IMG/VR virus record: IMGVR_UViG_3300031722_000052 | Coordinates: 1 to 45,959 of that record | Source of the DNA: a virus | Strand: one strand, 5' to 3' | DNA length: 45,959 bases | In this document: positions 1-45,959 of the stretch, in pieces | Layout: each line of letters starts with the position of its first letter | Position numbering within the stretch: position 1 is the first letter of the stretch | Made by a program: the position numbers and the translations under genes | The notes under the pieces: model-generated | Database searches by the model: none | Told to the model about the DNA's origin: nothing | What the model saw: only the letters and a program-made list of their open reading frames with translations

Positions 1-99
1 CAGCAGATGCAGTAGCAAGCCCATACGCGAACGTCATAGCTGCTTCTGTATCCATGATCCTAACCTGTCGTAGAGCCTGCTTTTCAATAGCTAGCATAC
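1..99. repeat. Terminal direct repeat, copy 1 (assembly overlap)
   Basis: Bases 1-99 are identical to bases 45861-45959. The repeat lies inside a reading frame that continues in phase across the junction. An exact odd length of 99 within a gene is what a circular de Bruijn graph contig leaves at its ends, so I read it as k-mer overlap and not as the biological terminal repeat. The unique genome is then 45,860 bp. Confidence 0.93.
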
Positions 100-3000
100 C
101 GAAAGACTTAAGGTGCCAGAACAGACTTGATACACCATCCTTGTGGAACAGCATAGAACTCTCACCAGCCATAGCCTTTTGGACTAGTTGGTTAGTAATC
201 CCATTGAGTGACATAGCGAAGATATCAGCATCTTCGTGATCCCAAGCATCAATGCCAAGTTTAACAAGATTTCCATCACCGTCAAACTGAACCGTACCAT
301 TCTGTACGTACCTCTGTAGTCTTCCAACATCATTTTGAGTAAAGCCCATATCGCGAATACGTTCATCGCTAATAAGCCCTCCATCTCTGAAATGCCGTGC
401 AAGTCTATCTGCTGCGGAGGTAACAGCGATACGTTGCTGTGCCCGTCGCATGGCATAGAAGCCAGAGGTAAAGCCCTGTACTCGCGTGGCCTTGTTAAGG
501 AGTCTATCGACATGCCTCATGTACTCACCCTGAGAACTACCTCTCTCAAAGTCATGGATCATATCGTCGCGGAACAGTTTTTCTTCTGGTTGGTAGATAC
601 CCATATGACGCATCTCTGCGACTAGAGGACTATCAATGTTCTTGATACTATCCCTTATCTCATTTGAAGCATGACGGAAGAACTGTTGTACTCCGACTGC
701 TGCAATGTTAGGCCCGAATTCTGCAAGCTGAGTAAGCCCGAGTTGGTTGAGAAGCGCCAAGTTAGTGAGCTTCTTAATTCGACTATAGGTTGGGCTAATG
801 CCCCCATTGACGGGGCCTCCACCAAAGTAACTGTAGATACCATCGAGGAACTTAGCATCTACATGTTTGTCCTTATCGATTGCGTCATTGACGAAGTTAG
901 CAGCACCCGGACCACTAGATACAGACTTACCATTAGCAATCTGCTCTTCACGGATAGCAGCTTTAACATCCTCCCAATCAGCACGGCTAGCAATACCCTT
1001 ACGAGCTAGTGCAGCCAAACCAGAAGTCTTGCGGATACGGTTAGGTGTCATAGTACTAAGGTCTGTGTCAAGCAGGTCCATCATACGGATACCATTGCTG
1101 GACGTATTACGGAAGTCAACATCTAGGCGTTGCTTAGTATGACTAGGCTTACCACGTTCTTCGATAGCACCAGTAATGCGGGTAATCAGACCCTCGATCT
1201 CATGCTGGCTGTGTCCCTGCCTACGAAGGTATTCTTCCAACTCAAGACGGCCATCGCCCTGCAACGTACCGATGACGTTGGCATTAGCACCACTATCATT
1301 AATCTCAGCACGGTGTACAGCAGCATCAGCGTAGGTCCTAGCATCAGCTGGGCGCATAGTAGGATGCTGACCTTGATACTCCTCCGTAAGGGCATCTACG
1401 ATATCATTACGGCTATGACGGCCTGCGTTGATAAGGTTCCTGATCTTAAGGCCAGACCAACGCTGTGGTATATATCCACTACGCTCAACTAGTTTATCAG
1501 TACCAAAGATACCAATCTCACCGGGACGACCCTGACTGATCTTAACATCTAGTTTATAAACATTATCGTGTGCATCAGCAGCAGCTTTAACATTAGGATG
1601 CACTCCGACCATACTTTGACCATCATGATACCTAGACTGTAGCTCATGGATTACCTGCTCATGGAAGTCATCCTTAAGTGAGGTGTCAGTAGCACGCTGC
1701 CAGAAACCAGCATTGTGTACGTCCTTGCCCCATGCTTGATAGTTATCATCAAAGGGTATAAAGGCGTTAGCCATTCCTTGACGATAATGCTCCATGATAC
1801 GGGCAGCAGAACGACCATTGCGGATAACGCCCGAGGCATTCTCCAACAGGTCATAGGCTACTGTCTGTGCAACGTTAGAGCCTGTATTCATCATACGTCC
1901 AAAGTCACTACCAATAGGACTGTTAGATACTACGTCTGCAAAGCGAGATACAGCACGACCCACAGGACCTGCTTTAGCAATTATCTTTGCGTACCCATCA
2001 TTCCAGTCAGTAGCTAGACCAAGTTGTCTCGCACGTGTAGTGGCTGTTTGAATGATGTTAACAAGCTTAGGACTTTGAATGCTTCTAATGCCTGGACCTT
2101 GACTTGCAAGCTGGTTTGCACCAATACCTGCTCTACCTGTAGGGACGCGGGTGTAGGGATCATCGATCTCAGGTAAGTCAACTGCTGGTCTGTCGATATC
2201 ATTGATGTCTATAGCTCCGGGTTTGCGTACTGGTTCTGCGCTTACAGTTACTGCCTCTTTAGCAGCTACCTCGGCATCAATTTTAGCTTGTGCTTCTGCT
2301 TCCCTACCTCTTACAGAGTGATAAGGATCAGGTTCTTGGAAAGTCTCGGCTCTAAGGTCTTCCTTAGCGCGTGGAAGACCATTAGCAATATTCTCACCTA
2401 CTTCATCCAGTGCCTTATTACGGCTAACTAAAGCCTCAGCAACAGGCCCTTTAGAGAGGGCGCCACCTACCCCACCGAATACTGCTCCCATCAAACCAAT
2501 GGTAGGGATAACGGTCCAATCTGAGTTAGGATCAGAGCCTAAGTCTACAGCACCAAGGGCACCACCAGTCAAGGCACCTTTAGCTACACCGCCTAGCAAG
2601 CGCATGGACCGGGCAGCACTAATAGCTAGCTTACCACCTTCACCAAGACCGCCAGACATGAGGGTAACTGGTGCGTCGATGTCGATTAGTCCTGCCAATC
2701 CCTGAGCGACGAACGTACTAACGCCGCCACGGCGAGTGAGTATATCGTTATCCTGCGCACTCTTCTCAGCATCAGCCAGAATAGCCTGCGCTTCAATTGC
2801 GTTATTGGCTTGTCTATATCGCCAGTCTTGTTCAGGGTTAATTCTTTGTCTATTTTGGGCAAGGAAGTCATTAACACCTTTGTTCCAAGTCGGGTCTTCA
2901 GGACCGCTTGTAGCGATACGATCAATATCTTTGTATACTTGTACAGCAATGTTACCTCCACTTGTGAAGGACTTAGACACTGCCTGACCAAATCCTACTG

Positions 3001-3157
3001 TGTCTCTAATATTCTGCGTCTTCTGCTGTTCAGTCCCTATGTCAAGATGATTAGGGTCCCAAGCAGGACTATATGTAGACGCAGGTATAATAGAGCTGGG
3101 CGGATGGGCCACATTTTCCTCATCTTGTAGCACTGCGGCTGCAAAAGGTTCTGCCAT
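1..3157 (-). CDS. Internal virion protein D-like (T7 gp16 position), N-terminal 1052 codons
   Basis: An open frame starts at ATG 3157 and runs off the left edge of the window. It continues in phase at 45860 and stops at 45340, giving a protein of 1225 aa, close to T7 gp16 (1318 aa). The start has an AAGGAG site six bases upstream. The N-terminus begins MAEPFAAAV and is followed by helical and Gly/Ala-rich hydrophobic stretches around residues 150-240, as expected of a core protein ejected into the cell envelope. Unlike T7 gp16, I see no lytic transglycosylase motif at the N-terminus; wall-cleaving domains sit in the preceding gene instead. Position (after a gp15-like gene, before the tail fibre) and length support the call; I see no catalytic motif. 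Confidence 0.8.
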   Translation of the reverse strand, partial: MAEPFAAAVLQDEENVAHPPSSIIPASTYSPAWDPNHLDIGTEQQKTQNIRDTVGFGQAVSKSFTSGGNIAVQVYKDIDRIATSGPEDPTWNKGVNDFLAQNRQRINPEQDWRYRQANNAIEAQAILADAEKSAQDNDILTRRGGVSTFVAQGLAGLIDIDAPVTLMSGGLGEGGKLAISAARSMRLLGGVAKGALTGGALGAVDLGSDPNSDWTVIPTIGLMGAVFGGVGGALSKGPVAEALVSRNKALDEVGENIANGLPRAKEDLRAETFQEPDPYHSVRGREAEAQAKIDAEVAAKEAVTVSAEPVRKPGAIDINDIDRPAVDLPEIDDPYTRVPTGRAGIGANQLASQGPGIRSIQSPKLVNIIQTATTRARQLGLATDWNDGYAKIIAKAGPVGRAVSRFADVVSNSPIGSDFGRMMNTGSNVAQTVAYDLLENASGVIRNGRSAARIMEHYRQGMANAFIPFDDNYQAWGKDVHNAGFWQRATDTSLKDDFHEQVIHELQSRYHDGQSMVGVHPNVKAAADAHDNVYKLDVKISQGRPGEIGIFGTDKLVERSGYIPQRWSGLKIRNLINAGRHSRNDIVDALTEEYQGQHPTMRPADARTYADAAVHRAEINDSGANANVIGTLQGDGRLELEEYLRRQGHSQHEIEGLITRITGAIEERGKPSHTKQRLDVDFRNTSSNGIRMMDLLDTDLSTMTPNRIRKTSGLAALARKGIASRADWEDVKAAIREEQIANGKSVSSGPGAANFVNDAIDKDKHVDAKFLDGIYSYFGGGPVNGGISPTYSRIKKLTNLALLNQLGLTQLAEFGPNIAAVGVQQFFRHASNEIRDSIKNIDSPLVAEMRHMGIYQPEEKLFRDDMIHDFERGSSQGEYMRHVDRLLNKATRVQGFTSGFYAMRRAQQRIAVTSAADRLARHFRDGGLISDERIRDMGFTQNDVGRLQRYVQNGTVQFDGDGNLVKLGIDAWDHEDADIFAMSLNGITNQLVQKAMAGESSMLFHKDGVSSLFWHLKSFGMLAIEKQALRQVRIMDTEAAMTFAYGLATASA

Positions 3158-3199
3158 TTAAGTCTCCTTGGTTAGAGACGGGGATTTCTCCCCGCCTTG

Positions 3200-6100
3200 T
3201 TACTTCTTAAGTTTAAACATAGAGCCGATGTCACCACCTGCCTTAGCAGCACGGGTAGCATCAGTAGGCACTATATTCTCTCCGGGCTGTCCAGAGCCAG
3301 TAGCTTCACGGCCTGCAGTAAGGGCTTTAGCAGCACCCTCTTTAGCAACACGCAGAGCATCAAGTCCGATGTTACTCTCACCTCTAGCAACTACAGACTT
3401 ATACTCAGTCCCGAGCGCCTTAGCATCGATAGTAATCGGCTTACCAACAGTCGTAGTACGGCTATCGTCAGCATAGAGATTAAGGGTCAAAGTACCAGTC
3501 TTAGGATCATAATCAGTCTGATAAGGAGCAGGTGTACCGTTCCAAGAATTACCAGTATAGAGATTGTAATGCGTCTGAGCCCTATCGGACCATAGCGTAC
3601 CCCAATTCTCAGGCTTAGCAGCTTCTTGTTCAAGCTTCCAGTTTAGAGCCTTCTGAGGATCATCCTTAGTAAACTGGTTCTCTCTACCGAACATCTTCTG
3701 GTCCAAGCGCTCACCGGCTGTATAAGAGCCCATGACTACCTGATTACCAATGATGACTCCATCATTAGCAGCATCTGTCTTAGCTTTCTCAATAGAGACG
3801 TCCATAGGTTCCCGGTTGTTGGTATGGTGAAAGATATCTGCTTTCTGCTGAATGTAACTTTGGATAACATCGGAGCTATGCTCTAGTACATCTTTTACAT
3901 TGTCATTAGTATAAGCAGAGGTCATACCAAATAAACTTTGATACCATGTCAAGTCACTACTAAGACCATTAACTGTATTTTTAACAGCATCATTTACTTT
4001 AGCAGTGTACTCACCTGTACGCTTAATCTCTGTCTCAATAGGAACAGGAGAGTTAAGCTGTTCACTGGCTTTGCGTATAGCACTATCTAAGTTCATATCG
4101 CCAGCATAGTTTAGCTTAGCTGTTTCAAAGAAAGTACGGGCTTGAGGGTTCTCAATCATCTTAGCCATGTAGGCTGGTCCGATCTTAGGATTATTAGACA
4201 TCTGCATATACTGGTCAACAGCATCCAGAGTAGTCTTGTCTACAGTACCGTCTTTCTTTACGACACTGCCAAGAACAGCAGAAGCCATAGAATTACCGAA
4301 TTTAGTATCCGGTACGTCTTGCTTTGCGAGGTTCTCGTATACTTCCTTGACTGCAGCAGGTCCAGCTTCTTCTGGTTTAATGCGCTTTGCTTGTACATCA
4401 GCGGCGTACCTATCTTGAACTGACTTCTTAAGGGTATCAATACCATACTGTACAGCAGGTACGTCTACCGTATTACCATTATCGTCTACAGAAGGATGAG
4501 TACCAGTAGCACCTTTAAGACCATAGCCTTTAGCGAGTGCAGTCTTAACAGTAGTCTCGACTACCTGTTCTTTAGCCTTCTTTTCCATCTCTACTTTGAG
4601 TGCAGATTTAAGCTCGTTCTGGTGCTGTTCTTGTTTAGCATACATAGAAGATACAAGGTTGTTAGTAACTGCCTCTTTAACACCGAGACGTTTACCAGCA
4701 TCAATCATATTCTGTGCAGCTTCATGAGCCTCCAGACGACCAGTTTCGATACCATTGTACTGACTAGCAGCAAGGTCTCTCAACTCAATCGGGACGATAC
4801 TCTCACCAGCGGCAGCACCTTTATTGATCTCAGTAGTTACTTCTCTAGCAAGAGATTTACCTTCTGTATCAGACAGGTTACGCTGCTTGAACTGATTAGT
4901 AACATAGTCGATACCATCTTGTACGGTAGGGAAAGAACCCGAGGTAGCTTTAGCTAGTGTATCCGCCTTGAACTTCTCTTTGTCACCATCGTACTTCTTA
5001 TCCTGCTCGTCATCGAAGTGTTGCTTAGCCTTCTGGATACGATCAACTTGTTGAGGCGTAGCACCATAGGATAGAAGTCCCCCTACACCTCCTGCATCAT
5101 TAAAGACTGTATCGTCTCCATTAGCAAGGCTACGTTCCATGGCGTCCGTGAGAACGACTGCTTTCGCGTCCGTGTGCAGGGGAGAGTTTGCCATGAAAGT
5201 CTGAATGCGGTTCCGTCCTGCCCTCGTAGGCGCGTTTTCGTCGCTCGGTAGTCCGATAGTAGCGGCCTGAGCCGAAGCGCTTCCAGCAGGCGCTATGGAC
5301 GATTGGGAGGCAGGGACATTTTTCGCCACTTGCTGAAACCAGCTAGGTGCCTTGTCCATATTAGCAGCGTGCTTATCAAACATGAACCAACTAGCGCCAG
5401 TACCTGTCTGATCTTTAAGGTCAACATGTAGCATGTTCTTATCATTGCTGTAGGTTATAAAGCGCTTAGCGCCTCGTGCCTGCAACTCTGCAACTAGCTG
5501 TGTACGCTTAGCATCATCCATACCAGACATATCAATGTCAGCAGCATCTCCATGAGTATGCTCTCCGCCACCATTACCCTTAGCAGCCTCTACAGGACTA
5601 TTAGGAGAACGATAACCAGAAGTAACAATGAGCTTGGAACCCAGAGCAGAACTAGCACCAGAAAGAACTGACGCAAGCTGTGGCTGGATATTCTCATGAG
5701 CATTACCAGTGAAGACAACGTTACCTCCTGCAGTCTGTGCAGCAACGGCAGCAGAACTACCAGTGAATACATGTCCACCGATCTTAATAGCTTTACCAGA
5801 CTTCTCGACCTCAGCAGCGGCCCAATCAGGGTCTTTACCCTCCTTCATACCTTTAGGCGACCAGTAGTGAGTAGCACCACCAGTCTGGTCTACGATATGC
5901 CCATCCAGTGCAGCTAGAGCAATCTGCCTAGCCTGCTGATATGCAGGGCTGTTAGGATTGATATTCTGCGGATTGTTACCGCCATTAGGCTGTGCGTTCC
6001 ATGCAGAGAACTGCATAGGCTGTTTGACTACACCTGATACAGTGTGCGGAAAGCGTGGGTCTTGAGTACGATTAACAATGACATTAGCCACTGCTGCCAT

Positions 6101-6847
6101 ACCGCCTGGACCCTCACCACCTGCCTCACCTAGCAGGGTTCTAGTCATATCGTCTACGTCAGTATCTGTATAGCTCTTTACAGATGGGGCAACAACACTA
6201 TCGCTAACACGAAGCTGTCCATTAAGTACGGGATAAGTCGCGTCAGTTTGTACGTGTGCGCCGGTTTGCAAATAGTTACTTGCTGCGCCAATGCTTCTCT
6301 GTTCGGCATAATCGTTATGTGCCTTTGCTTGTGCTGCCGATAGACGGGGAGCAATATCTCCCCATGAGGCTAATGCCGTCTTACGGACCATAGGGTCATT
6401 AGGGAGACTGTCAAAGTATGCCTTCTGCTGTTGCTTAAGCCGCGACTGATAGGCTGCAGGATCATCCTGCTTACCGTCACCATCGATATACTGGCTTTCA
6501 CTCATGAGAAAATCATTACCCTTGGCGGCAGCATCCATAGCATACGCGCCTTGCAACTCATACTGATTACCAGTTGCAGCAATCTCTGCGGTTGTCTTGC
6601 CAGAAGCATAAGCGATCTTACCGTCTACTACAGAGGCATCGTTCTGCTGCTGATTAATCTGTCCAAGTGTAGCGGAGATACCATCGAGAATACCGAGGGC
6701 ACCCATACGCTGCTTAGCAATGGCAGCTTGTCCACCATCTGCTTGCGGGTTCCTTATACCATACGTTGGTAGAGAACGGTCCGCTCCCTTCGAATTAGGG
6801 TTAAAGGCTAACGGGTCGCCTACTACATCTCTAAGGCCATCAGCCAT
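3200..6847 (-). CDS. Internal virion protein with SleB-type and M15-type peptidoglycan hydrolase domains
   Basis: This 1215-aa protein occupies the T7 gene 15 position, between gp14-like and gp16-like genes. Residues about 228-362 match the cell-wall hydrolase SleB/CwlJ (Hydrolase_2) pattern, with a likely catalytic Glu241 in LLGEAGGE and the VANVIVNR helix after it. Residues about 400-478 match the peptidase M15 (D-Ala-D-Ala carboxypeptidase-like) fold, with SGYRSP, then His430, Asp437 and His474 as likely zinc ligands. The remaining roughly 740 residues are Lys/Ala/Gln-rich and probably helical. The start overlaps the upstream stop (TAATG). The likely role is local wall degradation and channel formation during DNA ejection. 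T7-like phages usually carry a single lytic domain, and on gp16, so this layout is unusual. The domain calls come from motif reading only. Confidence 0.85.
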   Translation of the reverse strand: MADGLRDVVGDPLAFNPNSKGADRSLPTYGIRNPQADGGQAAIAKQRMGALGILDGISATLGQINQQQNDASVVDGKIAYASGKTTAEIAATGNQYELQGAYAMDAAAKGNDFLMSESQYIDGDGKQDDPAAYQSRLKQQQKAYFDSLPNDPMVRKTALASWGDIAPRLSAAQAKAHNDYAEQRSIGAASNYLQTGAHVQTDATYPVLNGQLRVSDSVVAPSVKSYTDTDVDDMTRTLLGEAGGEGPGGMAAVANVIVNRTQDPRFPHTVSGVVKQPMQFSAWNAQPNGGNNPQNINPNSPAYQQARQIALAALDGHIVDQTGGATHYWSPKGMKEGKDPDWAAAEVEKSGKAIKIGGHVFTGSSAAVAAQTAGGNVVFTGNAHENIQPQLASVLSGASSALGSKLIVTSGYRSPNSPVEAAKGNGGGEHTHGDAADIDMSGMDDAKRTQLVAELQARGAKRFITYSNDKNMLHVDLKDQTGTGASWFMFDKHAANMDKAPSWFQQVAKNVPASQSSIAPAGSASAQAATIGLPSDENAPTRAGRNRIQTFMANSPLHTDAKAVVLTDAMERSLANGDDTVFNDAGGVGGLLSYGATPQQVDRIQKAKQHFDDEQDKKYDGDKEKFKADTLAKATSGSFPTVQDGIDYVTNQFKQRNLSDTEGKSLAREVTTEINKGAAAGESIVPIELRDLAASQYNGIETGRLEAHEAAQNMIDAGKRLGVKEAVTNNLVSSMYAKQEQHQNELKSALKVEMEKKAKEQVVETTVKTALAKGYGLKGATGTHPSVDDNGNTVDVPAVQYGIDTLKKSVQDRYAADVQAKRIKPEEAGPAAVKEVYENLAKQDVPDTKFGNSMASAVLGSVVKKDGTVDKTTLDAVDQYMQMSNNPKIGPAYMAKMIENPQARTFFETAKLNYAGDMNLDSAIRKASEQLNSPVPIETEIKRTGEYTAKVNDAVKNTVNGLSSDLTWYQSLFGMTSAYTNDNVKDVLEHSSDVIQSYIQQKADIFHHTNNREPMDVSIEKAKTDAANDGVIIGNQVVMGSYTAGERLDQKMFGRENQFTKDDPQKALNWKLEQEAAKPENWGTLWSDRAQTHYNLYTGNSWNGTPAPYQTDYDPKTGTLTLNLYADDSRTTTVGKPITIDAKALGTEYKSVVARGESNIGLDALRVAKEGAAKALTAGREATGSGQPGENIVPTDATRAAKAGGDIGSMFKLKK

Positions 6848-7383
6848 TACACATCTACCTTATACTTGCCAAGCTTAAACTTGGAATTGATGAACTCACT
6901 ACCTATGTCACCAGCAGCGCCTAGCAAGGAGCTAGCGATAGAGGGCGAGGGGATAGACTTCTTGTCTAGCTGTAGCTCTGTCTGTAGATTACTCTGTGCC
7001 TGTTGATTGCGGATGCTCTCAACGGAATAGTTGTAATCTGTAAGCAGCGCGTGCTGTGCATTAGCGGCATTATTCTTAATGTCCTGCATTACTAGATTAA
7101 CTGAGTTACCCTCAGTACCAGTAGCACCAGCAGCCACGTCAGCAGAGGCCGAAGTTTTATACTCCGACACTCTAAGGTTATACGCCTCACGTGCAGTGCG
7201 TTCAGCTAGCATACCCTCATTCTCTGTGAGGTTATTCTGATTGTTCGCATTCTGCAGTCGGGTCATCTGATTATTGTATTTCTGCCATGCTCGATCTGAC
7301 TTCGCTTGCTGGCTGGCAATAACGAAACTGCCAACCGCTTTGAATGCAGATAGGGCACCTTGGGTTTCCCAATTGGCCCACAT
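6847..7383 (-). CDS. Internal virion protein B-like (T7 gp14 position)
   Basis: A 178-aa protein lies between the tail tubular protein B gene and the large internal virion protein, the place of T7 gene 14. It starts MWANWETQGAL, has a hydrophobic stretch near residues 10-25, and is then rich in Gln, Asn and Ala with probable coiled-coil character. Another small Gly/Ala segment (SSLLGAAGDIG) lies near the C-terminus. T7 gp14 is 196 aa and inserts in the outer membrane during ejection. Start and stop overlap both neighbours (TAATG), implying translational coupling. Sequence motifs are weak, so the call rests on size, composition and order. Confidence 0.75.
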   Translation of the reverse strand: MWANWETQGALSAFKAVGSFVIASQQAKSDRAWQKYNNQMTRLQNANNQNNLTENEGMLAERTAREAYNLRVSEYKTSASADVAAGATGTEGNSVNLVMQDIKNNAANAQHALLTDYNYSVESIRNQQAQSNLQTELQLDKKSIPSPSIASSLLGAAGDIGSEFINSKFKLGKYKVDV

Positions 7384-9842
7384 TAATTCGTACTCCCGCC
7401 TGTGGAGATGCGCTGTCCGCGCTTGTTAACAGTACCCTCCCATTCAATATCAAGGATAGTCATAGGCCAGTGAGCATCAGAGATGATCTTAATGGTCCCA
7501 TTCTCTACCTTCTCTTTAAAGGGAAGATTAAATACTCGGTCGCTAATACCGGGGATACCAACAATACTATCGGCGTCATTAATAGAGTAGCCCTCATAAG
7601 CAACAATAGCAGAGTTACCCCACTTGGTTAGTTTCTGACCGAGGATACGGCCTGTAGCTTCGCAGGTGATAATAAACTGATTGATAATCATACGGGCATT
7701 ATTAATGACGACATTGTCTTTGTCTTTCATCCTGGGCATAGTAGGTTCATACTCACTGTCGAAGTTAATACCGACGACAATATTACCGCCTAGCATATCT
7801 TCGCGCAAGTTAATTACCCACTGTCCAGCTACGAATGCTCGACTAGTAATGGTAACCTTCATACCTGGATGAGGGCAATCTTCTCCCTGCATTACAATAA
7901 GGTCTTGGTCATTCAGCCATGAATAAGGCAGAGCAAATGCGGAGTTAACTCCTGACACATCAAACTTAGCGTCTGAGTACATTGGGTAGTTAACCCCCAC
8001 CTCATCCTGAATATCCAGAGACATTCTTAGAAGGTATTGCTCAGAGCCTACATTAATGATGAAGTAAATAAGCTCATCATCAAAGAAGCTAAATATATTA
8101 TCTTTACTGAATACCCACTTGTGCCATGCCGATTGTACCTTAGCACTATCCGACCAGATAAACTGGTATGGATAAATAGTAGCTTGGTCTGTATCCGTAT
8201 GCACCAAAAGGTGATCGAAGTTAGACGTACTACTAAGATGCTTAGGCCCACCAACAATGTAGTTCTTAATGTGCTGAGTAATAGGTCTGGTATCGTTGAT
8301 ATCAGTACCGCCCTCAGTGTAGAACTCCCGGATACCTGTATACCTGCCGAACTTAGTAGCAAAGAACACATTCCGGCCTGATGGTTGAGGCTTGGCTGTA
8401 AGGTCTGCCTCGAAGCTAGTCGTCAGCACTAGGGCTGCATTACTAGGCGTCAAGGCTGTACGGCCGAACACAACGAACTGACCACTGTCCGAGAACATAA
8501 CCATGTCTTTGTTATGAGCAACAGCATACCTAAGTACCGTAGCATAAGCAGCCTGCGACGTAATATCGATAGGGTCTGCATCTGTCAGAGTACTCGCTGA
8601 ACCAATCCAGAAGTTTGTATACTTCTTACTCCTGCTGGCTACCCACGAGGTGCCTGCTAGGAATACCAGGCGTGACTGAAAGATCGCCATATCCTGTACT
8701 GTCCTACCAATGAAGGATGGTAGCGGGTTAGTCGTATCTGTGCCTACTGTTCTATCCGGCCATACCTCGCTGCTCAGAGTAAATCTCTGTGTAGTGGTAT
8801 TGAAGGTTAACAGTCGCGGCATAGTAGAAGGATTGAACTTAGTCAAGATACCGGGTGCTGCCGCCTCATACCAAGCACCTGATGTACCAAAGCCTGTCCC
8901 ATCTGTAGTATAGCTATCATTAACGAAATGAAGCCACAAGTCTTCTGAGGGGTCAGTCTCTTTAGCCACGCGCACTACATAGTTATGTGGAGCGTATCTA
9001 GGAAGATCAGCAACATCAGGAACACTGTTAGTCAATATCTTAGCATTGATATTACCTGCATCGTCACTAATGGTAGCAGTGAAGGGTGGGGAGTTTACCA
9101 AAGTAACTACCACTACGTCATCCTGCTGCACAAGTACCCATCCAGACCCGGCGACCATATAGCCCCCACGTACAAATGTAGCACCGTCTGCATTATGAAA
9201 CTGTACTGGTACAGCGTCTGAATTAGTATGTGTAAGACACCACGCAAGCACATTAGCAATATAGGCAGTACCCACGTACTGTGCATCAACTGGATCAGTA
9301 CCATCTACAGTCTTATGTTGAGCATACAGAGTACCATTGATGTAAATAGAATACGTCTTACCATATGCTCCACCAAGTATCTGGAAGATAGCAGAAGAAT
9401 TACCAGTACCAGTTACGTTATTCCAGTACGTAGCAATAGTGCTCAGCATAGCAGTAACCACACCATTGTTAGCAAGGTACGTCTGATCTTTAACCGAAGC
9501 TATAGACCATGAGCCTGCCTGAGCAAAGTAAGCAGACTGATCACCTACTACGTCTACTGGAAACTCTACAGCGTTATAATCGAATACACGAATACCTGTA
9601 TTACGAATAGAGACTAGGCATTTCTTACCATCAGGAGTAAGGATAGTACCCCATCCCCTAACGTTAGCAATATCGTTACTTCCGACAATACCTACTAGAT
9701 CACTACCAGGTCTACGAGTAAGACCCTTAACAGGATCACTACTCATATTGACTTGCTCAGTGCACTGGCCTGGAAGCCTGTCTCTAGTAGGCTGTTGGCT
9801 TACACCCTGCAAGAGTGTCTTAAGGCTTCCATCTGCCTTCAT
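7383..9842 (-). CDS. Tail tubular protein B (T7 gp12-like nozzle)
   Basis: This 819-aa protein (T7 gp12 is 794 aa) starts MKADGSLKTLLQGVSQQP and continues with RLPGQCTEQVNMSSDPVKGL and RRPGSDL, the N-terminal signature of T7-like tail tubular protein B. The rest is beta-rich, as in the beta-propeller nozzle. It forms the lower tail tube to which fibres and gatekeeper contacts attach. The start overlaps the stop of the tail tubular A gene (ATGA), and the stop overlaps the next start (TAATG). Confidence 0.95.
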   Translation of the reverse strand: MKADGSLKTLLQGVSQQPTRDRLPGQCTEQVNMSSDPVKGLTRRPGSDLVGIVGSNDIANVRGWGTILTPDGKKCLVSIRNTGIRVFDYNAVEFPVDVVGDQSAYFAQAGSWSIASVKDQTYLANNGVVTAMLSTIATYWNNVTGTGNSSAIFQILGGAYGKTYSIYINGTLYAQHKTVDGTDPVDAQYVGTAYIANVLAWCLTHTNSDAVPVQFHNADGATFVRGGYMVAGSGWVLVQQDDVVVVTLVNSPPFTATISDDAGNINAKILTNSVPDVADLPRYAPHNYVVRVAKETDPSEDLWLHFVNDSYTTDGTGFGTSGAWYEAAAPGILTKFNPSTMPRLLTFNTTTQRFTLSSEVWPDRTVGTDTTNPLPSFIGRTVQDMAIFQSRLVFLAGTSWVASRSKKYTNFWIGSASTLTDADPIDITSQAAYATVLRYAVAHNKDMVMFSDSGQFVVFGRTALTPSNAALVLTTSFEADLTAKPQPSGRNVFFATKFGRYTGIREFYTEGGTDINDTRPITQHIKNYIVGGPKHLSSTSNFDHLLVHTDTDQATIYPYQFIWSDSAKVQSAWHKWVFSKDNIFSFFDDELIYFIINVGSEQYLLRMSLDIQDEVGVNYPMYSDAKFDVSGVNSAFALPYSWLNDQDLIVMQGEDCPHPGMKVTITSRAFVAGQWVINLREDMLGGNIVVGINFDSEYEPTMPRMKDKDNVVINNARMIINQFIITCEATGRILGQKLTKWGNSAIVAYEGYSINDADSIVGIPGISDRVFNLPFKEKVENGTIKIISDAHWPMTILDIEWEGTVNKRGQRISTGGSTN

Positions 9843-10468
9843 ACTAGCATACCTCCAATAATTCTTGGGTCTCTACTGGAACTGATACTGTTAAATCTCA
9901 AAGATTGAGCAGCAGGAGTTTCCAGAGCATTCGGATTAACGGCCTTCAAGTTCTCAGCGAACAGCAAAGCCCACGCCTTAGCAGTCTCTCTTTGGATTAA
10001 TTGATACACATTGGCATCACCATCATCAGACAAGAAAGCTTGCTCAGCAGCGTACCATTTTAGATAGGTAGCAGCTTGTGCAGGCAAGTCGGCATAGTCA
10101 ATGCGCAATACGATATCGGCCCATACTGCCACATTGAGTACATTAGTATGAGCATAACTATCATAGATGAATAGACCTCTCTTTACAAAGCGGGACCTAT
10201 CTCTAGCAGGAAGTTGCATAAGAGAGCACTGCGTCACAACGAAACTTAATGTCTCTGCTGGAACTTGCACCCTCCCTTCACTGTCAGGTATAAGCTTGAT
10301 ACTCTGCTCCTTATTAAACCACCAGCCACGGGACTGAAAGTCTTTGTCTGCGTCAGCTAGCCTAGTACGGGCTGCGAGTACAGACGGGTGTGATGTCTCT
10401 AGTGTAGGTGTAGGACTTTCTCCACATTTCTGCAGGATAAAGTTTACGAGATCGCGCTCGTCATACAT
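9839..10468 (-). CDS. Tail tubular protein A (T7 gp11-like adaptor)
   Basis: A 209-aa protein starting MYDERDLVNFILQKCGES. It is followed by the conserved early helix LAARTRLADADKDFQSRGWWFN, typical of T7 gp11 (196 aa), which forms the dodecameric adaptor between portal and nozzle. I place the start at 10468 and not at the upstream in-frame codon, because the extension would run through the U-tract of the capsid terminator. The end overlaps the tail tubular B start by ATGA. Confidence 0.93.
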   Translation of the reverse strand: MYDERDLVNFILQKCGESPTPTLETSHPSVLAARTRLADADKDFQSRGWWFNKEQSIKLIPDSEGRVQVPAETLSFVVTQCSLMQLPARDRSRFVKRGLFIYDSYAHTNVLNVAVWADIVLRIDYADLPAQAATYLKWYAAEQAFLSDDGDANVYQLIQRETAKAWALLFAENLKAVNPNALETPAAQSLRFNSISSSRDPRIIGGMLV

Positions 10469-10482
10469 GCTCGTCTCCAGAC

Positions 10483-10523
10483 AAAAAAAAAAAGCCAGCA
10501 TCTCCCGAAGGAAACACTGGCTT
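10483..10523 (-). terminator. Rho-independent terminator after the major capsid gene
   Basis: Read on the minus strand: an AAGCCAG...CTGGCTT hairpin with a TTCGGG-containing loop region, followed by an uninterrupted run of 11 U. It starts 17 nt past the capsid stop codon and ends just before the tail tubular A gene. T7 has its single strong class III terminator (T-phi) at the same place. It would raise capsid mRNA relative to downstream tail genes, which then depend on read-through. Confidence 0.92.
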
Positions 10524-10540
10524 GATTGTAGTTTATAGGC

Positions 10541-11512
10541 TTACTGCTTGAAGACAGCGCCGCAGATATCAGGACGACGTACCGAGACACCGAATGCCAT
10601 CCAGCTATCAATGTACCAAACCTTCTCTTCCTTGTTGAAGAAGACGTCCGAAACGAGCGGAATAGTCTCAGCAGCAAAGAGCGAACGTGGGTGCATGATA
10701 ACAGCAACGGCCTTGGCATCCTTAGCAGCAACGTTGTAAGCATTACCATTGCCGGGGTTCGACAAGTAGTGCTCAGTGTTAACAGCGCGAGGAATACGGG
10801 CAGTCTTACGGATAGGAGTATCATGCACAGTGGCAATCGTACCCTTAGCGTAATCGCCATTAGAAGCCGAGTAATCTTTGTTGGTCAGCTTGTTATTCTT
10901 AGACAGAGTATTATACTCAGTCGGACGAACAAGGACCACCATTTCCTCAGTCGGAACTTCTTCTTCTTCCATCTGGACAAGTACGTCAGTGATAGCCTGT
11001 TCAAGGATATCAGGATCGTTCTCATCACCAGCAGTCGTAAGCGTAATAGACTTACCAGCACCGATAGAGTTCTTATCAACACCGGCACCGAAGTCCGGAG
11101 CAGCCTGCTGAGCACCCTTGATAGCCATGATGATAAAAGCTTCATCAAAGAACTTACCCATCTGCTTACCGTGGTCTTCACCAAGGCGTGCACGAGCATC
11201 AAAGTCAGTCTGGAAGTCCAGAAGCAGAGAGCGAGTATCACGGGCGATAATAACGGTATCGACCGTAACAGTGATCTTACCGAATGGCGTAGCATCAGCA
11301 GGAGGACGTACACCGGGTACGAGCTTCTTGAGTGCAGTCTTGCCCATACGGCGTTCCATAGCAGTGTCGGTACCGCGAACCATTTTAATGTCCGCATAGT
11401 CCCGCATGATAGAGTCCTTAGCAAACTGGACTTCAACAGCGCCACCGTAATCGTTGATTAGCTGCGCGCGGTCAATGTCCGAAAGATTAGGACCTGGGAT
11501 TTCATAGCTCAT
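10541..11512 (-). CDS. Major capsid protein (T7 gp10-like)
   Basis: A 323-aa protein with the length and order of T7-like HK97-fold capsid proteins: it follows the scaffold gene and precedes the terminator and tail tube genes. Typical segments are the Q-F-A-K-D-S-I-M-R-D-Y region near residue 30, TVDTVIIARDTRSLLLDFQTD near 85-105, and GKQMGKFFDEAFIIMAIKGA near 120-135. An AAGGA site lies 8 nt before ATG, and a dedicated phage-type promoter sits 30-45 nt upstream. Codons end in C/G more often than in the neighbours, as expected for the most abundant virion protein. Confidence 0.95.
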   Translation of the reverse strand: MSYEIPGPNLSDIDRAQLINDYGGAVEVQFAKDSIMRDYADIKMVRGTDTAMERRMGKTALKKLVPGVRPPADATPFGKITVTVDTVIIARDTRSLLLDFQTDFDARARLGEDHGKQMGKFFDEAFIIMAIKGAQQAAPDFGAGVDKNSIGAGKSITLTTAGDENDPDILEQAITDVLVQMEEEEVPTEEMVVLVRPTEYNTLSKNNKLTNKDYSASNGDYAKGTIATVHDTPIRKTARIPRAVNTEHYLSNPGNGNAYNVAAKDAKAVAVIMHPRSLFAAETIPLVSDVFFNKEEKVWYIDSWMAFGVSVRRPDICGAVFKQ

Positions 11513-11540
11513 TATAATTCCTTCTTACGTAAGTAGTTAT

Positions 11541-11558
11541 TCCATATAGGGCCTAGTA
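11541..11558 (-). promoter_or_regulatory. Phage RNA polymerase promoter before the capsid gene
   Basis: The minus strand reads TACTAGGCCCTATATGGA followed by ATAACT. It shares the CCTATATGGA core with six other intergenic copies. It sits between the scaffold stop and the capsid start, the same place as T7 phi10. The core resembles T7-family initiator sequence (CACTATAGGGA), but this assignment is by motif recurrence and place only. Confidence 0.75.
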
Positions 11559-11562
11559 GCCC

Positions 11563-12474
11563 TTATAGTCCTTTAGCAATCCCTGCCTGACGACGCGCCC
11601 ATAGGACTTGTCGTACACTGTCGGGTTCCCGCGCTTTATGAGAAGCTTTCATAGCCAGATAATATTCTGACTGCTTCATAGGCGCACCAATATCATCCGT
11701 AGCCTGAGCAGCTGGTTTGCCTGCACTTGGGATAGGCTTAGCACTAGTAAGCTTAGAGTTCTTAGGGTCTGCATCATACAGAGCCTTAAGATTAGCAATA
11801 GCTGCCTGAGCAGCATCGCCACCAATCTGAATAGCCTTACGGGCATTCTCTGCCTTAGCATGGAATTCTTTGTCGGTTTTCTCTTTGGCCTGTGTCCACT
11901 CGCGCAGCTTAGTCCAATTAGCTTCGCCACCTACTGCCTCGAAGGCAGCATCTCGTGTAGCGTTCTGCTCTTTAAGCTCACCGTTGAAATAACTCTCAAC
12001 GCCTGCACGAACAAGAGCAGCCTTAGCAGCACCGAGACGGCTTTCGAGGATATCCCACTTGATAAGGCTGAGGTCGGACTTAGCAATAGCATCCTTGAAG
12101 ATGTCATTAGCTTCAACAGGCTTGATGCCTGCTTCCTTCATCAACTCGATAGCAGCATCAGCGTGCACATTGCCAGTCTCGACATATGCCTCTTTCCACG
12201 TACCATCGTCATTCTTCTCATCAGCTTCTGCGGCCTTCTTGTCAGCCTCAGCTTTATCGGCAGCAGCCTTATCAGCTACTTCCTTAGCCTTGTTCTCTGC
12301 ATCGATAGCAAGCTGATCCGGATCATCTGGCTTAGCCCGTTCCTTAGCGAGTTTAGCGGCAGCAGCATCTAGGTCAGCCTTACGACCATTGGCTAGAGTC
12401 TCCGCAGTAGCAGCCGCAGCAGCGGCTTCCTGTTCTGGTGTTAGAACTACTTCTTCTTTGACTTCATCAGCCAT
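11563..12474 (-). CDS. Scaffolding protein (T7 gp9-like)
   Basis: A 303-aa, strongly charged Ala/Lys/Glu/Asp-rich protein, mostly helical, with a long coiled coil in residues about 15-90 and a basic C-terminal tail (REPDSVRQVLWARRQAG). It lies between portal and major capsid genes, as in all T7-like phages (T7 gp9 is 307 aa). It would direct procapsid assembly and leave before maturation. The start overlaps the portal stop (TAATG). Confidence 0.92.
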   Translation of the reverse strand: MADEVKEEVVLTPEQEAAAAAATAETLANGRKADLDAAAAKLAKERAKPDDPDQLAIDAENKAKEVADKAAADKAEADKKAAEADEKNDDGTWKEAYVETGNVHADAAIELMKEAGIKPVEANDIFKDAIAKSDLSLIKWDILESRLGAAKAALVRAGVESYFNGELKEQNATRDAAFEAVGGEANWTKLREWTQAKEKTDKEFHAKAENARKAIQIGGDAAQAAIANLKALYDADPKNSKLTSAKPIPSAGKPAAQATDDIGAPMKQSEYYLAMKASHKAREPDSVRQVLWARRQAGIAKGL

Positions 12475-14105
12475 TATTGGTCTCCTTGTACAGCACCCTT
12501 AGCGACTTCCTTCTGGACACCGCCTTGAGCCTTAGTCTCTTCTAGTTTCTGTTGCTGGTCAGCCTCAGCCTGCGCTCTCTGGTCCATCTCAGTCTGTGTC
12601 ATAATCCAGCTTTCGCTATCTACTTCATGCAGCTGAGTGAGTACCTTAATGAATTGCGGCTTCTTAATAGCAGCAAGGATTTCAGGTGGAACAGTATTGA
12701 GCATAGCAAGGTCTTGCATGAACAGCCTAATATTGTATGCTTCACCAGCACGCGACAGACTATCCATACCAGTAATGATCTTAGGAACAATTCCGTCACC
12801 AACTCCATGGAAGTCAGTGTCATGCAGAGCAATCATAGCAGTAGCATATTGCCACGTAGCTGCTAGACGACTGTAGATACCTGAGTTACTTGTCTCAAGT
12901 TCATCTACGTTCTGCTGAATTTCCTGGGCCGTAACACGCTCTGCATCTCTTGTGAGGTCTGAGGTCAGCATAAAGGCAGCAGCAATCTGCTTCTCATAGC
13001 GTTCGATCATAGCCTGAATGAACTGTGCTTCTGACAACTTGTCAAACTTAGCAGTTCCGATAGCGTCAGGTGTACCGGCATGATAACTACCGGATGCCGA
13101 TGCTTCGAGACGATTGATGTCAATCATACTCTTAGGGTCTACGAAGATTTTAATATCGCCCATAACAGCAGCGATATTAAGTAGTGAATTGCTTAGTACA
13201 TTAATTGCGTGGAATGCACCAGCGTAGTCCGCCACCAACCCTCTACCGTAGTCTTCTCCCTGCACCATATTCCATACCAATGGTACCCATCGGCATTCCG
13301 TCTTTGTGTATGAGGCATCAACATCAAGTTTGACATCGTCCGCGTATTGGGTAACATGGTACTTACCGTCATCATGTAGTTTAACGCTAGTATAAATAGT
13401 AACGTTCGTATCATGCTGATAATCCTTATTCCCTTTATGCAGGCGTTTGAATGCAGCATCGGCGGTAAGCTGATCTTGCACGTCTTTGCTAAACGTTTCG
13501 AATGCTCTCTGATCTCTAGTCATCATCTCGACTACTTCACCAGCTACATCGCGGCATACGGAGAAGTTACGTAGATTGTATACCTGCACAGGGGACTTAT
13601 CCTCAGGAAAGTATACCAGACTATTGCCAGTGATAATAAGCTGCTTAGCTACGTTGATAGCCTCAGGTCTAAAGTGTACCATGTCGAGGTGATCCTCTAC
13701 ACGATGCTCTGCTTTAAGCAATTCACCTTCTGCTGCTGTAACCTGTACCTCTAACTTTTGCTTAAGGTCATCAGGGTCTCCAGCAGGATCATCAGCTTTC
13801 ATAGCCTTCTCGATAATGTCTCTCATCTCCTGATCGATTGTCAGGCGGAAGAACAGACTCTTAGCAGGGAACAGCGTACTGATAATCTTATTAGCGAGGT
13901 GGTTAGTACCTTTCGCGCCAATACTGTCTTGGGCTATTGGTAAAGCCTCTGTAGCAACACTTGTGCTATCTAGTGGGAAGACATAAGGAAGCGTCCATCG
14001 GGCATACTGTTCACAGTACGTCAAGATCGAAGTCTTCTTGGTCTTAAGTTGTTCCCATCTATGCGAGAGGCTCTTCTCGATTTCGGTCTTGACGGTGTAT
14101 GACAT
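12474..14105 (-). CDS. Portal protein (T7 gp8-like head-tail connector)
   Basis: A 543-aa protein (T7 gp8 is 536 aa). It has the N-terminal EIEKSLSHRWEQLKTKK...TLPYVFP, LPIAQDSIGAKGTNHLANKI and LFPAKSLFFRL segments typical of Podoviridae portal proteins, and a Gln-rich C-terminal tail. It forms the dodecameric DNA channel at one capsid vertex and docks terminase. It directly precedes scaffold and capsid, and its start overlaps the preceding stop (TAATG). Confidence 0.95.
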   Translation of the reverse strand: MSYTVKTEIEKSLSHRWEQLKTKKTSILTYCEQYARWTLPYVFPLDSTSVATEALPIAQDSIGAKGTNHLANKIISTLFPAKSLFFRLTIDQEMRDIIEKAMKADDPAGDPDDLKQKLEVQVTAAEGELLKAEHRVEDHLDMVHFRPEAINVAKQLIITGNSLVYFPEDKSPVQVYNLRNFSVCRDVAGEVVEMMTRDQRAFETFSKDVQDQLTADAAFKRLHKGNKDYQHDTNVTIYTSVKLHDDGKYHVTQYADDVKLDVDASYTKTECRWVPLVWNMVQGEDYGRGLVADYAGAFHAINVLSNSLLNIAAVMGDIKIFVDPKSMIDINRLEASASGSYHAGTPDAIGTAKFDKLSEAQFIQAMIERYEKQIAAAFMLTSDLTRDAERVTAQEIQQNVDELETSNSGIYSRLAATWQYATAMIALHDTDFHGVGDGIVPKIITGMDSLSRAGEAYNIRLFMQDLAMLNTVPPEILAAIKKPQFIKVLTQLHEVDSESWIMTQTEMDQRAQAEADQQQKLEETKAQGGVQKEVAKGAVQGDQ

Positions 14106-14329
14106 TACAGACTAAGCCCCGCTACTACTGCGCTAGACCTCTTGGGCGATGTACCTATCTTAACCCGACCACTAGGGTCAGTACCAGTAGGAGCCGAAGA
14201 TGCAAGCAGATCAGAGTTCTTTATAATAGGTGCGGCAACAGAGTCAGCAACATTACCGACAGGAGTTGCTAGTGGAGTAGGCTTAGCTGCACCGCCTCCA
14301 AGCAATCCTTTAAATAGTTCTTTGCACAT
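14105..14329 (-). CDS. Small virion/tail-assembly protein, T7 gp7.3-like position
   Basis: A 74-aa protein directly upstream of portal. It starts MCKELFKGLLGGGAA, then a Pro/Ala/Thr/Ser-rich middle, and ends with a basic SGRVKIGTSPKRSSAVVAGLSL tail. The SGRxK...S C-terminal pattern and place recall T7 gp7.3 (99 aa, virion protein needed for tail assembly). Similarity is in pattern, not clear homology. Its stop overlaps the portal start; 6 nt separate it from the preceding gene. Confidence 0.6.
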   Translation of the reverse strand: MCKELFKGLLGGGAAKPTPLATPVGNVADSVAAPIIKNSDLLASSAPTGTDPSGRVKIGTSPKRSSAVVAGLSL

Positions 14330-14335
14330 AATACC

Positions 14336-14608
14336 TCACAATACTAGATCAACTGACTTACCAAGTCCGCCTACGGGCTTTCCAAAAGTCCGTTTCTCTA
14401 CGGTTGGTGTCAGCGTCGGATTGTTGGTCGTGGCTGTAGTGTTATCATCTTGTCCGTTACCTACGCGTACCGTAGCATTCGGGGCTCTCACCGCATCAGG
14501 TGTAGCAGCTGGAATGGGTGGCGGTTTAGCAGGTTTAGGAGCAAGGGCTGCTGAGCCTAAGGTGGCAGCACCACCAATCAAAGCAGTCAGGGTAATCGGG
14601 TCGCACAT
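14336..14608 (-). CDS. Small virion-associated protein, T7 gp6.7-like position
   Basis: A 90-aa protein starting MCDPITLTALIGGAATLGSAAL, a hydrophobic Gly/Ala segment right after an MCDP N-terminus that is common in small podovirus virion proteins. The rest is Pro/Thr/Asn-rich and probably disordered, ending KPVGGLGKSVDLVL. T7 gp6.7 (an ejected virion protein) sits at the equivalent place. The gene start overlaps the acetyltransferase stop (TAATG). The function is inferred from position only. Confidence 0.6.
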   Translation of the reverse strand: MCDPITLTALIGGAATLGSAALAPKPAKPPPIPAATPDAVRAPNATVRVGNGQDDNTTATTNNPTLTPTVEKRTFGKPVGGLGKSVDLVL

Positions 14609-15057
14609 TATGGCCTCATGACTACGCCGTGCTTATCTCTCTTAAATCCAGCAGCTTCATACAAAGCTAATACTCTGTCTGCATCTACAATATCGAGGGA
14701 CACGCCGGCATGAATAGAGTGAGGTGCATAGGTCTTAGCGAGTTCTACGTACTCTTTGATAAGTCTAAGTCCAGTAGATGAACCACGAATAGACTCTGGA
14801 ACCCAGAACATCATCTCGTGAACTTCTACTCGGTTAGCATACCAAGGACGATTAACAGTAGCCAATAAGAACGAGGGTGAGTAATTATCTGTCACACCGA
14901 TTAGAACACCGGATAGCATATAATTAGTCAATTGCTCTTTGACATAGTCTACATCGTCAGGTACATCAGCAAAGTATTCACTCTGCTTTGGCAACGCTCT
15001 AAGCTCTTGCACTACCCACGGGATATCAGACAGAACTAGTGGACGACACTTTGGCAT
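14608..15057 (-). CDS. GNAT-family N-acetyltransferase-like protein
   Basis: A 149-aa protein with GNAT layout: N-terminal strand and helix (PLVLSDIPWVVQELRAL), a central strand EVHEMMFWV, a likely acetyl-CoA loop ESIRGSSTGLRLIKEYVELA near residues 87-108, and the late LYEAAGFKRDKHGVVM motif that ends many GNAT domains. Acetyltransferases are often found between RNA polymerase and portal genes in phiKMV-like phages; their target is generally unknown. It overlaps the 64-aa gene upstream by 32 nt. Confidence 0.72.
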   Translation of the reverse strand: MPKCRPLVLSDIPWVVQELRALPKQSEYFADVPDDVDYVKEQLTNYMLSGVLIGVTDNYSPSFLLATVNRPWYANRVEVHEMMFWVPESIRGSSTGLRLIKEYVELAKTYAPHSIHAGVSLDIVDADRVLALYEAAGFKRDKHGVVMRP

Positions 15058-15220
15058 GGGTCTTGATCCATTCTATAATATATTGCTGACCAGCTCTAAA
15101 TGCTACATCAGCAGTCTCGTCTCCGGGCTTCCACATAGCTTCTTCCATAGAGAACGTAGTCCTCAATCGATCATAGAAGTCTTCCGAGATATCAGCAAAG
15201 TTAAGTCTGGCGATCTGCAT
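15026..15220 (-). CDS. Small conserved-looking protein of unknown function
   Basis: A 64-aa ORF starting MQIARLNFADISEDFYDRL with an AGGAGA site 6 nt upstream. It overlaps the upstream 54-aa gene by 20 nt and the acetyltransferase gene by 32 nt. The sequence is mixed, helical and soluble, with RAGQQYIIEWIKTH near the end. I do not recognise a family. Confidence 0.65.
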   Translation of the reverse strand: MQIARLNFADISEDFYDRLRTTFSMEEAMWKPGDETADVAFRAGQQYIIEWIKTHAKVSSTSSV

Positions 15221-15365
15221 CCGTGATCTCCTGTGGGTTAACTATCAGTTCGTACAAGTCCTCTTCAATAAGAAAATCTTTAAGTACAGGAGGTAAGTCC
15301 ATGCCTCTCGCTACGAACCCGATAGCAGTCAATACCTTATCTTCACCAGATAGGTCTTCATACAT
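15201..15365 (-). CDS. Small acidic protein, first gene of the late region
   Basis: A 54-aa ORF starting MYEDLSGEDKVLTAIG, with TAGGAGA 7 nt before the ATG. It follows the promoter at 15388-15406 and overlaps the next gene by 20 nt. Its short acidic sequence has the repeated hydrophobic spacing of a helical protein (VLTAIGFVARGM, VLKDFLIEEDLYELIV). The frame, RBS and promoter distance support a real gene; the function is unknown. Confidence 0.65.
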   Translation of the reverse strand: MYEDLSGEDKVLTAIGFVARGMDLPPVLKDFLIEEDLYELIVNPQEITDADRQT

Positions 15366-15387
15366 TGGGCTTCTCCTAAGTTAGTAT

Positions 15388-15406
15388 TCCATATGGGACA
15401 TACTAC
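15388..15406 (-). promoter_or_regulatory. Phage RNA polymerase promoter opening the late region
   Basis: The minus strand reads GTAGTATGTCCCATATGGA, a variant of the recurrent motif (C replaces T in the core CCTATATGGA). It lies in the 53-nt gap between the RNA polymerase stop and the first late gene. Confidence 0.72.
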
Positions 15407-15418
15407 TTAGGATATAGC

Positions 15419-17875
15419 TTAACCGAAGAAAAACTCACTCTCCATTACCTTAGTAATATCGAGACTGCCTTTGACCGGCATAGGGGGCATCTCGGTCTTA
15501 GAGATAAGCTCCTGCCAGTTCTTGAAGTCTGCAAGCGGATCGCGGTCTTGATACTCCTTGACAAAGCACTGTCGGATAATCCTATGCAGCTTGTCTGTGT
15601 CTGCGGCGTGCGTACCGTAGTCATCGTGAATAACTGCTAAACTCGTAATGCCATGTTCCGCTGCCATTCGTGAAGTGGCGCGAAGATGCGCTGCGTCCTG
15701 TGAGTGGACGAAGTTCGGTGCTACACCGTTCCGTTGTGCTGCCTTGTTGAGCTTCTCCGTATAGTTCCCTACCTTCACGAAGAAAGTGCCAGCCAACTGT
15801 GTATTGATCCGGCTGAGTTCTATCTCCCTTTCGTACAGGTGAACCACGAAGCCATCTGAGGTCTTCCACGATACTCCTAAGCCTAACTTCGACATGGCTG
15901 TAGAGCATTTCTGCAGCCAGTCCATACCCTGCCTCGCTGCGATCACTACTTCTCCAATGGAAGACCACAGCAGGGGAGTTAGGGCAACTGAGGCCCGGAA
16001 GGCATATAGCTTCCCAAAGAAGTCCTTGTTCTCCGAAGTCACTGCATCGCATATGTATCCAGTACAGCTCTGACGCGTAGACCCATAAGGCATGGTCATC
16101 ACTGGACGCTTTGCGACGCCTCTCGGCAACTTCCCTTGTCCGTATGTATTCGCGAACTCTATCCATTGTTTAAATACCTCTGCCTCAGGCTCTAGTGCCT
16201 TAGCCTTTACCTTGTTGAAACATACGTCAGCTACTATTCGGTAGATGTCTGAGGGTACTGGCCCGGGCAACAGGTTAGTTGCTTGACCGCCCTTCTCATC
16301 TCGTAGCATTGCAGAAAAGTGTTGAAGTCCGTTACATGATCCGTCCAAGCCAATCGGCAGATAGGACACGAACTCTTCTGGACTTCTACCGACCAGTCTT
16401 CCATCGTACATGGCTTTGTATTCAAACAGCCACGCGAGAAACTGGTAGGGCTTATCGGCCTTACCCCATACTTCTGTATAAGCGAGTGGGTCACTAGCTG
16501 CTCTAATAAAATGCTCGTGGTTGTCATCTACCCACTTAACCCTTTCATGATTGTCTACCTTGTCGAAGCCGTACTTGTTCGCGCCGTGGACCTTGTGCCA
16601 GAAAAGGCCCCTCACGCCCACAGGCTTGCCCGCTGAGAAGCGAAGCATCCCTTTGGCTACGTCAGGGCCTTGCGGGGAGAAACCGCTTGTGGCGGCGTAC
16701 ATGCGACCCCGGAAATCCAAGGTCCATACATACCAGAACTTATCGTACTGTGCGTAGTCACTAGCTACCCGCATGATACGGGCTACCTGTAAGCACTTGC
16801 TCTGACGCTCACGCTCATTAGTGTAGGTCTCAGATGTCTCACGCTTCCACTGTACGAACTGAGCGTACTGCTCAGGCGTCATTTCTTCTTTCTTAGTCTC
16901 AGGGAAAGGGCTAGGCTGTGCTACCAACGGCACTGATCCCGGCATACCTATCTGCATATTCATAGCCCACACAGTACGGATAACTTCTAACACCTTAGTA
17001 TTTACAGACCACTCAGTCTGCTGAATGATATTAACAGCTTCAATAACCTTAGTCAGGTCTGTCTTCTGCAGTATCTTCTTATGCTTAGGATGCTTAGTAA
17101 GTACCATGCGCGTAGAGTTACGGAGTGCCGGAGAGTAATAGCCTCCCTGATCCATGGCAGTCCATGGGTCTGGCGGTATAACACACGGTGCCTTGTCTGG
17201 ATACATAAGGCTAGCTGCCTCATCGTACTCATTGATCCAGTCTAGTGCTGCCTGTGTAGGCTGTAGCTTAACTACTGTCTTACCCTTAACGTAATGTGTA
17301 GTCTTGGTTACAAGATCAGAACAACGTAGAATAACATCAAGTAGGCGCATACCAACATCAACGCGCTCAGAAGTCGACCAACTAATCCAGTTGTCCTCGT
17401 TCGTGTTTGCGGAGTGAGTGAGCACCCGGTGCATGTATCGATAGTCTTTAGTACCTTTACGCTTGAAGTCCTGAATGATCTGGTCATAGTAACCAGCAAA
17501 CTTATCTTGGAACTTAGTAAAGCGTATCTCATCTTCAATCATCCTTCCAATACTGGAGGCAATGGTTGTAGGTGTTGCATACAAGGTGAAGTGATTAAAC
17601 AGCTGCTGTAGGGCAATGAAGACTGCCTTCTGTGCATCGATCTGCACAAGGTGCGCATGAGCCCTAGCCATTACCCTAGCACCCTTCTTGGCAGTGAGCC
17701 TATTAAGCTCTTCTACCATAGGGTCTATGTACTGTGCCATAAGGCGCCGAGCATACCCGGTCTCAGCGCCTCGCTTCTTATCTTCTGCAGCTTCCTTACT
17801 CTTATTGTACGCATCTACTCCACGGCTAACCATGGCCTTCTCTAGTTCCAACTGCAGTTCGATATCAGGCGTCAT
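15419..17875 (-). CDS. Single-subunit DNA-directed RNA polymerase (T7 gp1-like)
   Basis: An 818-aa protein. I set the start at MTPDIELQ (17875), after AAGGG, 1 nt past the stop of the endonuclease VII gene; the upstream extension is basic filler. T7-family motifs are clear: LDFRGRMYA with PQGPDVAKGMLRF; motif A IGLDGSCNGLQHFSAMLRD (catalytic Asp511); motif B GVAKRPVMTMPYG (Lys589, Tyr597); motif C FVHSQDAAHLRAT (Asp727) and IHDDYGTHAAD. The C-terminus ESEFFFG matches the T7 'foot' ESDFAFA. It transcribes middle and late genes from the recurrent CCTATATGGA promoters. Lying after DNA replication genes and right before virion genes, it defines a phiKMV-type order. Confidence 0.97.
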   Translation of the reverse strand: MTPDIELQLELEKAMVSRGVDAYNKSKEAAEDKKRGAETGYARRLMAQYIDPMVEELNRLTAKKGARVMARAHAHLVQIDAQKAVFIALQQLFNHFTLYATPTTIASSIGRMIEDEIRFTKFQDKFAGYYDQIIQDFKRKGTKDYRYMHRVLTHSANTNEDNWISWSTSERVDVGMRLLDVILRCSDLVTKTTHYVKGKTVVKLQPTQAALDWINEYDEAASLMYPDKAPCVIPPDPWTAMDQGGYYSPALRNSTRMVLTKHPKHKKILQKTDLTKVIEAVNIIQQTEWSVNTKVLEVIRTVWAMNMQIGMPGSVPLVAQPSPFPETKKEEMTPEQYAQFVQWKRETSETYTNERERQSKCLQVARIMRVASDYAQYDKFWYVWTLDFRGRMYAATSGFSPQGPDVAKGMLRFSAGKPVGVRGLFWHKVHGANKYGFDKVDNHERVKWVDDNHEHFIRAASDPLAYTEVWGKADKPYQFLAWLFEYKAMYDGRLVGRSPEEFVSYLPIGLDGSCNGLQHFSAMLRDEKGGQATNLLPGPVPSDIYRIVADVCFNKVKAKALEPEAEVFKQWIEFANTYGQGKLPRGVAKRPVMTMPYGSTRQSCTGYICDAVTSENKDFFGKLYAFRASVALTPLLWSSIGEVVIAARQGMDWLQKCSTAMSKLGLGVSWKTSDGFVVHLYEREIELSRINTQLAGTFFVKVGNYTEKLNKAAQRNGVAPNFVHSQDAAHLRATSRMAAEHGITSLAVIHDDYGTHAADTDKLHRIIRQCFVKEYQDRDPLADFKNWQELISKTEMPPMPVKGSLDITKVMESEFFFG

Positions 17876-17876
17876 G

Positions 17877-18251
17877 TCAACCCTTCTTTGTTTTCGCTCT
17901 CGCCTTACGCGCCTTAGTATTCCTAAGGATACGCTTCTCATCCTCGTCCCTATGTGTAGGATACAGAAACTGGTTAGGGTTAGCCTTGTATTTAATCCAA
18001 TATAGGATCAGCCGACCTAGCCACTCAACACCTGCGCCTCTGCCCCATCGAACAAGAATGTTCTTGATCTTACCCTCCATACCATTACAGGCTCTACAGA
18101 GAACACCTCTACATTGTCCTGTAACGTGGTCATGATCCATGACACCTGTAGAGGTTGTAAGGCCTCGTTGGCAGATAGCGCAGATGTTACCCTGCTTAGC
18201 TAGCAGGGCTTGCTTGACTATCGGTAACTCCTTGAGTGTCAGGCGTCTCAT
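17877..18251 (-). CDS. Recombination endonuclease VII-like HNH nuclease
   Basis: A 124-aa protein with CAICQR near residue 24, then MDHDHVTGQCRGVLCRACN, which is the zinc-binding CxxC/CxxC and DHDH catalytic core of T4 endonuclease VII. The C-terminal tail is very basic. This enzyme resolves branched DNA before packaging and replaces T7 gp3 in phiKMV-like phages. GGAGG lies 6 nt before ATG; the gene ends 1 nt before the RNA polymerase start. Confidence 0.93.
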   Translation of the reverse strand: MRRLTLKELPIVKQALLAKQGNICAICQRGLTTSTGVMDHDHVTGQCRGVLCRACNGMEGKIKNILVRWGRGAGVEWLGRLILYWIKYKANPNQFLYPTHRDEDEKRILRNTKARKARAKTKKG

Positions 18252-18510
18252 TCAGGGCCTCCGTCTTATGTTGCACAAAGTACATCATTGGTTCAGTGTG
18301 CTTCTTAACGATAGTCATAAGACTGCGCTGTTCTCTAGTACTTAGCTGCCGGAACAGATAGGACTTAACCCACTGCCTAAGGATGCGGCGTACTCGACGA
18401 CGATCAACGTTATCATTAGAGCTAACCAGAGCATAGTTTCTACTGACCGACCCGTCTGCGTTAGTGTCCAAGAATGGAACCTGTACCACAAAGCCATGTT
18501 CATACCGCAT
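18196..18510 (-). CDS. Basic protein of unknown function
   Basis: A 104-aa ORF starting MRYEHGFVVQVPFLD with a basic middle (RRRVRRILRQWVKSYLFRQL) and polar tail. It overlaps the preceding small gene by 11 nt and the endonuclease VII gene by 56 nt; the long 3' overlap means the C-terminus is the least certain part. It sits among DNA-processing genes, but no motif indicates a role. Confidence 0.6.
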   Translation of the reverse strand: MRYEHGFVVQVPFLDTNADGSVSRNYALVSSNDNVDRRRVRRILRQWVKSYLFRQLSTREQRSLMTIVKKHTEPMMYFVQHKTEALNETPDTQGVTDSQASPAS

Positions 18511-18676
18511 TCTGGTTAGCCTGATATTCTTTCAGACCCTCGCACTTAGTAGTAGCATTTTCTTCTGTATCGAATGGACCATAAGGATGCTCTTTATCAT
18601 CCGTGAAGTACCAGCCCGGCAACCGCTTCTCGTCTTCACCGGCAACTACCTTGTATACAATAAACGCTCTATCCAT
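18500..18676 (-). CDS. Small hypothetical protein
   Basis: A 58-aa ORF starting MDRAFIVYKVVAGEDEK, chosen over an upstream in-frame start because AAGGAG lies 7 nt before this ATG. It overlaps the exonuclease stop by 8 nt. The protein is small, acidic and aromatic (GWYFTDDKEHPYGPFDTEE), with a shape seen in many phage proteins of unknown role. Confidence 0.65.
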   Translation of the reverse strand: MDRAFIVYKVVAGEDEKRLPGWYFTDDKEHPYGPFDTEENATTKCEGLKEYQANQNAV

Positions 18677-19610
18677 TATTAATCTCCTTGAACCACTGCA
18701 GTACGCAGTTAGGGTTATGCTTGTCTCGACGCATCCATAGAAGCTGAGCCTCAGATATGAATACTCTCTGCCAAGGAACAGTCTCACCAGTCTGCCAATG
18801 CTTGAAGCCTAGAACAGAACCCGTTCTCTCATAGAGGGACTTAACGTATTCAAAAGCGTCTTTGTTAGTTCCGCATCCAGTGAGCAAACTGTACGCCAAG
18901 ACAGGTCCGACTTTTTTACCCTTTGAAAGATTTGGAGGGTATACCATGGGAAGCCCCTGTATATTGTCGGCGGTATCTCCGAATAGCATCTGTGCCCAAA
19001 AGAAACTGTGACCGTACCCTTTGACTTTCTTAGTACTTGTACTTTCGTCAAGTCTAATCTCTCCAAAATCTGTTCCGGTATCGTATACGTCATAGCTATC
19101 CCAATCCATATGCAGACCCGGTACCATCGTAAGGTCTTTATCCTTGCTGATAATGATGCTCAGATCGCGCTCATCCTTAGCAATAGCAGTGTACTGCTCA
19201 CTTGACATACCGTCATCTGCTTCACACTTCTGGTGCATGGTAGCAGCATAATGCTGGCTCATCCATTCCCGTACTAGGTGCAGGTAACGCGGCTTGTCAT
19301 CGGATCGATTTGCTTGATACTCTTTCTGGATAGCAATATTGTATCGATCGCCTTTATCAGAGGAGCCAGGTGTAAGGTGTAGGTATACGCTAGAAGCTCC
19401 TGCCTTTCGACGGAAGTTCTCCACCATGTTCCCACACTTCGATTGCATCTCCTTAAAATCAACTTCTTCGTCCTTCCGCTCGTAACTGCAGATGTATGCA
19501 AGGAAGTCTGCATCGATATGTGCTACCCGCCCCGGCACTTCTTCCGGGTAAAGTACCGGCGGAGCCATAGGCCCCAACCGGCTAGTGTCTATACCATTGA
19601 TAACTGGCAT
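18669..19610 (-). CDS. 5'-3' exonuclease (T7 gp6-like, FEN superfamily)
   Basis: A 313-aa protein (T7 gp6 is 300 aa). Motifs in order: HIDADFLAYI near residue 31, a basic R/Y-rich helical arch, EADDGMS with paired acidic metal ligands, SKDKDLTMVPGLHMDW, and the helix-3-turn-helix GDTADNIQGLP followed by GKKVGPVLAYSLL. It removes RNA primers and degrades host DNA. It lies directly downstream of the SSB-position gene and upstream of endonuclease VII, as in phiKMV. Confidence 0.93.
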   Translation of the reverse strand: MPVINGIDTSRLGPMAPPVLYPEEVPGRVAHIDADFLAYICSYERKDEEVDFKEMQSKCGNMVENFRRKAGASSVYLHLTPGSSDKGDRYNIAIQKEYQANRSDDKPRYLHLVREWMSQHYAATMHQKCEADDGMSSEQYTAIAKDERDLSIIISKDKDLTMVPGLHMDWDSYDVYDTGTDFGEIRLDESTSTKKVKGYGHSFFWAQMLFGDTADNIQGLPMVYPPNLSKGKKVGPVLAYSLLTGCGTNKDAFEYVKSLYERTGSVLGFKHWQTGETVPWQRVFISEAQLLWMRRDKHNPNCVLQWFKEINNG

Positions 19611-20494
19611 TAGCTAAGACCAAGTGCAGCCAGAGCATCAGCGGCAGAGTCTACCGTAGCAGCTACTGTCTCTACCTTAGGCTCAGATGGCAGGACTGCC
19701 GACGTCTGTACAGCAGCTGTGCTCTCGATGGTCTTCACTTCCTCAGTCGGAAGATCAACACCCTGTAGCAGAACATTCAAGGCACTGCCTGGATAGTCAG
19801 TAGCAGACAATAGAAGTTCCTGTGTCTTGTTCTTGCTTTCCTTACCAGTAACTACACCCTTGTCATCCTTAATATCACGTTCGCCATCAATGAACAGACT
19901 GTCCCAGGTATCCTTAGTAGGGTTATCCCACAGAAAAATCTTCAATGGGCTAATAGGTTCAGGTACTGGAAGCTTAGTAGTAGTACCAGCAAGAACGTCT
20001 ACCTGTACCGGCTGCTGTACGTCCCACTTAGTACCATCCCAAATATTAGCATAAACAATCTTGGGGTTCTTCTCATCTGCATTGTGCTTGACAATAACAA
20101 TGAAGCCCTCATTAAGCATCTCTGCCATATGAGTAATATCAGACCGGCCTGCCTGCATGATCTTAAAGAGCTTATAGAACTTAGACTTATCAGACATACT
20201 CAGTGGCATATCAACCTTGATACGATCGGCAATCTTCTTCTTGCCACCACCCTCTACTTCAATCTCTTTAATATTCTTAGGGTGTACAAGTTCAAAGACT
20301 ACTCGTACCTGGGATGCCGATGGCTTATCCTTACCAAGATACTTCTTTACATGCTTACCTAGTTCAATATATTCAATGAACCTAGCGAAGGTAGGTCCAG
20401 CTACTGGTGGTACATATTCAAAGTCTCCCCCGGTCTTTACTTCCGACTGGTCTTGGTTAGCTTTGGCTACAGCGATCAGGTCTTGGATACTCAT
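19610..20494 (-). CDS. Protein in the position of an SSB; probable DNA-replication accessory
   Basis: A 294-aa protein between DNA polymerase and exonuclease. The N-terminal two-thirds are beta-rich with basic patches (ELGKHVKKYLGKDKPSASQVRVVFEL, then GGGKKKIADRIKVDMPLSMSDKSKFYKL); the last 50 residues are Ala/Val/Thr/Glu-rich and flexible. A basic beta domain with a mobile acidic tail resembles phage single-stranded DNA-binding proteins such as T7 gp2.5. There is no recognised signature and the tail lacks the terminal aromatic residue, so the role is an inference. It has its own promoter and a 75-nt leader with a hairpin. Confidence 0.6.
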   Translation of the reverse strand: MSIQDLIAVAKANQDQSEVKTGGDFEYVPPVAGPTFARFIEYIELGKHVKKYLGKDKPSASQVRVVFELVHPKNIKEIEVEGGGKKKIADRIKVDMPLSMSDKSKFYKLFKIMQAGRSDITHMAEMLNEGFIVIVKHNADEKNPKIVYANIWDGTKWDVQQPVQVDVLAGTTTKLPVPEPISPLKIFLWDNPTKDTWDSLFIDGERDIKDDKGVVTGKESKNKTQELLLSATDYPGSALNVLLQGVDLPTEEVKTIESTAAVQTSAVLPSEPKVETVAATVDSAADALAALGLS

Positions 20495-20527
20495 ATTATA
20501 TTCCTTGTGTTAGTTATTATATACTAT

Positions 20528-20552
20528 CTATCTTCGATAGTTGTAACTGATA
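20528..20552 (-). promoter_or_regulatory. Conserved leader element: hairpin plus shared 18-nt sequence, copy 1
   Basis: The minus strand carries TATCAGTTACAACTATCG, identical to 38920-38937, running into a CTATC-GAA-GATAG hairpin. It lies about 20 nt downstream of the promoter core at 20569, so it would be in the 5' leader of the SSB-position mRNA. TTACAA and a TATAAT 19 nt on could also be a weak host promoter. Confidence 0.6.
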
Positions 20553-20568
20553 TCAGGTTATTCAGTTG

Positions 20569-20587
20569 TCCATATAGGACATACTAC
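20569..20587 (-). promoter_or_regulatory. Phage RNA polymerase promoter before the SSB-position gene
   Basis: The minus strand reads GTAGTATGTCCTATATGGA, one of the best matches to the recurrent motif. It overlaps the last bases of the preceding 100-aa gene and lies 75 nt before the next start. Confidence 0.78.
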
Positions 20588-20886
20588 TTCATCTTACTAA
20601 GCTTAATAAGCATCTCTGCTTTCTCAGGAGACATATTATAATCAATATGATGTACCTTAAGTTTAGTATCTGGTTTACCATCTTGATCTTTAGCCCATCG
20701 ACGCTGGCAATCATAGCAGTATTGAGTATACCAGTAACTAGGATCACGATCCCAATCACCGGAGCTACCTTCACATTTGTATACACTAGTCTCATGTGTA
20801 CATTCTGACTGCAGCTGCTTACGGTACTCAGCATTCTGCTTTTCCCGAGCAACAAGATCAATCATAGTCTCTCGTATATCGTTCAT
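20584..20886 (-). CDS. Small protein with a possible zinc-binding cluster
   Basis: A 100-aa protein starting MNDIRETMIDLVAREKQ. Cys/His residues at 29 (C-T-H), 38, 57 and 60 (CYDCQRRW) could bind zinc. It overlaps the DNA polymerase stop by ATGA and ends inside the promoter that follows. No family recognised; a role beside the polymerase is only suggested by position. Confidence 0.68.
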   Translation of the reverse strand: MNDIRETMIDLVAREKQNAEYRKQLQSECTHETSVYKCEGSSGDWDRDPSYWYTQYCYDCQRRWAKDQDGKPDTKLKVHHIDYNMSPEKAEMLIKLSKMK

Positions 20887-23246
20887 GCTGCTAACCTCGC
20901 TTCGTGCCAGTGTTCCATGTCCTGCATATTCATACCTACCTCACCCTCTACAGGGAACGGTACAGTAATGTTCATACCATATCTGGTATTGTAATACTCA
21001 GGGATGCTCTGCATGATCCTAGTCATGTCAGTCATAACTTGATCTACTACACTCTCGTGCATGTCTACCCATACACAGTCATGTACCGTGTTGACTAGGA
21101 ACGCCAGTCCGCCATAGTTATCACATTCCGAGAAGTGTCGGAAGAGCCTACCGAGCATTGCTTGGACGAACTCACCACCGGTACCTTGAACAGGATAATT
21201 TTTGAGTTGGGTAGGAGAGAAAGTCTGGTCAATTCCCTTTTTCTGTAGATAGTCAGGGGCGTTAAAGGTTCGGAACATATAGCGAGTGCCTGTTGGCGCG
21301 GTATAATATCCCTTGCGGAACTGTCTCCACTTGTTCTGGACATCACACATAGCACCGAAGACTTCTGCTGTACTATTAACCGTCTGTTTAACAAGGTCAT
21401 TGAACTTAACAATGCCCGGATAAAGGTTGTCTTCATTCTCTATAAGCTCCTCTACTTCTGCCTTAGGCATACCCGTAGTGATAGCGATCTTAGATGCACC
21501 AGCACCATATGCTCTCTGGAACGAGAAGATTTTACACTTGGTACGTTCCTTCTTACCTGCTGCTCTATCATGATGTGGACCATTAGCCCCGTCTAGCTTA
21601 TCTGTGCACCAAAAGACAGCTTCATCATAAGTCATGTCGAACTTAATCGACACACGCTTACAGTGAAAGTCAATCTTCTCTAGCAAGTCATGGATAAGCT
21701 GAGCATCACCAGACAGGACACCCTGCACCACGATCTCTAGCTGGCTGTAATCGATCTCGCCCATACGGCCCTGTAGACCAAAACGACTAATGAACATCTT
21801 CTTGACTTCGGACTTAGCAAGCTTAGTCTCGTTGTCAATAGCAGCAGTAGGAATATTCTGCATGTTCGGATCGTTAGCACTAAGGCGAGTAGTAACTGTG
21901 CTGGTATGATTAAGCTTGTGATGGATCATATTAATGCCTGGCATAACACAGGTCAACATACCCTTCCACTCGCCCTTGTCATTCTGCACAGCGTAGTAAG
22001 TACCTATCTCTTTGTCCAGAGTGTTCTTACGGTTAAGTGCCCAAAGAAACGGTAGCTGAGTTTCCGCAAGGACTTCATCGAGCGTATCTCCGGAGGTAGA
22101 GTAAATCTTAACTCCTGCTGCATCTGTCTCTTCCTTACTCTCCCATTCTTTCTTACCCTTAGTATAGCCGGGCAGAACAAACAGGCGATCCTGCCACTTG
22201 ACCTTAAGCTCACCCTTAACAGTAACAGACTTGAACTTACCTAAGCCCTTACTCTTACCGGAAAGAAAACGATCTTGCACTTCTTTGCCAAGGATGCCTT
22301 CTTTATAGTACATGGTTCCGTAGGTAGGACTTTCCACCCTCCCAAGTGTCGCTGGATTAGTAGCAACTCCTTTGAACTTAGGCCAACGTTCCTCTGCATT
22401 AAGTCTCGCTAGCTCCCCTGTTGCCTCGTCTAAGTAGGTGTCCCTCACCTTGTATTTGATTGTCCCGCCAAATATTAGGGCTGACACTTGAGGACGACTG
22501 TTCCAATTGAACTCCCACGGTATCTCTGGAATGTACTGGTTGAGCAATGATGTCTGCTTCCGCAAATCTTCCATTAAGACCTGCAGGCGCCTTCCTGCCT
22601 CGACTACGTCGATTTTCAGCCCATTGAACTCCATTTCCGTCGTACACAGCAACCCGTCCATTCGGTCCTGTACCATCTTCAACTGTCCCTGGGCCACTAC
22701 CTTCTTGATCTGCCCCAGGAATATCTTCTCCGTGTTCCCGATGTCTCCAGAGTTTCTCAGTTCGGCGTGTGTTCCCAACAGGTAGTCGGCTAGTAGACTC
22801 TCCGGTATCTCCGAGGTCTTTATCCCCTGTTCCCATAGTAGCTTTACCTCATCTAGTTTGACTCGTCCGCCGTAACTCTCAGCGATCTGGTCCATTGACA
22901 CCATCTGCACGGACTGTTCGGCACCGTATATGAGATACTCAGCGTACTGGCAACACCATATCTTACCGCCGCGCTTGAAGAACCTACGTAGGTCTCTGTT
23001 ACCTTGTGCCAGCTCGTACAATAGATCGAACTTAATGTTGAGACCAACAAGCATATCAACATCGTCAGGGATATGAAGGTAGCTGCTGCGATCGTGTTTC
23101 GGATGATACGTAGCGTAACCACACTTGTCTCCCTGTACTTTCCAACCACGCATGACTACCCAATTACGGGTATCGAATGGGTTTGCCTTTCGCTTAAAGC
23201 TGGTATGTGTCTCAGTCTCCAAGTCGAAGACCATGTACTTACCCAT
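20883..23246 (-). CDS. Family A DNA polymerase with 3'-5' exonuclease (T7 gp5-like)
   Basis: A 787-aa protein. The exonuclease domain has DLETE (Asp8, Glu10) and GLNIKFDLLYE (Asp74). The polymerase domain has RLSANDPNMQNIP, motif A DYSQLE (Asp499), motif B RTKCKIFSFQRAYG (568-581) and motif C VHDCVW (His722-Asp723). In motif C the usual Glu of HDE is Cys, while the essential Asp is present. It is longer than T7 gp5 (704 aa), with an extra segment around residues 320-400 (Lys/Gly-rich, then acidic). The start lies 10 nt after the nucleotidyltransferase-like gene. It replicates the phage genome with the helicase and primase encoded upstream. Confidence 0.96.
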   Translation of the reverse strand: MGKYMVFDLETETHTSFKRKANPFDTRNWVVMRGWKVQGDKCGYATYHPKHDRSSYLHIPDDVDMLVGLNIKFDLLYELAQGNRDLRRFFKRGGKIWCCQYAEYLIYGAEQSVQMVSMDQIAESYGGRVKLDEVKLLWEQGIKTSEIPESLLADYLLGTHAELRNSGDIGNTEKIFLGQIKKVVAQGQLKMVQDRMDGLLCTTEMEFNGLKIDVVEAGRRLQVLMEDLRKQTSLLNQYIPEIPWEFNWNSRPQVSALIFGGTIKYKVRDTYLDEATGELARLNAEERWPKFKGVATNPATLGRVESPTYGTMYYKEGILGKEVQDRFLSGKSKGLGKFKSVTVKGELKVKWQDRLFVLPGYTKGKKEWESKEETDAAGVKIYSTSGDTLDEVLAETQLPFLWALNRKNTLDKEIGTYYAVQNDKGEWKGMLTCVMPGINMIHHKLNHTSTVTTRLSANDPNMQNIPTAAIDNETKLAKSEVKKMFISRFGLQGRMGEIDYSQLEIVVQGVLSGDAQLIHDLLEKIDFHCKRVSIKFDMTYDEAVFWCTDKLDGANGPHHDRAAGKKERTKCKIFSFQRAYGAGASKIAITTGMPKAEVEELIENEDNLYPGIVKFNDLVKQTVNSTAEVFGAMCDVQNKWRQFRKGYYTAPTGTRYMFRTFNAPDYLQKKGIDQTFSPTQLKNYPVQGTGGEFVQAMLGRLFRHFSECDNYGGLAFLVNTVHDCVWVDMHESVVDQVMTDMTRIMQSIPEYYNTRYGMNITVPFPVEGEVGMNMQDMEHWHEARLAA

Positions 23247-23255
23247 GATAACTCC

Positions 23256-23666
23256 TTAATAGACTACAGCATTATCGCCTCTAGTCCTGCCTTCCGTGAT
23301 GAATTGGAATAGAAGCATACGCTGGTTCTTTTCCCTAAGGTTCATCATAGCTGCAAGCTGAGTTGCCTTAACCCATCTATCAAAGGCTTGATTATCAGCA
23401 ACGGCGATAACATTAATACGGCCTTTGCGATAGCAGGCCTTGATCTCTTGGTTGGGGTACTCTCCATGAGGAGAGATTTCATAAAAGTTTTCTTGAAGCT
23501 TAGCTGACAGAGCACCGTTATATATAATAACAATGTCTAGGTCAGTATCAGTAACTGGAGGAGTACAAATAATTGCACTCCCTGTCGGCATATACTTAGG
23601 TGTATCTGCATACTTGTATACAAGATTGATAACTTCTTGCATCTCAATCATAATGTTAAGCGACAT
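23256..23666 (-). CDS. Nucleotidyltransferase-fold protein
   Basis: A 136-aa protein, started at MSLNIMIEMQ (23666) after AAAGGG; an upstream start would lie deep inside the ligase gene. Residues 28-48 read TGS, then DTDLDIVII: the hG[GS]...DxD signature of the DNA polymerase beta/MNT nucleotidyltransferase superfamily (Asp42, Asp44). A basic helical second half follows. phiKMV-like phages often carry a putative nucleotidyltransferase near ligase and polymerase. The substrate is unknown; nucleotide transfer to RNA, protein or small molecule are all possible. Confidence 0.72.
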   Translation of the reverse strand: MSLNIMIEMQEVINLVYKYADTPKYMPTGSAIICTPPVTDTDLDIVIIYNGALSAKLQENFYEISPHGEYPNQEIKACYRKGRINVIAVADNQAFDRWVKATQLAAMMNLREKNQRMLLFQFITEGRTRGDNAVVY

Positions 23667-24573
23667 CTGCTTCCCTTTTCTCTGGCCTGAACCTAATGAA
23701 TGTAGGTTGGCGAAGTGCATCATAAGTATCATCTCTCATATACCTAATCTCTGCAATGGTTGGTTTATACTTGTTAGCTACTGCTGCATTCCATAGAGCC
23801 TTACGCTGAGGGTGCGTCAATGCTCCGGGACCGATACCAATGATACTGGTAACCGCCTTACCTTTAACCATGCGAGTGAACTCAGCATTGAGCCTACCTA
23901 CCATACCAAGACCAGCACCAGTTTTGAGGCTGATAGCCTCCTCGAAGCCAATGATCTTAAGATCAATAGTGGGTACAGGTTTGATACGCTGTGTACCCCA
24001 GCAGCGTTTACCAGGTTGGAATGTCTTATCCAGACTATGCACCACTACACCCTCAGCATCTGGCTTAGCCTGCATAATCATATCAAAGGCAGCTAATGCA
24101 GAACGCTCATCATAGCAGATCACGCCGGGGATGGCTCGAATAGGAAGGTCGCTGAGCGATTTCCCTAGCTGTCGGGATAGATTATCAAGGGACACAACGA
24201 AAGTCGCTCGACGGGCCTCGTAGGTCAGCGCAGGGGCATCCCGTTGATCGAAGTCGAAGACGTTTAGCACTAGCTTCGCGGACTTAGCATCATATTTCTG
24301 TTGGCGCACAAGCCCATTGATAGTCTTAAAGGGTAGACCCTGGATATATAGCTCACCGATGATAGACCCACCATCATGAAGCATATGCTTGGCGTACTCA
24401 ATGATATGCGGGATACTGACGATTGCTTCATTCTGTCTGCTCCAAGCAAGGACATGTGAGCCGATACGCCTAATGCGCACCGGAACACCGTCTAGCTTCT
24501 CTTGTACCATAGCGGGCCAAGGCATCTTGCTTGGCTCCCAATTCTTTAGAAGCTCAATACTCTCATCTGTCAT
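23656..24573 (-). CDS. ATP-dependent DNA ligase
   Basis: A 305-aa protein with motif I EKLDGVPVRIR (AMP-accepting Lys26), motif III SIIGELYI, motif IV DAEGVVVH and motif V TQRIKPVPTIDLKIIG, then an OB-fold-like C-terminal domain. It seals nicks after primer removal. The start has AGGA 6 nt upstream. The size is below T7 gp1.3 (359 aa) but complete. It overlaps genes on both sides by about 10 nt. Confidence 0.95.
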   Translation of the reverse strand: MTDESIELLKNWEPSKMPWPAMVQEKLDGVPVRIRRIGSHVLAWSRQNEAIVSIPHIIEYAKHMLHDGGSIIGELYIQGLPFKTINGLVRQQKYDAKSAKLVLNVFDFDQRDAPALTYEARRATFVVSLDNLSRQLGKSLSDLPIRAIPGVICYDERSALAAFDMIMQAKPDAEGVVVHSLDKTFQPGKRCWGTQRIKPVPTIDLKIIGFEEAISLKTGAGLGMVGRLNAEFTRMVKGKAVTSIIGIGPGALTHPQRKALWNAAVANKYKPTIAEIRYMRDDTYDALRQPTFIRFRPEKREADVA

Positions 24574-24748
24574 TATTAATCCTAGTCAGAACGTCATCGA
24601 AGCGTCCCTCAATGTACAGTGTATTGTTATCTACCTGTACCTGTACCTGTACCTTACCGTACTTAGTAACTCGAAGTGCTGTTACTTTAGCAGGATCAAA
24701 AGCTACGGGTTCACCATAGCTATTTTGGAACTCGATAAGTTTGCTCAT
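24563..24748 (-). CDS. Small beta-rich protein with a hexanucleotide repeat
   Basis: A 61-aa ORF starting MSKLIEFQNSYGEPVAFDP. The pattern (short strands, then RVTKYGKVQVQVQVDNNTLYIEGRFDDVL) resembles small FlbD-like or sensor proteins, but only in general shape. Four near-perfect copies of a hexamer (TACAGG on the coding strand) encode the Val-Gln run and could slip. ATGA overlap with the gene upstream and a 10-nt overlap with the ligase gene. Confidence 0.62.
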   Translation of the reverse strand: MSKLIEFQNSYGEPVAFDPAKVTALRVTKYGKVQVQVQVDNNTLYIEGRFDDVLTRINNDR

Positions 24749-25122
24749 ACAGGTGCTCGATCCATAAAGAAATCTTCCAGTGTAGGATACCTAGAGACTT
24801 GAGTAGAGTGAGTAAAGACATTTTCATAGTCGCCTATAACGATGACCGGAATACCCTTACCTAGCGCATATCCCATCTCTACAAACCTACCTCCTCCCGG
24901 CTGAGGCTCACCACGAGGATGAGTAAAGATAAAGAGTACATCAGCCCGTCCTACATCAGCCAAGTCCATAGTAGCGATCTGCCTACGGCTCTTACCTTCT
25001 TCACTGTTCTGCGTCCAAGTAGCTGTGCATTCCCATCCAAGCTTCTTATCGATAAGCTTAGAAATCTTAGCCATCTCTTTAAGACGGCTGAACTTAGCAG
25101 CTAGGTAATACTTATAAGCCAT
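24745..25122 (-). CDS. Nucleoside 2-deoxyribosyltransferase-fold protein 1
   Basis: A 125-aa protein with YYLAAKFSRLKEM at the N-terminus, DLADVGRADVLFIFTHP in the middle, and GGGRFVEMGYALGKGIPVIVIGD at residues about 75-98. The latter is the deoxyribosyltransferase/YtoQ-type motif with the catalytic Glu in the (V/A)E-x-GYA context. Family members exchange or remove bases on deoxyribosides or related molecules. It lies in a coupled cassette with a second protein of the same fold and a DUF5664 protein. The substrate cannot be read from the sequence. Confidence 0.78.
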   Translation of the reverse strand: MAYKYYLAAKFSRLKEMAKISKLIDKKLGWECTATWTQNSEEGKSRRQIATMDLADVGRADVLFIFTHPRGEPQPGGGRFVEMGYALGKGIPVIVIGDYENVFTHSTQVSRYPTLEDFFMDRAPV

Positions 25123-25856
25123 TACTCTGCATCCTCTCGGTCTGGATTAGGCGCTGCTACAATAAGACCACCAGCAAGCCATGGTGCCTTGTAAGTAAGT
25201 GTTGAAGTAACTTCTTTAAGTACTCCTTCTGGCATACTTGGCCAAGGATATTGTCTAGCTTTTTCTGCAGCATCTGCAGGAATTATTTGTCCGCCTTGAA
25301 TACTTTCCATAGCTGGAAATAGTTTAGGGCGATCATCTTTAACTTCTGCCGGGAATACCTTCTTAGCCTTGATCTCTTCCCGGACTACTTGCATATCCCT
25401 AAGCTTGGCTACCATAGCCTCAGCTTGATGCAGCAGGTCACACTCTACGGGAGAAATGCTGCGGTTATCTAAAAGCGTACCATGTACCTTAGCATCTATA
25501 AGAATAGCACAGCAGGCCATTACAGCGCCGAGGTTCTGCACAGTAGTGTCCCGAGCTAGCTCTTCACCATGGCTATACAACTGCAGGTGCCGCATAGCAG
25601 CATCTACATAGGTCATAGCTTCTACTGGATCATGCCGCCAGTTAACTTCCCCGTACTTAAGGCAACCATCCCATTGAGCTTCAAACTGCGCCAATTGTCC
25701 GGATAGTGGTACTAGCGAAAGTCTAGGCTTACGATCCCCAAAGATTTTTTTCGGGTTTGGAGGATTTTGAGTTTTAACAGGAGGACTTACATACCGCTCA
25801 TGATCTGCCTTAAGTTCAGCGATAGCTTCTTTTATAGTTCTATTAACGTCACCCAT
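25122..25856 (-). CDS. DUF5664 / MazZ-like dATP/dGTP diphosphohydrolase-family protein
   Basis: A 244-aa protein. Residues about 40-125 carry the DUF5664 pattern: DRKPRLSLVPLSGQ, KYGEVNWR, MTYVDAAMRHLQLY, then Asp103 and the helix NLGAVMACCAILIDA. Characterised members (MazZ) hydrolyse dGTP or dATP in phages with 2-aminoadenine DNA, but the family also occurs in phages without that pathway; no PurZ or DatZ is visible here. The C-terminal 100 residues look like an unrelated extension (PAMESIQGGQIIPADAAEKARQYPWP). Both ends overlap the two deoxyribosyltransferase-fold genes. Confidence 0.72.
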   Translation of the reverse strand: MGDVNRTIKEAIAELKADHERYVSPPVKTQNPPNPKKIFGDRKPRLSLVPLSGQLAQFEAQWDGCLKYGEVNWRHDPVEAMTYVDAAMRHLQLYSHGEELARDTTVQNLGAVMACCAILIDAKVHGTLLDNRSISPVECDLLHQAEAMVAKLRDMQVVREEIKAKKVFPAEVKDDRPKLFPAMESIQGGQIIPADAAEKARQYPWPSMPEGVLKEVTSTLTYKAPWLAGGLIVAAPNPDREDAE

Positions 25857-26281
25857 CAGATATGCCTTTCCAGAGTTGCGATCATATTATCAGGATACAT
25901 AACAGCATCAGCGAAGCGGTACATAACGTCCCATCTATCATGCTCAGCATCTAGCAGGATAAAGGTCTTCTTACCTTTACCTGCCATATATCCTAATTCG
26001 AGGTGCCCTGACTTGCCTGCTGGTAACACCAAAATAGCAGCTGCTGCTCCGTCAAGGTGAGATTGGTCAAATCTATGCACGTTCTTTGCAGCTTCGCCCT
26101 GTAGAGCTTCAATGTAGCCTCGACCACGTGCTTGTTCATAAGATTTCCAGTAATCGTCAGCTTCTGGGCCAGCGGCATACCAGTCGTCAAATACTTGGTA
26201 ATCATGCTGCCGAAGTAGTGATGCTGTTGCCGGGATAGCACCATTTCGCAAACTCCCAATTAGGTAGATATAACCATTCAT
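25856..26281 (-). CDS. Nucleoside 2-deoxyribosyltransferase-fold protein 2
   Basis: A 141-aa protein; I start at ATG 26281 (GGAG 6 nt upstream, overlapping the preceding TGA) and not at GTG 26293. It opens GYIYLIGSLRNG, has FDQSHLDGAAAAILVLPAG and HLELGYMAGKGKKTFILLD, which match the fold and catalytic-Glu region of the deoxyribosyltransferase superfamily. It is clearly distinct from protein 1 in sequence. The same neighbourhood and fold suggest the two act in one pathway or recognise two related substrates. Confidence 0.75.
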   Translation of the reverse strand: MNGYIYLIGSLRNGAIPATASLLRQHDYQVFDDWYAAGPEADDYWKSYEQARGRGYIEALQGEAAKNVHRFDQSHLDGAAAAILVLPAGKSGHLELGYMAGKGKKTFILLDAEHDRWDVMYRFADAVMYPDNMIATLERHI

Positions 26282-27948
26282 ACTGCTCTCCACTTCTCAC
26301 CGCGCTGAGTAATCATCTGGCGCTTACCATTCTCATGTGTCAAGATATGTGACTGCGACCAAGATGACGGGCCTTTATTGTAGCCCATATTGAGGGACGC
26401 AAGGACACCTGCTGTCCATACACCATCAATGATACCGGCGGAATGTGTATGACCTGTGTTAAGTTTCCGGCCAAGCTGACGATAGCCCTTAGGTGAACCT
26501 TTGGCCCCGTTAGGCCCGAGATGGCCGTGTAAACCAAGTTCGATTTCATGCAGGACATAGCTGTCATCTTCCTTAATATGGACCCACTTATCTACGTTCA
26601 TATCAAGAGCATCTGCTGCTTCTAGCAGAGCAATCTCATACATATCCCGCATAACCCCTTGTTCGATACCTTCGAACATAAGGTACATCATACGGTGATA
26701 ATATTTAGAATTGGCTGGATCATCATTAATCATAGCTTCCTTAAGCCACCGCATAAAAGCCATATCATGATTAGAGCGTACCAGCAGCAACTCAGCACCA
26801 CTATTCCGGCCGATCTCCTCAAGCAGCGTAACAGCGTGCTTTATGTTACCTTCAACAGTATTCATACCGTTAAAGTGCTGATCGGCTCTAAAGAATGGGT
26901 CTTTGATATTATGATGGTTACGAGCCTCAAAGTCTAGCAAGTCATGGATAGCGATATGACTAGGCTTGATATAGCGGACGAAGTCCATAGCGCCCTTAAA
27001 AGCTACAGGGTCCATCTTCTCAGCATGAATGTCGCCGAGATTAATGATCTTAGCAGGACCATTAGGTAGATACGGTTCAAGGCTATTAGGACCATACCAG
27101 CTATTCAGATCAAAGAAGCTACCATCGTCGTTAGCGTTGATCTGTCGAGCAAACCAGTCGCCGTCATTATCAATTTCTAGGTAAAGCGCTCCATAGACGT
27201 GATGATAGCTCGCAATTTGTCCTGCCCTACGCTCGATATAGTTTCGGAGCGTACAAGTACCAGTAGTGTACATGAAGCGCTGTGGTTGACCAGATAGTAG
27301 TCCTGCCATCGAATGCATGTGTACCTTGGCATGTGGTACTGCTGCCGAGTTCGTTGCCGTGTAATTCTCAAGTCCCGACAGCGGGTCTTTAGCAGTTGGG
27401 AGAATGTCGAGTTCCGCGCAGAATACGAAGTCTCTGGCGAGTTTAATCTGGTCATTCTGTACATAGGGGATAATGGCAGGGTCGTACCACAACTCATCAC
27501 CTGCCGCATTAGTCTTGCTATCCTTTGTAACACCGCCCCATCCATTCTTATTATAGCTGAACCGACTAACCATGATCTGCGCACCGACCTTATCGGCCAT
27601 ACGGTTAAGAGCCTTCCAGAAGCCAGCATGAACCTTAGTATTGTTCTGTGCCGATGTAAGGATAAAGCGCTTACCCTTAGCTTGCTCACGGAAGTGGTCT
27701 GGCGCTTTAACACGCCCACCAGCTTGTGCCTTAACCTCAGGGGGTAGGGTAGAGGCTATAGCAGGTTTTCCTACTGTAGCTGCTGGCACCGGCCCTTTAT
27801 GATTATGCAAAATTCTAGCCTTACGATAAAGGGCGTTGCTGAACTTATGTCCGGCCCTGCGCAGCCTTTCCATATCACCAGTCGATGTAAGAAGTGTGTT
27901 AACCTCTAGCATCAAACTATGTGCTGTCATTGCTCTATAGTCTGTCAT
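26278..27948 (-). CDS. Calcineurin-like metallophosphoesterase with a long N-terminal domain
   Basis: A 556-aa protein. Residues about 303-503 carry metallophosphoesterase motifs in order: GDIH (305-308), HDLLDFE (333-339), SNHD (392-395, in place of GNHD), GLHGHLG (472-478) and GHTH (499-502). The first 300 residues form a separate region starting near RFILTSAQNN, with GAQIMVSRFSYNKNG and ARDFVFCAELDILPTA; its function is unknown. Such proteins cleave phosphodiesters in nucleic acids, cyclic nucleotides or phosphoproteins. The gene is coupled to the nucleotide-enzyme cassette downstream and to a small coiled-coil gene upstream. Confidence 0.85.
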   Translation of the reverse strand: MTDYRAMTAHSLMLEVNTLLTSTGDMERLRRAGHKFSNALYRKARILHNHKGPVPAATVGKPAIASTLPPEVKAQAGGRVKAPDHFREQAKGKRFILTSAQNNTKVHAGFWKALNRMADKVGAQIMVSRFSYNKNGWGGVTKDSKTNAAGDELWYDPAIIPYVQNDQIKLARDFVFCAELDILPTAKDPLSGLENYTATNSAAVPHAKVHMHSMAGLLSGQPQRFMYTTGTCTLRNYIERRAGQIASYHHVYGALYLEIDNDGDWFARQINANDDGSFFDLNSWYGPNSLEPYLPNGPAKIINLGDIHAEKMDPVAFKGAMDFVRYIKPSHIAIHDLLDFEARNHHNIKDPFFRADQHFNGMNTVEGNIKHAVTLLEEIGRNSGAELLLVRSNHDMAFMRWLKEAMINDDPANSKYYHRMMYLMFEGIEQGVMRDMYEIALLEAADALDMNVDKWVHIKEDDSYVLHEIELGLHGHLGPNGAKGSPKGYRQLGRKLNTGHTHSAGIIDGVWTAGVLASLNMGYNKGPSSWSQSHILTHENGKRQMITQRGEKWRAV

Positions 27949-28127
27949 TTAACGTCCAATCCATATCTAGTAACAGTAACGAAATTCCTAAGGATGCAGT
28001 CTTCGTGCCAAGTGATACTTTTATTTAGTTGCTCAATCTTATTACGAGCATTTACAATATCTTTACGATGTTCATCCATATCGTTCTGCATTTGCTTACT
28101 AAATCCGGCCTTATCTTCATCGGTCAT
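27945..28127 (-). CDS. Small coiled-coil protein
   Basis: A 60-aa ORF, highly charged and helical (KQMQNDMDEHRKDIVNARNKIEQL), overlapping the helicase stop by ATGA and ending TAAATGA at the metallophosphoesterase start. Coupling at both ends supports expression. No recognised family. Confidence 0.65.
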   Translation of the reverse strand: MTDEDKAGFSKQMQNDMDEHRKDIVNARNKIEQLNKSITWHEDCILRNFVTVTRYGLDVK

Positions 28128-29344
28128 GCTGCCTGCTTCTCCAATGGATTAAGGGGAGTATCTTTATACAGACTACGAACCCCATCGAATATAACCTCCG
28201 CCTTAGGATCACTAGGACCGTCTGGCCTGCGCAACTTATTCTTAGGTGTACCGATCCACCGCAAGTTCTCACTATTGGGATCAGAGATACTACCTATCAT
28301 AATGATTGCATCACATGCGCCTTGCTTACCGGTCTTACTATCCTTAAGCATATGCTGCTCAGGAAAGCGCATACCTTCGCCATCTACACTGATCTGACTA
28401 GTAGCAATAGAGACATAGTCATTCTTGACTGCATCTTCTCGAAACCACTGGTACATCTGCTCAAGCTTTTGGTCAGTACGGGCAGCATCCCCAAAGCCAT
28501 GTACATTATCGATCATATCGGTAACAACTAGGCCGGGATTATTCTGCTCAATAATCATAGCTACCTGAGAATTATTCAAACCGTGGATATCAACTACCCT
28601 GATCTTATCGAACCGGCCCTGAATGGACCTAAAGGCTGCCTCTAGCGTACCCGCTAAAGACATAGCTTTCATCTCAGCCATACTCAGTCCGAGTGTAGCT
28701 TGCCACACTCTAGGAATAATTCGTTTCCCTGGTCCTTCATTATTAAGCCAGAGTACGTTTCGTTCGGGAGGCAGTTGCGGTGCCATATACGAGACTTCGG
28801 ACGCAATGAAAGAGGTCTTCCCTTTATCAGGTCTTCCGGCAACGATAAGCGCATCTCCACCCCGCAGCCCACGCATTGACCTGTTAAGACAATGCAGTCT
28901 GAATGACATTCCAGCGTCATTAAACTCATCTTGCAGTAGCTCCTTGATAGAAGTATCGATGAACTTGATCTGCTTAATGTTCCGGCTAAGCTTATAGCTA
29001 TCTACAATCCGGCCTAGCTCAGAAGGGATATCGTGGATATCTCCTTCCTGAATAGCAGCCACAAGGTTAGCCATCTTAACCGTTACATCACTATCGGCTA
29101 ACTCCTGCATGACTACATTACGCTGATCCTCATCAGGCTCAATCATAGCATTCTGCATGATCCTAGCGAACTCTCGGATACGGTCATCACTGATACCGGG
29201 ATGCCATGCACGGAAGCGTGTAATAAAGCTAGTAATATCAATGGTAGTGTGAGAGGGAAACAGTTCGAAATACTTTCCGAAATCTGCCAGTAGAGCCTTA
29301 GTCTGTTCCTCTAAGCTGGCTACGCTAACTAGCGGCTCCAGCAT
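28124..29344 (-). CDS. DnaB-like replicative helicase (T7 gp4 helicase-like)
   Basis: A 406-aa protein, started at MLEPLVSV (29344), which has AAGGA 7 nt upstream; an earlier in-frame start would add a leader inside the primase gene. Walker A reads GRPDKGKTSF (about residues 170-179), Walker B LVVTDMIDN, and a later ATSQISVDGEG and KNKLRRP arginine-finger region fit RecA/DnaB family helicases. The N-terminal 130 residues are helical and may bind primase. Primase and helicase are separate genes here, unlike the fused T7 gp4. It overlaps the primase gene by 20 nt. Confidence 0.92.
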   Translation of the reverse strand: MLEPLVSVASLEEQTKALLADFGKYFELFPSHTTIDITSFITRFRAWHPGISDDRIREFARIMQNAMIEPDEDQRNVVMQELADSDVTVKMANLVAAIQEGDIHDIPSELGRIVDSYKLSRNIKQIKFIDTSIKELLQDEFNDAGMSFRLHCLNRSMRGLRGGDALIVAGRPDKGKTSFIASEVSYMAPQLPPERNVLWLNNEGPGKRIIPRVWQATLGLSMAEMKAMSLAGTLEAAFRSIQGRFDKIRVVDIHGLNNSQVAMIIEQNNPGLVVTDMIDNVHGFGDAARTDQKLEQMYQWFREDAVKNDYVSIATSQISVDGEGMRFPEQHMLKDSKTGKQGACDAIIMIGSISDPNSENLRWIGTPKNKLRRPDGPSDPKAEVIFDGVRSLYKDTPLNPLEKQAA

Positions 29345-30221
29345 CGAGTAGTCCTTGCGGTTTTTCATAATCCGCAATAGGAGTAGGTCTATCATCTGTT
29401 AGATATCTCCATATTTCTCTATCCGTATGGTTCTTTGGGTCTTTGGTAGAAGTTATACTCTGCCATGGCAGCCCTATCATCTCTAATCTGGCGCATAGCT
29501 TCTGCGTTCCTTTTGAACCAGCTTTGTCTGGGTCTAGCCATATCCCAACCGGCTTGCCATTTGGCAGCCTGTGGTCTAACATCAGCATCAGCTTGTCGCC
29601 TAAGGACGTCCCTAGAATTGAGGCACTTGGTAGGAATTGTCCTACCCTTATGGCGCTCAATGCGTCCTCTGTTATTATCAGGCTGTACTGCGGGTCCGAG
29701 ATCATCCAGGATGATAAAGTCAGCGCACTTACCGATGATAGGAAAGGCCATGGCTTCGATTGCCTTATTAAATACTTCGGGCCTAAATCTTGGGCGAAAA
29801 GCTTCCGCAAGCATACCCCGGTCAAATCCCCCGATGCGTTCAGAATTGGGATCACGGCCCGGCGCAAGCTCTCGCTGTACCCTAGCTTGTACGTCTCTCT
29901 CAAAGTCTCGTTCACCCCTGCGGCCGAGTACCATAGGAGGGCACTTATGGAGATAAGGGACTTGTCGGAATATGCGGAACTGAAATCCATTGGCAAACTT
30001 GCAGATATCGTGGCTAAATTTAATGGCTTCGACAACTCTTGCAACGATATAAGCGATGTCCGGGCTTCCCACACCGTTTCCCCGCACCTGTGGCAGTATC
30101 CCCGCCATCCTTTCAGGGTTGCCTCTACGCTCATTGATGGGGTTGAGCCGCAATGTATGATCTTCTTTTTTCCACCAAGGGGCAAAGACTGGGCTACCGT
30201 AAGCCACTTTGGGCTCTGCAT
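29325..30221 (-). CDS. DNA primase (zinc-binding plus TOPRIM)
   Basis: A 298-aa protein. The N-terminus has a zinc-binding pattern, HCGSTPSMSV then GYCHRCG (residues about 23-47). The TOPRIM core follows: SLIITEDALSAIRVGQ, ASILGTSLG and GIWLDPDKAGSKG, with catalytic Glu and the DxD pair. AGGAG lies 7 nt before ATG. It makes primers for lagging-strand synthesis together with the helicase encoded next. The whole gene except its last 90 nt also lies within the downstream part of the kinase-like ORF in another frame. Confidence 0.9.
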   Translation of the reverse strand: MQSPKWLTVAQSLPLGGKKKIIHCGSTPSMSVEATLKGWRGYCHRCGETVWEARTSLISLQELSKPLNLATISASLPMDFSSAYSDKSLISISALLWYSAAGVNETLRETYKLGYSESLRRAVIPILNASGDLTGVCLRKLFAQDLGPKYLIRQSKPWPFLSSVSALTLSSWMISDPQYSLIITEDALSAIRVGQFLPSASILGTSLGDKLMLMLDHRLPNGKPVGIWLDPDKAGSKGTQKLCARLEMIGLPWQSITSTKDPKNHTDREIWRYLTDDRPTPIADYEKPQGLLDAGAAS

Positions 30222-30825
30222 TCTGTAGCTCCTGTAATAGGGCCTTGTCTTCTAAACGCTTCTTAAGAGTATCGCTGTCCACACGACCGATACCAAACTC
30301 TACGTTATAAGTATCTTCTCGAGACTGCACTGAGCAGTAAGGATCGGTAACAACTACTATGTCTCCTCGCATCATAATATTGCCGGGATGCAAGTCATTA
30401 TGTGGGGCAACTGTAGTCCATAGACGTAATAGTTCTGGATAAGTACTATTGTACTCACGCATGAGATCGTACTGCTCTCTAGCAGCGTCTGTAGGAGAGT
30501 CTTTATCATACAGGGTAAGTCGCTCTATCTCAGCTACATACATGTCTTGGAACAAGTGCAGGGAGTGCACCTTAAGCAGATGATCGTTATCATCCGTCTT
30601 ATTAACGAGACAGTAGGTAGCATAAACTACCCACCCGTCTCCTCTGCTCAAACCTGTCTTAAGAACCCTAGTTGGGTCCGTAGGGTGGTCGAACACAGCT
30701 CCATACATACCGGCTGCAATATACTTAAACCCGTAATTAACGAGACTTTTACATGAGGGCCTAGAGAAGTAAGAAACCCCTGCGTCTTTAATACTTGCTT
30801 TAAGTTGGTACAGAACTGCGCTCAT
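29419..30825 (-). CDS. Protein kinase-like protein with a long C-terminal read-through into the primase gene
   Basis: A 468-aa frame. Residues 1-200 look like a compact protein kinase: glycine-loop-like AAGMYGAVF (37-45), VLK with Lys56, HNDLHPGNIMM (142-152) as catalytic loop with Asp144 and Asn149, and VVTDPYC (Asp161) in the DFG place. T7 gp0.7 is a kinase with a related role in host take-over. The frame then stays open for another 266 codons over the primase gene; this tail is Arg-rich and has no recognisable domain. No stop codon lies near the primase start, so either the tail is really made, or one indel has removed a normal stop. The kinase call is firm, the tail is not. Confidence 0.7.
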   Translation of the reverse strand: MSAVLYQLKASIKDAGVSYFSRPSCKSLVNYGFKYIAAGMYGAVFDHPTDPTRVLKTGLSRGDGWVVYATYCLVNKTDDNDHLLKVHSLHLFQDMYVAEIERLTLYDKDSPTDAAREQYDLMREYNSTYPELLRLWTTVAPHNDLHPGNIMMRGDIVVVTDPYCSVQSREDTYNVEFGIGRVDSDTLKKRLEDKALLQELQNAEPKVAYGSPVFAPWWKKEDHTLRLNPINERRGNPERMAGILPQVRGNGVGSPDIAYIVARVVEAIKFSHDICKFANGFQFRIFRQVPYLHKCPPMVLGRRGERDFERDVQARVQRELAPGRDPNSERIGGFDRGMLAEAFRPRFRPEVFNKAIEAMAFPIIGKCADFIILDDLGPAVQPDNNRGRIERHKGRTIPTKCLNSRDVLRRQADADVRPQAAKWQAGWDMARPRQSWFKRNAEAMRQIRDDRAAMAEYNFYQRPKEPYG

Positions 30826-30834
30826 AATAGCACC

Positions 30835-31044
30835 CTATTTAGCGTTTGGAACAGCACAGCCCCTATTGGCTAGGCTTTCATTGTATGCCAGTGTGTCTTT
30901 GACCTGCTGGTCAGTCATAGTGTCAATTGTGGCTTGACTGTATCTTAGAGGTACGTCGTTAGGGCCACACTCATTAGTTCGCGGACCAACGGTCACGCAA
31001 CCTGATACGAGCAGCATCAGTATTAAGAGACTGGATTTTAGCAC
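30835..31044 (-). CDS. Rz1: Outer-membrane spanin subunit (Rz1-like lipoprotein)
   Basis: A 69-aa protein with signal peptide MLKSSLLILMLLVSG and lipobox LVSGC (Cys16). It starts inside the Rz-like gene in another frame, overlapping it by 71 nt, the classic Rz/Rz1 arrangement. With the inner-membrane subunit it fuses inner and outer membranes at lysis. The mature part is polar rather than strongly proline-rich. Confidence 0.85.
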   Translation of the reverse strand: MLKSSLLILMLLVSGCVTVGPRTNECGPNDVPLRYSQATIDTMTDQQVKDTLAYNESLANRGCAVPNAK

Positions 31045-31237
31045 GGTCTTTAGCCTCCTGTACGCGGACTTTCAACGAGTCGTTCAACTGCTTGTTTAAG
31101 ACGGTCGACGACCCTGCTGTTTGCCCCTTGAGATACACAGTAATGATGGTAGCTATTGCGCCCACCACCAAGAAGATATATGGAAGGTATTTGTTTATAC
31201 CGCTCGCCGTCCAAAGAGTTGCGATTGTAGTGAGCAT
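30974..31237 (-). CDS. Rz: Inner-membrane spanin subunit (Rz-like)
   Basis: An 87-aa protein with one N-terminal transmembrane segment (KYLPYIFLVVGAIATIITVYL, residues about 16-36) and a periplasmic helix (LNDSLKVRVQEAKDRAKIQSL). GAGG lies upstream of the ATG, 53 nt past the endolysin stop. The out-of-frame overlap with a lipoprotein gene and place in the lysis cassette make the call strong despite little sequence conservation. Confidence 0.85.
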   Translation of the reverse strand: MLTTIATLWTASGINKYLPYIFLVVGAIATIITVYLKGQTAGSSTVLNKQLNDSLKVRVQEAKDRAKIQSLNTDAARIRLRDRWSAN

Positions 31238-31289
31238 CTATTACTTCCTCTGCGGGTTTAGGTTTAGTGAGGGTAACTGCCACCATAGC

Positions 31290-32210
31290 TCATTTGCCCC
31301 ATACTTTCCTAGCGATGACTACAAGCACAATGCCGACTACCACAGCAGCTGCGGCATATGGACCATAAGTACTGATAGCACCAAACAGACCAATGACTGG
31401 AGACCAATCAGTAACGGACTGAGCAGCAGGACCAGCAGCAGACACAACCGTAACGGCAGCGGCTGCAACACCGGCTGCTTTTGTAGCGATAACACTTGTG
31501 CTATCTGCGGGCTTGACGTTAGCACTGGCTGTAAGTGTCTTAGCGACATCGAGATTGGCCTCCAAGATTTCAGGAGAGACGATATCCTTGACCTGTTCCG
31601 GCTCACCGTCGATAGTGGATAGGGCCTCAGCAGGCGGGAGAGCGTCACTGACAGCGATCAGCTTTTTGGCGGTAGGAATACTCCCGTTCACCATCAAAGC
31701 GCGCTCAAACGACGCTGCGGTGACGCCAGCATTATTCATGCCGTCGCCTGCATAGTAGCTAGAGCCTCTGGTGATGTTCTTGCCGACATAGTTCTTAGTG
31801 CCAGCCAATACAGGCAGGCTAGCCCACTCTTGAGCAAGGTTCTTGCCGAACTGTTCCTTGGTAAGCTGACCAGCCATAAAGGCGTCATAGCCACGGAAGC
31901 GAAGCAACTGCATACCCATACGGTCTTGCAGATCAGCATCGAACTTCTCAGTACCCTTAAGGCCCATTACTTCCTTAAGGTTCTTAAGTGTCTTATAGAT
32001 GATCTGATATCGACCAGCAGCACTAGACAAAGTCTTGTACTTCTTCTTCCAGGTCTGCATATCAGCCAGCAACTCATCAACTGTATAGCTGGTAATAGGC
32101 TTAGGCAGCAACTTCTCTTTATTGCTGCTAATGCTAGTATAGTTCGGCCCTTCATGCACAGCTAGAAAGTCTAGGATATGTGCTGCGGCCTCTGGTACTG
32201 TCTTATCCAA
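31290..32210 (-). CDS. Endolysin (lysozyme-like muramidase) with C-terminal membrane segment
   Basis: A 306-aa protein. Residues 1-150 look like a phage lysozyme/GH104-type muramidase, with AVHEGPNY (likely catalytic Glu20) and SSAAGRYQI (about residues 62-70). Residues 180-240 are a linker with a DGEPEQVKDIVSPE region. Two hydrophobic stretches end the protein: an Ala/Val-rich one near 245-265 and YGPYAAAAVVVGIVLVVIARKVWGK at 279-306, a clear transmembrane helix with a positive end. A C-terminal membrane anchor would hold the enzyme at the inner membrane until lysis. The gene adjoins Rz/Rz1, far from the holin at 43.4 kb. Confidence 0.85.
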   Translation of the reverse strand: MDKTVPEAAAHILDFLAVHEGPNYTSISSNKEKLLPKPITSYTVDELLADMQTWKKKYKTLSSAAGRYQIIYKTLKNLKEVMGLKGTEKFDADLQDRMGMQLLRFRGYDAFMAGQLTKEQFGKNLAQEWASLPVLAGTKNYVGKNITRGSSYYAGDGMNNAGVTAASFERALMVNGSIPTAKKLIAVSDALPPAEALSTIDGEPEQVKDIVSPEILEANLDVAKTLTASANVKPADSTSVIATKAAGVAAAAVTVVSAAGPAAQSVTDWSPVIGLFGAISTYGPYAAAAVVVGIVLVVIARKVWGK

Positions 32211-32212
32211 TC

Positions 32213-32605
32213 TTAGAACTCCTTTAGATGCACCTTGGACAGATCGTCTGCCTCGATGTGCGCATTGATATAAGCTACCAAGTCTACAGGTGACTGCTTA
32301 TGCTTCTGAATATAAGCTATCCACCCATCGTAAGCCATCCATGCCCATGCGGCTAGAGGATGGAAATGCTTTGTTGGCCCTACTGCCAGCGCAATAATGC
32401 GGCATTGCTCAGGCCATGTTCTACGATAAAGAGAGTCATGCAAGAACCACATAACAGATGGATTACTCCTGAACATAGCTTCTATAAGCTCTTTTGCGCC
32501 AGTATTAGTTACAGGCATATGCCCATCATCTACTGTACTATACTGACGCTTAAACGCAGCACAGGCATAAATAAGGCGCAGTTTATGGTCGAGATGTACG
32601 CGCAT
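32213..32605 (-). CDS. Hypothetical protein
   Basis: A 130-aa protein, started at MRVHLDHKLR (32605) with CAAGGAGA 8 nt upstream; the longer frame would run into the structured RNA at 32637-32727. It is aromatic and rich in His and Trp (PSVMWFLHDSLYRRTWPEQCR, AAWAWMAYDGW). No family recognised. It ends 2 nt before the endolysin start, so they form one operon. Confidence 0.65.
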   Translation of the reverse strand: MRVHLDHKLRLIYACAAFKRQYSTVDDGHMPVTNTGAKELIEAMFRSNPSVMWFLHDSLYRRTWPEQCRIIALAVGPTKHFHPLAAWAWMAYDGWIAYIQKHKQSPVDLVAYINAHIEADDLSKVHLKEF

Positions 32606-32636
32606 GTTAGTCTCTCCTTGGGTTAAAACGAAAACA

Positions 32637-32727
32637 TATTGATACCGCGAGGCTGTGCCTGTTAGCACTTCACAGTCCTACATGATCCCTGAAAACAGTT
32701 AGGACGCACAGCCTCTCGATATCAATA
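32637..32727 (-). ncRNA. Structured RNA with 22-bp closing stem and probable pseudoknot
   Basis: Inverted repeats 32637-32658 and 32706-32727 pair over 22 positions with two mismatches. The 47-nt interior on the minus strand has a GTCCTA/TAGGAC hairpin whose loop CTGTT can pair with AACAG after it, an H-type pseudoknot. It lies between genes and not inside a good frame. There is no U-tract after the stem, so it is not a standard terminator. It could be an RNase III site or an independent RNA. Confidence 0.55.
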
Positions 32728-32729
32728 CG

Positions 32730-32860
32730 TATTACAAACATGCAGTACACGATTCGAACGTGTGTACCCTTACCTCTACTAGATGTAACAGACATCTATC
32801 TTGATCCGGGCTGTATCTGTGTCAACATTAAGCCTCTCAGTCAACTGCATGTTTGTAATA
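32730..32860 (-). ncRNA. tRNA-like RNA closed by a 17-bp perfect inverted repeat
   Basis: Inverted repeats 32730-32746 and 32844-32860 are perfect (17 bp). Inside, the minus strand has tRNA marks: acceptor ATGCAGT/ACTGCAT, a D-loop-like GAGAGGCTTAATG, and a perfect T-arm, ACACG-TTCGAAT-CGTGT, directly joined to the acceptor strand. The distance between D-arm and T-arm (58 nt) is too long and no normal anticodon arm forms; a TAGATGT/ACATCTA hairpin with a 5-nt loop is there instead. No CCA is encoded. So it is tRNA-like but not a standard decoding tRNA. No terminator U-tract follows. Confidence 0.6.
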
Positions 32861-32867
32861 GGTACGA

Positions 32868-32895
32868 CTAGCAGGCTCAACTAAGAACCTGCTAG
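32868..32895 (-). other. Intergenic hairpin CTAGCAGG/CCTGCTAG
   Basis: An 8-bp perfect stem with a 12-nt loop, 26 nt past the stop of the 179-aa gene and before the tRNA-like RNA. It lacks a U-tract. The same half-site CTAGCAG reappears in the hairpin at 37219-37252. Possible RNA-processing or mRNA 3'-end element. Confidence 0.5.
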
Positions 32896-32920
32896 CTTTA
32901 TGTAACTAGCCTAAGCTAGA

Positions 32921-33460
32921 TTATTCAGCGTCTTCGATCGTATCATCGACACGGTATACAGACGAGCCGATATAGGCATTCTTGTCGTCAAGCTTGGTAC
33001 GGGAAACATAATGCACCTTAGTGCCAGCTTCCTTTTCCTGCTTATTCTGCTGAGCAACAGCAGCCTGAATAACGCCCTGCAACTTCTTCTCGTCTGCGTT
33101 CTCGACGTCAGACAGGAGGATATCGAAGAATGCGTAACCAGTGACAGTCTTACCGTCTTCGGCAACAGTCGGAGCAACCAGATCAGCGAATGGGTACTTC
33201 GAACCGCTGCGACCACCACCGCCACCAAAGGCTACACGGGCAGGCAGAAGGCCAGCACCAATAGTCAGTGGCTTGTTGATCTTAATCTCAACGCGAGGTG
33301 CGCGCTTGGCCTTCTCAGCCGTATCAGCGACTTCGGCAGTAGCATCAGCTACGTTCTCAGCGGCAGTAGGTTCAGAGCCGACAACAGGAGCAGTGGTCGT
33401 GGTTTCGGTAGTACCAAGGCCGAGTTCGGCCAGCAATGCTTCGTCAGTAGTATCAGGCAT
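32921..33460 (-). CDS. Probably highly expressed early/middle protein of unknown function
   Basis: A 179-aa protein. The first 55 residues are a Thr/Ala/Glu-rich, likely disordered leader; the body has KINKPLTIGAGLLPARVAFGGGGGRSGSKYPFADLVAP, VTGYAFFDILLSDVENAD and a C-terminal VHYVSRTKLDDKNAYIGSSVYRV. The Gly-run followed by GRSGSKYPF is striking and may form a nucleic-acid or protein contact. G/C-ending codons are more frequent than around it, as in the capsid gene, which fits high expression; a promoter lies about 110 nt upstream, and a run of structured RNAs follows. I do not recognise a family. Confidence 0.72.
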   Translation of the reverse strand: MPDTTDEALLAELGLGTTETTTTAPVVGSEPTAAENVADATAEVADTAEKAKRAPRVEIKINKPLTIGAGLLPARVAFGGGGGRSGSKYPFADLVAPTVAEDGKTVTGYAFFDILLSDVENADEKKLQGVIQAAVAQQNKQEKEAGTKVHYVSRTKLDDKNAYIGSSVYRVDDTIEDAE

Positions 33461-33567
33461 ATGTTATTCCTTTTCCTAGCTAGGTTGTAGTTCGTTCTAT
33501 CCGTGGCTGTAGTAAGCCTCATTTACTCTCCGCAACTAGCGAACTGGAGTACCACGAAATTTGATTA

Positions 33568-33586
33568 TCCATATAGGGCACACTAC
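33568..33586 (-). promoter_or_regulatory. Phage RNA polymerase promoter before the 179-aa gene
   Basis: The minus strand reads GTAGTGTGCCCTATATGGA then TAATCAA, a close match to the recurrent motif. It lies in the 146-nt gap between 33460 and 33607 and faces the 179-aa gene. Nothing else is visible in that gap except the AAAAGG ribosome site at its end. Confidence 0.75.
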
Positions 33587-33606
33587 ACAAGCAACTGCCC
33601 TAAGTA

Positions 33607-33813
33607 TCAGTCCTCGACGATAGCATAGCTCTCGGCGAGGTAGTCAGCCATACGAATGGCTTCATCACTTGTAAGTGCAGTCCAGTCAGAAGACCGGAGA
33701 ACACTAATGAGGTAACGAATATCTGCTTCCTCATCGGTATCAGTAGGAGTAACAGCAGTGCTACTTTTACCTACTGCATTCATAGCCTTGATTGTCTCAA
33801 GTCCATACATCAA
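33607..33813 (-). CDS. Small acidic protein
   Basis: A 68-aa ORF starting MMYGLETIKAMNAV, acidic (TDTDEEADIRYLISVL, SDEAIRMADYLAE). It overlaps the upstream gene by ATGA. The C-terminal helical half resembles small phage regulatory or inhibitor proteins in composition only. Confidence 0.62.
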   Translation of the reverse strand: MMYGLETIKAMNAVGKSSTAVTPTDTDEEADIRYLISVLRSSDWTALTSDEAIRMADYLAESYAIVED

Positions 33814-34091
33814 ACTGTCTCCAGTTCTTGTGCTACTTTAGCAGCGGCTTCATTCTCAGCGATCTGCTTAGCAGTAGCAGCACGCGCATCAGCAAGACGC
33901 TTACGATAGTCTGCTGCCTTATGCCGACGAGCAGGCGTACCGCGTGGAGCATGTGGCGCCTTGTAGAAGTCCGAAATACTCGGAACATCGACGCCGAAAC
34001 GTAGGCACATCATAACAGTCGTCTCATATGGTGACAATATAGGACGATCATTGCTGATAGGGCCAGGAGTGATTTCAGTCTTCTCGGTCAT
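33810..34091 (-). CDS. Small helical protein of unknown function
   Basis: A 93-aa protein, started at MTEKTEITPG (34091), which has AAGGA 7 nt upstream; a longer in-frame start at 34151 would fall inside the 12-bp hairpin. The N-terminal half has YETTVMMCLRFGVDVPSISDFY; the C-terminal half is basic then Ala-rich and coiled coil. It is the first gene after the promoter-like site at 34178. Confidence 0.65.
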   Translation of the reverse strand: MTEKTEITPGPISNDRPILSPYETTVMMCLRFGVDVPSISDFYKAPHAPRGTPARRHKAADYRKRLADARAATAKQIAENEAAAKVAQELETV

Positions 34092-34138
34092 AACGATATC
34101 CTTTGCGCTCTCGGCGCTCTCTACGCTTGTCTTTATCT

Positions 34139-34167
34139 TTGGTAGGCACATCTTCTGTGCCTACCAA
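34139..34167 (-). other. Leader hairpin with a 12-bp perfect stem
   Basis: TTGGTAGGCACA pairs with TGTGCCTACCAA around a 5-nt loop. It sits between the promoter-like motif at 34178 and the gene starting at 34091, in the presumed 5' leader. No U-tract follows on the minus strand, so mRNA stabilisation or RNase III processing is more likely than termination. Confidence 0.65.
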
Positions 34168-34177
34168 TTTAAACTGG

Positions 34178-34195
34178 TCCATATAGACCTCGTCG
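34178..34195 (-). promoter_or_regulatory. Possible degenerate phage promoter
   Basis: The minus strand reads CGACGAGGTCTATATGGA. It keeps the CTATATGGA core but the upstream half differs from the other copies (TAGTATG is missing). It is placed in a gene gap ahead of a leader hairpin. Weakest member of the set. Confidence 0.45.
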
Positions 34196-34210
34196 AACTT
34201 ACGCTGCAAG

Positions 34211-34594
34211 TTACTCTCCGTCTAGGATACGATGCAGCAGTGCCGAAGCATTCTCAAGCTTACGGCGCTCATTAGCCAGCTTGATCTGACTCTGGTTCTC
34301 AGCAGCTTCAATAGCCTCATGATTAGCAGCTGCAACTTCCTTCATCTTACGCACCTTAGCTTCAAGGGCATAAGCTTTCTGGAACTCGTTACCACGATAA
34401 TGATGACTACGCTCGATCTGCTTAACCGAGTGATCTAGGTTAAACTTAAGATGCTCATGCACCTTATCGATCTTGCCTAGTGCAGCATGGAAGATATCCA
34501 GTGCATCCTCAGCCTTAGCATCACGATGCGGAATGCCTTCTTTAAGCTTGTGAGCAAACTGCTTCACAATAGCGATTACTTTACGATGTGGCAT
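34211..34594 (-). CDS. Helical/coiled-coil protein
   Basis: A 127-aa protein rich in Lys, His, Glu and Ala; mostly a long helix (QKAYALEAKVRKMKEVAAANHEAIEAAENQ, then KLANERRKLENASALLHRIL). An initial basic helix HRKVIAIVKQFAHKL could contact nucleic acid. Its start overlaps the preceding stop (TAATG). No family known to me. Confidence 0.68.
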   Translation of the reverse strand: MPHRKVIAIVKQFAHKLKEGIPHRDAKAEDALDIFHAALGKIDKVHEHLKFNLDHSVKQIERSHHYRGNEFQKAYALEAKVRKMKEVAAANHEAIEAAENQSQIKLANERRKLENASALLHRILDGE

Positions 34595-34833
34595 TAGTAT
34601 TCCTCACCCTGATCGATGAAAGCTTGTGCAATACAAGCACGCTCGGCTGTTGTAATGTCAGGCATGAAACGATCGTCTCGCATCATGTCTACACCCTCAT
34701 TGAAATCACCTCGAAGTAGAGGCTCAATCCAACGAGGAAGCTGAAATTTCACAGTCTTAAAGACTGTGACTTCTTTACATACTTTGATCTGCAAGTCAGC
34801 CTCCAATATGATATTCGGTCCAAGCACAGCCAC
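34594..34833 (-). CDS. Small hypothetical protein (GTG start)
   Basis: A 79-aa ORF with a GTG start at 34833 inside the preceding 42-aa gene. Sequence: VTVFKTVKFQLPRWIEPLLRGDFNEGVDMMRDDR, then a helical end (TTAERACIAQAFIDQG). The next gene begins with a TAATG overlap. The start is uncertain because no good ribosome site is visible. Confidence 0.6.
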   Translation of the reverse strand: MAVLGPNIILEADLQIKVCKEVTVFKTVKFQLPRWIEPLLRGDFNEGVDMMRDDRFMPDITTAERACIAQAFIDQGEEY

Positions 34834-34924
34834 TAAGGCTAGATGCTATAAGGATGATAAGAACAAGCGCTGCAACACAATACAGCATTGTATGATCTGG
34901 TTCAGGCGGAGTGTAATAACTCAT
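34796..34924 (-). CDS. Very small membrane protein or lipoprotein
   Basis: A 42-aa ORF (MSYYTPPEPDHTMLYC...). A single hydrophobic helix, CVAALVLIILIASSLSG, ends at LSGCAW, which resembles a lipobox. It overlaps the upstream stop by ATGA and the next gene by 38 nt. Such mini membrane proteins are common in early regions; the function is unknown. Confidence 0.55.
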   Translation of the reverse strand: MSYYTPPEPDHTMLYCVAALVLIILIASSLSGCAWTEYHIGG

Positions 34925-35112
34925 ACGTTTTCGCCTACCTTATAACAAACAACAATACGCTTCATGTCGATCCCATTAAGCGTAATGATATCTGTCTTAC
35001 CATTAGGTGTTTCTTTGAGATGGCACTCTTTAGCAGGCATCTCCTGAACCCAATGATCTATATATTGTCCCTGCATAGTCAATAGGATACCGACGGCTAG
35101 CACACTACCCAC
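34921..35112 (-). CDS. Small single-pass membrane protein (GTG start)
   Basis: A 63-aa protein. I use GTG 35112 because a perfect GGAGG lies 7 nt upstream; a longer frame back to 35232 would run over the 53-aa gene. The N-terminus is hydrophobic (GSVLAVGILLTM), followed by a polar domain DHWVQEMPAKECHLKETPNGK and ITLNGIDMKRIVVCYKVG. It overlaps the preceding gene by 8 nt and the next by ATGA. Confidence 0.6.
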   Translation of the reverse strand: MGSVLAVGILLTMQGQYIDHWVQEMPAKECHLKETPNGKTDIITLNGIDMKRIVVCYKVGENV

Positions 35113-35266
35113 TAGATTTCCTCCGAATTGAAAATGCAGGCTTAAAGCCGTAGCATTTTGGGTTATGACTGTACCATATGTCATTGGTCCAGCCAGGACG
35201 ACGAACATTGTATACGTATATACGCTGTCCACTCAGACACCACGTTATTGATGGGTGTGACCACAT
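35105..35266 (-). CDS. Small basic aromatic protein
   Basis: A 53-aa ORF starting MWSHPSITWCLSGQRIYVYN and ending FSIRRKSSG, rich in Trp, Tyr and Arg. It is joined to the gene before by TAATG and overlaps the next. The repeated coupling pattern of the whole row is the main reason to accept it. Confidence 0.55.
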   Translation of the reverse strand: MWSHPSITWCLSGQRIYVYNVRRPGWTNDIWYSHNPKCYGFKPAFSIRRKSSG

Positions 35267-35346
35267 TAGTGCTTACCGAATAGTAGGGCGTAGGCTACGC
35301 CGGCAGCAAAGCTAAGGATGAAGTACCAGATAACCATCTCGCTCAT
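35266..35346 (-). CDS. Mini membrane protein, 26 aa
   Basis: A 26-aa ORF (MSEMVIWYFILSFAAGVAYA + 6 residues), almost entirely one transmembrane helix. It is joined to both neighbours by TAATG overlaps and has GAGG 8 nt before the start. The length is near the limit for annotation, but the coupling at both ends is specific. Confidence 0.5.
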   Translation of the reverse strand: MSEMVIWYFILSFAAGVAYALLFGKH

Positions 35347-35513
35347 TAGAACGGCCTCGATTGGACACACATACCATATACACCAGCAGAGTTGTCTGGA
35401 TTGTCTGTACGTATTGCCTCAGCAGCTACTTTACATTCCGCTAGTGAATTGTAATGATCTGGCACTACAACCATGGCTGACGAGTATAGCTTAATTATAA
35501 GATACCACCACAT
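35346..35513 (-). CDS. Small protein with hydrophobic N-terminus
   Basis: A 55-aa ORF starting MWWYLIIKLYSSAMVVV, possibly a membrane segment or signal, followed by a polar part with Cys27 and Cys49 that could form a disulphide if exported. TAATG overlaps at both ends. Unknown function. Confidence 0.55.
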   Translation of the reverse strand: MWWYLIIKLYSSAMVVVPDHYNSLAECKVAAEAIRTDNPDNSAGVYGMCVQSRPF

Positions 35514-35719
35514 TAAGCAAATACCTTCCCGCGATGTGCACGCATCTTGCTGGCAGTCAGTGCACAGTCCAGCAAATCATCGCTGTAATATGCAGACTTC
35601 TCAGCCTTATCGTAACTGTCCTCAGGGAAAGACACCCGAAATTCAGAGGTGCCACCTACCCGGCTTAAGGTCATTTGGTGCTGTTGGCACCGTTGCCTAG
35701 CCTCGCGCAAATTTATCAT
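35513..35719 (-). CDS. Small hypothetical protein heading the coupled mini-gene row
   Basis: A 68-aa ORF starting MINLREARQRCQQHQMTLSR with AAAGG 7 nt upstream. The N-terminal helix plus short beta segment (TSEFRVSFPE) and a helical end (SDDLLDCALTASKMR) is a layout seen in many small phage proteins. It is the first of seven small genes joined mostly by TAATG or ATGA. Confidence 0.68.
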   Translation of the reverse strand: MINLREARQRCQQHQMTLSRVGGTSEFRVSFPEDSYDKAEKSAYYSDDLLDCALTASKMRAHRGKVFA

Positions 35720-35757
35720 TTTAGTGCCTTTAACTGTTGGCTAGAGCAATTGACTGG

Positions 35758-35946
35758 CTATGAATTAGCCAGTACTTTCTGCTCAATAGCGATCAGGGAC
35801 ATATACCCGTTATGACGGGCGATATCGTCACGACTAGCCTTAGGCGCCATAGCCTTCTGCTTATGCCAGATATACATACGACGCAGTACCTCACGGGCAC
35901 GATTACCGTAAGTCTGCCGCATGTAGATTGCTGATTGTACTTGCAT
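35758..35946 (-). CDS. Small basic protein
   Basis: A 62-aa protein, started at MQVQSAIYMR (35946) because AGGAGA lies 7 nt upstream; the longer frame to 36060 has no ribosome site. Strongly basic (NRAREVLRRMYIWHKQKAMAPKASRDDI), perhaps RNA- or protein-binding. It ends 39 nt before the mini-gene row. Confidence 0.6.
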   Translation of the reverse strand: MQVQSAIYMRQTYGNRAREVLRRMYIWHKQKAMAPKASRDDIARHNGYMSLIAIEQKVLANS

Positions 35947-36266
35947 TATCGTATCTCCTAGTTGAACACGATTGTTCATTGATCTCTGTCCGAAGTATAG
36001 TCCGCTCTTAACATTATATGCATTGGATGGTCTGTGATCAGCAGATACATCATCTCGCATACCATAAGATTAAACGCCTATTCCGAGGGACAGGATCGTG
36101 AGCAACCAAGCAGATTTCTCTTGTGTGACAATGTTTCATTACCTAAGGCACGCAGCAATTAGGCAATCTACTTCAAGGCATACACATGGTATTATCTCAC
36201 TCCGAATACCTGCAAACAGGCTGAGCGACAATGGCACGTAGGCCAGTAATGTTAATACATAGCTCC
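35947..36266. other. 320-nt gap without a convincing gene
   Basis: No frame with start, ribosome site and reasonable length was found on either strand. On the minus strand there are small hairpins (GGTATT/AATACC with an 11-nt loop; CCTAA/TTAGG), but no long closing stem like those of the structured RNAs elsewhere, no phage-type promoter motif and no U-tract terminator. Confidence 0.5.
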
Positions 36267-36449
36267 CTACCGAGCTGGTCCGGACAGGAATACATACACT
36301 ATAGGCCAACGGCCAGCTAGTGGTTGATGCGGGACTGCATTATCAACATAATCCTCGTATTTGTGATTAACGAGGTTCATAATGTATTCCAGCTTGAGAG
36401 ACATGTAATCCCGGACTGCTATATAGCGCCAGAAGTACCGTTCATTCAT
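36267..36449 (-). CDS. Small hypothetical protein
   Basis: A 60-aa ORF starting MNERYFWRYIAVRDYMSLKL, aromatic and basic. AAGGAG lies upstream at a slightly long distance. It is separated from the preceding gene by 24 nt and followed by the 320-nt gap. No family recognised. Confidence 0.58.
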   Translation of the reverse strand: MNERYFWRYIAVRDYMSLKLEYIMNLVNHKYEDYVDNAVPHQPLAGRWPIVYVFLSGPAR

Positions 36450-36473
36450 GCTGGTAATTCTCCTTAGCTTAAG

Positions 36474-36845
36474 TCAGATCAAGTCTGCCCTGCCAATAAG
36501 CGTAGCAGTAGACTTACGGAATATCATCTGAGTATCGCCGATATAGTAATCCTCAGTCTGGTATATAGCGATACGAAAGCCATCTTCTTGCAAACCACGC
36601 AATACATGCTCTTTGTATATCCACTGACGCATCTGCTCTAGGCTCTTAAATCCAAAGAAGTATTGACTCTTATCCTCCAGCTCATACCAAGGCCGAGCTA
36701 AAAGTCTATCCGAGCTAGGTGTAGGATGTTTATCCTCGTATGTATCAGGATCATAGGAAGGCAGATCATACCAGCATTCTGGTCTACCTGCTTGATACAA
36801 CCCAATATCGAACGCATTAACTACCCTAAAGCATAGCTCTTTCAT
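36474..36845 (-). CDS. Hypothetical protein
   Basis: A 123-aa protein starting MKELCFRVVNAFDIGLYQAGR. An aromatic, acidic first half (CWYDLPSYDPDTYEDKHPTP) is followed by FFGFKSLEQMRQWIYKEHVLRGLQEDGF and a beta-rich end. It overlaps the membrane-protein stop by ATGA. It may be an early host take-over protein, judged only by place. Confidence 0.68.
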   Translation of the reverse strand: MKELCFRVVNAFDIGLYQAGRPECWYDLPSYDPDTYEDKHPTPSSDRLLARPWYELEDKSQYFFGFKSLEQMRQWIYKEHVLRGLQEDGFRIAIYQTEDYYIGDTQMIFRKSTATLIGRADLI

Positions 36846-37192
36846 TGGAACACCTTAGCCCATGTAGGTGCATAGTACACCCAGGTTGCAGATACAGTCG
36901 GTATTACGAGATAGCGTCTACCAAAAGACACCTTGAGCTTCTTATAGCCCATAAGCTTACGCATTACCGTCAGACTAGCCGACATGAATATACCAGCAAT
37001 ACTAGCTGATACTACACCAGAGAATGTCTCATGATACACGTAGATCATAAGTACAGTGAATGTAATATCCACGATATTGGCATACCCAAGCCATTTACGC
37101 ATATCAGAGCGTGCCATCATAATGAAGCACGTTACAACTGTAGCGATACCAGCGAATGCGAAGCCAATAAGGCCAGCGATTACTACGTCCAT
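36842..37192 (-). CDS. Multi-pass membrane protein
   Basis: A 116-aa protein with three probable transmembrane segments (residues about 4-27, 40-57 and 60-80) and a basic loop MRKLMGYKKLKVSFGRRY. AGGAG lies 7 nt before ATG. It could alter host membrane properties or exclude other phages; no homologue is recognised. Confidence 0.68.
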   Translation of the reverse strand: MDVVIAGLIGFAFAGIATVVTCFIMMARSDMRKWLGYANIVDITFTVLMIYVYHETFSGVVSASIAGIFMSASLTVMRKLMGYKKLKVSFGRRYLVIPTVSATWVYYAPTWAKVFQ

Positions 37193-37218
37193 GACATAGC
37201 TCCTATTGTGTTCACTAA

Positions 37219-37252
37219 TCTAGCAGCATTAAAGGCATCCACCACTGCTAGA
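37219..37252 (-). other. Intergenic hairpin TCTAGCAG/CTGCTAGA
   Basis: An 8-bp perfect stem with an 18-nt loop, in the 80-nt gap between the 177-aa and membrane-protein genes. No U-tract follows. It resembles the hairpin at 32868-32895 in the CTAGCAG arm, so the two may share a role such as RNase processing. Confidence 0.5.
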
Positions 37253-37272
37253 CTATGAGCACAAGTTAGGCG

Positions 37273-37806
37273 TTAGTTCTCAACGCCAGTCTTCTGTGCA
37301 TCAATGTGATGCGTCTTGAGCGCCATAATCAGAGGCGAGTAGTCCCGGCCAGTAGCCTTAGAGTCTGCCTCCAGCTTCTTGATGGCTGCATTAGCCCACG
37401 CATTGAAGTCGAGCGGGATATAAGCCGCACCCTCAAGCGCCTTAAACTTCCAGAAAGGCTGCACCATAGCCTCACCAATACGCCATTTCTTGCTGGCATC
37501 AAAGCGCCATGAAGGCTTGTCACCCTCATTAAGAGGGCCGTATGTCAGTTCGCCGAACGTCTCGAACCACTTCATGAGCGAGTTCACACGCACCATTTCT
37601 GGCATAGCGTCGAGGAACTGTGTCAAGACGTTCATATTCCGGTGCTTGGCAACGAAAGACAACACGCTACACGCTAGTACATGCACCTCATGCTGCATAT
37701 CCTTGGCACTGGTCTTGAGTGCCGCCGTGCGAGTGTCGATATCCTTCTTCTTGAGGATAAGCGCAATAGCAGCCGTAGTGGCTGGAACCTGATTAGCCTT
37801 AGTCAT
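37273..37806 (-). CDS. Early protein of unknown function, probably well expressed
   Basis: A 177-aa protein. Helical N-terminal part (TTAAIALILKKKDIDTRTAALKT), then a HRNMNVLTQFLDAMPEMVRVNSLMKWFETFG segment and GEAMVQPFWKFKALEG. Codons end in C/G more often than in neighbouring early genes, as in the capsid gene, so it may be abundant. AAGGAG lies 9 nt before ATG and the upstream small gene stops 1 nt before it. No domain recognised. Confidence 0.7.
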   Translation of the reverse strand: MTKANQVPATTAAIALILKKKDIDTRTAALKTSAKDMQHEVHVLACSVLSFVAKHRNMNVLTQFLDAMPEMVRVNSLMKWFETFGELTYGPLNEGDKPSWRFDASKKWRIGEAMVQPFWKFKALEGAAYIPLDFNAWANAAIKKLEADSKATGRDYSPLIMALKTHHIDAQKTGVEN

Positions 37807-37807
37807 A

Positions 37808-37972
37808 TTAGTATTCTCCTTCTACACGGAATGCACGCAAGGCTTCAATATGCTTGCGTTGTTGTTGAACCTTGTTCATATGCCGGATGAACATATACTC
37901 GTTAATGTTCGCCCGTAGTACCATGCAACCTACGGCCATAAAGCCGATTGCAATAATAGATGCAACAACCAT
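37808..37972 (-). CDS. Small membrane protein, first gene of the early region
   Basis: A 54-aa protein, started at MVVASIIAIGFMAVGC (37972), with AGGAG 8 nt upstream. One transmembrane segment (residues 2-19) and a basic cytoplasmic helix (RHMNKVQQQRKHIEALRAF). A longer frame back to 38089 would cover the structured RNA at 37989-38096 and lacks a ribosome site. Confidence 0.65.
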   Translation of the reverse strand: MVVASIIAIGFMAVGCMVLRANINEYMFIRHMNKVQQQRKHIEALRAFRVEGEY

Positions 37973-37988
37973 GTTACATACTCCTGTT

Positions 37989-38096
37989 AGGTTAGTAGAA
38001 TACAGGCTTGGCTTGTCCGACACTACACAACGGTAGCATATCCCTGTAGGCATCAGCCTTTTATGTCGCGCCTTGTTTCCTGTATTCAACTAACCT
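37989..38096 (-). ncRNA. Structured RNA with an 18-bp closing stem before the first early gene
   Basis: Inverted repeats 37989-38006 and 38079-38096 pair over 18 positions with one mismatch. The interior has CGACA/TGTCG, AGGC-TGAT-GCCT and CTAC/GTAG helices, giving a branched fold. It contains CAGGGATATG, similar to CAGGGATCATG in the RNA at 32637-32727. It ends 16 nt before the ATG at 37972, so the AGGAG site is just outside the stem. Confidence 0.55.
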
Positions 38097-38101
38097 CACA
38101 A

Positions 38102-38222
38102 GAGATACACACTAGGTTACTCAGAGACCTGCTAGTAATAGCTTGGATTATCCTACGGTTAAGAGTGATAATTCCTTAATGCTACTACCTACAAGCTACC
38201 TTGCTTAGTAAGTGTATATCTC
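38102..38222 (-). ncRNA. Long imperfect hairpin in the early leader
   Basis: On the minus strand, GAGATATACAC and GTGTATCTC at the outer ends pair with a small bulge. Inside, TTACT/AGTAA, AGTAGC/GCTA(TT)ACT and GGAATTATC/GATAATCC continue the helix. There is no coding frame of note. It is 5 nt from the RNA at 37989-38096, and its outer stem shares three bases with the next element. Confidence 0.42.
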
Positions 38223-38319
38223 AAGAGCAGTCCGGAATAGGTCTAGCCATGTCCGTTACCGTTACACTAGTAGATATCATTAATCGCGCCCTTGATGTCG
38301 GGACTGATAACTGCTCTTG
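38222..38319 (-). ncRNA. Structured RNA with a 9-bp closing stem
   Basis: CAAGAGCAG (38222-38230) and CTGCTCTTG (38311-38319) pair perfectly. A second possible pairing, CAGTCC with GGACTG, competes with the inner part of the stem, which could form a switch. No coding frame. It belongs to the same tandem leader as the elements at 37989 and 38102. Confidence 0.42.
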
Positions 38320-38560
38320 TGTCTGTCTAATCACGCTATCCAGCGTTACTAGCAGAATGTCCGATGTTTCGCTTATCAGGCGGGTAATCGTATAGAGCGT
38401 GCCAGCTTGGTATTGCCTTGGCCTAACACCCTGTACCCTTTATGCACGTCTACCAGATAGCTATAACAAGCTAGAGCTAAGTAGCTTAGAAGGGCTTTCC
38501 GTAAGCCAGAGTGGCTAGGCGGTAGCGACGTCTTCAGTGACCCCCTTTAGATACCCAAAA
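38320..38560. other. Gene-free upstream leader segment
   Basis: No frame with a ribosome site was found on either strand. Short hairpins such as GGCTT-TCCGT-AAGCC occur, with no U-tract. It separates the AT-rich repeat region from the structured leader RNAs. I found no convincing host sigma-70 promoter here by eye. Confidence 0.4.
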
Positions 38561-38780
38561 CATATAGATAGCTATATCCTATAGGTTGTAATAGCTATTT
38601 ATCTTATATCTTATTGAAATCATTATATAATATCTTTACTGATACCGTATATTGCTATCTATATCCTATCTTATATCTATCTCTAGCTCTATCTATAGGT
38701 TGTATTGATAGGGTATCTTATCCTTCCTTATCATGCTCTCCGATCGGTCTATTGTCTGGTCTATGATCTAGCAGGGTAGC

Positions 38781-38804
38781 GGTAGTGGTGTTGGTAGTGG
38801 TGTC
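38781..38804. repeat. Tandem 12-mer, two copies
   Basis: GGTAGTGGTGTT is followed directly by GGTAGTGGTGTC. It is a G/T-rich island in the AT-rich region and may be a protein-binding site. The function is unknown. Confidence 0.75.
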
Positions 38805-38912
38805 TTACCAGGTGTGGTCTACTATTGGTATTATATATGTATTCTTATTGGTATATGTATCTCATTAGTTGTATGGTTATCTTATTGATATGATTATATT
38901 ATATATGTATAG

Positions 38913-38937
38913 CTATCTACGATAGTTGTAACTGATA
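38913..38937 (-). promoter_or_regulatory. Conserved leader element, copy 2
   Basis: The same 18-nt TATCAGTTACAACTATCG as at 20535-20552, running into a CTATC-GTA-GATAG hairpin (loop differs by one base). It lies about 45 nt downstream of the phage-type promoter at 38980. A shared mRNA-stabilising or binding site is likely. Confidence 0.58.
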
Positions 38938-38979
38938 CCAACCAGTAGATGCAAATCGTAGGGTTTGGTATTGTTTATA

Positions 38980-38997
38980 TCCATATAGGGCATAACA
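38980..38997 (-). promoter_or_regulatory. Phage RNA polymerase promoter near the left end (T7 phiOL-like position)
   Basis: The minus strand reads TGTTATGCCCTATATGGA then TATAAAC. Good match to the recurrent motif. It is the first such site before the early genes, comparable to phiOL of T7, which lies just inside the left terminal repeat. Confidence 0.72.
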
Positions 38998-39278
38998 GTC
39001 TGATATAAGGGATTGACCATAGGCTAGTCTGGATGATAAGAGATATAGATAGCCGGACATACCCATCGGCATACAGGCTTAGGAGCAACTGGATAGCTAG
39101 TGTATAGCTAATCATATATCATAGTACATAGCAGGTGCACCCTACTGGCTTATGGCCATAGTACGGCTAGCAGGCTGCAGCATAGCGACCGACGATATCG
39201 GCGCAATTATAAGGACTTGGGCTTTCGGGCCGGGCTATGGGGGAAATCCGCCGCGGTTAGTTATTAGATACCCCTACG
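38998..39278. other. Gene-free segment between late terminator and leftmost promoter
   Basis: No supported gene. It includes a G-rich stretch (39203-39245) and AGATATAGATAG-type repeats similar to those in the AT-rich region. By position it could contain one end of the terminal repeat. No phage-type promoter motif in it. Confidence 0.45.
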
Positions 39279-39322
39279 AAAAATTGTACCTCCCTAGAGA
39301 TACGCTATGTATACTCTAGGGA
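39279..39322 (-). terminator. Probable terminator at the end of the late operon
   Basis: TCCCTAGAG pairs with CTCTAGGGA (9 bp; loop 14 nt, with a possible TAC/GTA extension). On the minus strand GGTACAA and then five U follow. It starts 44 nt past the last late gene. The spacing between stem and U-tract is longer than ideal. Confidence 0.5.
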
Positions 39323-39366
39323 TTAGTACTGGAATAACTAGGAGATAACCTCAGTTTAACTCAGTC

Positions 39367-39771
39367 TTAGTATGCGACTGGGTTGTTAAGAGCCGGAGCA
39401 GCAAGGCTGTCCAACAGTTCGTCATAAGTAATGCAGACGTCTACACCAGGAGCACCCGGAGCTACAGAGAACGTCAGATATACGGTCGAAGCAGTGATAT
39501 TAACAGCTACCGAGATAGCTACTTCGCTGATAAGGCCAGCAGTCGTAACGTCCGTAGCACTAGAAGCGACTGGAACAGCAGTAGCAGCCAGGAACTGAGC
39601 GCCAGCAGCCGCATTACCAACACTCAGGTTAGTTGCAACAGTGCCCTTGTTACGAGCGTATACACGCTGGAGCTTAGCACCAGCCGGAATAGCGAATGAA
39701 GTATTGGCTACAAGGTTCTGGAGAAGTACACGACGATCTACCTTGGTAGAGCCGCGCTGAAAAATAGACAT
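39367..39771 (-). CDS. Probable virion decoration/structural protein
   Basis: A 134-aa protein starting MSIFQRGSTKVDRRVLLQNLV. It is beta-rich with many Ala, Val, Thr and small residues (PVASSATDVTTAGLISEVAISVAVNI) and codons that end in C/G more than its surroundings, like the capsid gene. AAGGA lies 8 nt upstream. Being the last late gene after terminase, well expressed and beta-rich, it fits a capsid decoration protein, but no signature proves it. Confidence 0.6.
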   Translation of the reverse strand: MSIFQRGSTKVDRRVLLQNLVANTSFAIPAGAKLQRVYARNKGTVATNLSVGNAAAGAQFLAATAVPVASSATDVTTAGLISEVAISVAVNITASTVYLTFSVAPGAPGVDVCITYDELLDSLAAPALNNPVAY

Positions 39772-39854
39772 AAATTAGTCCTTTCGAGGTTGCCACAAGG
39801 AGGCTCAGGGAGAGCCGCCAGAGTTGGCATGGATGATTGCCCATCTCGGGCTAG

Positions 39855-39871
39855 AAAACCTCTGAGAGAGG
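39855..39871 (-). terminator. Weak terminator-like hairpin
   Basis: On the minus strand, CCTCT-CTC-AGAGG is followed by TTTT. Two more short hairpins (GCCC-GAGAT-GGGC and GGCTC-TCCCT-GAGCC) follow before the 134-aa gene. The stems are only 4-5 bp, so attenuation or mRNA protection is as likely as termination. Confidence 0.35.
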
Positions 39872-39896
39872 CAGGAAGGCTGGGTTTTGAGGCCCT

Positions 39897-40121
39897 TTAG
39901 GCTGTTTCTTCGGTCGGTTCCGGATTGAGCGCGACGGCATCCCGGCTATCAAGGGCTTCCTTAACAGCCAGAGCCTTAGACTGGTCCAAATAAGGGCCAT
40001 AACTAGCGATTATTACGTTAGTAGTGACCTGACTACCCTCAGAGACAGGAACTGCTTCACTGCGAACTACGGTATAGCCGATAACATCGATCTTACCGCT
40101 CACGATTTCATTTGTAGACAT
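39897..40121 (-). CDS. Small hypothetical protein
   Basis: A 74-aa protein starting MSTNEIVSGKIDVIGYTVV. It is beta-rich with an acidic end (ALNPEPTEETA) and a helical SKALAVKEALDSRDA segment. AAGGAGA lies before the start, overlapping the preceding stop region. Likely late and possibly virion-associated by position. Confidence 0.65.
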   Translation of the reverse strand: MSTNEIVSGKIDVIGYTVVRSEAVPVSEGSQVTTNVIIASYGPYLDQSKALAVKEALDSRDAVALNPEPTEETA

Positions 40122-40130
40122 AGTATCTCC

Positions 40131-40283
40131 TTACGGATTATGAATAGTAGGCTGATTAGTGCCTAGTACAATAGCAGGGCGTACATAGTTCTGCCGAGGG
40201 ATACGTACATAGTTATTAGCACCGTGTCCCTTCCCTCGGCTACCCATTCTACGTACCTTCTTAGATACAATAGGGATAGCCAT
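40131..40283 (-). CDS. Small basic protein
   Basis: A 50-aa ORF starting MAIPIVSKKVRRMGSRGKGH, basic and glycine-rich, then VRIPRQNYVRPAIVLG. AAGGAG lies 6 nt before ATG. It ends 9 nt before the next start. The basic N-terminus could bind nucleic acid. Below usual size limits but well supported by the ribosome site and spacing. Confidence 0.62.
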   Translation of the reverse strand: MAIPIVSKKVRRMGSRGKGHGANNYVRIPRQNYVRPAIVLGTNQPTIHNP

Positions 40284-40292
40284 AGTTACTCC

Positions 40293-40709
40293 TTAGCTAA
40301 GTACGATAGCAGTAACTACACCAGCAGCAACAGTAACAGTAGCGGTGCTTACATAAGTACCAGTAACAGGTACTACAAGAGCCTGAGCTGATGTAACGAT
40401 AGCAGCAGTAGAAGGAGTATTAGCACTAACTACACCTACTGGCGTAACTAGGATAGTACCTGCTACAGTCTTAGTATTGGCACTGTTACTAATATTAATA
40501 GCCTGTGTAGACGTTACTACTGTCGACAAGATAGTAGCCATATTAGCTAAGATAGCATTAAACTGCGTTACCATATATGGAATAATCTTAGGGGACCGCG
40601 TATAAAGAGCATCTAGCTCCCTAAGGGCAGTACGCCAAGAGCCGATATCACCTCGATAACCACCAGTCTGACTGGCACTACCAAAGGACGGGAAAGTAAA
40701 TCTGCCCAT
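40293..40709 (-). CDS. Beta-rich, Thr/Val-rich late protein
   Basis: A 138-aa protein starting MGRFTFPSFGSASQTGGYRG. Residues 1-60 contain a helical part (SWRTALRELDALYT); residues 70-138 are almost only Thr, Val, Ala, Ser and Ile (TKTVAGTILVTPVGVVSANTP). That composition suits a fibrous or surface virion part. The start overlaps the preceding stop (TAATG). Confidence 0.62.
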   Translation of the reverse strand: MGRFTFPSFGSASQTGGYRGDIGSWRTALRELDALYTRSPKIIPYMVTQFNAILANMATILSTVVTSTQAINISNSANTKTVAGTILVTPVGVVSANTPSTAAIVTSAQALVVPVTGTYVSTATVTVAAGVVTAIVLS

Positions 40710-41065
40710 TAAGCAGTCTCCTCTACAGTCTTAGATTTAAGTTGTAGACCATAGCTTTCCAGAGGCTCACGTGCCAACTCGGCAGCAGCTTGGTTAGCCA
40801 TACGTTCGGCCTGATTACGACGGTCTTTATCCCGGCGTTTCTTAACATGCGCAAGTGCCACCATCAGTGTACCGATAAGAAGGTCTTCCTTAGCGAGATT
40901 ACCCGTGGTATTAGCAGCGGCACGAACTACAGCCTTACGAAGATCAGTAGTATATCCCCAAGTATCCATGGGCCACCGAATAGAGGCGCCATTGTCTGAG
41001 ACTTCACGTACTAGCTTCATCCAGCTTGGTTCTGTATTAATAGCATCCTCAGTTGGATTGCTCAT
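40709..41065 (-). CDS. Late protein of unknown function next to terminase
   Basis: A 118-aa protein starting MSNPTEDAINTEPSWMKLVREV. The body is helical and basic (HVKKRRDKDRRNQAERMANQAAAELARE). It overlaps the terminase stop by ATGA. It may assist packaging, but this is from position only. Confidence 0.65.
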   Translation of the reverse strand: MSNPTEDAINTEPSWMKLVREVSDNGASIRWPMDTWGYTTDLRKAVVRAAANTTGNLAKEDLLIGTLMVALAHVKKRRDKDRRNQAERMANQAAAELAREPLESYGLQLKSKTVEETA

Positions 41066-42885
41066 CGTCCTAGTCTCCCTATCTTGCCAATACCATACTT
41101 GCTAGTGGCCTGTAGTGAAGGGCTCAGTCCCGGCATAGGCCGACCATCACCTTTCGGATTTCTCATCATGTTCTCGTATGCCAGATTAGCAGCACGTACC
41201 TTCTCGGCCATCTCATCTTGCGATAGAGCGTCCACCCAGTAGCGTACTGTCCCGGCGAGAGCATCTAGCCTGTCTTCATGTAGCAGTGACTTCTTATCAC
41301 GAGTGATACGAGCCATCTGCCAGAAGAGACTATAAGTTTGTCTATTATCACCCGGATACTTCTGGATGCTAAGAAAGTCGGTCTGAATAACCTCCTGATG
41401 TATCACTAGCTTCCCGGCACCCAATACAGGTTCCAAGATATCAATGATACGGAGTTCTTTCTGCCCACTCTCCCATACGTCCTCGACGCCAACAGCGACA
41501 AGTTTCTCAAGTAACAAAAGTCTGCGAAGTACAGAAGCCAAAGCACCATTACCAAAGTTCTGCTCAATAGAAATAGCTCTTACTTGCCACTTCTTAATGA
41601 GCTGAACTAGAGGTGCCAACTGCTCATCTGTAATACCACCCGGAACACCGCCGACAGCAAAGATATGCACCCTACCAGCCATAAAGCCGGAAATAGCATA
41701 TGCCGTCTCGTCTCCATTCTGACCACCACCACCTGGGTCGATATACATATGCAGGTCTGTCATAGCCCCAAAGTCCTCGGCCTTCTGTACAGAGTACATC
41801 TTGTCTCGGATAGGGTAGCCATCAGGAAGCTTAATAGAGTTCTCTTCGGTGCGCACAAAGCTGAGGGTCATAGGAGCATTACGCTTACCTAGAATATCAG
41901 CTGCTGTGTCCCAATTAAGGAACCGAATGTACCCAACTTTCAGGGGATATCTATCTTGGTCTGACAGCTTAGTTGATAGCATGTGTTGTAGATTGAAGTA
42001 TGCAGGGCCTTGGTCTACTTCCTTCTTAAGAAGCGCTTCCTCACCTAACAATACAGGGTCAATAGGTTGTCCTCTGTCACCGGTCGGCCCGCCACCTTTC
42101 CTTAGGTTAGGATTAGCAGCGAGCCTCTCGACGATCAAAGGGGCTAGGAACCCTTCGTAATCAGCTTCCTCTTTCTCGGTAGGATATCTCCCCGGCCATA
42201 CTCTGATCTGAGTACCTCGGCCCGGTAGACTATTGTACAGGCTGTCCACAGACTGCGGTGTACCTAGCCACACGATATCTCCATTCGAACAGATCGAGCT
42301 AAAGTCTAGTGTTAGATGGTGCAGTCTAATACGTTGTGTAGCAGTCTGCGAATTTTTCGTGCTCTCGATGTCGTCAGCGATCAGCAGATCGGCGCGACGG
42401 CCCTGCATATTGGCTGTGATGCCAATACACGCCACAGAGGGGCTTTTCTCCGGGCCTTTGAGTGAGTGATGTACGTCGAAGGCATCCACGCCCGAACGGT
42501 CGCCAGCGGCCCTGTCTGGCCGAAGGCATTCCAACTCTGACATACCCATGATAATCTGGATGATCCAATTAGCAATCTCAGTAGCCATGTCTCCACCAGC
42601 CGATAGGATGAGTACCCTAGTGGTTGGATCGTGTATCAAACGCCATACAGCGTAGATAGCAGTAATCGTTGTCTTAGCCTGACCGCGCTGAGCCTGTACC
42701 ATTCGGTATTGTGGACCATAGGCTACCCATGCTCCAATATCCGTCTGGATTTCAGTACATGTAAAGCGCATAAAGCCTTCGATAACATCAACCATGAAGT
42801 CATCGAACTCAGCATAGTGAGACTGCAACAACTCAAGATCACGCCATCTTGCGAGTGCGTCATAAGTTGCTTCATTACCTCTCAT
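41062..42885 (-). CDS. terL: Terminase large subunit (T7 gp19-like)
   Basis: A 607-aa protein (T7 gp19 is 586 aa). Walker A AQRGQAKTT (residues 65-73, the deviant RGxxKT form of T7-like terminases), Walker B LLIADDIES (167-175), coupling motif WLGTPQS near 206-212, and nuclease acids YIDPGGGG (Asp383), ISIEQNFG (Glu441) and HEDRLDALAG near the end. It packages DNA into the procapsid through the portal and cuts concatemers to mature ends. It follows the small subunit by 61 nt. Confidence 0.96.
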   Translation of the reverse strand: MRGNEATYDALARWRDLELLQSHYAEFDDFMVDVIEGFMRFTCTEIQTDIGAWVAYGPQYRMVQAQRGQAKTTITAIYAVWRLIHDPTTRVLILSAGGDMATEIANWIIQIIMGMSELECLRPDRAAGDRSGVDAFDVHHSLKGPEKSPSVACIGITANMQGRRADLLIADDIESTKNSQTATQRIRLHHLTLDFSSICSNGDIVWLGTPQSVDSLYNSLPGRGTQIRVWPGRYPTEKEEADYEGFLAPLIVERLAANPNLRKGGGPTGDRGQPIDPVLLGEEALLKKEVDQGPAYFNLQHMLSTKLSDQDRYPLKVGYIRFLNWDTAADILGKRNAPMTLSFVRTEENSIKLPDGYPIRDKMYSVQKAEDFGAMTDLHMYIDPGGGGQNGDETAYAISGFMAGRVHIFAVGGVPGGITDEQLAPLVQLIKKWQVRAISIEQNFGNGALASVLRRLLLLEKLVAVGVEDVWESGQKELRIIDILEPVLGAGKLVIHQEVIQTDFLSIQKYPGDNRQTYSLFWQMARITRDKKSLLHEDRLDALAGTVRYWVDALSQDEMAEKVRAANLAYENMMRNPKGDGRPMPGLSPSLQATSKYGIGKIGRLGR

Positions 42886-42946
42886 ATAAACTCTTCCTTT
42901 CCTAGCTGAGTTTACTAAGATAGCTCTAATAAGCTACCCTATAAGC

Positions 42947-43291
42947 TTAGCCTTCCTGTGCAAACGGTATAATATTTCCGACTGATCTTTTCCGTGCGTT
43001 CTCGCGCTTCTTGGCCAATTGCTCAGCCAGTCCACCCATGTTCTCACTATCTTCGATCTGACAGGTAATCTTATTGTCTGCAAGGAACTTAGTAGCTGCA
43101 CTCAGGAACGCAGGAGATACCTCCGGCATCTGGCCTATCGCCTCCAAGATTGAATTCTCGTCACCGTTCTTAAGGGCTTCTTCGAATGCAATCTGTGCAG
43201 CCTCTACGTTAGTAAGGGCGCGCACCATAACAGCAGCGACCTTAGCATGTACGAGGCCCATGATGGCTTCTGTAGCTGCTGTCTTAGTCAT
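42947..43291 (-). CDS. terS: Terminase small subunit (T7 gp18-like)
   Basis: A 114-aa protein with a helical body and SAATKFLADNKITCQIEDSE near residues 65-85, the signature of T7-like DNA maturase A. A basic QLAKKRENARKRS tail follows. It recognises concatemer DNA and activates the large subunit. It starts 13 nt past the holin stop. Confidence 0.9.
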   Translation of the reverse strand: MTKTAATEAIMGLVHAKVAAVMVRALTNVEAAQIAFEEALKNGDENSILEAIGQMPEVSPAFLSAATKFLADNKITCQIEDSENMGGLAEQLAKKRENARKRSVGNIIPFAQEG

Positions 43292-43304
43292 TCCGGTTTA
43301 CCCT

Positions 43305-43478
43305 TCATTTTGCAGCCCACTCCTTTATTGCTTTAATAGCTTTGGGTACTTCCTGGCAGAGCCTAGCTATAACTAGGATCAAGCCAAGAACATACATAAC
43401 ATCACTTCGCCAATGCCCGAACAGAGCGAAGCTAGCTACAATCCAGCTAGTCAAACCTGCCATTAAGGCATTAAGCAT
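43305..43478 (-). CDS. Class II-like holin (T7 gp17.5 position)
   Basis: A 57-aa ORF (MLNALMAGLTSWIVASFALF...). Two hydrophobic segments (about residues 4-20 and 27-40) and a basic C-terminus (PKAIKAIKEWAAK) fit a two-TM holin. AAGGAG lies 6 nt before ATG. It lies between tail fibre and small terminase, exactly where T7 gene 17.5 lies. It would permeabilise the inner membrane at lysis time. Too short for most gene finders, so easily missed. Confidence 0.85.
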   Translation of the reverse strand: MLNALMAGLTSWIVASFALFGHWRSDVMYVLGLILVIARLCQEVPKAIKAIKEWAAK

Positions 43479-43488
43479 AGTCATCTCC

Positions 43489-45279
43489 TTAAGTATATAT
43501 ACCGCCAGTATTTACACTACCTACTGTATTACCAGGCCACGTAGTACCTCCGGAAATAACTACACCATTCAGTGTAATAAGGTACTTAGTACCTATACTA
43601 CCTGCACCGGCGCCAGTACCACTAAACGCGCAGAATGAGATGTTAGCCATACTCGGACCCTGTACATAAATCCAGTATGCAAATTGCATACCATTAGGTA
43701 CTAGGAACGTAGCACCGCCTGCATTCCAAGCACCGCCAGAACCAGTCATATGTACGTGAACACCATTAGATGCTGCACTACCAAGACCGTAAATCTTACA
43801 ACCAGTGGAGGTATCAAGGCAGTTAGCAGAACCGCCTGCATCAATACGAATATGATCGCCCTGAATACACGGTCCAAACCAGCAGTTAATGTAATCGATT
43901 GTACCGCCTTGTGAAGGGTTAAGACATACACCACTTATGAAAGTACCGTGGTCAAAGTCAAAGCCATTAACTGTAACGATAGCATTGTCACGACACTGAA
44001 TAAAGGCTTGGTTATTAGCATTAGCTACCCAACGAATAGGAGCTACACCGGTAACGTCGCCCTCAAGAGTTACTTGACAGGAACCCATAAGCTGACCAGC
44101 AAAAGATGGAATGAATATCTCACCAGTGATACTAGAAATAACTCTGATATATGGCATGACATTATTACAGTCTACATTGCGAACCAAGTTAGTAAAAGCG
44201 TCAGTAACAGACTTGAAACAACCGGCACCAGAAGTAGCCAGACCATCTACAAGACCTTCACCATTGGATGTACCGTTAGCTGGGTCTACATAGAACCTAG
44301 ACAAACCACCCACATCACCAAGCTTAAATCTCTGCTTGCGCCCTACAACTACCCAATCTGTAGTACCACGTTTAACACGCACCGTCTGACCTGGCCACAG
44401 AATAAATGGCGACTGACTGGCGACGTTAATACGTTTACCACGAGTAAGACTTTCATTTGTAATATCTACAAAGAAATTAGTACGGTACGCACTAGGTACA
44501 TCTCCAATAGCTGCAAAGGTTACAGCATACAAAGAACCACCGCACAGCATAGTATTAGCATGATCTGTACCAGTAACTGTATAAGCTGCTGATACAAGTG
44601 TAGGATTGTTATCATAGAAGGCAGTAAGTAGCGTATCGATCTGCGCCTTTGTATAGTTCAAAGCGTCGATCTGCGTCTTACTATAAAAAGCAGCATTTGT
44701 CTGTGTACGAGTATAGAAGTTCGTAGCTAGGTTTGCATCTGAGTCCGTTTTATTATAGAAGGTAGCATTAGCCTGTGTCTTCGTATAGAAGTTAGTAATA
44801 TTAAGTACATCAGTGATCTGACCACCAGACTTAATGCTACCATCAGCAGCTACCATTAGCAGATCACCAGTAACAAAAGGACCGATGATGTCTCTACCTT
44901 GCTCACCTATAGGAGCTTTGATAGCACGGTATCCCTGATCTAGAGCCTCATGTCCAATCATAATGGCCTGCTCTTGAGCAGTATTTAGATTAGGGCCAGT
45001 GATACCTTCACCATCTTCCCAATCTACAATAAGGGCTGTCTTAGTTACTGTACGAGTAAATACGTAGTTTTGCCCAATAGCAGCAGGTGCCCCGCCAACT
45101 TGTACAAGGGTAGACGATAGCCAACCCAAGGTACGATATGCAGGATTTCCTGAACCATCAACCTCTGTACCAACTCGGCACGTAATATCTGTAGCAGCAT
45201 TAATAAACCCGAGTGCAAAGTTGACCGGTATTTGCGTAGTTACGCCATCTCCCGGTACTACAATGGTTGAATATGCCAT
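43489..45279 (-). CDS. Tail fibre protein (T7 gp17-like N-terminus)
   Basis: A 596-aa protein. Residues 1-150 match the T7-like fibre attachment domain (MAYSTIVVPGDGVTTQIPVN, then DWEDGEGITGPNLNTAQEQA). Residues about 163-220 are repeats of the FYTKTQANATFYNKT type, which form a trimeric shaft. The C-terminal 370 residues are Gly/Asn/Ser-rich, beta-solenoid-like, with no lyase or peptidase motif that I can see; this part decides host range. AAGGAG lies before ATG and a promoter lies 18 nt upstream. Confidence 0.93.
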   Translation of the reverse strand: MAYSTIVVPGDGVTTQIPVNFALGFINAATDITCRVGTEVDGSGNPAYRTLGWLSSTLVQVGGAPAAIGQNYVFTRTVTKTALIVDWEDGEGITGPNLNTAQEQAIMIGHEALDQGYRAIKAPIGEQGRDIIGPFVTGDLLMVAADGSIKSGGQITDVLNITNFYTKTQANATFYNKTDSDANLATNFYTRTQTNAAFYSKTQIDALNYTKAQIDTLLTAFYDNNPTLVSAAYTVTGTDHANTMLCGGSLYAVTFAAIGDVPSAYRTNFFVDITNESLTRGKRINVASQSPFILWPGQTVRVKRGTTDWVVVGRKQRFKLGDVGGLSRFYVDPANGTSNGEGLVDGLATSGAGCFKSVTDAFTNLVRNVDCNNVMPYIRVISSITGEIFIPSFAGQLMGSCQVTLEGDVTGVAPIRWVANANNQAFIQCRDNAIVTVNGFDFDHGTFISGVCLNPSQGGTIDYINCWFGPCIQGDHIRIDAGGSANCLDTSTGCKIYGLGSAASNGVHVHMTGSGGAWNAGGATFLVPNGMQFAYWIYVQGPSMANISFCAFSGTGAGAGSIGTKYLITLNGVVISGGTTWPGNTVGSVNTGGIYT

Positions 45280-45296
45280 ATATACTCCTTTGATTA

Positions 45297-45314
45297 TCCA
45301 TATAGGGCATAGGA
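45297..45314 (-). promoter_or_regulatory. Phage RNA polymerase promoter before the tail fibre gene
   Basis: The minus strand reads TCCTATGCCCTATATGGA then TAATCAAAGG. It fits the recurrent motif and lies between the gp16-like stop and the fibre start, the place of T7 phi17. Confidence 0.75.
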
Positions 45315-45339
45315 AGTTAGTACTCCCTACGCCTATTGG

Positions 45340-45959
45340 TTACTTCAATGCGTCCTGCAATACGCCTACTAGACCTCCCGGCTTAGTATTACCGGCAGCT
45401 TTAAGGGCTGCGGCAGCAGGATCAGCATCGACTTCTTTAGCTCTATCTTCCTCTGCTTTGGCAGTGCGTGCAGCATTTCTTGCTTCTGCTCTAGGGTCCT
45501 GTCTCATGGCATTGAAGATGGCAGCAAAACCATACAAGTTACCAATCAATGGGGTTGAGGTAAGAGCATTAATGTCTGTATTAGACGGGCCAGCATTCCA
45601 GATACTATGGGCAAGTGCAGCAGGTGCCCTAGCCATTCTATCAAGAGTACTAAATGCAGCAGGCGAACTAATAACCTGCCCTGCGCCCTGACCGCCATAC
45701 CCGCCGAACTTAAGGTTATTAAGTCCGAGCATACCAGCGAGAGGATCAGTCCACATAGGTATCCAGCCAGCCATATTAGACTGGGCAAATCCACCACGAG
45801 CAATCTTGCCCCATGATAGGTCGTCAGACTTACCATTGATAGTCTGCTTGACAGCATAGGCAGCAGATGCAGTAGCAAGCCCATACGCGAACGTCATAGC
45901 TGCTTCTGTATCCATGATCCTAACCTGTCGTAGAGCCTGCTTTTCAATAGCTAGCATAC
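45340..45959 (-). CDS. Internal virion protein D-like, C-terminal part
   Basis: This is the 3' end of the gene that begins at 3157. It contributes 173 codons after the junction plus the stop (45340-45860; the last 99 bases repeat bases 1-99). It has Gly/Ala-rich stretches (MTFAYGLATASAAYAVKQTI), an AGGFAQ...GWIPMWTDPLAGMLGLNNL segment and a charged helical tail (RNAARTAKAEEDRAKEVDAD). The apparent start in this copy is an artefact of the window edge. Confidence 0.8.
   Translation of the reverse strand, partial: MLAIEKQALRQVRIMDTEAAMTFAYGLATASAAYAVKQTINGKSDDLSWGKIARGGFAQSNMAGWIPMWTDPLAGMLGLNNLKFGGYGGQGAGQVISSPAAFSTLDRMARAPAALAHSIWNAGPSNTDINALTSTPLIGNLYGFAAIFNAMRQDPRAEARNAARTAKAEEDRAKEVDADPAAAALKAAGNTKPGGLVGVLQDALK
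45861..45959. repeat. Terminal direct repeat, copy 2 (assembly overlap)
   Basis: Identical to bases 1-99. It should be removed when the map is closed into a circle of 45,860 bp. Confidence 0.93.

Follow-up and report, generated by a model that had tools for sequence, protein, structure and literature searches.

A family of phage-borne tRNA-like RNAs with a predicted pseudoknot instead of an anticodon arm

The tRNA genes of phages are usually accounted for by codon use or by the replacement of cleaved host tRNAs. The RNA family described here can be compared with several known systems. The closest is the class II tRNA-Ser, with which it shares a 7-bp acceptor, U8-G9, a 3-bp D-stem, a GAGNGG...AA D-loop, a UUCRAAU T-arm, a hairpin at the variable-arm position and, in some family members, an encoded NCCA. 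In contrast to tRNA-Ser, the family has no anticodon arm or loop, the strand at positions 27-32 is predicted to base-pair with that hairpin's loop, and a near-invariant UGAC follows the D-arm. tmRNA likewise has a tRNA-like end, a pseudoknot and no anticodon arm, but the family RNA is ca. 105 nt long, lacks a tag reading frame and has a D-stem. In plant-virus tRNA-like structures, the acceptor arm lies at the 3' end of the genome and is formed by a pseudoknot. Those of the TYMV/BMV type are virus-encoded tRNA mimics with a pseudoknot, as the present RNAs would be, whereas the phage family has a normal acceptor helix, its knot replaces the anticodon arm, and the viruses are dsDNA phages. The mascRNA/menRNA is a small RNA of tRNA-like shape that is produced by RNase P/Z and lacks a normal anticodon arm. 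The phage RNAs resemble it in size and in the missing arm, but mascRNA/menRNA is eukaryotic, its D- and anticodon arms are reduced, and it has no such pseudoknot.

The window, meaning the whole 45,959-nt stretch of DNA that was analysed, is a virus record (IMGVR_UViG_3300031722_000052) of an Autographiviridae-like phage. Its nearest named relatives are the Rhizobium Cuernavacaviruses, whose DNA polymerases are ca. 66% identical to that of the window phage. Its genes include one for a T7-type RNA polymerase and one of the protein-kinase family, and the major genes are carried on the minus strand. The tRNA-like element (32730-32860, minus strand) is flanked on one side by the phrog_15747 gene (32921-33460) and on the other by a small gene that precedes an endolysin-like one. 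Its features are as follows:

32739-32850, minus strand: tRNA-like RNA core, from acceptor to discriminator (CM R1 match, 52.6 bits)
32844-32860, minus strand: 5' arm of the 17-bp helix, made of a 10-nt extension (32851-32860) and the 7-nt 5' strand of the acceptor (32844-32850)
32730-32746, minus strand: 3' arm of the 17-bp helix, made of the 3' strand of the acceptor (32740-32746) and the extension (32730-32739)
32844-32850 with 32740-32746, minus strand: acceptor, ATGCAGT/ACTGCAT
32825-32841, minus strand: D-arm, class II (Ser-type) by its sequence, ACT-GAGAGGCTTAA-TGT, or as RNA ACU-GAGAGGCUUAA-UGU
32821-32824, minus strand: conserved UGAC, 3' of the D-arm and followed by the pseudoknot strand
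32816-32820, minus strand: predicted 5' strand of the pseudoknot, ACAGA, extendable to ACAGAUA through a U-G and an A-U pair
32788-32792, minus strand: predicted 3' strand of the pseudoknot, UCUGU, in the 7-nt hairpin loop UCUGUUA
32808-32811, minus strand: 5' strand of the outer hairpin helix, GCCC, partner GGGU (RNAfold; helix 3 of the family covaries)
32766-32769, minus strand: 3' strand of the outer hairpin helix, GGGU (RNAfold)
32793-32798, minus strand: 5' strand of the inner hairpin helix, UAGAUG, partner CAUCUA (RNAfold; helices 4 and 5 of the family covary)
32780-32785, minus strand: 3' strand of the inner hairpin helix, CAUCUA (RNAfold)
32747-32763, minus strand: T-arm, ACACG-UUCGAAU-CGUGU (helix 6 of the family is 98% paired, with both-side changes)
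32728-32861, minus strand: cassette of ca. 134 bp between GTCGTAC and TATTGATA, missing from the same site in the related phage L086

A first-pass annotation of this DNA had described a tRNA-like RNA locked in a 17-bp perfect hairpin. The acceptor stem, Ser-type D-arm and T-arm that it placed on the minus strand are all present in the sequence, and the perfect pairing of the outer helix (32844-32860 with 32730-32746) is exactly 17 bp long, with 20 of 21 positions paired when it is followed further. The normal anticodon arm is indeed missing – the window element has no 7-nt anticodon loop with U33 – while the distance given between D-arm and T-arm, 58 nt, needs correction, the spacing from D-stem to T-stem being 61 nt. 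The outer helix is one of only two inverted repeats in the 46-kb window that are at least 14 nt long and have arms no more than 300 nt apart; the second is a short palindrome. Folding with RNAfold (181 nt), a check that had been proposed, gave -57.5 kcal/mol, 3.1 sd below shuffles (z = -3.1), with none of 200 shuffles equally stable. The inner hairpin loop and the strand after the D-arm form the predicted pseudoknot ACAGA/UCUGU, of 5 bp, or 7 counting the U-G pair. An intrinsic terminator was rejected, as the 17-bp helix is not followed by a U-run.

Using blastn, 36 nt of the D-arm region of the window were matched to Pseudomonas phage Psp6, where the same tRNA-like plan is found, and further members were recovered with degenerate patterns for the D-arm and T-loop. 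The pattern matches comprise ca. 50 phage sequences (45 distinct), including Psp6, the Xanthomonas phages FoX2 and FoX5 and many IMG/VR phages; many of the members are uncultured phage contigs. L007 was found by pattern search in a tRNA-Ser cluster, and L032-L034 are variant members from the viral pattern search. The D-arm and T-loop are conserved through this sampling by motif, while the acceptor, hairpin and knot pairs are free of such selection. Ca. 14 motif matches lack the structure and serve as natural negatives: L009, L010, L018, L019, L026, L027, L029, L031, L035, L042, L049, L050, L055 and L068 are chance matches with no convincing T-arm/acceptor structure. A CM search of 398 genomes scored few candidates per genome and missed even the positive genome; a sequence pattern was used in its place. 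This pattern was absent from ca. 780 sampled Pseudomonadota genomes except for the MAG that supplied L030, and the element therefore looks phage-borne.

Standard tools overlook these RNAs or call them wrongly. In the window, ARAGORN called no tRNA and nothing in Rfam 15 matched, not even with E allowed to rise to 1. When 12 member loci were scanned with Rfam 15, only ordinary tRNAs were matched and the member elements were not. Of the features of a canonical class II tRNA (RF00005), the 7-bp acceptor, D-arm and T-arm are present, and the Psp6 element scores 23.9 bits against the Rfam tRNA model, with a threshold of 29. Neither Rfam nor ARAGORN gave a tmRNA match with a tag peptide. The one resemblance to mascRNA/menRNA was weak (L045, 17.9 bits; threshold 42.5). 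An ordinary tRNA was rejected because neither ARAGORN nor Rfam returned one, and tmRNA or any other Rfam family because there was no match at gathering score. A search of the open-access literature, with many subscription journals outside its scope, found no paper on such an RNA. By these searches, this family of tRNA-shaped phage RNAs, with the codon-reading part replaced by a knotted hairpin, is previously undescribed. In FoX2 and FoX5 (L012 3040-3218; L013 1040-1218), ARAGORN places a tRNA-Ser(CGA) within the element. The records of these two phages list only a downstream tRNA-Leu, where ARAGORN calls a tRNA-Pro; the annotation there is unreliable.

The tabulated members have the same order of parts. 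The acceptor is followed by U8-G9, a 3-bp D-stem with its GAGNGG...AA loop, in most cases UGAC, and a pseudoknot strand of 4-7 nt; then come a short A-rich linker (UAGA, CAAGA or CAAAA), a long hairpin, the T-arm, and the acceptor again. In most cases the 3' side of the long hairpin carries an asymmetric bulge of 3 nt (NAU); the hairpin loop, 6-8 nt in most members, pairs with the pseudoknot strand. UGAC is invariant in 25 of the 25 rows of alignment A1 and near-invariant in the family. A 5-bp anticodon stem with a 7-nt loop (U33, anticodon) was found in neither the window nor the tabulated members. As judged from the sequences, the anticodon arm is lost save for its 5' strand (27-32), which is predicted to pair with the loop of the hairpin found where a variable arm would be; the resulting pseudoknot, likewise predicted, stands in for the anticodon arm, and an RNA folded in this way could not decode.

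The architecture, the covariation, the phage distribution and the cassette behaviour of the element were all established by computation. The alignment was fitted to the nested helices, with the pseudoknot outside the model. In the 45 members, 90.4% of cells are paired, and the compensatory changes that the first-pass annotation had advised looking for are found across unrelated phages: 24 of the 26 pairs have changes on both sides. The covariation score of these members is 0.79, compared with 0.19 for shuffled and 0.09-0.13 for slid partners, and the D-stem pairs 10-26 and 12-24 covary across the family. For the pseudoknot, three comparisons agree in direction. With pairing restricted to the loop, the score for each member's own stem is 11.05 versus 7.64 (sd 0.42) when permuted, a difference of ca. 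8 sd that 0 of 3000 permutations reached. A wider test was ca. 6 sd above permuted and never reached in 2000 permutations, and in a fixed register 67 of the 84 pairs form, versus 41 +/- 5. Pairs include CCAAGC/GCUUGG, GCAUC/GAUGC, GCAUA/UAUGC, CCAAC/GUUGG, CUCG/CGAG, CGUAUG/CAUACG and CUAUAGA/UCUAUAG.

CM R1, built from 25 other members with the window left out, matched the window with 52.6 bits (E = 8e-14). True tRNA-Ser genes score 48-50 bits, so the assignment of the window element depends on its pseudoknot and matching D-arm as well; the element is the lowest-scoring and most divergent member of the aligned set. It is very probable that this is a real conserved RNA family and that the window element belongs to it.

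The long helix is real, but it is a variable extension and not a defining feature: at least five contiguous pairs beyond the 7-bp acceptor are found in 8 of the 44 members (permuted mean 0.46, maximum 4 in 5000), with 10 extra pairs in the window and 12 in L024. Most members have an ordinary 7-bp acceptor, in some followed by NCCA. N-CC lies directly 3' of the acceptor in 14 of the 36 members without an extension (chance 1 in 16), and NCCA is found in nine members of the whole set. Many members appear to have tRNA-like ends, and some a dsRNA-extended form. Members with the long helix would withstand RNase P/Z as long as no other nuclease opens the helix, and a helix of 17-21 bp in T7-like phages would suit RNase III. 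There is no uniform discriminator base (22 A, 10 C, 7 T and 5 G). The acceptor sequences have no common identity elements across phages, which leaves recognition by one specific synthetase unsupported.

All 36 phage records have a single high-scoring copy (36/36), including a 607-kb jumbo phage, and the carrier phages differ in terminase and replication families. No neighbouring protein gene common to the members was found, which favours a role as a free-standing RNA. In L007, L017 and L028 the element is inside or next to tRNA-Ser genes, and elsewhere it adjoins other tRNA genes, a placement that suggests tRNA-type expression. In L086, whose neighbouring protein is 81% identical, the upstream intergenic DNA is almost identical and the element is missing; Palo, N37 and L087-L089 also lack it in their syntenic gaps. 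Since it is missing at the same site in close relatives, it is an accessory cassette, of ca. 134 bp here. Relatives that keep the genes and not the structure, which the first-pass annotation had counted against its reading, do exist: the Cuernavacaviruses and L086 are both without the element. To judge by these genomes, the element is wholly present or wholly absent in relatives, and conservation is seen instead across unrelated phages.

The preferred reading, held tentatively and at a little under an even chance, is that the RNA acts in trans as a mimic of the tRNA shape, either as a decoy or as a Ser-tRNA-like substrate without decoding. The element would encode a stable tRNA-like RNA that does not decode and may have originated from a class II (Ser-type) tRNA that lost its anticodon arm. 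The elbow (D-loop/T-loop), the acceptor and often the CCA end would have been retained and would make maturation by host tRNA enzymes possible; the RNA would presumably be matured and carry a CCA end in vivo. In the window phage, the outer helix of 17-21 bp may aid excision. In trans, the RNA could occupy a host protein that reads the shape of a tRNA and not its anticodon, candidate targets being seryl-tRNA synthetase and defence or toxin enzymes directed at tRNA; a decoy for tRNA-cleaving host defences had been among the roles listed by the first-pass annotation, and it fits this reading. A mechanism as free RNA is the simplest in view of the absence of decoding, the retained elbow and acceptor, the frequent CCA, the lack of a partner gene, and the company of tRNA genes in some phages. 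The more specific proposal of a new class of phage ncRNA, an anticodon-less, pseudoknotted tRNA mimic that blocks or satisfies tRNA-directed host defence enzymes, is possible but rather doubtful.

The seryl-tRNA synthetase (SerRS) does not read the anticodon – it uses the variable arm, elbow and acceptor. A putative alternative is that the RNA is a non-decoding seryl-tRNA-like substrate, charged by SerRS to give a Ser-RNA for non-ribosomal use or to lower the amount of free SerRS. The Ser-type D-arm with U8-G9, the hairpin at the variable-arm position, the members in or beside tRNA-Ser genes and the NCCA encoded in several members all point this way. However, the acceptors vary freely and the discriminators are mixed, unlike those of a host-matched tRNA-Ser, and no user enzyme adjoins the element; this alternative is considered unlikely.

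A role in cis, proposed by the first-pass annotation, is decidedly unlikely. The element would be a processing signal at which RNase P/RNase Z, with RNase III acting on the 17-bp helix, cut the polycistronic mRNA between gene blocks. RNase III sites are used by T7-like phages, and the window phage has a protein of the T7-type kinase family; its element lies between genes of the same strand and beside another long hairpin, and some members are just before or after intrinsic-terminator-like hairpins. Yet a simple hairpin or a true tRNA would be sufficient for cutting, which does not need a conserved pseudoknot, there is one high-scoring copy per genome, and the element is absent at the same junction in relatives. 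The members inside tRNA gene clusters and the encoded CCA ends weaken the proposal further.

It is very improbable that the element is a transposable or selfish cassette without a phage function, with the 17-bp arms as its terminal inverted repeats. Its precise presence or absence at one site would fit, as would the TATT that starts the inserted unit and recurs just after it, but the outer arms are unrelated in sequence and unequal in length between members and absent in most, and the internal helices covary, indicating selection on an RNA fold; the covariation largely refutes the cassette reading. A transposable element with fixed ends was rejected, as conserved end sequences were not found in independent copies. 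A decaying tRNA-Ser pseudogene, or the tRNA with an inserted, intron-like segment that had also been suggested, is scarcely credible: the acceptor, D- and T-arms are tRNA-like and Psp6 has its sub-threshold tRNA match (23.9 bits vs 29), but no tabulated member has a 5-bp/7-nt anticodon arm, and the middle is a specific pseudoknot, a non-tRNA core that is conserved and covaries in ca. 45 members, so that covariation of the replaced region refutes both forms.

The family bears on what phage tRNA genes are for. A conserved, phage-borne tRNA shape that does not decode would mean that some phage tRNA-like genes serve something besides translation. If true, the counter-defence form of the trans-acting reading would describe an RNA that acts through its tRNA shape and is carried by phages of many lineages. 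The predicted pseudoknot where the anticodon arm would be is a new natural way to build a tRNA-like fold. Current tools miss or mis-call the members; a sequence and structure model is now defined for finding them and can be used for charging tests and for screens against tRNA-targeting defence systems.

Several other features were observed. The tRNA-Ser clusters of L007 (10792-11398) and L028 (3510-4007) have four anticodons (TGA, GCT, CGA and GGA) with the element inside, an unusual concentration on one amino acid. In L036, L037, L041, L043, L044, L045, L053, L064, L065, L073 and L076, an intrinsic-terminator-like hairpin precedes the element, which begins only a few to ca. 15 nt beyond the U-run; in L025, L038 and L072 such a hairpin is found just downstream of the element instead. 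In the window, the region 29419-30825 (minus strand) encodes a protein matching the T7-type kinase family phrog_15752, annotated as a regulator of RNase III and RNase E. Immediately downstream of the tRNA-like element lies another long hairpin, TATTGATATCGAGAGGCTGTGC / GCACAGCCTCGCGGTATCAATA (32637-32727, minus strand), which is also found in the corresponding gap of L005, L006, L086, L087 and L088. Its base, TATTGATA.../...TATCAATA or near variants, is positionally conserved in the relatives, while the interior differs, and it resembles a swappable module or an RNase III site. Upstream of the element is a GC-rich hairpin, GCTAGCAGG...CCTGCTAG (32868-32896, minus strand), which is terminator-like without a U-run and is almost unchanged in L086.
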